Part shown: in pieces, positions 1 to 64,000 of the stretch
How the letters are laid out: each line of letters begins with the position of its first letter
Numbering within the stretch: the first letter of the stretch is position 1
Assembly (NCBI GenBank): GCA_014155875.1
Contig: JACEFZ010026849.1
Location: 362,001-426,000 of the forward strand
Reading direction: 5' to 3'
DNA from: Cepaea nemoralis
Lineage: Eukaryota > Mollusca > Gastropoda > Stylommatophora > Helicidae
Length of the DNA stretch: 64,000 nucleotides
Notes under the pieces: generated by a model
The model's database searches: none
What the model saw: the letters and a program-made list of their open reading frames with translations, nothing else
Told to the model about the DNA's origin: nothing
Made by a program: the position numbers and the translations under genes

Positions 1-215
1 TACACTGGTCAATTAGACTAAAATGTTGACTTCTCGGCCTTGACTTTGGGACATAAATTACAAGCACCTCAGAAGTCGGAGTGGGTTCACCTGATGGCGA
101 GGGACACTGGTTATGGGGAAAGCTAATTCACACGCAAAAATCAGTCCCATGCATTAGAAGTAGTAACACATGTATGGACTACGTTTGAGTTCAAAGTGAG
201 CGTTAAACAAATATA
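1..215 (+). repeat. SINE-5 family copy, 5'-truncated by the window edge
   Basis: This stretch aligns by eye with the body of the tRNA-headed SINE at 49580-50130. The shared blocks run in the same order: 'actaaaatgttgac', 'ttacaagcacctc', 'gatggcgaggg', 'attcacacgcaaaa' and 'tgagttcaaag'. The tRNA-like head is outside the window. Other copies are at 54690-54965 and 59225-59400. Confidence 0.7.
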
Positions 216-244
216 GTTGCCTATTCTTTACATGACGTAGCAGT

Positions 245-330
245 CAACTCCAGCATTTTTTTTATTGTTTGTGATTCCTGGGTAAGTTTACATTCAGTAG
301 TTTTGCCATTGATTTCTGAATGACCGACAC
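245..330 (-). repeat. SINE-2 fragment
   Basis: The segment contains 'cattcagtagttttgccatt' followed by 'gatttctgaatgac'. This is the reverse complement of the central part of the SINE-2 family, whose better copies are at 25905-26135 and 49590-49833. It is short and diverged. Confidence 0.5.
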
Positions 331-892
331 TCATACCATTTTATGGACACTAACACAAGGCGGTCTGAATAAAGACAAGGGAGAAAATGAGTGTAGATAC
401 GTCACACAGTGAGCTTGTAAGACGTCACATGGTGCGTGATGGTGGAAATAAGCATGTGATCACATGCATCCATTGTGGATGAACATTTACCGTGTGAATT
501 GGTCTCTCCAGTCCCATTCGCTACCGCCATGGATTGCAGTTATTATGCCTTTTTTAAAGCACAAAGTAACAAACTATCGTCTGTCAAGACGTCAAGGTGC
601 CAGTCACATCAAACTTGTTATTTAGAGTCGCAATTCTTTGGCCATTGTGTGAGGTTGATAGGTTTCATTTCTAGCCGGCGGTTGATACGTTTCATTTCTA
701 GCCGTCTGAAAGACTGTCAAGTGCAGGTCCACCCACAACGTGAGTAGATCTAATGGTCGGGGCCTCATTAACGATGTGGATCCACAGACGGATCGGCTCT
801 TCGGCATCAAAGGTGTGCATGAGCCTTCTAGGCACGCTCGTGTGATAGAATTATTCAGGCAGCAGGCAGTGCTTTCGCTACAACCACTAGCA

Positions 893-1346
893 CAGCACAG
901 TGGTTCTCAACCTTTTTTGGCCCGTGCCCCCCTTCACCATATTTTCAGAACATCATTCCCCCCCCCCCCCTTCCTATCATAAATTTGGCCCGTGCCCCCC
1001 TTCACCGTATTTTCAGTTTCATCCCCCCCCCCTTTTCATATTTCCTATCTAAAAATCCTCAACCCCTACACAGTATACGTAAAAATGGAAGGTAAATTTA
1101 ATAGCATATACTAAAACAATTCTAGTCATCCACATAAAACATGATGTGTGGGTCTACTTACTTTATGAAATGAATTTTAGAAGGATGAGACATACATAAC
1201 TGTAAAATATGAAGGGAAAAACAATATCAAGTAAACGGTTCTTGTATTAACGCGATCTTGAAATGGTCTTCATTCCCCCCCCCCCCCTGGAAACCCTAAA
1301 ATTCCGGGGGGGGGGGGGGGAATTCCCCACCGGTTGAGAACCACTG
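893..1346. mobile_element. Non-autonomous hAT-type MITE with 8-bp TSD
   Basis: The ends carry inverted repeats: CAGTGGTTCTCAACC near the left end (from 898) and GGTTGAGAACCACTG at the right end. The 8-bp direct repeat CACTAGCA flanks the element exactly, at 885-892 and 1347-1354. An 8-bp TSD and a CAGTGGTTCTC-like terminus are typical of the hAT superfamily. The interior is non-coding and rich in C or G homopolymers (about 957-970, 1024-1033, 1275-1287, 1307-1320). It also contains a repeated 'ggcccgtgccccccttcacc' block. No transposase is present, so it must have been moved in trans. Confidence 0.85.
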
Positions 1347-1354
1347 CACTAGCA

Positions 1355-1735
1355 GTATGACAACGGAAGTATTTGTCCGCAACAGTGGCATAACGTTGGC
1401 TGTACTCACAAAACTACAACCAAGTGCACATGCTAAGTTATTCACTAAGCATGGTGCAGAAGACTGATGCTGGTGCGCGTGCAGACACTATAGACTGAAT
1501 TCCTGCAGAGGCCCACGAGTTACTTTTATCTTCGTACCAGGACGAACGGGTGTAGCTGCCATTGAAAGAGCGGTAGGCTGCCGGCGTTGCCATTAAATCA
1601 GGGGTTAACCCATGAATGTATCTGACATCGCGAATGCCCTTAGTCCTGAAACGAGAAGTGTCAACTGAATGAACCACATAATTAGTCAGAACACAGGCGT
1701 TCCGGCTAAAGATCATGTGAACGATGAGGATCATC
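1355..1735. other. No recognised gene
   Basis: I see no coding signal or known repeat in this 380-bp stretch between the hAT MITE and the 3' tail of LINE B. The open frames here have no recognisable domain. Confidence 0.5.
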
Positions 1736-1743
1736 AATAAACA

Positions 1744-1778
<35 letters not shown>

Positions 1779-2222
1779 TACGAACCGACATCACAGCATT
1801 CGGGGCATTCCCATAAGCGCTCCGTCCCCATCCTCAGCAGCCAGCGAAGAGTTCCAACACCAATAGTACCAGTAGCAATCTGATTATATGTCCGTCTCGC
1901 CTTTCCTCTAAGCGTCGAGCGTCGGCCAGATCCCCTCGTCACTCCTCGCTGTCACTTTCTTGCCAGACCATGGTGATCCATTTGCTCTTCCGAGGTGTAT
2001 ATGTGCTCCCACAAGGTCGCAACCACGTCTGCCTTGTCATGCATCAATACTCCACCAAGTTTTGCAGAGCCAGCCAATCTGTCCGCCTGTTCATCCCCAA
2101 GCACACCGGCATGCCCCGGAGAAAAGATCCAGGCGATGCTTGCCACCCGTGACCTCCGAAGCGAAGCAAGCCACTCTGCCAGAAGCTTGCCTGTCCTCAC
2201 CTTCCTCAGCATTCTTTCTGAG

Positions 2223-3365
2223 TCAGCTACAATCACGGTGTGTGTGTATCGTATTCTCGATCCATCGGAAAGCTGCACTGACCGCTTCCACCTCCATTCT
2301 TAAGCTAGATGTTGTGGTATCATACGCCAGGCTCTCCTGCACCAAACGTCGACCATTAGCTTTTGCTAAGAACCCCCAGGCACTTCTCCTACTTCTCAAC
2401 ACCGACCCATCTGTGTAGATAATCACATCACCCGAGCGAGCATTATCCTGAATTAGTTGCTGGATTTCCACTTCCGTGGCCCCTGCTGGCCACTCCCTGC
2501 ACTCCAGGCTCAATGTGATTATAACTCTGCACAAGTCTGACTGCTCCGCTGGCACTCTGACCCACTCCTCTCCTCGCCTAATGTTCTCCAAGAGGCACAC
2601 CTGTCTGATCGTATCCTCCGCCTGAGCCATCCATGATTTCCCTCTTATCAGTCGCTGACCCTTAACTGCGTCCAGCGCCTCATGCAACGGGTGATCTGTG
2701 TCTGCAGCTACTCTGAGGTATGCCTTCGCCTGCATCACCTTGAGCCTACCAGCAACAGTCGGCAGACCAAGGATGTAACGCATACACACTACTGGGGTGT
2801 CTCTGGTGCATCCCAGAATTACCCGCATAGCTTCGTTCTGTATGCGCTCTAATCTCACCAGCTGACTCTTTGAGACAGTGAGCAGTCCTAGTCCATAATC
2901 AATCACTGAGAGGATCAAGTGCTGGTAGAGTGTGAAAGGCATTCTCTGCTCTGTGTCCATTGCAGCCATAGTTTTAAGTGCATTGAGTCCCTTTTGAGAC
3001 CTTGTCACAACCGTCTCCACATGGTCCTTGAAGGACAGGCTCCTGTCAAATGTGATTCCCATATACTTCAGTTTGTTCTCTCTGTCGACGCTTCTGCCAT
3101 CTATCGCGAGGCTTGGGACATCAGCTCTCACAATCCTGTTGTCCAGAGAGCACCACAAAACAGCCGCCTTTTCCGGGTGGATGACAGCACTCATTTCAGT
3201 GCACCAGTCAATCACTTTGTCTACTGTCGCCTGTAGCTCATGGGCTGTTTGCTCCCTATCTCTCCCCTGCCTATGTGCAAGAATGTCATCTGCAAATGTT
3301 AGTATCCTTCCAACCCTTGGTGCTTCTAGGTTTGCAATCTTGCTCGTATACACGTTAAAGAGCAC
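2223..3365 (-). pseudogene. LINE B RT palm/thumb and start of RNase H
   Basis: The 380-codon piece starts just after the RT 'SP' block. It contains the FADD catalytic box at about residues 23-27 and a thumb region with KLKYMGITFDRSLSF. It then runs into an RNase H domain starting IIYTDGS near residue 316, with the second acidic residue in RMEVEAV. It terminates inside RNase H. The rest (DSERML...GHAGVLGDEQADRLAG) continues in a different frame at 2278-1952, so one frameshift lies near 2230-2280. Confidence 0.85.
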
Positions 3366-3401
3366 CGGTGAGATTGCAGATCCCGGTGGCAGTCCCAGGG
3401 T

Positions 3402-3890
3402 TTAATTATGTGGCTCTGAGGTCCATGCACCCAGACGGAGAGCAACCCGACGAGAATGCAGGACGGCTGCTATCCAGTTCACCAACCAGGGATTGACCCC
3501 CTTCTCCATCAGTGCGGTCATCAAAATATCATATCGAACTCTATTATACGCATCCTCGAGATCAAGCGCTGCCGCCATCGTTTCTTGTCTACTCTGGAAC
3601 CCCTCATAAACGTCAAAGGCAAAAGTGGCTGCATTTGACCAGGTATCTTTTCCTGGCCTGTAGCTCCCCAGGCCTCTTGGAAGAAGCTTCCCCCTTTCCA
3701 AAAACTCCTGCAGCTTGACAGCGACTATCTTCTCTAAAACCTTCCCAAATGTATTTTGAAGGGTGATGATCCTAAAGCCGCTAAGCTTTGAATGATCCTT
3801 GAATGGTTTTGCAAGAGGGATGAGATAGCTGTGCACCCAATCCTGCGGTACTGACGCTGTCCTATTGCTCTGGTTAAAGAAGTCGGTCAT
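3402..3890 (-). pseudogene. LINE B reverse transcriptase, N-terminal part
   Basis: This 162-codon open stretch contains the RT fingers and palm. KVLEKIVAVKLQEFLE is followed by GSYRPGKDTWSNAATFAFD and the catalytic block AALDLEDAYNRV. It ends at a TAA where the family should continue into the GLPPGSAISP block. The frame after the stop is the same as in the next open piece, 3365-2223, so this break is a nonsense mutation and not an indel. The neighbouring upstream piece 4342-3896 is in another frame. Confidence 0.8.
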
Positions 3891-4559
3891 CTCCTTCAGG
3901 TCTGCATCGCTCTCATGTGGCCATACCTAATCCCATCGGGCCCTGATGCCGTGTCTTTTGCCTTTTTCAAAATATGTTTAACATCTTCAACTCGTATGAT
4001 GTCTTGATAATGTATATTCTTCATGGTGCCAGATAATTCCTCTCTAACTGCATCCCTGGTGTCCACATCATTATGATTGGTCTGCTCTAAAAATCTCTGG
4101 AGAAACGCCTCCCCTTTCTCTTTGTCTGTTGTCACTCGCACACCATCATCTCTATAAATTGTTCCCACTGTCATAGGCCGATCTTTTCTTTTTATTTGTC
4201 TGTGCAGTTTCCAGAATTTTCGCAGTGTTTTATCACCTCCAATCTCCTTCATGAAACATTCCCATTTTGCGTTTTTGGCATCTGCAGCACAGCGCTTGAA
4301 AACCTCCACCTTGTCTTTCTTGACATTTTCCGCTGTGTCCACTTCCTTTCGTGAGCTTCGGGGTTAATTCTCTTGAACAATTAAAGGCATTAAGTGCACA
4401 AATACTGAGAAAGCAACCTTTGACTGTTTTAAATCTTAACATCTTTTTCTTACCGCCTACACCGTCATATGTTGGTCGTTGTGTGTGGTGAGTCTTCTGT
4501 CTCGCTTTCTGCCAATCATTTCCTATACTAATGTATCCCCGCGTCACGATGTTAATCTA

Positions 4560-5610
4560 TATTTTTCTCTCGATGGTTCCCTCTGTCTATCTTTCCTTTC
4601 AATTTTTCTGTTGTCAATGTGTATTTCAACTGCCCCGCCCCCCTTTCTCGTGACACGTATAATAAAATGTGACTGCTTCTTAATTTATTAACCTGTTCTC
4701 TTCATTAACTTGTTTCTTTTAAAACATTCACATTGCTCTCTTCACATTAAACTCGTTTGCATCTTCACGTTCACAAATATCCTCATATGAGTCACATGAC
4801 GTGGCTTTATATATCTTTAGACTGAAATACATGCCGCGTAAAGTGATATACCGGCACTCTAAGAGTAAACTTGGCCGCATCAAATGTTACATGACCTGGA
4901 AAATGAGATATCGGAAGGAGATATTAAGAGATGTGCGTATGGAGACGCCGTGTTTACAGGCAACTAAGCGGAACGCTGGGTACGATGAAAGGAAATCCCC
5001 TTTAAATACCCCATATACACATAAAGCATAGGTATTCTCCGTGCAGACACACGCAATAAATATATACACGTACTTGCGACTGTTGAATACTCTGTTTTCA
5101 ATAACGAGAAGCTGGCATTGTGAAGTGTGATATGGGCTGTCTAAGGCAAGGGACATGGTCACACTCCATCACATTTTCTTAACATAAATCTGTATTTACT
5201 GGCACTGTTTCAGGCTGGTGTTGCTGTAACTCTTTCTGTTGAGACAGTTGTTACTTTTAACTCTTTCTGCCTAGGCAGTTACTTTAATTCTTTTCCAAGT
5301 AGTTTTTACTTTACAGTGATAACTGTTTGTGCAAGAAAGCGCTAAAGCAATAACCGCCCAGGACAGAGAGCAATCTAGAGGAGAGTTGATCAATGTAAAC
5401 AAATGCCTGAAGCACAAGGAATTACAGCAATAACTAGCATAGCCCGGGTTCATGTTCCAACAAGCAGAAACATTAAGTTAATGTAAAATCGGTCTGAATG
5501 AGAGTGTTACTGTGTGGGACACAGGGCCCTAAAAAGGCAGGAAAGAGTTATTTAAATTAGTTCTCCCACAGAATTAACTATATTAATAACCATGACTGAG
5601 ACTGGTTAAT
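4560..5610. other. No recognised gene
   Basis: This is AT-rich DNA without a recognisable coding domain. Short overlapping frames at 4801-5031 (plus) and 4887-5162 (minus) have no identifiable motif, and I do not call them genes. Confidence 0.4.
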
Positions 5611-5619
5611 TTAACTCTG

Positions 5620-5700
5620 GGGGTCACCGTGGCGAAGTGGTCAAGCCAGATGCCTTGCTCTCTGAAGATTGTTGGTTCGTTTTCGAACTGCGTCGTTTAA
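5620..5700 (+). repeat. tRNA-like SINE head
   Basis: The sequence 'gtggcgaagtggtcaagcc' resembles a tRNA A box. 'gttggttcgttttcg' lies at the expected distance for a B box. It does not fold into an intact tRNA, so it is best read as the promoter part of a tRNA-derived SINE. The family is uncertain. Confidence 0.35.
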
Positions 5701-5799
5701 CCCACTAGAGAGGTCTTTCATGAGACCCAGCGGGGTTGGTCATCATGTCTGTCCCAGCCTTCTTTCTCGTGTACTACCAGTAGTTTATGACATAGATGT

Positions 5800-6050
5800 T
5801 CATCTATTCTATGACAAACTGTCTAGATTCTTCTCTCTCCGTCTTCCCCTGCCACTCTTCACCACGAACTTTCCCGTTGTCAAGACGTACTCCTACTTTC
5901 TCCCCTCTTATAATATGTATAAAGAACGTGGATTGTCTGCTTCTGATGTGAGTAACCAGTTCTCTACGTGAATTAACTTCTTTCAAGATATCTTGTTTGC
6001 GTTTTTTATCTGTCCACGGTGTTCTCACCATTATTCAATGCAACCACATA
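5800..6050 (-). pseudogene. LINE C 3'-end fragment
   Basis: The minus-strand frame at 6031-5804 contains RRELVTHIRSRQSTFFIHI, then KVRGEEWQGK. This matches the tail block of LINE family C (TIRKRQTAFFGHVMRRE at 24085-24140). It is short and damaged. Confidence 0.5.
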
Positions 6051-6253
6051 CTAATCTCCTTGGGGAATTATTACACTGCTACAATGTCAGGAAAACAAAC
6101 CTCGTTAGACGGTTTGTTGTGATGACTTGTTGCAGTGCGCCTGAACAATTTACACACGACCAACCACATTTGAAGAACATTCCAGGCCAAGTTAGCATGG
6201 TTATGTGATGCCTTGGTATCTGTTACAATGCTGGCTAATGTTTAGAAGTACAT

Positions 6254-6406
6254 GGTGTATTTTTAATGACTGTGCAATGTTTGAAAATATTGCCGGTCCA
6301 AGTTTTTTTTATTACCCTCTGTAAAGTTTATGCAACATAATAGATAAATAAAGAACTTAGGACCGGAAATATTTTAAAACACTGCACAGGCATTAAAAAT
6401 ACATCC
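6254..6406. mobile_element. Palindromic MITE, about 50-bp inverted ends
   Basis: The left arm (ggtgtatttttaatgactg... tgccggtccaagtt) is the imperfect reverse complement of the right arm (aacttaggaccgg...cattaaaaatacatcc). The centre is short, 'ttaccctctgtaaagtttat'. The right half is repeated in direct orientation at 7440-7545, so this is a dispersed family. I could not fix a TSD. Confidence 0.65.
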
Positions 6407-6424
6407 TATACTTACACATAATGT

Positions 6425-6680
6425 GAGAGCACGGTGGCGGAGAGGCTAACACGCTTGCCTGTCAGCTCGGTGATCATGTTTTCGAATCCCCATCGAGGGG
6501 GACTTTTAACTGATATGGACTCCCAGGTCGAACCAGACTTAAAAAATGGGTACCGTGGAATGTTCTGGGAAGAAAAGTGACCGCGTGATATTGACCACGT
6601 CGACCAACGTGTGCCGATTGGTCTATAAAATATGGGGCTAACACCATGTACCCAATATGCATCCAGGTGTGTAAACGAGT
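6425..6680 (+). repeat. SINE-3 family copy
   Basis: This is a tRNA-derived SINE. The A-box-like 'tggcggagaggctaacacgc' and B-box-like 'ttttcgaatccccatcg' are followed by a body containing 'ggactcccaggtcgaacc', 'ggaatgttctgggaag' and 'attggtctataaaa'. The same order of blocks is seen at 13995-14265, 39465-39700 (plus) and 38690-38945, 47850-48005, 60770-61045 (minus). Confidence 0.75.
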
Positions 6681-7054
6681 CTTTTACTTACATTTTATAT
6701 TCAACACATTCTCCTAGGTACCGCCCTTCTGGTGTGAACTGTCAGTCTCTCAGAGCCGTTTTACTCCTATTGACACCGTCCTTGTAATAATAACCACGTG
6801 TTGTTCTGGTTATTGCTGTAACTCATTCTGTCCCAAACATCTGCTACATTAAGCAACTCAGTCATAGTAACTACGGTTTTTGAAACTTATTTGTAATAGT
6901 AACCCATCGGTGTTCTGGATATGGCTTTAACTCAATCTGTCATAACAATTTGCAGCATTGACCAACTCAGTCTTGTTTATTACTTTTCTAAACGGGTATC
7001 AGTAATAATAATCCATCGGTGTTCTAGTTGTTGCTTCAACTCATAGTGTCTCAA

Positions 7055-7057
7055 CCA

Positions 7058-7092
<35 letters not shown>

Positions 7093-7200
7093 TGTTGTTG
7101 TGTTGGTGGTGGTGGTGGTGGTGGTGGTAGTGGTGGTAGTGGTGGTGGTGGTGGTGGTGGTGGTGGTGGTAGAGGTGGTGGTGCTGCTGCTGCTGCTGTC
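7055..7200. repeat. (CTG)n/(GTG)n compound microsatellite
   Basis: A run of gctgct units passes into gttgtt, then a long ggtggt tract, and returns to ctgctg at 7181-7200. It is open in one frame only because of its triplet nature. Confidence 0.95.
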
Positions 7201-7255
7201 CTCCACTTATGTAGTTAGGCGTCGTGGGGAGGGGTTACTGAAGTTCCAGTGCCTG

Positions 7256-7354
7256 TAACCAGTGCCTTTCCTCCAATTTTCTCCGTGATTCATGAATCTG
7301 TTTCAGGGATCAAGTAAATTGACCACCGGTTTGCTAGGCCTGTCATAGGTTCCT
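7256..7354 (+). repeat. Dispersed repeat, inverted copy at 13207-13310
   Basis: The segment 'gtgcctttcctccaatttt... gattcatgaatctgtttcaggg' reappears as its reverse complement at 13207-13310. That second copy abuts the head of a SINE-3 on its left. I cannot assign a class. Confidence 0.65.
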
Positions 7355-7899
7355 TACCTGCTTGACCCTAACCATTTGTTACAGTAACCAATTCAATCCT
7401 GGTTATAACTTGGACTCCGTCTGTCCCAGATAGTGTACATATAACCCTCTGTAAAGTTCATGCAACATAATAGGTAAATACAAAACTTGGACCGGCAATA
7501 TTTTCGAACACGGCACAGTCATTAAAAATACGCCCTGTATTTGTTGATTAACACATTGGTTACTGCAACACCTGCTTGTCTCATAGGGGTTTCGTGGACT
7601 ACCCTTGCACTCTCCCCTCCCTTCCCCTCCTCCCCCCCCCCCCCCCCCACACACACAGCTACACAACTATGTGTGATGAACGTGAATTTAAGAACAAAAC
7701 ACTTATATACGATCGATTCTATACTTTTTAACACACCTTGCAAATAAGTCAACAAAACAATGGCTTAACCCAATACTCTTTCCAAATTTCCCGGTCACAA
7801 TAGGAGAACGTGTCATTCGAATCAATCCCCCAAAACATTAGATCACGGAGCCTTTACCTTGAAAAACAATTCAGCCTCTATCTGAAGGGCGGTCCTGGC

Positions 7900-8190
7900 C
7901 CTCCTCCTCCTCCTCCTCCTCCTCCTCCTCCTCCTCCTCCTCCTCCTCCTCCTCCTCCTCCTCTTCTTCTTCTTCTTCTTCTTCTTCTTCTGTTTCTTCT
8001 TCCTCTTCTTCTTCTTCTTTTTACTCCCAATGGAGTATAGGACCTCAACCAACTCAAATTAAGCCCTCTTGTTTGGCCATGTCCAGCAGCTCCTCGTGTC
8101 TTCCCCATATCATCGATCTCTGTCTCTATTCTCCATCCTATTGTGGTTTTGTTTTAGGATTCACTATTTCGTTTGCCCCGAGGGTTCCAG
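7900..8190 (-). repeat. (CTC)n-(TTC)n tract with a LINE-type 3' tail
   Basis: The (CTC)n tract at 7900-7962 and (CTT)n to 8020 are followed by 'actcccaatggagtatagg' and 'ggccatgtccagcagctc'. Diverged relatives are at 12085-12250 and 45285-45375. Read on the minus strand this is a conserved 3' end followed by (GAA)n/(GAG)n, as expected for a 5'-truncated LINE insertion. Confidence 0.6.
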
Positions 8191-8497
8191 AGAAAGGACC
8201 TTCTAATAAAATTCTTTAAAAAATTGTCCTCAATGTTATGTCCTAGCGTCTGTTATTTACCTATTGATTTACGCGGTGTTGTTTCGTTCTCTGCATAAGT
8301 TCCGCATTAATGATAGTTGTTCTCCATATGTCATATCCATACAACATCGCTGATTTAATTGTGTAGCAGATGGGTCCTAAGACAGCTTTCCGATGATCAC
8401 AAACGAGGTAACGAAAGCGGCGCGAAACTGAATTAAGGCCACATCCAAATGTACTTTATTCTAGAAGACATCAGCAAGTTTAGTGGACACGTGGACC

Positions 8498-8943
8498 AAG
8501 TGTGTTACCAAGGGGGCTGTGTGGTCTGCGTTAAGGGGGCTGCGTGGTCTCGAGGTATGGTGTCCGCCTCGAGTGCTGGAGGTCCCGGGTTCAAGCCCCG
8601 GTAATGACCGGAGTTTTTTCTCGTGAACTTCTAGTAATAAAATCTCCTCTGGTCTCTGGGTAGTGAGATTGGACGCCCGTGTGTATTGTTGCGCACGTAA
8701 AAAAATCCCTTGGCAGTTGGAAATCGAAAAAGAGTAGCCTAACGGCGCTGCCCGGGCAAAATTTCGAGTTAAAAACCTACCCAAAGTATTTTAGGATCCT
8801 CGCCGGTGCTACGGAGTTCGTGCACTGGGCTGAGTTTCTCCTGACTCAGGTTTGAGTTAGGAGGAGTACGGAGCACTTATGGGTTGCACCCGTGTGCCGT
8901 GATGTTGATCCATCGACTAAACTAAACTAAGTGTGTTACCAAG
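8498..8943 (+). mobile_element. SINE-1, full-length, 15-bp TSD
   Basis: The 416-bp insert (8513-8928) is flanked by the perfect 15-bp repeat AAGTGTGTTACCAAG at 8498-8512 and 8929-8943. The head is tRNA-like: 'gctgcgtggtctcgaggt' as A box and 'gggttcaagcccc' as B box. The first 23 bases of the head are partly duplicated ('gggggctgtgtggtctgcg' at 8512-8530). The 3' end reads 'acggagcacttatggg... cgtgatgttgatcc' and then (ACTAA)n. That end resembles the 3' UTR end of LINE B, which would explain its mobilisation. A 5'-truncated copy lies at 28764-28942 in the other orientation. Confidence 0.9.
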
Positions 8944-9422
8944 CAGAAGGACAATGGTGAGAAAATTACCGGCTCGCACTGTTGTAAACAAGGTTACTCG
9001 TGAAATGCCCGTTAATTGATGACATCACCGTAAAATCGGTTTCCCCAATCATTGTCTACATTGCTACCTTCATATGCCTATGTTACTCAATGGCTGTTGT
9101 TGTTAGTGTCAGTTTGTTAGAGCTGTGAGCAGTCCTAAAACTCTACCCACAATAACTGGGAGTGAAATATGGCCAAGCACGCCAATGTCGCCTTCGAGGT
9201 CAAAAGAGAAGATGTAACCAAGTTGCCTGTAAGGTAAAAAGAGGAGATATCATAACCAACTCCTTATGAAAACGGCGAGAAGAAAAACATTGCGATGGCT
9301 GCTGTATCGCAGAGGACTTCCATGTTCTCTTCCTTCATTTACCTCAGTGAAGTGTGGGGTTGTAAAGATCTGTTATGCGCTCTTGCTAATGCTCTTTGTA
9401 AGTTGTTCATTTCTTCAAGGTT

Positions 9423-9593
9423 GGTCTTGATACTTCTTCTTCTTCTTCTGCGTTCATCCGGGGTTTCTTTTTTTCGGACGTGACTGCGTTGTGCCTGTTT
9501 ACAGCAGAGCTGCGTTCTTGCGCCGTTAGGCCGACACATCCGACTTCTGCGGGCATTTGTTGACCAAGTTAACCTTCCCGGGGTCTTGATACT
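9423..9593 (-). mobile_element. LINE A tail module, stand-alone copy 1
   Basis: The 147-bp insert (9435-9581) is flanked by the 12-bp TSD GGTCTTGATACT at 9423-9434 and 9582-9593. Read on the minus strand it starts at 'ccccgggaaggttaac' and ends in (GAA)n. It matches the terminal module of LINE A at 31604-31745 over its whole length. Confidence 0.85.
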
Positions 9594-9769
9594 ATCACTC
9601 CATCTTTTAACCGATTCAGTGCCAAACAAACAAATTGGCGTGGACCACACAAAAAGCAGGTTCGGACCAAATAAACAGTAGGTTAAGACCAAACAAACTT
9701 GGATGGCACAATATGGGAAGTAAGGTTGTGTACTAGTTAAGACTTTAATTAAAGTTGTTAACATGCCGC

Positions 9770-10010
9770 GCTCCCTGGCGAAGGGTTATACGACGCTGTT
9801 CGCAATCCCGTATACTCTCGTAAGAAACACAGTTGTGCGAGATTCGGCAGCAGATCGCGTCGTGTTGGTTACTTACGGAGGGTATGTGAGCCGGTCGTTC
9901 AGAAAGCAATGACAAATACTGAACGTAAAACTTGCCAAGACATCAACAGCAGCTGAAAAATGCTGGTGTTGACTGCAATGTCCTGTAAAGGATATGCGGA
10001 AAAAAAAAAT
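9770..10010 (+). repeat. SINE-2 family copy
   Basis: This is a roughly 240-bp SINE with a tRNA-like head ('cctggcgaagggttatacgac'). Its body includes 'ccggtcgttcagaaagcaat', 'actgaacgtaa' and the hairpin 'catcaacagcagctg...ctggtgttgactgc'. A near-constant end 'tcctgtaaaggatatgc' is followed by an A-rich tail. Copies are numerous in the window. Confidence 0.8.
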
Positions 10011-10054
10011 ATTGCATTATAACGCATTGATATTTCGGCGATATAAGCCCATGC

Positions 10055-10270
10055 TAGATACAGGGATTCGTGAGCCGGGCACCAGGCGTTCGAAGCTCAG
10101 ATGCGAACGATTTGTGCAGCAGACCGTGTCGCGTTGTTATAACGTGCTGGTATGAGAGCCGGTCGTTCAGAAAGCAATGACAAACTACTGAACGTAACAC
10201 TTGCCTAGTACATCAACAGCAATTGAAAACTGCAACGTCCCGTAAGGGATACGCAACACACACCAATAAA
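10055..10270 (+). repeat. SINE-2 family copy, diverged head
   Basis: The 3' 130 bp (about 10130-10262) match SINE-2 well, from 'gagccggtcgttcagaaagc' to 'gtcccgtaagggatacgc'. The head region is diverged and partly rearranged. Confidence 0.65.
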
Positions 10271-10609
10271 AATATACAGGGAATCGCTTAAGACGATGAA
10301 TCATCCCATGGCACTTAAGCGTGCTTCCTCTAGCTCTGTATCCTTTATATTTCTTCAATGTGGCTCTTTGTGAAAGATGATACCAGGACATTCTTGAGAG
10401 GTGGCCAAACATTTAATCTGTTGTTATTTTAATGAAGTGCATGACTGGTTTCAGACCAAGTCGTCTTCAAATTTCCTCATTCTTAATTCTATCTCTCTCG
10501 GTTACTCTCACAGCTCTTGTAAGGCATCTCGTTCTCTGTAATGATTTTGCGCTCATTTGTTGCAGTAAGCGTCCATGATTGACGCTGGTATCATAATTTT
10601 TTTTTTCCG

Positions 10610-10830
10610 CGTTTCTATCCTGTTTCAGGATATTGCGGTCAACATCAGCATCTTTCAGCTGTATGTTGATTCCTAGGCTAGATTACGCTCATCAGCACGC
10701 CACGACTTTCTGAGCGACCGGCTCCATACTCTCATAAGTCACTGGCGCGACTCGAACCACTTCCAATTCTCGTGCGCTCACGTCAACCACGAGAGTATTC
10801 GGGGTTACGGAGAAAGCTGCTAACCCCTCG
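10610..10830 (-). repeat. SINE-2 family copy
   Basis: This is the reverse complement of SINE-2. It contains 'ttgcggtcaacatcagcatc', 'tttctgagcgaccggctc' and 'ggagaaagctgctaacccc', and ends at 'ggccagggag', the complement of the tRNA-like head. Confidence 0.75.
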
Positions 10831-11479
10831 GCCAGGGAGTGGTAGCATAATGTCGGCTGGAAAATAGTTCTTATGAGATTTACTTTAGTATTTATATGTA
10901 TCTTTCTATGCAATAGAAAGGCAGTGGCTCCATTAGACACAACATAACACAACTCAACCCACAGCTACAATTTTGTTACAGAAATTAATTCACATGTCCA
11001 CAATATGTACATGTAACACCGAGTCTTGTCTTCAAGTTTCACTAACACACAATAATACTCTAATGCAGATGTTACAATTTTCACACGCTAGTTATTATAT
11101 TATGGCCGGCAAACCTCTTTCAACAAAAACCCACAACAAAAGCATCGCTTGTAACAGAAACTTCTGCTTCGGTTTGTATTCGCGATACTTGAGTTGTGGC
11201 CCTAATGTCCGGATTGTTTATGAAAGCCCAGCCCTTAAGAATGTCACCTGTGTAATCTGCACACACTAGGAATCATCCCATAGGCTGCCACAACGTTTGT
11301 GCTTTATGGTGTCTACATTTTTTTTAAATAGAATGTCTACGTTTATTACAACTCTAGGTGGAAATCAATGAATCACATGCCAGTAAATTATGACCTTTGA
11401 TTGTATGATGATTGTATGTGTTTATGTGTTAATGCGTATTTTGTATCTGTGTATGTGTTCTCTCTGTCTATGTGTTCTC

Positions 11480-11490
11480 TATATGTATGT

Positions 11491-11563
<73 letters not shown>

Positions 11564-11605
11564 AAAGTTTGTTCGTTCGTTCGTTCGTTCTCTCTCTCTC
11601 TCTCT
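11480..11605. repeat. (CT)n and (TTCG)n microsatellite
   Basis: About 75 bp of pure CT dinucleotide is followed by an (GTTC)n run and a second, shorter CT tract. The next 250 bp are TGTG-rich. Open frames across this stretch are low-complexity artefacts. Confidence 0.95.
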
Positions 11606-12309
11606 AGCCTGTATGTGTGTTCTCTATGTACGTGTTCTCTAACCTGTGTATGTGTTCTCTCTGTGTGAAAGTATGTTCTCTCTGTGTATGTGTTATCTGT
11701 GTTTGAAAGCATGTTCTCTGTGTAATGGTGTGTATTCTAAATGTCTTTGTGTGTTCTATTAGTATGTATGTGTGTGTGTGTGTGTCTCGTGTGTATTTGA
11801 GTGTACCTGTGTGCGCCTTTATGTGCATGTGTGCGTCTTTGTGAGCATATTACGTGTGTCCCGTATGAATATATATTCGTGTGTGTTTGGTTCTTGCTTC
11901 CTTCGCCCTACTTTTAACTGAAAACGACTTTAATTATGCTGTATCGGTTAAAAGCGAAGCTGTCGTGTATGTGCTTTTTGACCGAGACATCCGACTTCTG
12001 CATGAAGAGAAGAGAGACAGATTTGTCTCTCACCACAAATCAATAACGTTCCTAGCAACTCAACTTGTGTAATTTCTTCTTCTTCATGGGTATCCTTCTA
12101 CCTCCTCCTCCTCCCCATCACCTCCTATTATCTCCTAATGGAGCATACGCAGTCAACCATCAGACGCCGAGCCCTCCTATCCTTGCTGTCCCCTGCAGCT
12201 CTTTGTATGTCCTCCCCATATTATGTTTCCTCCTCGTCTTCTTCTTCGCACACCTTCAGATATCAATATGCATGTACCCGTAGACACCAGCAGTTCACGT
12301 GGGGCATTT

Positions 12310-12550
12310 ATCTCCCTAGTTTGTCCTCAAATGTAACCTTCTTTGTTCTGTGTATGTTGGGTACCCCAACAGCAAATGTTTGGCCATCATTTTATCAGTT
12401 CTACAGTTACATTCATCAGTATCTGTTCCTATCTTTAGTCCCTGAAACAAGTGGTATATCAGCCTGTTGTGTCCCATTCGTAAGTCTAAATAGTGTAGTA
12501 TGTTCTCTTCGGTTGACTTTCGTAGCACGTATAATTCTTTCTGGCGGCCT
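12310..12550 (-). pseudogene. LINE A 3'-coding-end fragment
   Basis: The minus-strand frame 12528-12316 reads LRMGHNRLIYHLFQ, then DECNCRTDKMMAKHLL and YPTYTEQR. It matches residues 1202-1248 of the full-length LINE A ORF at 32450-36301. It is a decayed short remnant. Confidence 0.8.
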
Positions 12551-13114
12551 GGATGTTCTGATTACCACTTGATTCTAAATTGATTGTTCTAATTCTCTTC
12601 TCCGTGTGGGTTTAGTTCCCCTCACTATATATTTTGGCCCGTGGATTCCACATGAAGAACTTTATATTTAAACAATTAACCAGTTTGTGTTTTCCCCCAC
12701 TGTGTGTCCTACCCAGGGCCAGCGTGATTTCTTCATCGACTGATTCCATGAAGCTGGGACGCAGAGGTGTTTCCAAGGCACCAGGGCCAGGTTCTATACT
12801 GGTCAAGACCTACTAACTACGTCCTAACCGTGCGTCCTGGGCAACAGGCCCCTTCGGAGTCCTGGCTAACGTAGTATGATCGCTGATTCTTCCGAAGTCG
12901 GAGAGTATCTGCCTGCACGGCGAGGAACCACCAGTCTGCACACGAATAAGCCAGACATGGGACAACTGATACTCACGCAAACCTCAGGTCCTGTACGACA
13001 TCACACTGATGTTGGACAACAGGATGTCTTCATCCGACATACAGGACCTTGCGCTGGAGTTCATAGCCAGCGAACACAAGCAAGCAAGCACTGGAACTCG
13101 TTAAAATGTCCCAC

Positions 13115-13200
13115 TCGATGGGGATTCGAATACGCGACCACTGGGCAGACAGGCAAGCGTGTTAACCGCTCCGCCACCGTGCTCTCACATTGTGTGTAGG
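13115..13200 (-). repeat. SINE-3 head fragment
   Basis: The reverse complement shows 'ggtggcggagcggttaacac' and 'attcgaatccccatcg', the A and B box region of SINE-3. The body is missing. The adjoining 13207-13310 is an inverted copy of 7256-7354. Confidence 0.7.
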
Positions 13201-13790
13201 TACTATGATAGGTCTAGCAAACCGGTGGCGAATTTACATGATCCCTGAAACAGGTTCATGAATCACGAAGGAAATTGGAGGAAAGGTACTGATCACAAGC
13301 ACAGGATCTTCAATAAGCTCCTCCACGATGATTGTGTCATGCCATTTAGTCCTTCTAGTCTGCGCAGAGGCCAATGAATAAATGTCTGTAGTTTATTAAT
13401 ATGGTCCCTATAGGGGCGCGTTGATGTGATAGTAAGGACGAAACGCTGGCAATGTCAAGTAACGGATTTCGTATACTGTCGTCAAAATTGCCGTGTGCGC
13501 TAGGAGTATATAAGCATTTATAGATTCACCCGTGTTCACGCATTTAGGATTATACTTAAAATAAAAACTAAACCAAGCAAATTAACAATAAATTAAACGA
13601 AGAACACTGACAAAAACGTATCTAAAATTCAAAATCACACAATGAAATGGTCGTTAGCTAAGCTAACATAAATGGCTCTATACTTTATTTAGACTTGTGC
13701 AGCTTTTAATCGACCCCGCTTCATAACATGGACACTGTTTAGAAATTTCAGAGAAATGTTTGGGGTGGGGGGGGGGGTTGGGGGGGGGGA

Positions 13791-13792
<2 letters not shown>

Positions 13793-13884
<92 letters not shown>
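13793..13884. repeat. (GA)n microsatellite flanked by G and C runs
   Basis: About 90 bp of GA dinucleotide is preceded by G-runs (13763-13790) and followed by C-runs (13907-13927). Confidence 0.95.
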
Positions 13885-13887
<3 letters not shown>

Positions 13888-13994
13888 TAGCAAAAAGGGA
13901 ACTTGACCCCCCCCCCTCCCCCCCCCCTCAAGGAATGCTCCAAGAGCAGTATCTGCCGTGTAACTGTCTTTACTTTATATAATTATTGGCTACT

Positions 13995-14265
13995 ACCCTA
14001 AAGGTGGCGGCCGTGGTGGTGCAATGGCCGGTACCGACTGCCACTGGCCTGGTGATCAAGTGTTCGAATCCCCATCTTTTAAATGGACATGGGCTTCCAG
14101 ATCAACCCAACCTAAACTGGGCATCATGAAATGTTCTGTGAAGCAAAGAGGGCCGTGGTGAGTACATCAACATCGAGTGTCCATTGGTCTATAAAAAAAT
14201 ATGTGGTTAGTGCCATATCCCCAACACACCACAAGCCGTGTATACTTCCCTCGGTGCATCCTCAC
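13995..14265 (+). repeat. SINE-3 family copy
   Basis: The tRNA-like head 'ggtggtgcaatggccggt' with the B box 'gttcgaatccccatc' is followed by the SINE-3 body ('gggcttccagatcaaccc', 'atgaaatgttctgtgaag', 'attggtctataaaa'). Confidence 0.75.
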
Positions 14266-14744
14266 ATAAACAAAGTGGGCCACAGGGAACACCGATCGAC
14301 CAGCCAAACCAGAACATAAAACAAATTAGTAGAAAGTTAACGTCTAGGTGCATTCAGGACTTTATTAACCTGACAAACAGAAACCATCCTAAGGCATTCT
14401 TAAGTAACGTATGACTATTCACGAATCACGCTTCTATGCATTGCAGAGAAGAGCTCTATTATATAAGTATCCTAAATTCAATAACAGCTGCAAATAAAGC
14501 CATATGGAGGAAAATAAACAGTTTGTTAAGCCAGTCTTGCATTTTGGCCGATATACGGTGTGTGCCCTTTTTTTTTTTTTTAAACTATGCTGATCTGAAA
14601 CAAAACTGGATACGACCTCACTAAACACCGTTGATTATATAATTAATTAGCTATAAATAACAAATGTTGGTGTCCTCGATCTTACAGATAAATAACGGGG
14701 ACAAAACAGAATGTAATTATACTGTCATTATTTTCTTAAGTCGC

Positions 14745-14960
14745 ATCATCATCATTTGCCAGGCAAAATGGGTAAGGGTTCATAACTCTCCAAAGACCTC
14801 GGTCTTTAATGTTCTAGATCAAACCTATTGTTGATATCCCTCCATGCCATCGTCATATACAACAATGATCATTTCTCTAGGTCTACCTCTCCCTTCGCTA
14901 ATCCTTCCAGTTGTCATGATTTCCTCCAATGCCTCCTTTCACATTGTATCACCAAACAAC
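14745..14960 (-). pseudogene. LINE C 3'-end fragment
   Basis: The minus strand reads KEALEEIMTTGRISEGRGRP with REM, matching the family C tail at 24120-24220. It ends in (ATG)n next to 'gcatcatcatcat', the TGATGA-type tail of this family. Confidence 0.6.
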
Positions 14961-15204
14961 ACTGTCTGTTTCTTATAGTTGTGCATGTCTCAGAATCCAC
15001 ATCTCAGCTGCCTCCAAGCTTTCTTTATAAAGGGGTATATTCAAGTGAAAACCTGAAAGGTGTGATATAAATTATAATAACCATACCAATGTCTCGTAAC
15101 CTGTCAGTATTGTTGTTAAGGATGCCTAGAGTGATATCGCGGTGCAGACGAACACGATGTCGTCATAAGGACCGTTTAAAGATGGTAGCCCCACTTTTTG
15201 CACC

Positions 15205-15390
15205 AAATAGGAACAGCAAAACGGGTTCTATATAGCATTTTAGCACTCTCTTTCTTACATTCATTGATAGCGACTTATTGCATAAGATACTCTTCATTTC
15301 AGAAAATGAAGTATATCTTATGCAATAAGTCGCTATCAATGAATGTAAGAGAATGCTAAAATGCTATATAGAACCAGTTTTGCTGTATGG
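15205..15390. repeat. Long palindrome, about 85-bp arms
   Basis: The left arm (about 15208-15299) is the near-perfect reverse complement of the right arm (about 15301-15388), with practically no loop. Both contain 'tgcaataagtcgctatcaat' or its complement. The right arm is the coding sequence of a LINE C fragment (NKSLSMNVRERMLKCYIEPV). The left arm is therefore an inverted duplication of it. Confidence 0.85.
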
Positions 15391-15484
15391 GCAGCGAATC
15401 TTGGAATGTAAATAAACAAATTAGGAAGAACTTAGCAACAGAGATGTGGTTTTTAAGACGAATGTTGCGAATTCTTTGGGCTGC
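15301..15484 (+). pseudogene. LINE C fragment, left part (split by gypsy)
   Basis: The plus strand encodes a decayed reverse transcriptase C-terminal region, ending EMWFLRRMLRILW at the gypsy 5' LTR. The reading resumes after the 3' LTR at 24025 as RVTNNDCLKEANETRT. The last four bases before the LTR, CTGC, are duplicated after the other LTR. Confidence 0.85.
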
Positions 15485-15787
15485 TGTAACAGTAAAGGGA
15501 GTAGCTTAGGAGTAAAGAGTTAAGGAATGCTGCGCATTCCTTGACTAGTGGGAAAACCATAGCTAGTGAACGTGTGTGCACGAATGAAGAAGTGTATCTA
15601 GGTGGGACACACACGTCACTTGGGGGTCAGCTAGCAGGAAAGAAGGTAAACATCGGATTTTGAGTAGACTATCATTATGCTGTAGTGGAACGATTCGACA
15701 AATAAAGAATGTTATAAACAACGGAGACTTGTGTCCTATACGATCACGTGCCTTCTAACCTGTGTGTAACACCTCTACACTGTAATA
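15485..15787 (+). repeat. Gypsy 5' LTR
   Basis: It starts TGTAACAG and carries AATAAA at about 15700 as the likely poly(A) signal. An alternative boundary, TG...TACA two bases further on, does not yield a TSD, so I prefer the end at 15787. It is identical to 23722-24024. Confidence 0.95.
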
Positions 15788-17061
15788 CAGGTTGATTTGG
15801 TGCCTTTGACCTCAAAGAGCAACATGGGATGTTGAGGAGAGAGTTACCGCCATGGAATATTGTTGTGTCTGGGCGTCTGGAGAAGGAAGTTTTTTAAGTA
15901 AATGATAATAAGAAACGCAACAGCTGAAAGCCCGCCCAGGGGTAGTTGTTGTGGGTTCTCAGTGTATTTCTGTTTAAAAAGGAGATAGATTTCTCAGGCC
16001 AGCTCAAAAAGGTTTGATTGTTAAACTTATTTTTTTTGAAAGACTGATGTTTTTATCTGATAAATAGTCTGAAATAACTTGATCACTGACCAACGCTAAT
16101 TGTATAATGAGATCAAGTAATGCCGTTTTGCATCAAAAATTAGTACACAAGGTTATCAGAATGAACTCGCTGATTACATGTTACAACTTGTGAAGTCTCG
16201 AGGTACCAGAAATGATTTGATTTCAACAGAACGATAAGCTGCTCCAAATAAAACTCCAAGTAAAACAAAGAATGGTGAAAATTATGAGTTTTAACTCATT
16301 GGACTGTTGAAGGTGAAGTCAAGGTTATTGCAAATTCCATAGTTATTGAGTCGAGATCCTCAATATTCTCTACAGTTACTTCACTTAAATGAAAGCATTG
16401 ATGAAAATTATCTCAAGTCAAAATTTAGTATGCTCAGTTTAAACTGACAGTTGTTGAAATGCCACGTAACAAATAAGGGAGTGGATAGCGTCAGGTTTAA
16501 ATCCAATTATTCTCGACTTGATCATTTTTACGCTGAAACATGTGAAAAGGCCAGATATGCTGTTGGAAAGTGAGTTTGCTGAAACCGTGAGCAGTTGTCG
16601 GTTGAATAAGCGTGAAGGTGACCTTGCTTGACGGAGATTAAAGTCCAACGCTTACAGTACAGTCAATAGAGCAAGCAATCAAGCAGTCTTGGATTGATCG
16701 AGCACAACCAGCGACAGGAAAACTATAGAAAACTGACTTCGACTTCGATTGAATTAGGAAATCCAGAGGTTTTTTTGTGTTCTGATCCTTTCAACGGTGT
16801 CGATTAGAGTCCTTTTTTTTGGTCTTGGTATCAGGATCAATTGAAAATTTCTGCGTCACGATTTCATTTAGGTTCTTTTATCAGGATTCGTGATTGCAAC
16901 GGAAAATTTTCTTCGCCAGGATCTTCGATTGGAGTCTTCAATTAGTATAGTTAGATAATAGGTAATATTAGAGTAATTAGTTGAACAGATTGTGTATTTG
17001 AAATTAATATTGTTTGAAATATTTTGTATATTGCTTGATAATTTCCAGTACAGATTCTAGA
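15788..17061 (+). other. Gypsy 5' untranslated leader
   Basis: The stretch of about 1.27 kb between the LTR and gag has many stop codons and no domain. It holds the putative primer-binding site near its start. It is long for a gypsy leader. Confidence 0.6.
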
Positions 17062-18072
17062 ATGCAACCCCAAGAATTTTCACAGGTACTGACTGGAGTT
17101 GGTGGGGCAATAGCAAGGTTGGATGCAGTATTAAGACAACAAAATGTAAGCAGTGATGTTGAAAGATTTAGTGGTCAGGCAAACCAGTTTAAGAAATGGG
17201 TCATTTCTATTGAGAAACATGCTTATTTAGTAAACGCTACAGATGAGGAGAAAAAGAATTTAGCATACAGAACAAGTACAAGTCCAGTTTCTGACCATAT
17301 AAGAAGAAAATTAGAAGCAGCAGGAGGTGAAACCTGGGAAGAATTTAAGGATGATCTCGCAAGAAAATACGCTGAAATTACTGATCCACAACACGCATTC
17401 TCAGTATTGCGACAGACTAGACAAAACACTACAGAAAGTGTGCAGCTATACAGTGACAGGTTAATCAATTTAGCTGAAGAGTCATTTTTAGGACAGAATG
17501 TACGAGCTGAAGAAGTAGAACGGATGTTAGTAGGAATTTTTGTTGATGGGATTAGGTCAGATGGATTGAAATTTAAATTATTAAGAGAGAATCCGGCAAG
17601 ATAGTCACAAGCGGTAGATATCGCTATACAAGAGGAAAGCTTGAGGAGAAGGTTTAGATTAAGAGTAGGACGAGAGTTAGGTAGTAGTTCGGAAGATAGA
17701 ATTGAAGAACCTATGGAAGTAGGACAGTATAGACATGGATGGAGAGGAAGACGAGGAGAAATACAGATGGTACAAAGAAACGATAATGTATATAATCAAG
17801 GTAGAGGAGGACAAGTGAGAAATACTGTAAGAAACATAGAAGGTAACACAAATAACTCGAATGTGGTTTGTTGGGGATGTCACCAACGTGGGCACATTTT
17901 TCGTTTCTGTGGTAACAGACGTGTCCCATCGAATACACAAAATAATAGAGGTGTTCAGACGAGTACACAGAATAGAACTGCAAATGGCAGACCAGCAAAT
18001 GGGAATTATGGAGAAATGCAAAGAAATTTTAGAAGATCAGGAAATCAGGGAAATTGGCATCCCGCTTACTGA
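17062..18072 (+). pseudogene. Gypsy gag, interrupted by an in-frame TAG
   Basis: I choose the ATG at 17062 (MQPQEFSQVLTG). The upstream ATG at 17014 adds a hydrophobic stretch that looks non-coding. The first part (to the TAG at 17602-17604) is capsid-like, with an internal RFSGQANQFKKW block. The same frame continues after the TAG to a TGA at 18070. That second part holds an arginine/glycine-rich region and one CCHC zinc knuckle, CWGCHQRGHIFRFC (C-x2-C-x4-H-x4-C), the usual nucleic-acid-binding motif. Pol begins in the -1 frame and overlaps the gag end from 18054, consistent with -1 frameshifting. The TAG could be a mutation or could be read through. Confidence 0.85.
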
Positions 18073-19208
18073 ACAGGGTCGGCAGTAGGAGGGAAGATAG
18101 TAAGATCCAAAAGGGGCATCAATGTATTAAAAATCCAAATGATGAGTATAATAGGACATTTAGAAATAAAAAACAAGCAGAGATAACACAATTGTCATTA
18201 AATATGGTGGATCCAAGCTCATGTATAGTAGAAATAGGAAAATATAAAGTTAGAACATTAGTTGATTCGGGAGCACAAGTTAGCGTGATTAAAGAAGCAT
18301 TTTTATATCGAATGTTAAAAAATTGTAAAATATTTAGAATTCAGGAGAATCTTCATTCGGTAACGGGACAAAAATTAGAAGTGCTAGGACAAACGATGAT
18401 AAACTTTAAATTAGGAGGGATAAATGTCAGGCATATGTTCCATGTAGTCAAAGATTTAAATAGGAATATGATATTGGGTAGAGATTTTTTATTGAAAAAT
18501 GGGGTGAGACTTTTATTTGATTTGCATAAATTAAAATTCCAAGATGTTTACGTAGATTTAGAAGAAGATATGCATGTGTCGACACTAGTTAGAGTTAAAA
18601 CGACCATGAATTTAAAACCACAGTCAGTTAATTTGATACAAGCGAAGCTAAAGAGAAACCCGTATTATGTAGCAGGAAACATAGTCAGAATCACTGAATT
18701 GCACAAGGAAATAATAGATGAGCCAGGTTTAGAAGTTCCGGATGGAATAATGGAATTGGATAAAAGTTTAACATTTCCAGTGATGGTTATTAATAACACA
18801 GGTAGAGAAATTAAATTATACAGAGGATGTGTAATAGCCAAGCTAGAACATAACGTTAGTGACATATTGGCAACAGACAGAGTAAATATGGCAGGCATAA
18901 GTTATTCTAGTGAAAGAATTAATAACAGACGCGGATGCGAAAAAAAAGGGAACGTAAGAATGGATGAATTGATCCATCCATCTAGAAGAAATACAGCCCA
19001 AATACATTCACTAGACAAAGTAACAAGAGAACAAGAATTGTTGGCACAATTAAAAACCCCGCCAGAAAATAAAGAAGTATTAGAACAACTTATAAAACAA
19101 AATCAGGATGTGTTTGCAATTAATGATTTAGAATTGGGAAAGACAAAAACAGTTACAATGGAAATAGATACGGGAGACCATCCACCAATTAGTTTAAAAA
19201 CCATATAG
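18054..19208 (+). pseudogene. Gypsy pol 5' part: aspartic protease and pre-RT
   Basis: This 384-codon frame has the retroviral-type aspartic protease signature LVDSGAQVSV at residues 69-78 (catalytic D71) and a second conserved block NMILGRDFL. It then leads to the region just before RT (MEIDTGDHPPISLK). It closes at a TAG because of an apparent extra A in the A5 run near 19197-19201. RT continues in the next frame. The enzyme would cleave the Gag-Pol polyprotein in the particle. Confidence 0.85.
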
Positions 19209-19254
19209 AACTCCATTAAGAAATAGAGAAGTCGTAGAAAAGGCAATAGAAGAT

Positions 19255-20712
19255 ATGTTGAAAGCAGGCATAATAACAAGATCAAAATCAGAATGGTCAT
19301 CTCCGGTGGTAATCGTAGCCAAATCTGATGGTTCGAACAGGTTCTGTTGTGACTACAGGGCGTTGAACACAATTACTAAGAATGTAGCGTACCCATTGCC
19401 GGTGATTGATGATATTTTGGGATTACTTAATGGCTCCACATTTTTCACAACACTAGACGCAAGATCAGGATTTTGGTGTATACCTATGTCAAAGGATGCT
19501 CAAAATAAGAGTGCTTTCTGTACTCATATGGGTTCGTACGAATTCTTACGTATGCCATTCGGTTTGAAAAATGCACCGTCTCACTATATGTTCTTAATAA
19601 ATGAAGTACTAGACGGTATGCAAAATTTTGCCCTAGCATATATAGATGACATATTAATATTTACGAAAGGAAATGTAGAGAATCATTTGAAACATATTAG
19701 ACTAGTATTTGACAGATTAAGAAGGCATGACGTTAAATTAAAGCTTAGCAAGTGCCAGTTTTTAAAAACAGAAACAAAATATTTAGGCTATATAATAAAT
19801 AGGGAAGGTATTAAACCAGACCAGGACAAGATAAAGGTTATTAAAGAGTTACCTGCTTCCACTAATGTTAAGGAAGTGCGTGCATTTATAGGAACGTGTG
19901 CATATTATAGGAGGTTTGTACCAGGGTTTTCAAGGATAGCAATACCTATTACGAATTTAACGGGTAAATACGCTAGATTTAAGTGGGATGATGAGTGTCA
20001 AAAAGCGTTCGAACTTTTAAAGGATAGCTTAACAGTGGTACCATTATTAACACATCCAGACCTGAATAAACAGCTAATACTATACACAGATGCTTCAGAC
20101 AACGCAATAGGAGCATGTTTGGTTCAACCATATGAAGGAGAAGAATCTGGAATACCAGGGGTTAAAAATGAAAGACCAATCTATTTCTTGTCTCATAAAC
20201 TCAGCAAGACTCAAAAGAAATGGCCGATTATTGAGAAAGAAGCATATGCTATACACTACGCTCTTCAAAAATTAAATTACTACTTACATAATGCCAATTT
20301 CATTATTAGAACTGACCACATGCCATTAAAGTCGATATTAGAAGCACCAATACAAAATAGGAAAATACAAACGTGGGCATTGAATTTACAGGGGTACAAT
20401 GCTAAGGTTGAATATGTTTCAGGGAAACATAATACATGCGCCGATCTTTTGTCTAGGATTCCATATACACAGTCATCAGGAAACACGGAAGATGAAGCTG
20501 AACCAGAGATAGACGATAGAAACTGGCAAGTAAATATATTAGATTCTGCCATAATAAATAGGGAAGAATTTGAGAGTTTACCATCGGATCAAGAGTCTGA
20601 ACCTAGAACAGAAGACCCACATTTAGAACAGTTTGATATGAAAGTAGAACAAGAGTTAGACCCAAAAATAGTACAAATAAAAAGAAAACTGAAAGAAACA
20701 GGGGGAAAATAG
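19255..20712 (+). pseudogene. Gypsy pol middle part: reverse transcriptase and RNase H
   Basis: The 485-codon frame carries the complete RT palm: LDARSG (catalytic D68), LRMPFGLKNAP at about residues 98-108 and YIDD at 129-132. A connection domain follows, then RNase H starting LYTDAS (D279) and containing TDHMPLK. Both active sites look intact. The frame stops at 20710 after a G5 run at about 20700-20704. The integrase zinc domain follows in another frame, which suggests a one-base indel in that run. Lengths and spacing are normal for 17.6/412-type gypsy elements. Confidence 0.95.
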
Positions 20713-20719
20713 TTTTAAA

Positions 20720-22425
20720 AGAAAGTTTGTAGAGTTACAAGAAGACAATCAATTATATTATATCAGTGAAAAAGGTGAAGGACTAAGAAAATATATTCCG
20801 AAACATTTAGAACAAGAAGTCTTAAAGGCATATCACGATAATAATGGTCATTTTGGACGAGATAAGTTAGTGAAGGCTATTAGCAGTAAATATTACTGGC
20901 CGAATTTATTCAAAAGCGTATATGAATATGTTGAAGCATGTGAAAAGTGTAGGTTAAGAAACATGAAGATAATCAAATGTCCTTTACAAGATACCGATAT
21001 TCCTCAATTTCCAATGCAGAAAGTAAGTTGGATATTTCAGGTCCTCATCCAAAAACATTATCGGGAAATGTATACCTACTACATATAGTTGATTCATATA
21101 GTCTCTGGCCAGAAGTTTATCCAATTCCAGACAAGAGTGCTGATTCAGTTATAAATATGCTGTTACAAGAATTTATACCAAGGTTTGGGTGTCCACAAAT
21201 AATACTTACAGACAATGGGAAAGAATTTGTAAATAGAAAGTTTGAAAAATTGGTAAAAGATTTGAATATAAAACACATTAGGACTTCATATTACAGACCA
21301 ACTTCTAATGCTAAAAATGAGAGACAACATAGAACACTATACAATGTTCTAGCGAAAAATGTAGAAGAACATGATATGGATTGGGATCTTTATTTGGGGA
21401 TAGCATTAGCGGCGATACGTACACACGAAAATGAAGGAACAGGTTTCTCACCATTTTACTTAGTACATGGGAGAGAACCAATATTGCCAATTGATAATTT
21501 ATTAAAGCCTAGGAGAAAATATCTGGGGGAAGATTTTCAGGAAACAAGGTTGCAAGAGATGCACAAAGCACATGTACGTTTAAGAAATAATATAATTAAG
21601 GCTAGAGAAAGACAGAAGAAATACGCAAATAAAAATGCACACTTACAAGAGTTCAACGTAGGTGATAGGGTGTATTACAAAAAACATAGAAAAAACTCTA
21701 AGTTTGATGCTCATTGGGTCCCGGGATATTATATTTTAGAAAAAAAGGGCCCAGTGTCATATACTATTAAGAATCAAATTTCAGGGCATGTTGCACGTTC
21801 ACATGTAGAACACTTAAGGCGGGATAATGAGGAAAGGGATGCAGAGAATAGTAATAATAATTATTGTTCCGAAGAAATATTGTCAGGTGGACAGATTGTC
21901 AGACAATCGGTATATCCTATACCTATAGAGAATGGGAAACAAGTGACAACAGCATCTACTACAGCTGAACAAGAAGAAACATTACCAAAAACAGTCATGA
22001 CAGGGGAAAATAACATGTATGACGATTATATTAGCGAAGAATCAGTCAAGGAAAAAATAGAACCTCCATTTATGAATACAAGACAGGCAGTAAAAAGAAA
22101 GTTGGATAGACAGAAAGAAAAAGAAATTAAGAGGCAAAGCAAACTTAGAGTGAATTCTTCAAGTGGTGAAGATATGCCACTATTTGAAAATTTGTTGAGA
22201 CGGCAAGACAGGAATATTAGATTGGATTTAGAAAGGAAGAAATTAGCGGTTGCTAGTAATGGTTATACAGATGGGGAACAAGAGATGGATGAAAAGTCAG
22301 AAACTGATGAAGAAGCTGATATGAAAGAAGATAGCTCTCCTCGGGAGGATAGCGACATTGATGTAGATATTGCACTTATCGAAAAAAATGTGAAGTTATT
22401 AAGAAAATGGAGAGGAGGTAGATAA
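20720..22425 (+). pseudogene. Gypsy integrase with C-terminal extension
   Basis: The HHCC zinc domain is at about 20830-20960 (AYHDNNGH ... CEKCR). A frame change near 21027, in a short T run, leads into 20977-22425, which holds the catalytic core. Counted in that frame the triad is D39 (HIVDSYS), D79 (LTDNGKEF) and E115 (NAKNERQ), a DD35E spacing. A GPVSYTIK block marks the GPY/F module of Ty3/gypsy integrases. A further acidic and charged tail of about 190 residues follows, without a known domain. No envelope-like protein follows. Confidence 0.9.
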
Positions 22426-23721
22426 ATAGCGTGGTAGAATATTCTGCAGATGGCAGATAGAAGAAGAAGTTAGACACGATATTTTTGTGTTTACAAAGAA
22501 GGTAGTTGGTAAATAACTTAAGCAAGAGTTGTTGGGAGGAATACACATAATATTGTAATAACTTAAGACTTATTGGTATATGTTTTATGATCAGGTTGGT
22601 TTTTAAGTTATATACGTTTAATTTGATTAATGTGTGGGGATAAAAATGATGTCAAGGAATGAGGGGATTGATATGGTTTAGGTCAATTGTTTGAACTTCA
22701 ATTGCGCTTTATGAAATGAATAAGTTAACTTAGCTGCTTATGTTTACAAAACTTTGGTTTTATTGAGTTAACCTGAGTGTGTTTAAATGATTAATAGTTT
22801 GACGTTCAGTGTTGTTTTTTTTTGTGGAAACAGATGACTTAAAGTAGTTGAGTCGTTCGCAATGTAAATGATTGGGTTAAAAATAGGAGCTGGGTTGAAC
22901 AGCGTTTAATGGGAGAATATGGGGGGAATGCCAGCTTGAGTTTTGGCATTTAAATAAATAGATATTGGAAGAAGAAGACTGTACTTAACAGTATATATAA
23001 TTTGGAGGTTTTTTTTGAAGGAATGGTAAACTTGAACTTGACGAGGTGAATAATACAAAAGCTGGTAGTTTTGGATTAACATATTTTTTTGATAATAACA
23101 ATTATTATTGACGGAAACTGAAGATAAATTTTGAAACTTTATTTTTATAAAGTTTTGAGAATGTATGGGAAGAGAAAGGTGATTACTTCTTACTTTTTCC
23201 TTACTTTTATTATTTTTAGGTGCGCACCTACCAAATCTAACTACCCAATCTAACTATTTTTTCTGTCTATCCTAGAATAGTGAGAATGTGCGAATGTGAA
23301 TAAGGGAGAATTAAAGGATAAGGGGAATATCTTCAGTTTTGTCAATCATAATTTAGATGGTTAAATTTTAAAAGCGGTTCGCTTATGGAGAGTTTTGTAG
23401 GGAGTTTTCTAGAGAATTGTATAGAGAGTTTTGTAGCGAGTTTTCTGGAGAACTTTGTGGAAAGTTTTGTAGCGAGTTTTCTAGAGAACTTTATGGAGAG
23501 TTTTGTAGGGAGTTTTCTGGAGAACTTTATAACGACTTTTGTAGAGAGTTTCGGTATTATTGTCTCTGGTTAGCAATTGGCTATGATGAGATAGGAGAAT
23601 GAGAATTGAGTTAAGAATTATATGGAATTGTTGTTATTGTATAGAGATGTAGAGTTAAGGGGTTAAGAGTTGGGGTTGAGATTTTTTCAAGGAAAAATTC
23701 TCCTTGAAGAAGGGGAGGTAT
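22426..23721 (+). other. Gypsy 3' untranslated region with short tandem repeats
   Basis: About 1.3 kb is non-coding. At 23380-23560 there is a tandem array built from 'gagagttttgtagggagttt' and 'tctggagaactt' units of roughly 36 bp. The polypurine tract lies immediately before the 3' LTR. Confidence 0.8.
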
Positions 23722-24024
23722 TGTAACAGTAAAGGGAGTAGCTTAGGAGTAAAGAGTTAAGGAATGCTGCGCATTCCTTGACTAGTGGGAAAACCATAGC
23801 TAGTGAACGTGTGTGCACGAATGAAGAAGTGTATCTAGGTGGGACACACACGTCACTTGGGGGTCAGCTAGCAGGAAAGAAGGTAAACATCGGATTTTGA
23901 GTAGACTATCATTATGCTGTAGTGGAACGATTCGACAAATAAAGAATGTTATAAACAACGGAGACTTGTGTCCTATACGATCACGTGCCTTCTAACCTGT
24001 GTGTAACACCTCTACACTGTAATA
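23722..24024 (+). repeat. Gypsy 3' LTR
   Basis: It has the same 303 bases as 15485-15787. AATAAA lies near 23938. It is followed directly by the CTGC target duplicate and the continuing LINE C reading frame. Confidence 0.95.
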
Positions 24025-24345
24025 CTGCCAGAGTAACTAACAACGATTGCCTGAAAGAGGCTAATGAAACTAGAACACTATATACAACAATAAGAAAGAG
24101 ACAAACAGCTTTCTTTGGTCATGTGATGAGAAGAGAGGCATTGGAGGACATCGTGACAACTGGAAAGATCGAGGGGAAGATAGGCAGAAGCAGACCAAGA
24201 GAAATGATGCTGGATGGATTTAGACGGTAGCATGGAGGCGTATCATCAGCATAGTTGATATAGAACACCAAAGACCGAGATCTGTGGAGAGCCATGAACG
24301 CCTACGCCAGCCGGCAGGGCACTTGATGATTGATGATGAGGAGCA
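24025..24345 (+). pseudogene. LINE C fragment, right part, with (TGA)n tail
   Basis: This continues the LINE interrupted at 15484: RVTNNDCLKEANETRT, TTIRKRQTAFFGHVMRRE and GRSRPREMMLDGFRRWHGG. It ends in 'tgatgattgatgatga', the family's tail. Similar tails are at 37955-38275 (plus) and 39175-39400, 14745-14960 (minus). Confidence 0.85.
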
Positions 24346-24424
24346 GCGTTCTATTATCTGTTGTTGTTTTTTATCAATGAAGGCGTGAAATGTATAGAAA
24401 TGCATATACGAATAAAGGTCCAAT

Positions 24425-24545
24425 ATGGTGATGCATGTCTGTCTGTCAGCCCAGCAAGTGTATGAATGGAGTATGAAGTTTCAAAACGGCGTGACTTCTG
24501 TGACAGGCTGTTCACGGCAGGGTCAAGCACACCGAGTGGTGACCA
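24425..24545 (+). pseudogene. Mariner-type transposase, N-terminal fragment
   Basis: AQQVYEWSMKFQNGVTSVTG resembles the helix-turn-helix region of mariner transposases (usual form RRVYEWxxRFKNGRTSV). Only this block is readable. Confidence 0.55.
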
Positions 24546-25904
24546 TGGGCCTTTTTTTTTCTACAGGAATCCAAGCACTTTATCGGCACTGGAGGACTTG
24601 CAATAAACGCAGTGGTGACTAAATCGAAAAATGATACATTTGTTCTTTACTTTTTTCAGAACATATTCACCCAAAAATAAAAATACAAACATTTAAGGTT
24701 TTCAATTGATTCCCTCTCGTAAATTCCATTGCTTTCAGAGTCCAGCCTTTTGCTCTGTTTCTGGATGGTTTTTCTACATGCTTCAAAACACCTGAATCTG
24801 ATAATGAACATCGATATGCAAAACTGGCATTCCTTGCCAAGACCATTCTGTGCATACCTGCTACCTCAGTTCCATGTGAATGATTGTTCAGTTCTGCTGA
24901 TTATATTAATAAGACGCACTCGTCACTTGAACCAAATACTGTCAACATACTCGTCTGTTTGCATAGTTGGTTATTAGATGACACATGAACAAGACAACCC
25001 AGTGTTATTTCGATTTTTGACAAATACGACTATAATGTGAATTATGTGACTATAAATTTTTTGCTTTAAACAAAATTAACTATTAATTAATCGTTCATTT
25101 TTTTCAAAAGTTAACTATTAAATTTAAATTAATCGTTCGCAGCCCTATTTAAAATGTATTCAAACCTTATCCTGCTGGACATTAATATAGAGATTAAATA
25201 TTAAGACAGTTGTAAATCGCCATATGCTGTCTTCCCTAGACTCATATTGTCCCTTTCTTGGTCTGCTTTTTAATCTCCCAAAGAAGCATAGTCCTTCGCC
25301 AATCTCAAGCACAGTCTGTCTATTCTGTGCTTTCTCCTGTAGTTATTTTCATGTCTGTCCTCTAATTTTCATCTGTGTCTCTCTATTCTTTACTTTATCC
25401 TGTGGTTCCCTCCATGTCTTCCCTATAATATTCATTTTTGTCTCTGTATCATTTGCTGTCTCTTATAGTTTCTACCATGTCTGCTCCCTATTATTCGCCT
25501 ATCTCTATTTATCTTTGGCTGGCTGAATTATTTGTCTTTTCTTGTACACTTTTTTTAATGATTACATGGATTTTGCAGCTAACATTATCAACAGAATGCG
25601 GCATCCAGCAACCTTCCTTAACCCTCTTTTTAGATACCTTTGGTAGATTACGGTGTTAATATTCTTAGTTTTCCACACGAGCCCTGGTAACACCTGGGCG
25701 AGAAAACTTCCTCCCAGAAAAAGGACATCGTCATATTACCCACGATGAGAACTAACTATGAGACAAAGATAATCCCATATCAAATCATGCAGTACTGGTT
25801 TGAAATTGTGGAAACGTCATGTACACAAAAACTAAAGCACTGTGAGGTTTAGGTGACCATCTCCTTTTCTCCATGTCTTTTTCCTTCCCTAATCTAGATC
25901 AGCT

Positions 25905-26135
25905 GGTCTCCCTAGCGAAGGAGTTAACGACGCTGTTCGTAATCCCGTATACTCTCGTAAGAAACACAGCTGCGCGAGATTCGGCAGCGTATCGCGTCGC
26001 GTTGGTTACTTACGGAGGGTATGTAAGCCGGTCGTTCAGAAAGCAATGGCAAACTACTGAACGTAAAACTTGTCAAGACATCAACAGCAGCTGAAAAATG
26101 CTGGTGTTGACTGCAATGTCCTGTAAAGGATATGG
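25905..26135 (+). repeat. SINE-2 family copy
   Basis: This is one of the best-preserved copies. The head is 'ccctagcgaaggagttaacg', the body 'ccggtcgttcagaaagcaat' and the end 'tcctgtaaaggatatg'. Confidence 0.8.
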
Positions 26136-26689
26136 GGGGAAAAAACATAGACCAAGGCCATATACTATATACTTAATTGCACAACTCGGTACTTAAGAGC
26201 GTGACCTGGCATCGAAGCTGTTACTAATGTTAAAGATTGGCGCAAATCCTCCACCGCTACCTCCCTCGCCCCGAGCAACTAATCTATCTTCGGTTGAACG
26301 CATGACTTCGAAGCTAACATCAGTTCGAAGTCTCTTTGAACCTAAATTGACCTCGCACAATGACAACAGCCCAACAGATTCTCACAGTTAACACATGGGA
26401 ACAGTGACTGAACAGACAGGACAGACAAAGGCAACTACGTGACCAACATTTTATTTTTAACGAAAGTCGAAAGGCCCCAACAAAACACGAATGATCTTAG
26501 CAGGGGAAAACCAGGTTCTGATAAAAAGATAAAAGGGTACATTTGATTGCATCGGGTTTTATCCCATATGGCTTGGTCTCTTTCTGGGGAGCGGCCTACC
26601 GAAAGCGTCGCACGGTGCACAACTCTCTGGTTCAAGGGACGACCCCGAGGAGTTTCGGGGGGGGGGGGGGGGGGGGGGTGTTCACGAAC

Positions 26690-26860
26690 TTAAGAGCGCG
26701 AGACAGATGTATTGACACCTGTCTATTGTTCCATGTTAGAGTCGATAACCATTCTAATTGTACCAATCCCGGACATGCACCCCTGTGCAGACATTGTTCT
26801 TACCCTTATACAGCCATTGGCCATCTTCTCTTCGAGTGCCCTGTGCTTTAAGGGGCCAGG
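26690..26860 (+). pseudogene. LINE C-terminal zinc-like fragment
   Basis: The frame reads RDRCIDTCLLFHVRVDN and then CRHCSYPYTAIGHLLFEC. The C-x2-C...H-x4-C pattern with HLLFECP is typical of the region after RNase H in I/jockey-group LINEs. A long G run (26657-26678) lies just upstream. Confidence 0.6.
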
Positions 26861-26889
26861 GGGAAACTACCACAATAACTCCAGCTGTT

Positions 26890-27120
26890 ATGTACTACGA
26901 GGAGCGGCTGGCCGAGAGGCTAGAACGCCGGACTCTCATTCGGGAGGCCCGGGTTCGATCCCTCGGTAAGGTGTCGGATTCTTTTCTGTCGGGGGCAAAA
27001 AGAAAATCCTAACCTGCACAGTTCGCGGAGACTGCACTAGCCAGGCGGCCTTTATTCCTCAGGCTCAAAGACCCCTCTGCCATACACCGCAAGGTACTAT
27101 ATTGGCAGTAAATGACAGTT
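26890..27120 (+). repeat. SINE-4 family copy
   Basis: The tRNA-like head is 'gcggctggccgagaggctag' with 'gggttcgatccctcgg' as a near-consensus B box. The body 'aacctgcacagttcgcggag' to 'ccgcaaggtactat' recurs without the head at 29190-29350. Confidence 0.75.
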
Positions 27121-28380
27121 TTTGACAGTTATGTACTACTCCATGGGGCATATGGATCCTCGGAATATGTAAAGAGGACCCGCACTGTCATCAGAATGGT
27201 ATAAGGGTACCAAGAGTAGACAACACGGCAGCACTGTGATCAACGACAACAATACCTAACTGCATATGTTTACAGACACGTATGACGCCATCGTAATACC
27301 ACCAAGCCATTGTATTGCTAACGAAAGCTATCATTTATTAATGTGAACCCCCAGGCGGGAAAGCAGCCTTCTGCTGGGGTAATCAATATGCACCGTGCTA
27401 AGGTGTTTATCGGTCTGCCACAAAGGGCGCGCTTTGTGGACAGCAGGTTACCTATGTAGTGAAAGCTTACAGCTTTAACAACTCAGGATAACAGATACAG
27501 AAGAAGGCATGACTATGTCCTTCACAATCCTAACTTTCATATTACATTCGCACTGGGCGTCACTACTACTAACTAGGTTTTACAGAACCCAGGACCTCTG
27601 TGTTTGAAAGTTAGTGCATTGACCACTGCTGTATTATAGTTGCTATATAATAATAGTTGTCTTCCATTAACATTTTTCGTAAATGGCATTTGTTTTTGTT
27701 TTTGTTAGTTTTTTTTTTGTTTTTTTTTTTTGTGTTTTACATGTACATTACTCTATTAGTGTATTCTGGCAACTTTCTTTAAAAGCACGCGCATAATAGA
27801 TCATGGCGCATGATGCCGTGTGACCAGCTCTCTTCCTCGCTGACTGGATATACAGAGAAATAGTTGAGTATTTATTTAACAAATCTTGGTGGCGCATCGA
27901 AATGTAAGTAAAGGACCCTTTGACACACCTTAAAGTGCATCGGTCATGTGGTGCTAGCTCCTCTTCCCTTTTGTATTATTTTAATATTTCTGTTTCCCCA
28001 TTTGCGTCTACACTGCTTCCCAAATACGTATATAAGTTGTAAGCCCGCCCCTGGGTGGTGGAGTCATCTCAAGATTTTGAGAGGTTAGCCGCGAATAAGT
28101 TGAATAAGCGACCTTAGACCAACACAGGCGGTGGTCATTGACAGAAGGCAAGTTAGTGGGGCAGTTATCTCTATAATATACCTCATAACTCTGTGACATG
28201 GCCATCGGCGGGTAAGAAACGCTGTACATAACCACAAACCATCCCCCCTCCTCCCACCCCGCTTCCCGTTGCCTTGCAGGACCTATCTTTTTAAACACAG
28301 AATACTGGAGTCAAACAAACCAAACGCCGGCCGACAGCAAAAGAAATCCACTGTTGTATTTCTCACGCAATTTCAGATTA
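27120..28380. other. No recognised gene
   Basis: I found no coding domain or classifiable repeat here. There are T-rich runs at 27700-27735. Confidence 0.4.
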
Positions 28381-28384
28381 TTTT

Positions 28385-28618
28385 TTTTTCATATCCTTTA
28401 CAGGACATCGCTGTCAACTTCAGCATCTTTCAGCTGATTGTTGATTTCTTGGCAAGACTACGCTCAGTAGTTTGCCATTGCTTTCTGAGCGGCCGGCTCA
28501 CATACCCCGTAAGTTACCGACGCGGTTCGAACCACTGCTGATTCTCACCGACGTCACGTTACCTACAAGAGTATACGAGATTACGGAGAAAAGTCGCTAA
28601 CCTCTAGGTCAGGAGCCG
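28385..28618 (-). repeat. SINE-2 family copy
   Basis: This is the reverse complement of the family: 'catatcctttacaggacatc', 'gtttgccattgctttctgag', and a tRNA-like head ending 'aacctctaggtcaggag'. Confidence 0.8.
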
Positions 28619-28751
28619 GCCAATTTCAGATAAACGGTTTAAATGTGTACTCCATTGGAGCAGAATCGCCCAGCAGAGAAAGTCACGTGACCTTTATTAA
28701 TAAACTTTATTGGTACACTTGTAAGTCGTCAAAAAGCCTAACCTTCAACAC

Positions 28752-28954
28752 ACATCAACACCTAGTTTAGTTTAGTTTAGTCGACGGATCAACATCACGG
28801 CACACGGGTGTAACCCATAAGTGCTCCGTTCTACTAACTCAAGCCTCTGAGTCCGGAGAATCTCAGCTCAGTGCACGAACTCCGTAGCACCGGCGAGAAT
28901 CCTGAAATACTTTGGGTAGATTTTTAACTCGAAATTTTGAGAACATCAACACCT
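28752..28954 (-). mobile_element. SINE-1, 5'-truncated, 12-bp TSD
   Basis: The insert 28764-28942 is flanked by ACATCAACACCT at 28752-28763 and 28943-28954. On the minus strand it covers the last 179 bp of SINE-1 and ends in an (ACTAA)n tail. 5' truncation with a TSD is the hallmark of LINE-driven retroposition. Confidence 0.9.
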
Positions 28955-29189
28955 CAATAGTTATACCCCAAACATTTGTCAGAACTTGTATTATTTCATT
29001 CAATAATTGCCGTTCAAATGTGCATTATGTCTCAAGACTGGCTAGGCAAAGGAAAATGTACATTCTTGCTGTATCTATACATTGTGACAAAACTCCTCCC
29101 TGGTTGTTGAACTCTGTCCTCGGTGTATTTTTGGCCATGAATCTTGTGTCCTTTGCAGCAAGAGATTTTCTCTAAGTACATAATGACTA

Positions 29190-29350
29190 AAAGAAAAACC
29201 CTAACCTGCACAGTTAGCGGCGACTACACTAGCCAGGCGGCCTTGCCTTTATTCCTCAGGCTCAAGACCCTTCCCCCCCCCCCCCCCCCCCACCCGTCCT
29301 ACACCGCAAGGTACTATTGAGAGTAGATGACAGTTTTTTTTTTTTTTTAC
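29190..29350 (+). repeat. SINE-4 tail fragment
   Basis: It shares 'ctaacctgcacagttagcgg', 'agccaggcggcct' and 'ccgcaaggtactatt' with 26890-27120. A C-run and a T-run interrupt it. Confidence 0.7.
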
Positions 29351-29485
29351 TTAATGACTGCATTATGGCTAACACTGTCAAACAATTTCTAATGGTCTTT
29401 GAACCACACATCAATTACTAGCAACATCAATATTTTGTTCTGCTAATAGGCATCACGGTGTAATTTTTGTCTTATCAATAATTTT

Positions 29486-29655
29486 GAACAGTATTTTCCC
29501 GAGAAGGTTAACCCGGTCAATAAATGCCCGCAGAAGTCGGATGTGTCGGCCTAACGGCGCAAGAACGCAGCTCTGCTGTAAACAGGCACAACGCAATCAC
29601 ATCTGAAAAAAAAAAAAAAAACTCCGGATGAACGAAGAAGAAGAACAGTATTTTC
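29486..29655 (+). mobile_element. LINE A tail module, stand-alone copy 2
   Basis: The 144-bp insert (29499-29642) is flanked by the 13-bp TSD GAACAGTATTTTC at 29486-29498 and 29643-29655. It begins 'ccgagaaggttaacccgg' and ends 'ggatgaacgaagaagaa'. The 5' start is the same as in copies 1 and 3. Confidence 0.9.
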
Positions 29656-29856
29656 ATTGTGTCTCACGGGGCTCTTTATTCTAAAGCTAAAGCAAGCTTA
29701 CTGCTCATGCAGTGATGGTCTCAATGACAATTTTTGTTCATGATGAGGCACCAACAACATCACGTGTTTAGTAACCCTATGCTGAACATTATGTTCTATG
29801 CACTGGCATATACCATACAGAACACGGCAACATTTCTATATCTATTGTGCCTAATA

Positions 29857-29943
29857 CGAGGGTAAGTTAATAAGTAAGCCATCACAAGAGAGAACGTGTG
29901 CCATCCCACAGAACTGTGTGACTTACTTATTGACACGCCCTCG
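29857..29943. mobile_element. 87-bp mini-mariner MITE
   Basis: CGAGGG...AATAAGTAAG at the left and CTTACTTATT...CCCTCG at the right are inverted. TA flanks both ends (29855-29856 and 29944-29945), as expected for Tc1/mariner insertions. A mariner 3' fragment starts about 60 bp downstream, and its terminal repeat is related. Confidence 0.7.
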
Positions 29944-30002
29944 TAACTTTTTCTGCCCAGCTATGCACCGCTTTACGGGACAAACATTTGTCAGCATAAA
30001 CA

Positions 30003-30274
30003 ATGACAACCCACCTTGGCGGGCGACATTTCGCGAATGACGCCGAAGTTGAATGTGAAGTGAAAACGTGGTTTAGAAAACAGAGCACGCAGTTCTATGC
30101 AGCCGGTTTGGGAGGACTGATAAAACGATGGGATAAGTGCATCAATGTTGGTGGAAATTATGTTGAGAAATTAAGGGACAATGTATGTATATAAATAAAC
30201 TGGTTTCAAGTTGTTATCATATTTAGTTATTTTTCTACAGCCATTTGTGGCTTCCTTATTGACATCCCCTTGTA
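30003..30274 (+). pseudogene. Mariner transposase C-terminus and 3' TIR
   Basis: The frame 30003-30194 reads HLGGRHFANDAEVECEVKTW, FYAAGLGGLIKRWDKCIN and NYVEK, the conserved C-terminal end of mariner transposases. The DDD catalytic core is absent. The element ends at about 30274 with 'cttccttattgacatcccct'. This matches the inverted end of the 87-bp MITE upstream, in the form GTCAATAAGNAAG. Confidence 0.85.
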
Positions 30275-30554
30275 ATAATAAAAGATGTCATCACATTTAA
30301 ACATAATGGTAATACCAAGCCAGACACTGCCATAAGAGTGAAATAAAGTAGTCAAGGACTCTCTTCCACTCCTTAAGAGTCAACAACTTTTCCTACGTTT
30401 CATAAGTTTAGCTGCGAAATTTCTTTACTTGGCCAATAGTTTTTTACCTTTGGTTAAAGTTTCTTACTTTTCCCAAGTTTGAACAAGATTTGTATACATT
30501 TGGTCGAGATATTTCTGTATTTGGCCAACGTTTTTTCCCATTTAGTCAACAAAC

Positions 30555-30725
30555 AACATAATGGACATATGGTGCTAGATCCATATTTGTGGAGACTAAC
30601 TGGCAGTCTCTGGGTGATGTGGTCAGTGTCACACCAGCCGCCTTTACTTCCTACAACATTTCCTGATACCCATGTCAGGCTGGGTCACCTAAGAGCCCAG
30701 GTTCATTTTAAAAAGTCACATTGAT
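30555..30725 (-). repeat. SINE-3 fragment
   Basis: The reverse complement shows SINE-3 body blocks: 'tggtgctagatcc', 'acatttcctgatacccatg' and 'gggtcacctaagagcccagg'. The head is missing. Confidence 0.6.
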
Positions 30726-30779
30726 GCAGATACCAACCACTGGACACCGGGCATGCATCTAGCTGTTGGTGTGAAATAA

Positions 30780-31000
30780 TGGGACTTCATATTGAATATT
30801 TGGTAGACCGAGGTAGACCAAGAAGACGGTGGAGAGATAATACATGTACAGACCTTGAAGCACTTGGAATCAACGACTGGCAAGAGAAGGTCCACCAGAG
30901 AGACGAATGGAGACGGATTGTTATTTGCAGCAAAGAACCTCAATGGCTCGGAAAGCTGAAGAAGAAGAAGAAGAAGAAGAAGAAGATATCGAATATTTGA
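30780..31000 (+). pseudogene. LINE 3'-end fragment with (GAA)n tail
   Basis: The frame reads VDRGRPRRRWRDN, then LEALGINDWQEKVHQRDEWR, a block found at the C-terminus of CR1/RTE-like reverse transcriptases. It is followed by 'gaagaagaagaag' at 30959-30986, a tail of the retroposition type. Confidence 0.7.
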
Positions 31001-31603
31001 TTAGTTTTATGGAATGGGAAGACCAGCTCCATTCCTCATTTCATGTCCAGAGAAATCTCTAGCAGCCATTTTGTGAGGGAAGATCAGCAGTCAAAACACG
31101 GCCTGAACTGGGGATTGAAGCTGGACCACTGTGTTAGTAAACTAATGTGTTATTCCCCCATGCTACCAGACTACCACATCATATAAAGCCATCTGGAATC
31201 AGAATAGATCAGATCCACTCATCACATATACGCAAAGGTGAAGATAAGTTTTACAGCAATGTGTACATATGACCTTTAGTCACATGTACGCAAAGCTGAA
31301 GATACATTCTACAGCATTGGGTATATGTGGACAAGTACCTCAAACACAAGAACGTATTCTAGAACATTGTACCAAATACAGCCCAGTAAAATCTTTCTAT
31401 GGCCAGATAAACGGCCAGATATATGGGCTGACTTGAAGCGAATAAATAAGAAAAGAAAGATAAGCAGACAGCAAATAATGATATTTACAAAATACTGATA
31501 AAGCACAAAACTAATCCATACTATTGTCCAAACAAAATTATAATAACTATTTTATCCATTCAAAGATTGTATTAATAAATGAACATATATATTTTATTCA
31601 TTC

Positions 31604-31745
31604 TTCTTCTTCGTTCATCCGGAGTTTTTTTTTCCGGATGTGATTGCGTTGTGCCTGTTTACAGCAGAGCTGTGTTCTTGCGCCGATAGGCCGACACATC
31701 CGACTTCTGCGGGCATTTGTTGACCGGGTTAACCTTCCCGGGGGG
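31604..31745 (-). repeat. LINE A terminal 3' module
   Basis: The last ~142 bp of LINE A run, on the minus strand, from 'ccccgggaaggttaaccc' to 'ggatgaacgaagaagaa'. The same sequence occurs alone with its own TSDs at 9435-9581, 29499-29642 and 43441-43567, and 5'-shortened at 49365-49552. It is probably the reverse transcriptase recognition end. Confidence 0.85.
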
Positions 31746-32049
31746 TTTCTTAGGACGTTTGACTCTCACTGTTGTGGTGTTATCCCCCATCCCAGCTGGT
31801 CCATATAGAACAGCCAAAGATCCTGGTCAGCCCTCAAGGGAAGGCAGGGGCAGACCATGGGCATTCCCCGCCATCCAAGGAGGCTTCCATACTTGCAGAG
31901 CCGATACATAGCGCTCTGATACTGGGCTCACCCAAGGAATCGTCACGTCCTGCACATGGCTGCTTAGCCTCACTTCCGTATATTGGGCCTTCCGTTCACC
32001 ATAGGCTGTTCTTCCGGAAACCAGAAGTATGCAGTCTGCAGATGACATC

Positions 32050-32440
32050 CACACAGTGAGCTTTCGTTTCGGACTTTCCATGTAATGGATTTGCTATCCA
32101 AGCAATATTCCATTTCGTGCCACTAGGACACTTTTCCACCTTTTATGAAGCCCACACAGTGGGCTTTTGATTCGGACTTTCCACGTAATGGATTTGCTAT
32201 CCAAGCAATATTCCATTTCATGCCACTAGGACACTTTTCCACCTTTTATGAAGCCCACACAATGGGCTTTTGATTCGGACTTTCCACGTAATGGATTTGC
32301 TATCCAAGCAATATTCCCTTTCGTGCCACTAGGACACTTTTCCACCTTTTATGAAGCCCACACAGCGAGCTTTCGATTTGGACTTTCCACATAATGGATT
32401 TGCTATCCAAGCAATATTCCATTTCATGCCTCTGGGTCTT
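32050..32440 (-). repeat. Four 103-bp tandem repeats in the LINE A 3' UTR
   Basis: The unit begins at 'cacacag' and is seen from 32050, 32153, 32256 and 32359, exactly 103 bp apart. Each unit contains 'tttccacgtaatggatttgc' (with small variants) and 'actaggacacttttcc'. The last unit is partial. Units differ at only a few positions, so the array is young. Confidence 0.95.
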
Positions 32441-32449
32441 CATGCACCT

Positions 32450-35400
32450 TTAAATGTCAACCTGTATGTAGTTAAAGTAAGCTGCGGTCAACTTTAGCTT
32501 GTTGATATCTCCATAGAGCTTGTCCTCAAATGAAGCAGGTGTGGGCCAAAATATCTTTCTCTGTTCTGCATACGTTGGGCAATCCTGCAGCAAATGTTTT
32601 GCTGTCATTTTTCCAGTTCTACAATTACATTCATCGGTATCTCCTATCTTTAGTTTATTGAACAAGTGGTATTTCAACCTGTTATGTCCTGTGCGGAGTC
32701 TGAAGATTGCTACTTGTTCTCTTCGGTCGAGTTTGTAATATGCATCATCCTTCTGGTGGCCTGGATGCTCTGATTCCCATTTGGTTCTATAAGTGCTTTT
32801 TATCAACCTCTTTGCCTCATTATAGGTTATGTCTATGTCAGGCTGTGGTAGTCGTCCGCCCTCTTTTGCCAGTCTGTCAGCCTCTTCATTTCCAGGTATA
32901 CTGCAATGTGATGGGATCCACTGTATTACAACTGTTTTGGATTTCTGGCATAGACCATGGAGTGCTGCTCTTAGGTCAGCTATTTCTGTGCTGTTATTGC
33001 TCTTCAGTATTGAGACAGCTGACTTTGCATCTGTAAAGATAGCTATTTGCGTCTCTTTTTTTTCCTCCATCAAGAGCATTTCTGCTGCAGTTTTCAGAGC
33101 CTCTACCTCCGCTTTGAAGTTACTTGAAAACTTTCCAGTTGCCACTGAATGTGTTTTTTTCACTCCATTTTTTAAATTTAGGAGAATTCCTCCCCCTCCA
33201 TTCTCTACTGAATTTTTGGCTGATCCATCTGTATATGCATGGGTCCAATTGCTGCTTGGGTAATGTTCTTTTATGTAGTTTAGGGTTATTTCTCTTCTTT
33301 CGGTTTCATGCTGAGTGTTCTTTTTCTCAATACCAGGAATGTTTTCTATCATCTCAGGCAGTTGCTGCTGTCTCCAAGCTGGGAACTTGTCTGCATTGTA
33401 AATGGGTTTGACTGTTGATATGTTAAGTATGGGATCTGCCCTAATCTTTCGTTTTGCAGTTTCTACAAAGTTGCTACGCTTCAGTCTTCCCTTTCCAAAA
33501 CCACTAAACCTTTTATACATAGGGTGGTCTGTCAATCTTCTAAATTTTTCAGCTTGTTGCTGGGCTCTGCTATCTCTTCTATCCTGCATTGGTTGTAAAC
33601 AAGTGATCTTTTCTAATTCATTAATAGGCGTTGTCTTCAGGCTTCCAGTTATGATTCGCATTCCTTGATTTTGGACTCTACTTATTTTGTTAAAGTTTGA
33701 CTTAGCTGCTGTTGCCCAAGCTGCAATGCCATATTCCAGTACTGGCCTCACCCGTCCAGTATATAACTTCTTGAGAACTTTCTCATCTGCTCCCCATGTT
33801 GTACCAGCAAGCTTTTTCATGATTGCCATTCTTTGCCTTGCTCTTGTTCGATTTTTCTCAACCTGTGTCTTCCATGTCAGGCGACGATCAAAGGTGACTC
33901 CTAGATAGTTTGGATTTTCTTCATGGCGCAATATTTTTTCATTCAATACCAGCTTAGGTTGCTGAGTTTTAGTTGAGAGGGAGAACACTGTGCATGTTGT
34001 TTTCTCCTCACTTATCTTCACTAGCCATGATTTTGACCAGTCCTCTAGCGCTAATAGGGCTTGCTGTATTCTGCTGTTAGCTGTACTAATATATTCTTCA
34101 GATGTCCATATGGCTAGGTCATCTGCAAAGGATGATGTGTGTACTCTGGCTGGAAAATTTTCCGTGATGTCGTTTATATATGCTAGGAATAATGTTGGTG
34201 AAAGAACTCCTCCTTGGGGGACACCTTGCTCCAACAGCATCATTTTGCTGGTTTGTCCTTGTACTTTTGTCCTGGCAGTTCTGTTCTCAAGGTAGTGGCT
34301 GATCCATTTGTACATTTTCCCGCAAACATGCATTTTTTGCAGTTTTACTTTCAGTCCTTCCTTCCATACTTTATCAAATGCTTTTTCTAAATCTATCCAG
34401 ACTGCTAGTGTGTGCTTTTTCTCTTGGAAGGCATCCTCTATTTCCTGAGCTATATAGGTTATTTGATCTTCAGTAGATCTGTACTTTCTGAATCTTGCTT
34501 GGTGAGGTGTTAAGAGTTGGTTTTCTTCCAGATGCCATGTTAGCCTGCCATTGATAATGCATTCCATTAATTTTCCTACACAGCTAAGAAGACTGATAGG
34601 TCGATAGCCATTTGGTTCTTCCAGGTCTTTTCCTTTCTTTGGGACTGGTATTAGTATAGCTTCCTTCCATGCCTGTGGGACTATTCCCCTCTTCCAGCTG
34701 TAATTTAGGACTGCTAGTAGTTTCTTTTTTGCCTTAGTGCCTAGTCCTATTAGCATTTCATTTGTGATTCCATCCTTTCCTGGTGATGTCTTCTTTTTTA
34801 GGGTATTCATTGCCTGTTCCATTTCTTCCATTGTTAGATTTGCCATCATATATTCTGCTGCTGTCTCTGTATATGTATGATGTATCTGTTTATCTTTGAT
34901 TGCTTTCTTCTGTTCGGCTGTAATATCAATGTGGTTTGCACTGGCATAGTGTTCCATTAGTGCATTTGCAGCCTTTTTTCCTGTAAGCAAGGCATTTCCT
35001 TGTTTAATTGTTATTTGTTTGTTTCTAGGTCCTTCATTGTTCATGGCTTTCACTAGTTTCCATAGTTTGTTTCCATCCCTGTCAAAATTCAGGTTTTCTG
35101 TTTTTTTCCTCCAACAATCTCTTGTTGTTTGATTTACTGTTCTTTTATATTTTGCTGAGATGGCTTTGAGAGAGATGTTCGCTTCAGTTGTTTGTTCTCT
35201 CTCTGCGGTCTTCCTAGCATCTTCAACTTTGTCCTCCAAAAATTGTAGTTCTTCAGTCCAGTATGGTTTGTAATTTTTCCTTGCTCCTCTTGGAATAGAC
35301 TCAGTGGCCGCCTGTATTATTGCTCTGTTTAGACTTTCCACCATTTGCTTCATGTTGCCATATCGTGTATTTACGTTTTCACAATATTTGTCTGTTAGTA

Positions 35401-36301
35401 TGGCAAATCTGTCCCAATCTGCTCGTTTGTAATTCCAACGGGGCAAAGGCTTTTGCTCCTGTGGAACATACTCCATATTTATTACAAGCTTGATTGGTCT
35501 GTGGTCACTACCTGCTAATTGGTCCAGCACATGGCGATCGATTTTGTGGAGGATGTCTCCTGTGCAGAAAGCTAAGTCTGGAGTAGAAGTGGTAATCCAT
35601 CTTCTGGAGTAGAAGCTCGGTGTGTCATCCGCTTTGTTAAGTAGATGGAGATTTGAGTCTATTTCCCAGTCCTCCACTTCATCTCCTCTTTTGTCAGTAT
35701 CTGGGTATCCCCATCTTTCTGAACGGCTATTAAAGTCTCCGACAACAATGCAATTTGTGTCAGTTATTTCCATGTTTGAGAGTGTAAGATCCTTATCTGC
35801 CGGGCTATATAGATTGTAAATTCTTATTTTCACGTCCTTTATCATGATATCAACACGTATAATTTCTGTTTGGTTGTCAGAGATCACAGATACTTCGCTG
35901 CAAGGTATTGTATTTCGTGTAAGTATTACAACTCCTCCTTTGTGTCCTTCGCGGTCGAAACGTGTGGCCTGATATCCCTCGACTGGAAATGTGCGATTGG
36001 CGTTGAGGTGTGTCTCTTGAATGCATGCCACATCTATTCTATCTTTATGAAGACGCTGTGTTAGGGAGGCTTTCTTGTTATAAACTCCTTCTGCATTCCA
36101 TTGTAGTATGTTGAGTGTCCGGGGTGTTTGGTCAATAGCTCTTAACCTACTCCTCTGTGCCTTGACTCCACAGCACAGGGGAAGGTGACCACCAGTAGTC
36201 ATGGGTGGACCCCCTCGAGGCAGGGGGCCCGGCACTATCACCGCCTGATGGGACTTCACGGGATTAGCACCATAACGATTAATTTTCATCTGTGGCATCA
36301 T
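32450..36301 (-). CDS. LINE A polyprotein: endonuclease, reverse transcriptase, RNase H
   Basis: The 1283-residue ORF is uninterrupted. The APE-type endonuclease covers about residues 62-275: QWN at 67-69, QE at 95-96, GDFNS at 188-192, TPDLAF and the catalytic GSDHRP at 264-269. RT covers about 505-800: GYRPISLLS, WIDLEKAFD (D637), GVPQGG at 693-698 and FADD at 725-728. RNase H has D1025 (YTDGS), E1065, D1091 and D1142. A cysteine/histidine cluster, C1225-C1227-H1236-C1241, lies near the end. The product would nick target DNA and prime reverse transcription there. I take the first ATG. Later in-frame starts before the endonuclease (for example M34) cannot be excluded. Confidence 0.95.
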   Translation of the reverse strand: MMPQMKINRYGANPVKSHQAVIVPGPLPRGGPPMTTGGHLPLCCGVKAQRSRLRAIDQTPRTLNILQWNAEGVYNKKASLTQRLHKDRIDVACIQETHLNANRTFPVEGYQATRFDREGHKGGVVILTRNTIPCSEVSVISDNQTEIIRVDIMIKDVKIRIYNLYSPADKDLTLSNMEITDTNCIVVGDFNSRSERWGYPDTDKRGDEVEDWEIDSNLHLLNKADDTPSFYSRRWITTSTPDLAFCTGDILHKIDRHVLDQLAGSDHRPIKLVINMEYVPQEQKPLPRWNYKRADWDRFAILTDKYCENVNTRYGNMKQMVESLNRAIIQAATESIPRGARKNYKPYWTEELQFLEDKVEDARKTAEREQTTEANISLKAISAKYKRTVNQTTRDCWRKKTENLNFDRDGNKLWKLVKAMNNEGPRNKQITIKQGNALLTGKKAANALMEHYASANHIDITAEQKKAIKDKQIHHTYTETAAEYMMANLTMEEMEQAMNTLKKKTSPGKDGITNEMLIGLGTKAKKKLLAVLNYSWKRGIVPQAWKEAILIPVPKKGKDLEEPNGYRPISLLSCVGKLMECIINGRLTWHLEENQLLTPHQARFRKYRSTEDQITYIAQEIEDAFQEKKHTLAVWIDLEKAFDKVWKEGLKVKLQKMHVCGKMYKWISHYLENRTARTKVQGQTSKMMLLEQGVPQGGVLSPTLFLAYINDITENFPARVHTSSFADDLAIWTSEEYISTANSRIQQALLALEDWSKSWLVKISEEKTTCTVFSLSTKTQQPKLVLNEKILRHEENPNYLGVTFDRRLTWKTQVEKNRTRARQRMAIMKKLAGTTWGADEKVLKKLYTGRVRPVLEYGIAAWATAAKSNFNKISRVQNQGMRIITGSLKTTPINELEKITCLQPMQDRRDSRAQQQAEKFRRLTDHPMYKRFSGFGKGRLKRSNFVETAKRKIRADPILNISTVKPIYNADKFPAWRQQQLPEMIENIPGIEKKNTQHETERREITLNYIKEHYPSSNWTHAYTDGSAKNSVENGGGGILLNLKNGVKKTHSVATGKFSSNFKAEVEALKTAAEMLLMEEKKETQIAIFTDAKSAVSILKSNNSTEIADLRAALHGLCQKSKTVVIQWIPSHCSIPGNEEADRLAKEGGRLPQPDIDITYNEAKRLIKSTYRTKWESEHPGHQKDDAYYKLDRREQVAIFRLRTGHNRLKYHLFNKLKIGDTDECNCRTGKMTAKHLLQDCPTYAEQRKIFWPTPASFEDKLYGDINKLKLTAAYFNYIQVDI

Positions 36302-36599
36302 GAAATGATAAAGTTACGTTGCACTTCTTTGTCAAGCCTGTGGCTCAGTACATCCGATTTCGACAAGCATTTGTTCGGGATGCTTTCCCTAGCCTTTGAC
36401 TGTCCCCAGTCTACCTACAAGGCAGCAGGTTTGTGCGTCACTTCGTCTGGTCCCTCTCCCTTGACCTGTCCGACATGGGTGACCCTACCAGTAGCTGTGC
36501 TACCGTCGGCATAGCTCTTGGGGTCATTGGAACGCTCAAGCCCCTCTACCTCGTCAAGGTGGACGCACGGCAGAGGGGTTTTATTCATTCAAAGATAGT

Positions 36600-36930
36600 A
36601 TCAATAAATAGAGAAAAAGATTACAGCATTGTCGTAATGAAATAACACAATATGTAACATTATACAATGAAGCATGCTGAGATGACTTAAGTCACTTAAC
36701 CATGCACAATTAAGGGACCAGAGTAGGAGGAAATAAGGTAATATAAAGTGAATAGATGCTGTTCTATATTAACACCTAAAGAACAAATGTATTCATAAAG
36801 AGGACAACACACCAATTGTCTGTAACCTTTTTTATAAACAACTAAAATTTTACATGTAACAATTCTATGGTGGTGATAGGTAAAACAGAATGTTGTCTTT
36901 TACAGATTCTATTTTAGATTTTTTTAAATG
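36600..36930. other. No recognised gene
   Basis: This is AT-rich DNA between LINE A and a SINE-2 copy. The 45 bp either side of the LINE insertion point share 'attcaaagat' and 'aataaat' blocks (31558-31582 and 36587-36610), so the target was probably a short local repeat. Confidence 0.4.
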
Positions 36931-36934
36931 TTTG

Positions 36935-37172
36935 CATATCCTTTACCGGACATCGCTGTCAACATCAGCATCTTTCAGCTGAATGTTGATTTCTTGGCAA
37001 GATTACGCTCAGTAGTTTGCCATTGCTTTCTGAGTGACCGGCTCACATACCCTGTAAGTTACCGACGCGGTTAGAACCGCTACCAATTCTCACTATCATC
37101 ATGTTACTCATGAGAGTATACAGGATTATGGAGAAAGTCGCTAACCTCTAGGCCAGGGAGACCGGCCTATTT
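36935..37172 (-). repeat. SINE-2 family copy
   Basis: This is the complete reverse complement of SINE-2, from 'catatcctttaccggacatc' to the head 'ctaacctctaggccagggag'. Confidence 0.8.
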
Positions 37173-37627
37173 TAGATTGCAGAAGAGAATTTCTGACAGT
37201 CAAGACATAAAAGTTTCCTGCAGGTAACAAAAAATAATTAATTCTGAATCCAAATAACAAGCAAAAATGAACAATTTAAATTGTATTACTGTTCCGATTA
37301 TAGACAGACAACATCCTATGACAGTTTTAATGAAATCTCTAGGCATGCAAGATACAAGAAATACTATAAACTAGACGTATACCAGCACAGATATGCCATT
37401 GACTACACACAACATTTTATTGGCCTTGATTGTTGGACAGAAGACTAGACAGGAAATAAACTTCATAGAAAGTTGCCAGTCAAAAGATAAGTGATTAGTA
37501 TTGCTACCAAATCTCTTACATTTATTTCTTCCTACCATCCATCCACACATCCATTTATCTATTATCTTCTTGCAAGTTTTACCAGAGGCTGTAAGGGAAA
37601 CAAAGAATAGTAACATTGTAATCTACC

Positions 37628-37745
37628 ATGGCCGGTCTCCCTGGCCTAGGGGTTTACATCTTTCTCCACAATCCTGTATATTCTCGTGACTTACGTAATC
37701 TGCGAGAGAATCGGTAGCGGTTCTCGCCACGTTGGTAACTCATAC
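37628..37745 (+). repeat. SINE-2 head fragment
   Basis: 'ggccggtctccctggcctag' and 'gtatattctcgtgacttacg' match the 5' half of SINE-2. The 3' half is absent. Confidence 0.65.
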
Positions 37746-37954
37746 ATCTCTTAAGAAGATCCACCATACATCTCTTAAGAAGCGAACTAAGAAGGGTTGG
37801 CGTGGCTACCTCATCCCAAAGAAAACTTTAGCTGGAAAATCCAACTAACCGTGAACAAGTTTACAATGTGTGTGGCATGAGTTGGTTGTGAACCTATGCT
37901 TTATTTGATGATGAATGGCAGCAGAGGAATCTATTTTCTTATGGTTTATGTGAC

Positions 37955-38275
37955 GAACGTTGTGAATACCTTGGACTGCCAGAGCAACTAATGAGTTCCA
38001 GAAAGAGGCAAATGAAAGTAGACTTTTTATACAACTATAAAAGGCAATGTTCTTTGGTCACATAATGAAAAGAGAAGCACTGAAAAACATCTTGATGACC
38101 AAAAAGATCTCCGGAGGAAGAGGCAAAAGCAGACCAAGAGAAATTATCCTGGATAGCCTAAAATGGTGGCATGGAGGAGTATCTTCAACAGAGCTGGCCC
38201 AGAACTCAATTTGTGAAGATACATGAATAGCTATGGCATATGACTGGGCGCATGGTGATGATGATAATCTATTAT
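37955..38275 (+). pseudogene. LINE C 3'-end fragment
   Basis: This is a diverged copy of the block at 24025-24345: 'ggactgccagagcaactaatg', 'ttctttggtcacataatg' and 'agcagaccaagagaaatta'. It ends in 'gtgatgatgatgat'. It carries the undisturbed equivalent of the gypsy target site ('gactgccagagcaac'). Confidence 0.8.
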
Positions 38276-38689
38276 CTACCCCAAACGGATGAAGCTCTGT
38301 GGTCTATATTTGTCCTTATAAAAAGAAAGGTGCTCAAGTTTCCAATGTTGAAGTTGCCCAGACTGTGCTAACTTTTTATACTACACCCTTGATGGAATCT
38401 ATACACCTAATTCTTTGTCTTCCTAGTGCTTCTTCCGTTGTAGGCACAAAGCGGTGGCTATAATGATTGAGCTTCATTTTCACATCATGCTCTAACCACG
38501 TTATTTGTTATCGCTTTTCAAATACAATTTAGGAACTTAGATTATTTCTAACATCACTATATCTAATCCCCATAATGAAGATGGCATTTGTTTTCAATCA
38601 TTTCATATCACATGTGATAACTTTAAACTTTTACAATTTAGATATTGTTTAGTACTAATAACAGACTAAAAGTAGAAGTAACGGATCCT

Positions 38690-38945
38690 CTGACAGACTT
38701 TTAGGTGTACTGGGAATATAGTACAAGCCCCTTATTTGTATAAACCAATCAGCATTCGATGGGTGATGTGGTCAAATCCATGCCAGCTGCCTTTAGTTCC
38801 CAGATATTTCCTGGTACTCATTCTAGGCTAGGTCGGCATGAGAGCCCTAGTCAATTTTTAATAATCCATTCACTGGGGAATCGAACATATGATGATGGGG
38901 CCAACAAGTGGGCTAGTCACTAGGTTACCATGGCTCCCACTGTAA
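38690..38945 (-). repeat. SINE-3 family copy
   Basis: The reverse complement shows the tRNA-like head ('gggagccatggtaacctagt' region), a B box in 'gggaatcgaaca' (complement) and the SINE-3 body. Confidence 0.65.
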
Positions 38946-39174
38946 CAGAGTACTGGTAAGAATATGCTATTTACCACTTGTTGCTTGATTTTTGTATTGA
39001 AGTGCAGATGACTGAATAATGGTAACAGTTGGTAAGTCACAACGTTCACCTATTAACACCATGTTTCTATTTCTCTGTCAGGTGTTCCATCTTCTGTGAA
39101 AATGCTAGTTATATATTTTAACTATGGGGGTCTCTTTTACCATTCTGTTTTATATGTGTATGTTAAGTGGGCTC

Positions 39175-39400
39175 ATCATCATCATCATGTGCTATGCCGG
39201 TAAGCGTGGGCGGTCATGTCTTGCCATCTCACTAGATCACCAGAGTCGTGGATCAGCTCAGTGTTCTTGTCTCGACCATGCCACATGGTCAAGCCATCCA
39301 GGTATTTACTTCTCTGCCTTCCTATTATTATTCTCTCTTCAATCTTGACAGTTGTCACCAAGTTCTCCAATTTATTTCTTCTCATAATGTGACCAAACAA
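39175..39400 (-). pseudogene. LINE C 3'-end fragment
   Basis: The minus-strand frame is FGHIMRRNKLENLVTTVKIE, then GRQRSKYLDGLTMWHGRD. It ends next to 'catcatcatcatgtg', the TGATGA-type tail. Confidence 0.75.
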
Positions 39401-39464
39401 TGTTGACTAGTGGGCTAGGTGATCTACATATCTTTATGGTTCTGGCCTCAGAGATGTTAAGTAT

Positions 39465-39700
39465 AGCAGCTAGACGCCCGCATGATGACCTGATGGTCAA
39501 GGGCTGTAATCTGTATTGAGGCGGATGTTTTAAACTGACCTGAGCTTCCAGGCCTAAGATGGGTGCCAGAAATGTCTTGGGAAGTACAGGTGGCCAGCTT
39601 GTATTTGACCATATCCCCCACCAAGTGCCCATTTGCCTATAAAAACATGGGTCCAGCACCAGATGCCCAATGCACCTTAAGGCATGAAAAGTCTCCTTTG
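39465..39700 (+). repeat. SINE-3 family copy
   Basis: 'gagcttccaggcctaag', 'agaaatgtcttgggaag' and 'ccatttgcctataaaaac' follow the SINE-3 order. The head is poorly preserved. Confidence 0.6.
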
Positions 39701-39889
39701 CTTTTTTTTTTTTATATAGAAAATATCTAAGCACTGGCTGTACAGCTAAAGAAAGATCAAGAATCCAAATTATAGATTCTATCAAGAGTACACGATACAA
39801 ACACAAAATTAACATGACACATTTTGCTCAAAACAAACAAACTTAAACGCTCATCTGCTCTCTACTTCTTTTTCTTCTGTCTTTCATCG

Positions 39890-40110
39890 CTCGTCGGCTC
39901 CGTGGCGAAGGGGTTATGAATGCAGTTTGTAATCCTGCATACCGCATTCAAAAAACAGTTGCTGGCGATTTGGCAGCAACCCGCCTTGCGTTGATTTTTT
40001 ATGAAATGGTATTGGTGCCAGTTGTTCTCTACTACTGTAAATTTGCCCAGGAATCACGAACAATCAATAAATGCTGGGGTTGACTGCTGCGTCCTGTAAA
40101 GGATATGCAA
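39890..40110 (+). repeat. SINE-2 family copy, diverged
   Basis: The head is 'ctccgtggcgaaggggttatg'. The body is diverged and the end is 'gctggggttgactgctgcg' followed by 'tcctgtaaaggatatgc'. Confidence 0.65.
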
Positions 40111-41750
40111 CTAACTTTTTCATCTTCCAGTGGAGCTTAGGCCCTCAGCCAACATCAAGTCTTTTTGTACACTCATTCGTGATTGGCTGGATTTTGCAGG
40201 TGAAGTTTTCTAAATGATAAGATAGCCAGTCTCACGCTAACCCATCTTAGTTTCCTCTTATGACATGCTCAGTATGCTATAGTGTTAATATTCTTTATTT
40301 CCTTATGAATCATATAACAGCAGATGTCCACTTTTCTACACTTAACAGCAAATGTGGACCAAAAGAAGCATTGTGCATTATTTATTAAGTGAAACAGAAC
40401 TGACTAATTCCAGCAGGAATATATAGAGTATAGGACAACACAGAGAAGAATTACTGAAGTATTTAATATAAACATTGTTTTAATGGGTGTTGGCATTGAA
40501 CAATTACTGAATTACTGCCTGCCCTCATTTTTTTCATCCTTCATTCAACATTATTTTACTATTCTTTAGCCAATAATTAAATTTTGCGGAAATGTCCTGC
40601 TTTTAAAGTGCTGCAGTTGAGACAGAACTTGAACTTTTCTGTACTATTTATTGATTACTACAAGAAAATTAAGGCTAATTCATAGCATTTAGTTTTAGTT
40701 TAGATACTCTTTTCACAGTGGATCTTCTTTAAACCTTTTATTCACAACGAAACCTAAAATACTTTAAACACGCGATCGATGAAGTAGCAAATAAAATACT
40801 CCAAACAGTAGATACAGGTGTGTCCAGGTGTCTAACACTAACAAACACAACACTTGCACTTCTAACAGTAACACCACTCGCGCTACACAAATCAAAACAC
40901 AATCAGTGGCCCTGGAGTGGAGTATATAATTAATAGTATATTATAATTATTAAGTACATCTAAGATACTTAATCTTACGGTAGTTGCATAATATGTTAAT
41001 TGTGTATCACCGATGTAATGTAGATGCTTCTGTGAAGGCAAGTGAAAGACAGTCGAAGTGCAAGTCAATTATTTAATTCAGTCAACTGACAACAATCAAA
41101 ACCAAAACAAAGCAAGCTCAAGCAGCAGTCAACAATCGCGGCCGTGCAACAGATTCTTAGTCCGTATGTGTTAGTGATTAAATGCATTTAAGAAATATGT
41201 TTAATGCACACGTACCTCGAGTATATGCTTCAATCGGCAAACACATTAGACGTTATCCGCACATTATTCAGCATTTACCAGCTGAGACATTTATTCCTTC
41301 TGTGCGAATTGTTCACTTCACAAACTCGATATATTTCTGGTATCCAGATACGACCAACCAGACGAGCCAAAACTACAAATGTGCAATACTCATACAAACT
41401 CTTTAAATGTAAAGCTCTGTCTTGTAACTAAATTTTAGGAATTTGTATATAAAAATTATATTGCCACATTGTGCTGCTGTTATTATATATTTTCTGTATA
41501 ATATAAAAATTTTAATATTCAACAGTTTAATTCGCATAGCATAGTACATTAACTGGCAAATTGGTTGTAACTAAGATTTATTGTCATTTACCACCTGTGT
41601 ACTTTTGTGAAAGTAATGAAAAGCATTTAAACTACAAGCTTTTTCAAACACCAGCGTTAGCTGCATTTACTAAAGCAAAAATAAAAACCATCATTTGTAT
41701 GTTAAAATATTTATGAATAGGCTTACTAGTATTATTAGACACGTTAAATC
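40110..41750. other. No recognised gene
   Basis: About 1.6 kb of AT-rich DNA without a domain-bearing frame. The overlapping frames at 41182-41431 have no motif I recognise. Confidence 0.4.
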
Positions 41751-42039
41751 TTCTTCTTCCTATACTTTCATACGTCAACTTGAATTATTTAAAGTTCAAA
41801 GCAGCAATTCACTCCGCGATTGTTGACATCATCTTGAGTGTGCCCTCAATTGAACCCGATGTAGGTCCAAATAACTTTGTTCAGAGTATGTTCAGTGCAT
41901 GCTCTTGCAGCAGTGGCTTGCAGAGGTTCTTTGATGCCCGGGGCCAACCCCTTGATTGGATGCCCCTAAATTGTTCTTTACCTCATTCATTCCTCCTCTC
42001 CTCCGACTGCACTGTGTTGCCCCCTCTCCCTAACTGGAT

Positions 42040-42140
42040 GCCCCCCTCCCGGCTGGATGCCCCCTCCCGGCTGGATGCCCCCCTCCCGGCTGGATGCCCC
42101 CCTCCCGGCTGGATGCTCCCCTCCCGGCTGGATGCCCGGA
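42040..42140. repeat. 17-bp minisatellite, about 6 units
   Basis: Units of 'ctcccggctggatgcccc' with one-base length variation are tandemly repeated. The GC content stands out from the flanks. Confidence 0.85.
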
Positions 42141-43431
42141 GACGTCGCACCCCCGCACCCCCCTCTGCACGCCACTGTCTTGCAGCAACTGTTTATCTGT
42201 CATTTTCACATTTACATTCATCAGTATCTATCTTTATGAATAAAATTTGATGGAACTGCGGTAAAGCTGTGAAAGTGTAAACAATATAAAATGACACAAA
42301 GTAGTGCAGCTTTAATGTGTCTAACTCTTCTATCTTTAGGATGTTAAATGTGCAGGATTTCAATCCGTTAGGTCATAAGCAGGATCTGATTATTAATACA
42401 AGTTTGCTTCTGTGATATGCATCTTTCTGGTACCTGAATTCGAATTTTGTTCTTTACCAGTTTTTCATGGCCTCTCCATGAGTTATGTATGTATCATGCT
42501 GAGATTTGTTTTCCATCTTTGCCCATTTATCAGCCTCTTCATTGTCAGGTATGTTGCAGTAAAGTCCATTGTATCAATAACCCTTTAGTTTTCAATTCCG
42601 TATACAATCCACAAGGTACTTTTTTGGGGTCTGCTAACTCTGCGCTGCTTATGCTTTTCAGTATTGAGACTACTGACATCACATATGTGAAGAGAGTTGT
42701 GTTTCTCTTTAGTTTTCTTGGTCAGAACATTTCTGCTCCAGTTGTCAAGGCCCATTTCCTCTGTTCTAAAGTTATTTGACAATTCATCTATTACCACAGT
42801 TTACTATTATTTTCTTTACCCCATTTTCATATTCAAAAGAATCCTCGCCCAACCCCTCAACCCCCAAACCGTCATTCATTTTCTTATGCCTATGCGCTTT
42901 TTAGTTGGTCCATCTGTATGTGAATGCGCCGAGGTACTAGTCGGGTAATGTTCTTCTGTGTTGATTTTTAATTCTGTCTGTTTCATTCTGGGTGTCCTTG
43001 CCTTCCTTCTTGAACTTCTCAGATCACACGTTTGTCCATTCTGCTAAGATTGATCAGGCTTGCTGCATCCTATTCTTTATCAGTTATCAATTATCAGTTG
43101 GAGTATCTTCATTGCACTCCGGACAGGTCCATAGGTGTTCAGATCCCCCCCCCCCCCCCCCAGCATATCCTTCAGCGTCCGGTGGCTATAGAGGCACCTC
43201 GTTTTCCCGACGTACCTCTCGTGTCTGGCCGTGCCAGTTCTTACTCCCAAGTCTTTCATCCTGGACAGCGATGTGGATTCACTGACGTCAAAGTCCTCTG
43301 TTCTCGACATATCTTTAAGGACGTTATTAACATTGGCAATCCATGGGCTGGCCATCTGCAGATCGTATTCTTTGCTGGGATAATATGTCTCCATAAGTCC
43401 ATATGGCCAGGTGGTCTGTACAGTAGGAGGT

Positions 43432-43576
43432 GTGTACCCTTCTTCTTCTTCTTTTGCGTTCATCGTGATTGCGTTGTGCCTGTTTACAGGGGAGCTGCGA
43501 TACTGCGCCTTTAGGCCGACACATCCGACTTCTGCGGGCGTTTCTTGACCGGGTTAACCTCCTCGGGGTGTACCCT
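43432..43576 (-). mobile_element. LINE A tail module, stand-alone copy 3
   Basis: The 127-bp insert (43441-43567) is flanked by the 9-bp TSD GTGTACCCT at 43432-43440 and 43568-43576. It begins at the same 5' point as copies 1 and 2, and ends in a short (GAA)n. Confidence 0.85.
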
Positions 43577-43904
43577 AACTGGGCGATGTTATGTCATGCC
43601 GTGGATATATGGTAGAAACAATATCGACAATAAAATACTCTTTTTAGGGTGCACGAAGTCCAGTGCCATATTCTTGCTAGTTTGTCCTTGTAATTTTGTC
43701 TAAGTAGTTCCGTTTACATAGAATTGGCTAATTCACCTGTACATTTTTCAATAAACACGCACTTTTTTACTTGTAGTCCCTACCTCGTTACTTTATTAAA
43801 CGCTCTTTGTAAATGTACCCAGATTTTGTCTGTGGTTTAGTGTAAACGTAGTACGCAATCAGCCACAGGAGATTTGGGTGCAAATGTATATGCGTCAATT
43901 TTCA

Positions 43905-44030
43905 CAATTGTATGAGAGTTAGTCGTTCCGAAAGCGATGGCAAACTATGGAAAGTAAAATTGACTAGTTTATCACAAACAGATAATAAATGTTGGGATTG
44001 TTTGCGACATTCTATAATGGGTATGCATCT
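43905..44030 (+). repeat. SINE-2 tail fragment
   Basis: 'tagtcgttccgaaagcgatg', 'gcaaactatggaaagtaaaa' and 'aaatgttgggattgtttgcg' follow the SINE-2 order at low identity. Confidence 0.55.
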
Positions 44031-44780
44031 AACTTTAACACGAACTTCTCTGTGTACTTTTTTTTCTCTTGGGAGCCAACCTCTATTTCTCTTATAAGTT
44101 ACTTGGTTATTTTAAATTTATCTCCACTGGATCTGTACGTTCTGAATCCTGCTTGTTGTAAAGTTAAGACATAGTTTTCTTCCGGATGCCACATTAGCCT
44201 GCTATTGACTTATTTTCTTACATAATTACGGAGACTGGTGGGTCGATAGCCTTTTAGCTCTGCCAGGTCTTGCTCTTTCTTCTGGACTGGTAATTAACGC
44301 TTCCTTATATGCCCGTGGGACTATTCCTATCTTTTAACCCCAATCTATAGCTGCTTAGTTTTTTGTTTCTTTTTTTTTATTTTCTTTTTTTTTTTTTTTT
44401 ATCCCGGTCCTGTAAGCATTTCATATGTAATTCCATTTTTTGTTCCTGATGGTTTCTTCTTTCTAGGGCCATCTTTGACTGTTCCATTTCTTTCATTACA
44501 AAATTTTCTACCAAATTATCTGCTGCAATGACAGTATTTTTACGATATGTGTGGTCGCCTTTGATTGCTTGTTTTCTGTTCTGTAGTTACATCAATGTTG
44601 TTTTAATTAGCATAGCAGCTCTGTGCATTATCATATTTTTTTCTTTCTTTTTTTAGTTTAATTGTTATATGATTATTACTGAATTCTTCAATACGGTCTT
44701 TTTATTTTTACCCCCAACAATCTCTAGCTGCTTGATTTAAAATTATTCTTTGTTTTTCTGTGATGGCTTTCAGAGAGGTG

Positions 44781-45240
44781 CACAGCTATCTAACATCATT
44801 TCCTAAACCAGGTAAAAGAGAAGATCATTGCTGTTAAGTTTCAGGAATATTTAGAAAGGGAAAAACTCCTCCTGAAAGGTTTGGGAAGTTACCGGCCAGG
44901 GAAAAATAATTGGTCTAATGCAGCCACTTTTGCCTATGACAGGAGACAGCGATGGAAGAGTATGGCAGCAAGAGACATGGAGCGGAAACATGCGATGTTG
45001 ACGTTGCAGACAGGGTCTGCACCCCATGTATTATTCCCCGAATGCAGTCAAAGGCCACAGACTGTTGAGAGGAAGATCATGGATGGCTCAGGCAGAAGAT
45101 ACCATCAGAGAAGTGTGCACACTTGAAGGTTGGCAGAGGTAAGGAGTGGGGTAGGGTGCTGAATAGAAATTCAGACGTGTGGGTTTATAATCACATTGGG
45201 CCGTAAGTGAAGGGAGTGGCCAGCAGGTATTATAAGTATT
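44781..45240 (+). pseudogene. LINE B RT fragment
   Basis: The plus strand reads EREKLLLKGLGSYRPGKNNW followed by SNAATFAYD, close to the LINE B block in 3890-3402. The downstream half is scrambled by indels. Confidence 0.75.
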
Positions 45241-45628
45241 AATTTTCATGTAACGTTCAGCTTAAAGAAATCCGATGTCCACCTCCCCCCCCCCCTTTCT
45301 TCTGCCCTGTAACTCCCATTGGAGCATAACTCCCCCCCCCCCTTCCAACCAACCCCCGCCAAGCCACCCTATACTTTGCTAACGCTTTCATATTATTTGG
45401 AGAAGGAGAAATAAGTGTATACATATATAAGTGAAAGGTTGCATGTCCTTTGCACTCACTTCTAAGATGATTTTCTTTGAAATGTTACGTTCAGTAGTTT
45501 GCCATTGATTTCTGAACCAGATGTCAATGTTTAAATCCAGTTGGCCGGTGTAGGGAATTAATCCACTGCCTCTCAATCAGCTCATAAGATTAAGATCGAT
45601 TGTTCTTAATCTTTCTGTCATGCTGGTC

Positions 45629-45728
<100 letters not shown>

Positions 45729-45794
45729 GTGAGAGAGAATATTATGGCACTCATAACCTGACCCTACAAGCTAATGATTATTCAACCGGCTTCA

Positions 45795-46440
45795 TCAAGT
45801 CTTCTTCTTCTTTCGTACGCTTGAAATCTGTCTATAACTGCAATGTGGTCTCTTGCATGAGTCTGTCTTTTTAGTTCACTCAGTGGTCCAAAGAGTTTAT
45901 TGTCCACTGTCGTTTCTCTAGGTCATAAGGTTTGCCTAGATATGTTGTATTTTGGGCAGTCTTGGAGTATGTGATCTGCCGTCTACGGCCATATGTGCAC
46001 ATGGCTGATTCACGAATCTTGAATTATGTATACACGTGGTTGCGTAATCTATTGTGTCCTGTTCTGAGGGGCAGAATAATGATTTGTTCTGGTCTGTCCA
46101 TAACATGCAGGTCGTCTTGAACATATTTTGGTGACTTTCTGACTGATTTTATCATTTTGTTCTCTTGGTGGTATGTGACGGGCACATCAGGTTATTCTTC
46201 TTTAGCCCCTGCCTTAGCGAATCCGTCAGCTCTCTCGTTTCTGGATACTCCACAGTGAGATAGTACCCATTGTATGGTGACCTTACGCTGACTGCTATGT
46301 TCAGAAGTAGTGTCCGAAGTACTGGCAATTTACCAGACAGTAGCGCCTCGAGTACTGATTTTGCATCTGTCAATAGCACAGAGGTTGTGTACCATGGCTG
46401 GTATTTAGTAATTTATCTGTTGCTTTCTTGATTGCCTGGA
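45795..46440 (-). pseudogene. LINE D fragment: RNase H and C-terminal tail
   Basis: On the minus strand 46379-46152 reads LLTDAKSVLEALLSGKLPVL, an RNase H central block. 46120-45935 contains LRTGHNRLRNHVY in one frame and CTYGRRRQ, the C-terminal zinc-like region, in another. It ends in (GAA)n at about 45800. Family D is distinct from A and B by sequence. Confidence 0.75.
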
Positions 46441-46945
46441 TGCTGGATTTCAGAATCATAGTTATGGCAGAGCAAAGGCTAATGGGAGAGTCTTGAAAAG
46501 GAGAGTCTGGCATATGAGACTAGACCTCCATCCAGCATGAGAATGGAGGTGGAGGCAGTAACAGCGGCATTCCGGTGGCTAGAGGAGACTACTGCAACAA
46601 ACGTTGTATTCATTACGGATTCAAAGAGTATGCTCAGCAAGGTGGAGAAAGGAATGTTTCGTGTGGAATGGCTTTTGTCGCTTCAGAGGTCACAGATTGT
46701 GAGAATTATATGGATATTTTGCCCTGGCCATGCGGGTGTACGAGGGAATGAACAGGCTTATAGGCTAGCAGGGAATGCACCTCTCGGTGGTATTTCGCCT
46801 ATGGGCTATGACTAGGAGAACATTTAATCAGATAGCGGTGGGAACGATTAGTAGTATGACTCTTCGCTGGCTGTTGAACGAGGGGACGGAGCACATATGG
46901 GAATGTCCTGAGTGCTGTGATGTCGGTTCTTAACTCAACTCAACT
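46440..46945 (+). pseudogene. LINE B 3'-end fragment with tail
   Basis: The frame 46537-46815 reads MRMEVEAVTAAFRWLEET, then FITDSKSML and IFCPGHAGVRGNEQAYRLAG, the RNase H end of family B. It continues through 'gagcacatatgggaatgtcc' to 'gtgatgtcggttc' and a (CTCAA)n tail. That 3' UTR end is the part SINE-1 resembles. Confidence 0.85.
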
Positions 46946-47169
46946 CAGTTATGGCAATACTTCCCTGTTAGTTCCAAATTTCTGTTATATAGCCTAGGGC
47001 GTAGAGTTGGGGTGAGCGCCCAACCTTGCAAAAAACCCAATGGATTGTGCATTCATCAACTCTGGCATCAAAAGTCGAACTCCTGACCTTCACGTGGCAG
47101 AACTATTTTAACTAACAGGAGAAGTGGCGGCGGTGAGTCTCTGCGCCGTACACACAACTAGAATGCATT

Positions 47170-47173
47170 TTAT

Positions 47174-47238
<65 letters not shown>

Positions 47239-47252
47239 AATATATATATATA

Positions 47253-47330
<78 letters not shown>
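47170..47330. repeat. (AT)n microsatellite
   Basis: About 160 bp of nearly pure TA dinucleotide with a few breaks. It could extrude cruciforms and is a likely assembly weak point. Confidence 0.95.
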
Positions 47331-47334
<4 letters not shown>

Positions 47335-47849
47335 GAACTAACATGCGCAGACATGTTTGTACATGCATACATATCTAAACTCCAGTAAGACCACGGTCTA
47401 CTCCAGCAAAGGAAAGGTACTGATGACGAAGGCAACCAGCCAGGAGACGCACCACAGAAATCAGGATGCCACGCAACTACGTGATGAAATATGTCGCGTC
47501 GTCAACTGTCATTGTCTGTCATTCAAACCTACTCTCACAGACACGGTCATCCCTCAAGACTTAGATGTTTCTTCGGCTAACATTTCGAGGAGACTAGACG
47601 ATGTAATGAAACGTATACACGATGGACGTAATACAACAATAAACCAAACATTCTTAGCCCAATCATCAGGTATAAAATCACCTCGATACCTACTCCTTCT
47701 GTGAAAGAACCAATGTCACCGTTCATTACATCAAACTAATTTTACAAATTCTAGTGTGAGTGCCAAAAGACTTACATAGGTAGAGAGAAACAACAGTTAG
47801 CAAATCGGGAAACGAGCATTAATCTTCTGGAAACCTCCCGATAAACAGT

Positions 47850-48005
47850 CGCCTTTACTTCCCGAGACATTTCCCGATACCCATTGTAGGTTGGGTCGAC
47901 CCAGCAGTCTAGATAAATGTTAACAATTCCACCTTGATGCACATTTTAACTCATGCTTACCAGACCGGCAGGCGAGCCTGCTAGCCACTGCATTAATGCG
48001 GCTCC
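47850..48005 (-). repeat. SINE-3 fragment
   Basis: The reverse complement shows 'agcctgctagccactgcatt' (head region) and the body 'ttcccgagacatttcccgat', 'aggttgggtcgacccagc'. Confidence 0.6.
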
Positions 48006-48037
48006 CCTTCTGGGGGTTATACTTGGGATCTATAATG

Positions 48038-49175
48038 CACTAGCTGACCCGGCCCGGCTTCGCCCAGTCCCTGGAGGGGATCTATCTATCTATCAGTCTG
48101 TCTGTCTGCTTGTTTGTCTGTCTGTCTGGCTGACCCGGCCCGGCTTCACCCAGTCCCTGGTGGGGAGCATCTCATTTAATTCATATAAGTAGTCATATAA
48201 GCTCTCCCGTTCCCGACTATCTGTCTGTCTGTCTATCTGTCTGTCTGTCTGACCCGGCCCGGCTTCACCCAGTCCCTGGTGGGGAGCATCTCATTTAATT
48301 CATATACGTAGTCATATAAGCTCTCCCGTTCCCGACTATCTGTTTGTCTGTCTATCTGTCTGTCTGTCTGTCCCGGCCCGGCTTCACCCAGTCCCTGGTG
48401 GGGAGCATCTCATTTAATTCATATACGTAGTCATATAAGCTCTCCCGTTCCCGACTGTCTGTCTTATCTGTCTGTCTGTCTGACCCGGCCCGGCTTCACC
48501 CAGTCCCTGGTGGGGAGCATGTCATTTAATTCATATAAGTAGTCAAATAAGCTTCCGTTCCCGACTATCTGTCTGTCTGTCTATCTATCTGACCCGGCGT
48601 GGTTTCGCCCAGCTCCTGGCGCACAGTAACTTAAAAGAATGTCCTTCCACACACCATTCATTATTTTTAATGAAAACTGTTTTTAATCACCGACATGACA
48701 GTTGATAAGTTCTTTAAGCAGAAAAAGATGGGTTACAATGTTATGCATTATGCATTATTTTTATGAAAACTTTGAAAATGCCTTAAAGATTATATCATTA
48801 TTTATTATAACTCATATGCCTGAAAATAACTATAGACAAAGAGTTTAACAATAGTGCAAGTAAGTCCAACAATATGACTATAAAGTATATAGAAATGTTA
48901 TTAAAAGTTATGCCCCTTGAAATAACTTTCCTAGAGTGAAGTCCCCCTGCTATATAGAAATTATATAATGAAAAATGAAAAAGTAAATGTTATTAAATAA
49001 GTAGAAGATTTTACACTAAGAAACTATTATAGTCGGTTGCACAGGAATGAAAGGAAGACGTGTAGAAAATTTCATCTCAATCGGATGTACCGTTATCGAA
49101 CGCATCCAATACATAGCTGACCACAAACACACAAAACCACAAAACCACATACACTCTGTTTTATAGATATAGATA
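48038..49175 (+). repeat. Interspersed repeat with its 5' unit amplified as a ~115-bp minisatellite
   Basis: Units starting 'gacccggcccggcttc' (or close variants) begin at about 48046, 48130, 48251, 48370, 48482 and 48591. Each carries 'cagtccctggtggggagc', 'ataagctctcccgttccc' and a (CTGT)n stretch. The last unit runs on into a single-copy body ending 'ttcatctcaatcggatgtac', 'cgaacgcatccaatacatag' and 'ttatagatatagatatga'. The start CTAGCTGACCCGGC and this style of ending are seen in widespread animal retroelement tails (recollection, not a search). Confidence 0.75.
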
Positions 49176-49356
49176 TGATCTATTTCCCATACTTTGTTGA
49201 CCCAGTCTAAAACTAGTACACAGAAATGTAGTGGGAAGCAACGGTAGTCGGCGAGTTACTTACCACATCAACCACCAAGTGCCTATTGGTTTATAAAAAG
49301 TTGGTTTAGCACCGTATGTAATATCATGTCTTGAGCGGTTACCCTCTGGACAAAGA

Positions 49357-49560
49357 TTACATTCTTCTTCTTCTTCTTCTTCTTCTTCTTCTTCTTCTTC
49401 TTCTTCTTCTTCTTCTTCTTCTTCTTCTTCTTCTTCTTCTTCTTCTTCTGCGTTCATCCGGAGTTTCTTTTTTTTGGACGTGATTGCGTTGTGCCTGTTT
49501 ACAGCATAGCTGCGTTCTTGCGCCGTTAGGCCGACACATCCGACTTCTGCGGTTACATTC
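49357..49560 (-). mobile_element. LINE A tail module copy 4, long (TTC)n
   Basis: The insert 49365-49552 is flanked by TTACATTC at 49357-49364 and 49553-49560. About 85 bp of pure TTC (the (GAA)n tail on the minus strand) precede the module. The 5' end is shorter than in copies 1-3 and stops inside the 'cagaagtcgg' block. Confidence 0.8.
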
Positions 49561-49567
49561 AAATTAA

Positions 49568-50142
49568 TATCCTATTTGTAGGTCAGCATAGGCCGGTTTC
49601 GTGGCTTAGAGGTTATGACTTTTCTCCGTAATCTCGTATACTCTCGTCGGTAACGTGATGACGGTGAGAATCAGTAGTGGTTCGTATCGCATCGGTAACT
49701 TAGGGATATGTGAGCCGGCCGCTCAGAAAGCAATGGCAAACTACTGAGCGTAATCTTGCCAAGAAATCAACATACGGCTGAAAGATGCTGATGTTGATAG
49801 CGATGTCCTGTAAAGGATATGCACACAAAAAAGGGTCAGCATGGCCGAATGGATAAGAACGCGTGTTCTTAAACATCCAGAGTGCTGAGACCGAGTTAAG
49901 GGGTTCAACACCTACACCGGACATTCAGACTAAAATGTTGACCTATCGTCCTTGACATGGGGACGTATATTACAAGTACCTCTGAATTCGGAGTGGGTTA
50001 TCCTGATGGCGAGGGTCACTGTTAATATTAATAGATAAAAGCAAATTCACACGCAAAATGCAGTCCAGCATTACTAGCAGTAGTGTGTCTGGACTACGCT
50101 TGAGTTCAAAGCTAGCGAGCGCAAAAAATATATCCTATTTGT
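49568..50142 (+). mobile_element. SINE-5, full-length, 12-bp TSD, split by a SINE-2
   Basis: SINE-5 is flanked by TATCCTATTTGT at 49568-49579 and 50131-50142. Its first bases (a-GGTCAGCAT, 49580-49589) are separated from the rest (from 49834) by SINE-2. The head 'ggccgaatggataagaacgc' is A-box-like and 'ggggttcaacacc' is B-box-like, a Leu/Ser-type tRNA head. The body matches 1-215. Confidence 0.9.
49581..49842 (+). mobile_element. SINE-2, full-length, nested in SINE-5, 9-bp TSD
   Basis: The insert 49590-49833 is flanked by GGTCAGCAT at 49581-49589 and 49834-49842. It starts 'aggccggtttcgtggcttag' and ends 'aaaggatatgcacacaaaaa'. This copy sets the full length of SINE-2 at about 244 bp. Confidence 0.9.
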
Positions 50143-50945
50143 GGATGACTCGGTCACAGGATTATTCATCTGAGCCAGGGATTAACCTTAATATAACTTC
50201 TCTTCCGAGTTTGAATGGTGTAGGGGTAAGGGTATAATCGAATTATATGCCATATGCGCCTTAAGGCGCGTAAGATTGTAACTTTGTTGCCATTTCACAT
50301 CATTTATATTATCTCACTATACTTATCATACTTTTTAGTGTGTAAATTATAAAAGCATTTCTTTCAAACAATTTTGATATTGATAGTATGTTACTTGCAG
50401 TGAGTCACATATCCAAACTAGTTTCCTTTGTAGGCCTACCAGATTCTTCTTGCATTTAATTAGATAATGTTTATGTTTGTGTATGTTATTATCACTTATC
50501 ACATTCAAAACAGTTTTTGTCCCTTAAAGTAAAATTACACATACTTGATGTTATATCATATGTGTGTGTGTGTGTGTGTTACATGATCAACAATACCCCT
50601 GCTATTACACATCCTATTTAAAACATCTATAACTATCATTTATTGTTTACTTCCCTTTCCATTTCATTCTATTTTTCCATGAACCCTACCCTGTTTAACC
50701 TCAATAGAGAAGTGATAATTATTCCTATCCCAACCTTGGCGGTGCTGGTTTTTTTCGAAAAAGGTATAGGATTATAGGGGCCGGTCGTTCAGAAAGCAAT
50801 GGCAAACTACTGAACGTAACACTTGCCTAGCACATCAACAGCAGCTGAAAATGCTGGTGTTGACTGCAACGTCCCGTAAGGGATACGCAATAAAAAAAAA
50901 AAAAACCTTAGATTAATAATCCTGTGACCGAATCATCCACACTTC
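50139..50945. repeat. Inverted 26-bp ends just upstream of PPP4R2
   Basis: 'gtggatgactcggtcacagg' plus 'attatt' (50141-50166) recurs as its complement at about 50919-50944, with one mismatch and some further similarity inwards. This could be the terminal repeat of a roughly 0.8-kb DNA transposon. I found no clear TSD. A 5'-truncated SINE-2 (50779-50905) lies inside. Confidence 0.55.
50779..50905 (+). repeat. SINE-2, 5'-truncated
   Basis: It begins at 'ggccggtcgttcagaaagc', retains the hairpin core, and ends 'gtcccgtaagggatacgc' plus an A run of 13 bases. Confidence 0.8.
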
Positions 50946-50949
50946 GCTT

Positions 50950-51108
50950 ATTAATCTGAAAGGAATTACCGTCCACGGTGTAATGGTTGTCTTCCCATAC
51001 AATTTTTACCGGGTGTAAAGCTACGCTACACCGCCTCCATACATCACTTCCGTCAGTCGCCATCCCGACCTTCGAATAGATAGCAGCACTAAACCACGGC
51101 GGAACGCG
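50950..51108 (+). promoter_or_regulatory. Probable PPP4R2 promoter and 5' UTR
   Basis: There is no TATA box close to the start. 'atcacttccgtcagtcgcc' at 51042-51060 contains an ETS-like ACTTCCG. The context before the ATG, 'cggaacgcgatgg', has G at +4. The transcription start cannot be placed from sequence. Confidence 0.4.
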
Positions 51109-54100
51109 ATGGCTAATAAAGAAGATTATTTAGATGCTTTAACAGGTATGTTTATTATTATTATTCATTCACTGTTTTATAGATTTATTTTGGAATTAAC
51201 GAATATATTATTGGCCAGTGGTTACAATTAATTTGTTAACAGAACACGTTTCAAAATACAAATTAATTTAAGATTAAGTAAGAAGGAAATTTGGATTTGG
51301 TGGCATCACCCGAAAGTGAGCTTCATTATTATAATTAATATAATTTCATTACGTTTTTGGGTATTTTGTAAATTAACTACTTGTGAATTATAGCTTTCAT
51401 AAACACTTTTAGCAAAATATAGTAGAAGTAATAGTTTTGACTCTTGTAACCTGGCATTTTAACTATAATATTAATAATACGACGTTTTTAATTGGCAAGT
51501 GGGGTGGTGTTTTGACTGTTGTTATTTTTAAATGGAAGGCTCTATTCGCAACAGAATTGCGAATAGAGAAAAATTATATTCGCAATAGAATTGCGGGAAG
51601 TAACAAACGTGTGACAGCGTCTGCTCACTTGTCAATTTTAGTTTGAGCCATTAAGAAGTCTAAGAAGGTGGTTAATTTAAATAGGAATTTCACTGTTGCG
51701 AGTTTAATTCTGCCGAATTCTCTGTAATTTTTAATAAATCACCCTTCTTTCTTCTGTCAGTTATTCTGGCATCCCGTTTTATTCTTACATTTCATTACGT
51801 TAGTCCTGTTTAAATATCCAGAATAATTTTCCAGAACTGGTAATCCCAATTCCACCTGGCGCTGGAACGCAAATTATTCCTCCCCACGACGCTTGAAGGC
51901 AGAAGTAGAAGATGATGGTATCCCCAATACAAATAACGATCCCTACAAATAATTGTGTCCCCAGACGAGTTCAAGAATTGTCAGCTTTCATTTCTGTACA
52001 CTTACTGTTACCAGGCATCCATGTTTGTTTACATTACCGCCCTATTATGTATGTCCTGATAATTCTGGTCCAGACTGACAGTAATATGCTTCAATCATCA
52101 CACTTTATTCACATGCTTAGAGTTTCTCAGTTCTATATTTTAGTTCCTAATGTTTAATATTTGTACATATTTGCTGAAAATGAAAAAAAAATTGGGTACT
52201 TCACCGACAAGGAATCGAACCTTGAGCTCACTTTATGCTGAGGACACTTTACACATCAACAAAAATTTATAATATAGCTACACGCATAGGAATAATCACG
52301 TGACCTACTTCTGCTGCGAATATAATTTTTTTTCTATCCGCAATTCTATTGCGAATAGTCACTTCGTTTTTAAATTTAAACTGAATTAATTTTTATAAAA
52401 ACATATGTGACTAACCCTTAGTGTCATGTTTATTTAAATATTTATACATATTTCTATTTTATTTATATTTCAATGTTGTGTTATTAAATAATACAATATT
52501 TTTGTAGAATGTTTAGTAAAATGGCCATGTAAACAATTGATGGTTAGCCAGTTAAGTATAATAAAATAAAAACTCATCAAATTAGTTCTGGAAGTAATAT
52601 TTAGGTGTAATCAATTAATGAATTTAATAAGTTAAATAAGATCATATTCTGTATTCAATTCTAATGTCAAATCAGTACATTTGCATGAATCAGAAAAACT
52701 AAACACACTGAACAACTAAAATTAGTAGTAGTAGGATGTACACTGAGAATAGTATAGTAGTACAATAAGTAAAAAGGCCATTGTCTGGAATCCACATTGC
52801 AAAATAAATATTACAGAGGAAGACCTAAAGACACAAGAGAAGTAGAAATAGAAACCGATAAGAAGGCTTGGAATTAGTTGGTTGTGTGGCCCAAGCCTAA
52901 ATGGTAAAGAAATAGTGAATACAACTTCTATAATTTTTCAAAACTTATAAGCAAATGCTGAAACATGAAGAAATTCAATAGTACCTCATTCTAGCTTTTA
53001 CATCAATTATAAAAGATTATGCCAATGAAGAACAGTGTGGGTTAAATTTTTTTTCCCCTCTAAAGTACTAATTGCCAAGAATATTAAAAAAATTATTGCC
53101 TGTCCATGATGGCATGTTTTTGTTATGAAAAGAGGCATACAGCTGGTTCATGGAAAACAATTTGCTGGGATGAATGAACTGAGATGAGTTGCGACCACGG
53201 CTGAGACTACTGCCCAAAAACTTGTACGAAGTGACTATTCGTAACAGAATTGCGAATAGAAAAAAAAATTATATTCGCAGTAGAAGTAGGTCACATGATT
53301 ATTCTTATGCATGTAGCTATATTATACGTTTTTGTTGATGTGTTAGCGTGTCCTCAGTAGCTTAGTGATAAGTGTCTCTGCCTGTCACGAGGGAGCTCGA
53401 GGTTCAATTCCTTGTCTGTGAAGTAAAAATATTTTTTTTTTTCATTTTCAGCAAATACGTACAAATATTAAACATTGGGAACTAAAATATAGAACTGAGA
53501 AACTCGAAGCATGTGAATAAAGTGTGATGATCGAAGCATATTACTGTCAGCTTGGACCAGAATTATAAGGACATACAAAGTAGGACGGTAGCGTAAACAA
53601 ACATGGATGCCTGGTAACAGTAAGTGTACAGAAATGAAAGTTAACAATTCTTGAACTCGCCTGGGGACACAATTATTTGTAGGGATCATTATTTGTATTG
53701 GGGATACCAGTTCTGGAAAATTATTCTTGATATTTAAACAGGACTAACGTAATGTAAAAATAAAACGGGATGCCAGAAGAACGGACAGAAGTAAGAAGAA
53801 GGGTGATTCATTAAAAATTACAGAGAATTTGGCAGGAATTAAACTTGCAACAGTGAACATTCCTATTTAAATTAACCACCTTCCTAGACTTCTTAATGGC
53901 TCAAACTAAAATTGACTACTGAGCAGACGCTGTGACATGTTTGTTACTTCCCGCAATTCTATTGCAAATATAATTTTTCTCTATTCGCAATTCTATTGCA
54001 AATATAATTTTTCTCTATTCGCAATTCTATTGCGAATAAAGCCTCCCAAACTTGTATAGCCTTGTGGGATTTATAAAACGATGGGATGAATGTTCACAGA

Positions 54101-57100
54101 GATTATTTTGAGAAATAAGAAGAAATATATAAGTTTAACATAGTTTTCAAGTTCGTTCAATAATAAATAGTTTTAAAGTTTGCATCTCATATAGTTTGTA
54201 CTTAGTATTTTTGACTTAACTGCATATACCCTCATATTAAATTAGATGCGGATATAACCCATTCTATAATAACATGAATACAAGTGAGTTATTAAGAATT
54301 TCATATTTTTTTTCACCAATGTAACTAATTTTTAATTAATGTACTGAATCCCACAATTTGTGGTAGTTTCACTGAACTTTCCTGGTATTACTGAGCATTC
54401 ATCAAAGTACGCGTTTTTGAAACAATCTAGTGTATACAGTTTGAACATGGGGTGGTGCAGTATAAGCACACCAAAGGGACCTATGTTTGTCAAATAATTA
54501 CATCAATATACGTAAGCATACACATTCGTGAACTCATAAAATGTCATAAATGATCACATAGTAAACAGTGGAACATAAAAGCTACATTAGGTACCATGTG
54601 GTGTGGTATTTTCAACTAAGAAGCTGGGGCTAGTCCCTAATCTCCGCTTACAATTGACAGAATTTGATATTTTTTTGTTTGTTCGCTCACTTTTGATCAA
54701 GCTTAATCCACACACATGCTAATTCTATTAGTCGCTACTACCAGGGAGTGCACTGGACTAATATTTGCATGTGGATTGGCTTTCCATATCACCAGTGTCC
54801 CCTGCCATTGACATACCCAGTCTGAATTCTGAGGTACATTACATCCCCAAATCAAGGACAGGAAGTCAACATTTCATTCCACCTGAACAGTGTAAGGGAT
54901 GAACCTCCTTCCTCACCACCTGCGCACTAGGGGTTAAAGAGCAAGCACTCTAATCAATTTGGCCAAGCTGACTGGATGATTGTTTTATTTATCACCATTT
55001 TCTCATTATTTTCTTTCAAAATGTGACCATTTATGGAAGCATGGGTAGAAAAATCCCTGTTGCCATGGCATCTGGAAATCTTACATGGCGCCTGAATTTT
55101 TAATCGTTTTCTTAGCTCTATTAACAACAAAGAATCTGTTGACGACTGAGGAAAAATAATGGGCTCCAAAATTATGTTCAATTGTTTCTACCTCTGTATA
55201 CAAGTATGTCAGGTAATTTTAATACTTGTATATAGTGTATGATTTTATTTGTTGATATACATTTATCACGTTGAGTTCTTAACTTACATTGTCATAATTT
55301 ATGTTATTGTTTAATATTGTTACTTTACCTTTCAGCATATTCTAAAAATCCTTCACGGGATATACCAGCCGTCCTGGAACAGTATTTGAATGGTGTGGCT
55401 AAAAATGGAGAAACACTGTAAGTGTGGTCAATCATGTTTGTTGTGTTTGTTTATTGAAGACGGGCATATTATTGTTGCCAATCAGTATGTGTATTATTGT
55501 GGTTACTGTTTTCTATATATTTTTCATATTTTTTTCACATAGTTTTCTAGTAATGAGATTGTTCAATAATAGAAGTTAAAAATAGCGATCTGTTTAGGCA
55601 TTTGGTTAATTTCAAATTCTTGAGCTATCCTTTTAAAATTCCGTTTTTAAGAAGAAACTAAAGTTTACCCAAGGAGTATAAATAATCTCAGCGGGTTTCT
55701 CATCAATATATTTAAAGTGTGATCTTAACTTTCAATGTGATAATGCTAGTAGCTACATTACTGTTGAAGTACACACGTCCTCTTACTGAATACTGTCTGT
55801 GTCTATGATGCACATTTTTAACAAAGTGTAGTTCAGTGGTGAAGAAACTTTTTTTTTTTTTTTATTCGTATATCCTTTTACAGGACATCGCTGTCAACAG
55901 CAGCATCTTTCAGCTGTCTAGACAGCAAATATATGTCTTTTAGAAACATGTCGAGAAGCCTTGGACAGAGAAGAAAACAAACACTGACGTTTGGAGAGCT
56001 GCAACTGTTACAATATTAGTAATAAAATTCAAAAGGAAATTTATGGGGCATAACAACGAAAGAGGTGGAAAAGAGGAATTAGCCTATGTGGGGAAAATAT
56101 TAGAATAGACAGAAGAGTTTAAACAGAAGGCAATAAATAATCTAAATAACAGTTTGATCAGAATATCAAGTGACAAAGGATTGGAGAGTCATGATTTCTG
56201 ATGTCTGTCCAAAACAGGCACCCAAAGAAGAGGAAAACAATTGGTACATCTCTTGGAGTCATCGGGATAGAAACTCTTACCGTGGCAAGCTGTGTTGAAT
56301 GTTACATCTCAGAGTCATAGTCAGAGTTGTGTAATGTTTATTTTTTTCTTTACAGATTCCATTGGCAGCTTCTGAAGCCTTTGATCATGGGCAAAATGGA
56401 TCAAGTTATTGGAGAACAAAGACAACGGTTAAGTTCTGAACATATCCCCGACAGACCAAATGTGGAAAATGTGGGCTTTGACGCCATGCATGACCGGATA
56501 ATGGACGCGCTCAGTAAATTTAATGGGTATGTGTTGTATTATTAATTGTGAACGATTGTATTTTCTGAATAGATTTAGGAGATTTTGGTGTTCTTTTTCT
56601 TCTCTCATCCTGTTGTTTTGTGTACCTTTACTAGGGATATTCGTGTAATTTGTTATGTCATATCTTAGTCAGATATGACTGAGCTACCATATGACAGTAG
56701 ATCGTACTACCTGCTTTATGTTGGGCCGCGCTCACCAAACCTGACACCCCACATTGTGCCAACGGCTTTGGGCGTAGGAGTGCTATTGGGAGGGTATAAG
56801 CCTTACTCTATTGCGATGATATGCAATCTAAGGACTAAATGTCATGGCAGGGCAGACCAGGTCCTAAGCCTTGGTCGGCAGCTGGTCTAGGATGGACGCT
56901 CTGACAGGCGGACAGTTAGAACATTGCTTTGTTGATCTGACAGCTTCTGCAGCTTGTCTTGTTCCAGACATATTGGTGTTACCTTTCCTCTGGATTTAAC
57001 TAGGCAGGCAGAGAAAGGGATCATGCTGCATGGGCAACACATGGTCTCTAAATTCAGCCCATGCTTTGTGTATAACTCCATTTTACAAACTATTATCTAT

Positions 57101-57187
57101 CAAGATGGCAGGGTGCCAGTCTGTCATGTTAATGTGTATGATAGCATTAATAGAGTCTCTCTTCTTTTCTCTCACTCTTTCCTTCTC

Positions 57188-57218
<31 letters not shown>

Positions 57219-60200
57219 AGCTTTCAGAAGCCTGTCTTCTCATTACAAAATAAAAAGAATATTGTCTGTCTTCTTGCGTTTGTATGTTTTGTTTTCATTG
57301 TCAATTTCCAGACACTTGTTAGTTACTCTGGTAGTCCAAGATATTTGCAACATATGTCTCAGAAACCACCATCTCTCTTGCCTGTAAGTTTTTAAAATGC
57401 TCGATCACGTTTCATGACTCACTGCTATACACCAGAACTGGTTCTATATAACATATCAGTACTTACTTGTGGCACCAGCATTAGACTTAATAAGATATCT
57501 TTATGTTGGGTACGACAAAACCCTTAGTGTACTGTTTGGTCATAGAAAAACAAAACACATCTTACATAATTTCCCCAATATGTATGTTGAGAGCAAATTT
57601 ACATTTTCACTTAATTTTTCTGTTTAAAAGACATCAGTTCTTGTTTCCCTCTGGGCATTGCTTGTAGTCTTTTACAGTTACAATCAGATACCTAAAAACT
57701 GGGTAAAACATAACCAACCTGAATTCTAACAGCTGCCCTTCCATGTGTGTTGGGGATGAATTATGAACTGGTTACAAACTATTATGTCTGACCTCAGATG
57801 TGAAATTCCAGTACTGGTCTTACAGACCTCACTGGTTTCTTGGCTTGGAGAGGGGAAGGAGAGCTCTACTACAGTGCAGCTAGAGATGTCCAGCAGAGGA
57901 CTCGCAATTTCACTTGTACGAAGTCTTTATTTATTTAAGTATTGTTTTCCTTTTTTCAGTGCTCCTTTTACAATTCAGCGATTATGTGAGCTCTTAATTG
58001 ATCCTAAACGACACTACAGACGCAGTGACAAGTTCTTGAGGGGTCTGGAGAAGGTGTGTTCCATATTTCAATTGTGTGTGTGTGTTAGTTAGTTAGTTAA
58101 TGTTTCATATCCCTTACAGGATGTTGCAGTCAACACCAGCATTTTTTAGCTGCTGTTGATGTACTAGGCAAGTTTTTCGTTCAGTAGTTTATATTTCACT
58201 TGTATTTCAATTATCTTCACCTAATTGACATTTGTTACACACTGTCCAGTTTTTTTATGTTCACACACATGTCCTTCTCTAACATATTGATTCATGATGC
58301 AAACATTTATGAATAATTCTCCAGTTTCGTTTATAACCTCAAGTTGTGCATCACCTGTGCTATCCAATCCTATCTTCGCATTTTAAGTCACCTATCAAAG
58401 TTTTTATATTGCAATTTCTTTCTTTACCTGGAGTACTTCTAATTTCACATAAAAACCCTCCTTAACCGATTGGACTTAATCATTTTTTTTTTTTGGTGTC
58501 ACTGGATCGCATTCATATTTACTCCACATGTTGCTGTTATTGCTTCCCACTGGTTGATTATTCATTACGGCCACTCTTTCACTGTGAAGGGCATTATCTT
58601 CATTGTTTCACCTGCGTATAGACGCTTTTTTGCCTGTTCAGTTCCTTCTTTATTCTCTAATCCTAAATTAGTAATATTTAATTTCACTTGCCACAACATT
58701 AGTCTTTCCCACTTCTTACATAATTTTAACATTCCAGGTGTCCGGGCCCAGTAAAACAAGGGCGCCTTATTTTTCCAGCTCACACAGTTTTTACTCAATG
58801 TAGCATGCATCTTGATGCCTCTTCTTCTTCCTCAGGCTTTCATCAACCAATGAACATGGGCTCTCAACCATTTCACACCTGAAGCCTTCCTATCATTTGC
58901 TATATCTTGTAATTCCTTCCTTGTCTCCCACATAGCTGTTTCTTGTCGTCGTCCTGTTATATGTATGAAGGTTTCATTTCATATTTGAGAATTTTCTCAT
59001 TTATTATTTTTCTCTAAAAGCTGTATTTTGTTGGTAAATTCTAATGTTAATGAGATTCGCTTATGTGAATCTGCCAGTATTATTTGGCCCAAATGGATGA
59101 TGTAAAGCCATACTCAATGTTTTGTCTTTCTGTCATTGGTATTAAATACTTTTGCACGGAATTTTTTTAATTGAATGTTTATTTTTACACCAGTGGGATA
59201 GTTTTGCTTTTTTTAAACATTTACTGGGGAGGACAGCATGGTAGAATGGATACGAGCGCTCGATCTTAAACATCTGCTGTGCTAATGCCGAGGTAGCGGA
59301 TTTAACCGCATCATCTGTCACAGTTGGACTAAATTGTTGACTTATCCTCCTTGACTTATGTAATTTACAAGTACCCCGCGAACGCACAAAAAAATACACG
59401 GGAAAAACACTTACTGCCTTTCAAAATCCTTTTCTCCAGTTTCAAAATATTTGAATAGGGGTAAATTGTTTATTTATTATTGATTATTATATTCATTATC
59501 ATATTATTGATTATTATATTATTTAAGCGAGTTGGATATTAACAATAATTTCATGAAATTTTCTTCTTAATGTTATCTCATCTTATTTAACATTACATTT
59601 CTTTCAGAATGTGTCTGTTGTCAGTACAGTGGATCCTTATGGGAGGTATGTTACTTGTAGATGATACATGTTAGCGGTGTAGATACTGTATGTAAGCTGT
59701 GAAGAAACAAAGTTGTTAGTTTCTTAGAGCTGGCAGATGAAGAAAACATAAGAACTAATATATGAGATTTAGGCTTGCGGATTCAGCTAACGTTCTGCCC
59801 ATCTTGTCCCTCATCTTTTATACCTAAGGAAATAATCACATTTTGTATAAATTACACAAAACAGCATACATATTTATAGTGATCACTTCATAGTTACTTT
59901 AAGAGGAGTGTGAGACAGAGGAACTGGCGACAGATCGAGTCTTTCCGTGAGATCATACGCCATGTCTTCAGATATTTGAAAGTCTAAAACTTCACTCCCC
60001 CAACAGCAACATGTGCCATGGGCTACATGTTACATACATACCATGATGGACTTTTTAGTTATACTTTTAACAGGTTTTTCTCAGTGTATCTCATCCAGCA
60101 CCAGTGTCTTTTACTCGCCTTTTGATTCATCAAAATTCGGTTCATAGTGGTCCTGAAAACTGCTGCATCCCGGCAGTCTGACTTGAAAAGTGGGGAACGA

Positions 60201-60644
60201 ATCCTGAAAACAACCAATCCTCAAATAATAATGTGCTCATGATACAGACTTTGCATTGAACAGACATAAGGCAGCTAAGGTTCTTTTCCATTACATTTAT
60301 TTTTAGAGAAATTCATATTCTCTAGTAGTTGTGATTGGAATTATGTGTGTATTTCGTGCTTTGTTTCTGGTTTTATTTTATTTTTTTAAAATATATTTGT
60401 AGGTAACTTTTAAGGTTAATGTTAATGACAGTAAAATATGTCTTTGAACAGGAAAGTGGTATCAGAATCGGGCATCAAGCATCTTGTGAATGGTATCGAC
60501 ACCAACGGATCACCTTTCTTTCCACGAGATTCAAATGTAACTTCCAACTTGCCACCTGTTCCAGGTTGGGTTACATCACCATCATCATCACGCCCAAAAA
60601 CTACTCCAGCGACGGATGCCTCCAAACAAAAATCATCACAGCAG
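51109..60644 (+). CDS. PPP4R2: Protein phosphatase 4 regulatory subunit 2, exons 1-6 (3' part outside or not found)
   Basis: The coding exons are 51109-51145, 55336-55417, 56356-56526, 57960-58053, 59608-59645 and 60452-60644. All junctions are GT-AG, and phases join without a stop for 193 codons. The protein shows the PPP4R2 core: [66 protein letters not shown]. Then comes the Ser/Pro-rich start of the variable C-terminal half. In other animals PPP4R2 binds the catalytic subunit PPP4C, with PPP4R3. It acts in the nucleus and at centrosomes, in DNA-damage recovery and other processes. The start ATG gives the expected N-terminus, close in length to other animals. The human protein has 417 residues (from memory), so roughly half is missing here. 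Exon 6 ends in a good donor (CAG|gtaatt), and later exons probably lie beyond 64000. Confidence 0.93.
51525..52375 (-). mobile_element. Mutator-like MITE copy 1 in PPP4R2 intron 1, 9-bp TSD
   Basis: The 833-bp element (51534-52366) is flanked by TTTTTAAAT at 51525-51533 and 52367-52375. The ends are long inverted repeats built on the internal palindrome CTATTCGCAAnAGAATTGCG, each followed by an A/T stretch and TTATATTCGC. 9-bp TSDs and long TIRs suggest the Mutator (MULE) superfamily. It contains a damaged tRNA-Asp-like unit on the minus strand (about 52200-52246), with the anticodon arm deleted. It is inverted relative to copy 2. Confidence 0.85.
53218..54056 (+). mobile_element. Mutator-like MITE copy 2 in PPP4R2 intron 1, 9-bp TSD
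   Basis: The 821-bp element (53227-54047) is flanked by AAACTTGTA at 53218-53226 and 54048-54056. It starts CGAAGTGACTATTCG and ends GCGAATAAAGCCTCCC. It is the reverse orientation of copy 1 and aligns with it end to end. The right TIR block is tandemly duplicated ('ctattcgcaattctattgc' occurs twice, 34 bp apart, at about 53981-54035). It carries a complete-length tRNA-Asp-like unit at 53351-53422. Confidence 0.88.
53351..53422 (+). other. tRNA-Asp-like sequence (GTC) inside MITE copy 2
   Basis: It is 72 bases long, the usual tRNA-Asp length. GTC sits at positions 34-36 (53384-53386) in the loop context 'cctgtcac'. The A box is 'tagcttagtgataagtg' and the B box is 'ggttcaattcc'. The T arm pairs (cgagg/ccttg), but the acceptor and anticodon stems each have mismatches. 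I therefore read it as a tRNA-derived, probably non-functional unit. A T-run follows at 53432-53440, like a Pol III terminator. Confidence 0.75.
54050..54135 (+). pseudogene. Possible mariner C-terminal remnant
   Basis: Just right of MITE copy 2, [13 protein letters not shown] resembles the GLIKRWDKCIN block of the mariner end at 30110-30150. It is very short and the frame is broken soon after. Confidence 0.4.
54690..54965 (-). repeat. SINE-5 family copy
   Basis: This is the reverse complement of the SINE-5 body: 'ggacatac...' region, 'tgtcccctgccattgacata', 'aatcaaggacaggaagtcaa', and the head 'aatcaatttggccaagctga'. It lies in PPP4R2 intron 1. Confidence 0.7.
55858..55920 (-). repeat. SINE-2 tail fragment
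   Basis: 'tatccttttacaggacatcg' followed by 'catctttcagctg' is the complement of the SINE-2 3' end. It lies in PPP4R2 intron 2. Confidence 0.65.
58100..58190 (-). repeat. SINE-2 tail fragment
   Basis: 'atatcccttacaggatgttg', 'cagtcaacaccagcat' and 'cgttcagtagttta' match the SINE-2 3' half in reverse. It lies in PPP4R2 intron 4. Confidence 0.65.
58270..59100 (-). pseudogene. Possible LINE endonuclease/linker remnant
   Basis: The minus strand near 58405-58300 reads like a LINE endonuclease end in shifting frames (GDL..., [15 protein letters not shown]). 58810-58565 is open, with a [18 protein letters not shown] charged linker. There is no intact motif, so this is tentative. It lies in PPP4R2 intron 4. 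Confidence 0.35.
59225..59400 (+). repeat. SINE-5 family copy, truncated
   Basis: The head 'gacagcatggtagaatggat' and 'cgagcgctcgatcttaaaca' are followed by 'ggactaaattgttgacttat' and 'aatttacaagtacccc', in SINE-5 order. Confidence 0.65.
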
Positions 60645-60769
60645 GTAATTATTTTACTATGATTTGGTATATGTTTACATTAAGTGGTAAGCTTTTAATT
60701 TATTCTACACTGAACAACATCACAAAGCAACTGCTTTGAACAAAGTCAAGTACTCTTTTCCACGCCTGC

Positions 60770-61045
60770 AGCTGTGTTGGGCATATGGTGCTAGATCCAG
60801 ATATTTATAGACACGTCTGCCCTAAGTGAACGATGTAGTCAGTATCACACCAGCTACCTGTATTTCCCAAAACATTTCCTACTACTAGTTTCAGGCAGGA
60901 ACAATCTGGGACCTGAATCTATGTGGGATAAAACATGGTGCAATGGAGTCAATCCTCTTGTCTTTCAAACAGATATCTGTCTCAGTGGAGGTTCAGATAC
61001 ATGAGCACTGGGCTGGCAGATAAGCTGGCCGGCCACCTGGCTACC
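60770..61045 (-). repeat. SINE-3 family copy
   Basis: The reverse complement shows the SINE-3 body ('tggtgctagatcc', 'aaacatttcctactactag') and a degraded tRNA-like head near 61020-61045. Confidence 0.6.
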
Positions 61046-61059
61046 ACAGCACTTTATGA

Positions 61060-62200
61060 ACATATACAGTGGCTAAATGGGTGTGTTGTTATTTTACCTA
61101 TTCTGTTATAAGGAAATGACAATGGCTTATTCATTGGCCATTATGTTAACCTGAAATCTGAGCGTGGTTTGTCTTTAGGTCATAACTTATCAGTTATAAT
61201 ATATAAATAACTTATATTTTTACTCAGGGAGTCTGTGGTACCTTGTATCACATTAGGAATTTTTAGCATAGTTAATGTGAAGCCAGCCTCATGTGTAATG
61301 ATCATGATATTTTGATAAATGCACATTTGTCATTGTCATTATCCTGTTTGGCTGGTTGGTTGTGAATCCTTGTGAAAACAGGGTGGTTTATAAAGTACAA
61401 TTCATTGCTTGGAGGTAATCCCAAGTCATATCTATCTATCTGTCTCTATTGGATTACTGATACTACAGTCAGATTTCAATTCCCAGTAATGGCAGTGTTT
61501 TCATATATATAACATAAGTAGGGGTGGGCAGAAAGTGTCAACCCAGCCTTATTTGTATATCTGGGATTTATCTTGGAAAGTTATCTTAATGGCATGTAGA
61601 TTTGCATTGGCGTGGACTGTGAACTTGAAAGGCCTTTTAAGTTTTGTCTGTTTTATACTGTATGTGTTACGTTTCCAGTATTAAGGCGATGTGCGGCAGT
61701 AAAAACATCGATTTTTGGTCAACTTGGCTATTTTTGGAATAGTTCATTTTTAGACACATTATCATGTCTTCTATCAGATTCTGTACTTGTTTTTGTTTCA
61801 AAACTGTTATTTTATGCAATATTCATAATTTACTGAACCCACCCTCTGTGTCAAATCGTATAATTATTGAAAATTGTTGCGAAATTGACGGTTTTCAAAT
61901 CCTAGCAACGATATCTCAGGAAAACACGACACGCGCGTGTAAGGTATCCCTGGAAAGGTCGTGAACTTCCGTAACTGTTCGTAAAACTACGAGTTCGTCT
62001 AATCGGAAGCTCTTCTGTGTACATCGGGTTTATTCGTGTCTATCATCTTCCGGAAACTTCCATATATGGAACATCGTAAGCAATCCGCGTTCGCCGATGG
62101 CTGAAATTGATCACGTGGGTTTCCAAAATGGCGGCTTTGTGTTGTTTACACCTGGCGACGTGCTGAAAGTTCATTGTTGACGACAGACTGACACGCATTG
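61060..62200. other. Probably PPP4R2 intron 6; no exon recognised
   Basis: I found no further PPP4R2 exon here. From about 61680 the style changes and may be the 5' flank of the transposase element ('ggcgatgtgcggcagtaaaa'). No terminal repeat partner was found within the window. Confidence 0.4.
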
Positions 62201-62204
62201 AAAT

Positions 62205-63838
62205 ATGCCTCGTTCTAAGAAATTTAACATAAAGTCATCTACTCAACGTAAGTAATCTCTCAGACTACACCTCGCAAATGCTCGTAAGCAGCGAAAAGCC
62301 TATCAGAACGTCGTAAACGATACAGACAATTCTGAAACTACTGAAAGCGACCCAGCTAAAGTGCGCACATGCCACTTCCAAATCCAAGTGTTTTGACAGT
62401 GAATCTGAATGAATCAGTGCTATCGTGTTCTTCTCAAAGTTGTGGAAGTGATTCTTTTATTACCCGAAGCCAATTTAAAAGAGATACGTATAAATACACA
62501 ACATCCACTAGCAGCAAGTATGATTCTGGTGACGACAATGGATATCAAAAACGGGAACACAGAGCAATAGTTGATTGTTCAGAAATTGAGGCAATAATCA
62601 AATTGTTATGTTGTCCAGTTTGTAAAAATGATAGTCTTATTTTGAAAACTGACAGCAAGAAAACCAAGGGATTAGCTGTGTATGCAGAGGTTTACAGCTC
62701 TTGTTGTGAAGAAGTGATGTGTGGAAGATACCTATCTGCAAGAAGTAATGATGGGGATAGATCTTTTGCTGTCAACAGCCAGTCAGCATATTCAGCATTA
62801 GTCTGTGGGATGGGTGCAACGACATTCAACAATTTTTGTGAAAACATGAACCTGCAAGGTCTTCATCACAAAACATTTCACAGCAAAGCGAATAAACTAT
62901 ATTCAAAGATAGAAGATCTGGAGGACACTGTTTTTTCTCAAACCGTAAAGTATGTTCGACAGGCTCATGCACAACAGTCAGGCATAACTCTACATGACAA
63001 TGATGTGCTAGATATTAGTGTCAGCTTTGATGGCACTTGGCTGACTAGAGGCCACACATCCCACATTGGAGTTGGCTGTGCAGTGGATGTTCTTACAGGA
63101 CTTTGCATAGATGCCCATGTTATGTCCACATATTGCCAGGTGTGTGAAACCACTGGTAAGACACTTTCCAGGGACAAACCAGATGAATTTGCAGCATGGA
63201 AGGCAGAACATCTTCTAAACTGTGACAACAATTTCACAGGATCTGCTGGAATGATGGAGGTGAAGGCTGCAAGGGTGCTGTGGCGACGGTCTGTGGCCCG
63301 TCATAAACTTCGCTACACGTCAATACTTTCTGATGGTGACACCAAAACATTTGCGGAACTTACCAAGATCAACCCATATGGGGATGACATTCAGATAGAC
63401 AAAGAGGAGTGTATCAACCATGTCAGTAAACGCCTTGGAACAGCACTGCGCAAACTAAACTAAACTACTTAGTAGATGTGTGTCAGGACAAACTCAGAAT
63501 TCAAATGAGTGTTTACACAGCTTGATATGGGCTCGATGCACTAAAGACAACTTTGCCTCTCGCAAGCGCGTTCAGTTTGCAGTTGTAACTGCAGCAAGAG
63601 AGTTCAGCTTTGGAGCTGCTGCTGCCCAAGACACTGCCCAGTTTTTGGACCTTCTACAGGCCTGCATATGCAGAGACTAGGAACATTTAGGATGCAGAAG
63701 CAAGTAAGAAATAGTCTGAAGTACAAGAAGGACAAACAAACTAAAAGACGCGACACTGTACGAGCGGCCAAACTGAAGAGACAAGGTGAGCTGCATGCTC
63801 TGGAGGGAGGTCCTGCATATTCAACAGGACAATTTTAA
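62205..63838 (+). pseudogene. Mutator-like (PF20700-type) transposase pseudogene
   Basis: The likely original start is the ATG at 62205 (MPRSKKFN), which hits a TAA after 16 codons. The coding signal resumes in another frame (LANARKQRKAYQN) and then in the long frame 62369-63463. That frame has 364 codons, with a CCPVC/SSCCEEVMC cysteine-rich region at residues 81-118. It contains SFDGTW (D221, probable first catalytic acid), the Cys motif YCQVCE, GSAGMME and a second acid in SILSDGDT (D322). It closes right after KRLGTALRKL. About 100 residues present in relatives seem deleted before NSNECLHSLIWARC (63490 on). One more frameshift near 63675 precedes a basic tail ending at 63838. It resembles the 'Mutator-like transposase' proteins common in invertebrate genomes. 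I recognise the family from motifs, without a search. Confidence 0.8.
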
Positions 63839-64000
63839 CACTCAAGATACAGTTTTACACTTTTTTTCTCTGTAAAAGAGTGCATTAGTAATAAAAAACA
63901 AAAAAATAATTAGTTTTTCCCCGTTTTCTCATTTCGCCAGTTTTTTATACATAAGTACAATTGTTTTAAAAACTATTCATTAGATTTCACTCAAACTTTG

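Follow-up and report, generated by a model that had tools for sequence, protein, structure and literature searches.

The window analysed here, a 64-kb stretch of Cepaea nemoralis DNA taken at its full length, contains part of a PPP4R2 gene, two inverted copies of a non-coding mobile element (hereafter A and B) upstream of it, and open reading frames belonging to other mobile elements. Three segments on the forward strand, at 55336..55417, 56356..56526 and 57960..58053 (boundaries by eye), join in frame as spliceable exons of PPP4R2, and the last of them matches the Pfam PPP4R2 model with an E-value of 1.7e-17. The joined, padded peptide recovered 8 proteins at E<=0.001, all 8 with the Pfam PPP4R2 domain, the best relative being from Tegillarca granosa (56% identity).

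The segment at 55336..55417 is the first coding exon seen, and since it starts within a codon, a further coding exon should lie upstream. A tblastn search of the window did not recover this exon 1. One motif scan for it gave 19 candidates, of which 7 fit a loose pattern and the 4 located past position 30,000 were inspected, none being convincing; a second motif scan of the window gave no candidates. The element pair lies 1.3 kb upstream of the coding exon at 55336 and is probably situated within a PPP4R2 intron, a placement that assumes an upstream PPP4R2 exon before 51.5 kb. The initial annotation had assigned the pair to intron 1 of PPP4R2; the three in-frame downstream exons bear out the choice of host gene, but with exon 1 not found in the window the number given to the intron is presumptive.

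Two inverted insertions of one element

Alignment of the two copies, together with exact 9-bp target duplications, places element A (833 bp) at 51534..52366 on the forward strand and element B (821 bp) at 53227..54047 on the reverse strand. Both duplications were read directly from the sequence: TTTTTAAAT occurs to the left (51525..51533) and right (52367..52375) of A, and AAACTTGTA to the left (53218..53226) and right (54048..54056) of B. Hence 2 of 2 copies have exact 9-bp duplications, a size within the 8-11 bp described for MULEs (PMC6446971). From the base composition, two 9-mers at given positions would agree exactly by chance with a probability of about 5.5e-6 per pair. The elements had been described beforehand as two related units of about 830 bp with exact duplications, arranged head-to-head 850 bp apart; this holds, save that the spacing between the element borders measures 860 bp.

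When A is aligned to the reverse complement of B, 691 of 751 ungapped columns match (92.0%), and the remainder comprises 40 transitions and 20 transversions; the aligned stretches took in 2 and 1 extra flanking bases. A CpG in one of the copies is the site of 15 of the 40 transitions. The gap runs measure 34, 1, 1, 3, 5, 78, 3, 27, 1, 1 and 1 bp, the 34-bp run corresponding to one end unit (see below). The 78-bp run represents sequence present in A (51838-51915) and absent from B. A short direct repeat, TGGTA, opens this stretch and recurs immediately past it, the pattern that either a deletion in B or an insertion in A would leave. No identical run exceeds 48 bp, a length that is not unusual against random placement (P 0.68), and gene conversion between A and B was rejected on this ground. 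An origin of the pair by inverted duplication was likewise rejected: both the flanks and the 9-bp duplications differ between A and B, and therefore two insertion events took place.

These two copies, both non-coding, are the only ones seen within the 64-kb window. Exact end and interior patterns gave no matches in viral and other genome contig collections, misses that say little given that these collections are mainly viral and prokaryotic.

Architecture of the element ends

The ends of the elements are built from palindromic units, resembling CTATTCGCAAYAGAATTGCGAATAG, that lie inside short outer tips. At one end of A (51534..51595, forward strand) the 8-nt tip GGAAGGCT precedes two palindromic units, the second of them 34 bp past the first. 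The homologous end of B (53952..54047, reverse strand) has the outer motif GGGAGGCT followed by three palindromic units with the same 34-bp spacing. At this end, with the consensus tip GGRAGGCT, the units thus recur every 34 bp and their number varies, with 2 in A and 3 in B. The other end of A (52309..52366, reverse strand) and its homolog in B (53227..53285, forward strand) both carry CGAAGTGA as their outer motif, next to which stand one full palindromic unit and part of another. The palindromic 25-mer, with up to 3 mismatches allowed, was found at 5 places, as against 0 expected from 100 shuffles, which substantiates the palindrome that had been noticed within the terminal inverted repeats.

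Inverted palindromic units are present at both ends of both copies and form inverted repeats of about 42-50 bp; by a simple column count, the repeats inside the tips are alike at 31 of 42 columns in A and 28 of 34 in B. The outermost 8 nt, on the other hand, are alike at just 4 of 8 positions in A and 3 of 8 in B when one end is compared with the other as an inverted repeat. Between the copies these same tips are conserved, with 7 of 8 positions alike for the GGRAGGCT end (GGAAGGCT and GGGAGGCT) and 8 of 8 for CGAAGTGA. Asymmetric short tips outside the inverted repeat and tandem units of varying number are both features of foldback elements of the Tm1 type.

A tRNA-Asp-like unit within the element

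The interior of B contains a tRNA-Asp(GTC)-like unit at 53351..53422 on the forward strand. Its A-box-like stretch (53358-53369, 2 mismatches) and exact B-box (53401-53411) start 43 nt apart, and a run of 11 T residues resembling a Pol III terminator (53432..53442, forward strand) starts 9 nt past the unit. Three such pairs of A and B boxes occur in the window, compared with a mean of 0.5 and a maximum of 2 in 20 Markov sequences. The unit was compared with an animal tRNA-Asp(GTC) and other isotypes, 7 in all: it is identical to the former at 52 of 72 positions over its full length with no gaps, and scores 32 for Asp, the best of the 7, the runner-up scoring 18. Shuffled versions of the unit (n=3000) had a mean score of 1.9 with a standard deviation of 1.3 and reached at most 9. 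When the whole window was scanned on both strands with tRNA-Asp, the unit of B ranked first (66) and a place near 26900 second (42).

Dedicated tRNA detection programs place this unit below the level of a tRNA gene. The Rfam tRNA model RF00005 matches it over model positions 1-71 with 15.8 bits, under the cut-off of 29, and an E-value of 0.44 in a search of 106 bases. No match at E<=1 was obtained with the Rfam tRNA model in the 2,581-base region of the pair, and none at the gathering score across the window. ARAGORN in its default settings, with or without introns, found no tRNA. Relaxed scoring gave 7 tRNAs in the two elements, 4 in B and 3 in A, one of which spans the remnant in A as a 65-base 'tRNA-Met'; however, as relaxed scoring with introns allowed gives a total of 633 tRNAs, the relaxed lists were left unused. 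The unit in B is a decayed tRNA relic, and by the Rfam and ARAGORN tests no tRNA gene.

The homologous place in A holds a truncated remnant of 45 nt (52200..52244, reverse strand, coordinates counted by hand), again followed by a T run and with an exact B-box, GGTTCGATTCC, at 52211-52221 on the reverse strand. It keeps 45 of the 72 nt, and 27 bp of the D-arm, A box and part of the anticodon region are gone. Taken by itself it has a score of 8 with Gly as against 6 with Asp, and in the scan of the window its score of 26 is level with unrelated places. The remnant alone does not point to Asp, and hence its Asp identity derives from the alignment with B. The view that both copies carry a tRNA-Asp-like unit at the same place is thus upheld as to the homologous position and the full-length unit of B, but in A just 45 nt survive, and their Asp identity has no support of its own. 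The unit of B and the alignment of the two copies together make it most likely that the family ancestor had a more complete tRNA-Asp-like unit.

A further pair of A and B boxes, also 43 nt apart, makes up a unit at 26909-26962 on the forward strand, the second-ranking place in the tRNA-Asp scan. The Rfam tRNA model does not match it at E<=10, and it is perhaps a tRNA-derived SINE.

A transposase candidate and other mobile elements in the window

Among 5 open reading frames scanned, one (62369-63463, forward strand, 364 aa) encodes a Mutator-type transposase, matching the Pfam Mutator domain (PF20700) with an E-value of 2.7e-46. It has 216 relatives at E<=0.001, and the best named ones among the 120 of these matches that were listed are from Batillaria, Plakobranchus, Nucella, Elysia, Physella, Biomphalaria and Littorina. 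These best named relatives of a neighboring transposon frame suggest that the host is probably a gastropod. In a search of viral contigs a pattern from this frame matched one stretch, and tblastn recovered no relative. This frame sits 8.3 kb from the element pair and was considered as a transposase partner of A and B. Ends related to those of A and B were absent around it in the window, and within the window the partnership was rejected; its element, whose start near 61685 is a guess by eye, may pass the window end.

Two retroelements were also observed. A 1283-aa frame on the reverse strand (32450-36301) combines an endonuclease, a reverse transcriptase and an RNase H, and seemingly represents an intact non-LTR retrotransposon. 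Two frames on the forward strand (19255-22425), which contain reverse transcriptase/RNase H and integrase domains, are by domain content an LTR-type retroelement.

Origin of the element family and its tRNA-like cargo

We consider that A and B are probably two insertions of one non-autonomous family of the Mutator/Foldback (Phantom, Tm1, Muta) type, whose ancestor took up a tRNA-Asp sequence before A and B diverged. The asymmetric tips, the 9-bp duplications and the changing number of tandem units match Tm1, and the palindromic motif and tandem repeats match Muta1; it is on account of these resemblances that the elements are read as Mutator/Foldback. Under this scenario a Mutator-type transposase would bind the end repeats in trans and move the elements. 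The ancestral element would have acquired a tRNA-Asp gene or pseudogene prior to the divergence of A and B, by capture of a piece of the host as in Pack-MULEs and the Tm1-HH class, and the unit would have decayed after the copies separated, more so in A. The points against the Mutator reading are the short inverted repeats, the occurrence of two copies in the window, and the lack there of a transposase with matching ends; with these taken into account we still judge it the probable one overall. The prior description of the pair as Mutator-type MITEs accordingly fits as far as the 9-bp duplications and palindromic tandem ends go, but no transposase with such ends was found in the window.

The heads of SINEs are commonly decayed tRNA sequences that have kept their A and B boxes. 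The tRNA-like unit might on this basis have come with a tRNA-derived SINE, as its head, when such a SINE landed in the ancestral element and was carried along, a possibility compatible with the rest of the preferred explanation, to which we give some weight while thinking it rather unlikely. The second A/B box unit in the window (about 26909-26962), with its scan score of 42 next to the 66 of B, is in its favor. It is opposed by the T11 run 9 nt past the unit of B, where Pol III would terminate ahead of any SINE body; no tail or inner target duplication is visible by eye, in a sample of two copies.

Duplications of 9 bp are also found in other superfamilies, such as Merlin, which makes duplications of 8-9 bp. 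The elements could thus belong to another cut-and-paste superfamily, or be foldback elements unrelated to Mutator (of the Merlin or P/Galileo type), all the more as foldback ends have arisen with different transposases, that of Galileo being of the P type (PMC3169594). We hold this to be unlikely, because 9-bp duplications, asymmetric tips and tandem units occur together in Tm1 (PMC3169594), and a palindromic motif with tandem repeats in Muta1 (PMC5225508).

A stronger version of the Mutator/Foldback reading can also be formulated, in which the family possesses a tRNA-Asp-derived Pol III promoter, active now or once, and makes short terminated RNAs inside the transposon that would aid its spread, for example through open chromatin. 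This appears quite improbable. If true, a Pol III cassette would here be part of a DNA transposon. A large family would offer tRNA-like sequences and B boxes a non-SINE way to spread in an animal genome, and would allow a test of whether a DNA transposon profits from a Pol III module; the weight of the tRNA cargo depends on the copies genome-wide.

The inverted arrangement itself could allow a long intramolecular duplex between A and B in a transcript. Folding of the RNA of 51525-54056 gave a predicted energy of -1281 kcal/mol, and 3 mononucleotide shuffles gave about -525. Of the 996 predicted pairs, 710 connect A with B, and the longest helix without a break has 50 pairs, in agreement with the duplex suggested at the outset. 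With the copies inverted and 860 bp apart, probably in a transcribed gene, several hundred base pairs of the pre-mRNA could pair as a hairpin. Any two transposons in inverted arrangement would be expected to give one, and the intronic hairpin is read as an expected by-product of the two insertions rather than an evolved device. The initial annotation took it for a likely ADAR substrate with a possible influence on splicing or circular RNA formation; such effects, like Pol III activity, are hypothetical. That the pair is instead a functional regulatory hairpin of PPP4R2 maintained by selection, acting in editing, splicing or circular RNA formation, would accord with the number of joining pairs and the helix of 50. 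It seems very improbable to us in the face of two insertions, each with its own duplications, and of copies that differ by 8% substitutions and large indels and have no unusually long identical run.

Lastly, the resemblance to tRNA might be fortuitous, as the lack of an ARAGORN call, the sub-threshold Rfam score, the failure of the remnant in A to favor Asp and its undistinguished scan score could suggest, but a full-length ungapped match of 52 of 72 positions, a score of 32 where 3000 shuffles reach 9, and the first rank in the both-strand scan leave chance with next to no credibility.

Comparison with known systems

The transposon type is already known; the tRNA cargo is the unusual and noteworthy part. 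Among 18 titles listed from the open-access literature, outside which most subscription papers lie, none names a tRNA unit in a MITE or Mutator element, and this is weak evidence of absence. One published list enters HzSINE1 of Helicoverpa zea under SINE as MITE-like (PMC9659126). Like tRNA-derived SINEs, the present family is a mobile repeat that includes a tRNA-like sequence having A and B boxes. It differs from them in that this sequence is enclosed by the inverted ends and 9-bp duplications of an element, with a T run beginning within 10 nt of it.

Muta1 of Aedes aegypti is described as making duplications of 8-9 bp and as having a palindrome for its terminal motif and tandem repeats in subterminal position, and non-autonomous derivatives of MULEs in the same species bear fragments of host genes (PMC5225508). 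A and B resemble it in duplication size, palindromic motif, tandem repeats and the presence of presumed host-derived sequence in non-autonomous members. They differ from most Muta families in their short inverted repeats of about 42-50 bp, since 12 of the 14 families have ends of >100 bp, a length called typical, and 2 of 14 have ends of <60 bp (PMC5225508). Muta1, moreover, has a known active transposase (PMC5225508), whereas none with the ends of A and B was found in the window. The presence of duplicated host sequence between inverted repeats would be shared with the Pack-MULEs and the animal Pack-TIRs (PMC8277862); the cargo of these is described as gene sequence, and tRNA is absent from the main text of that report.

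The closest parallels are offered by the Tm1 Mutator/Foldback elements of Meloidogyne, in which, according to their description, 9-bp duplications are the commonest, the tips are asymmetric and 7 bp long, and tandem units vary in number (PMC3169594). A and B have the same 9-bp duplications, short asymmetric tips and composite ends of variable tandem units, although the sequences of tips and units differ, and the units of Tm1 measure about 14 bp, in contrast to the palindromic units spaced at 34 bp found here (PMC3169594). One Tm1 class, with members of about 900 bp, bears a histone hairpin motif that is possibly host-derived (PMC3169594), and in the corresponding role of cargo A and B carry a tRNA-like relic.
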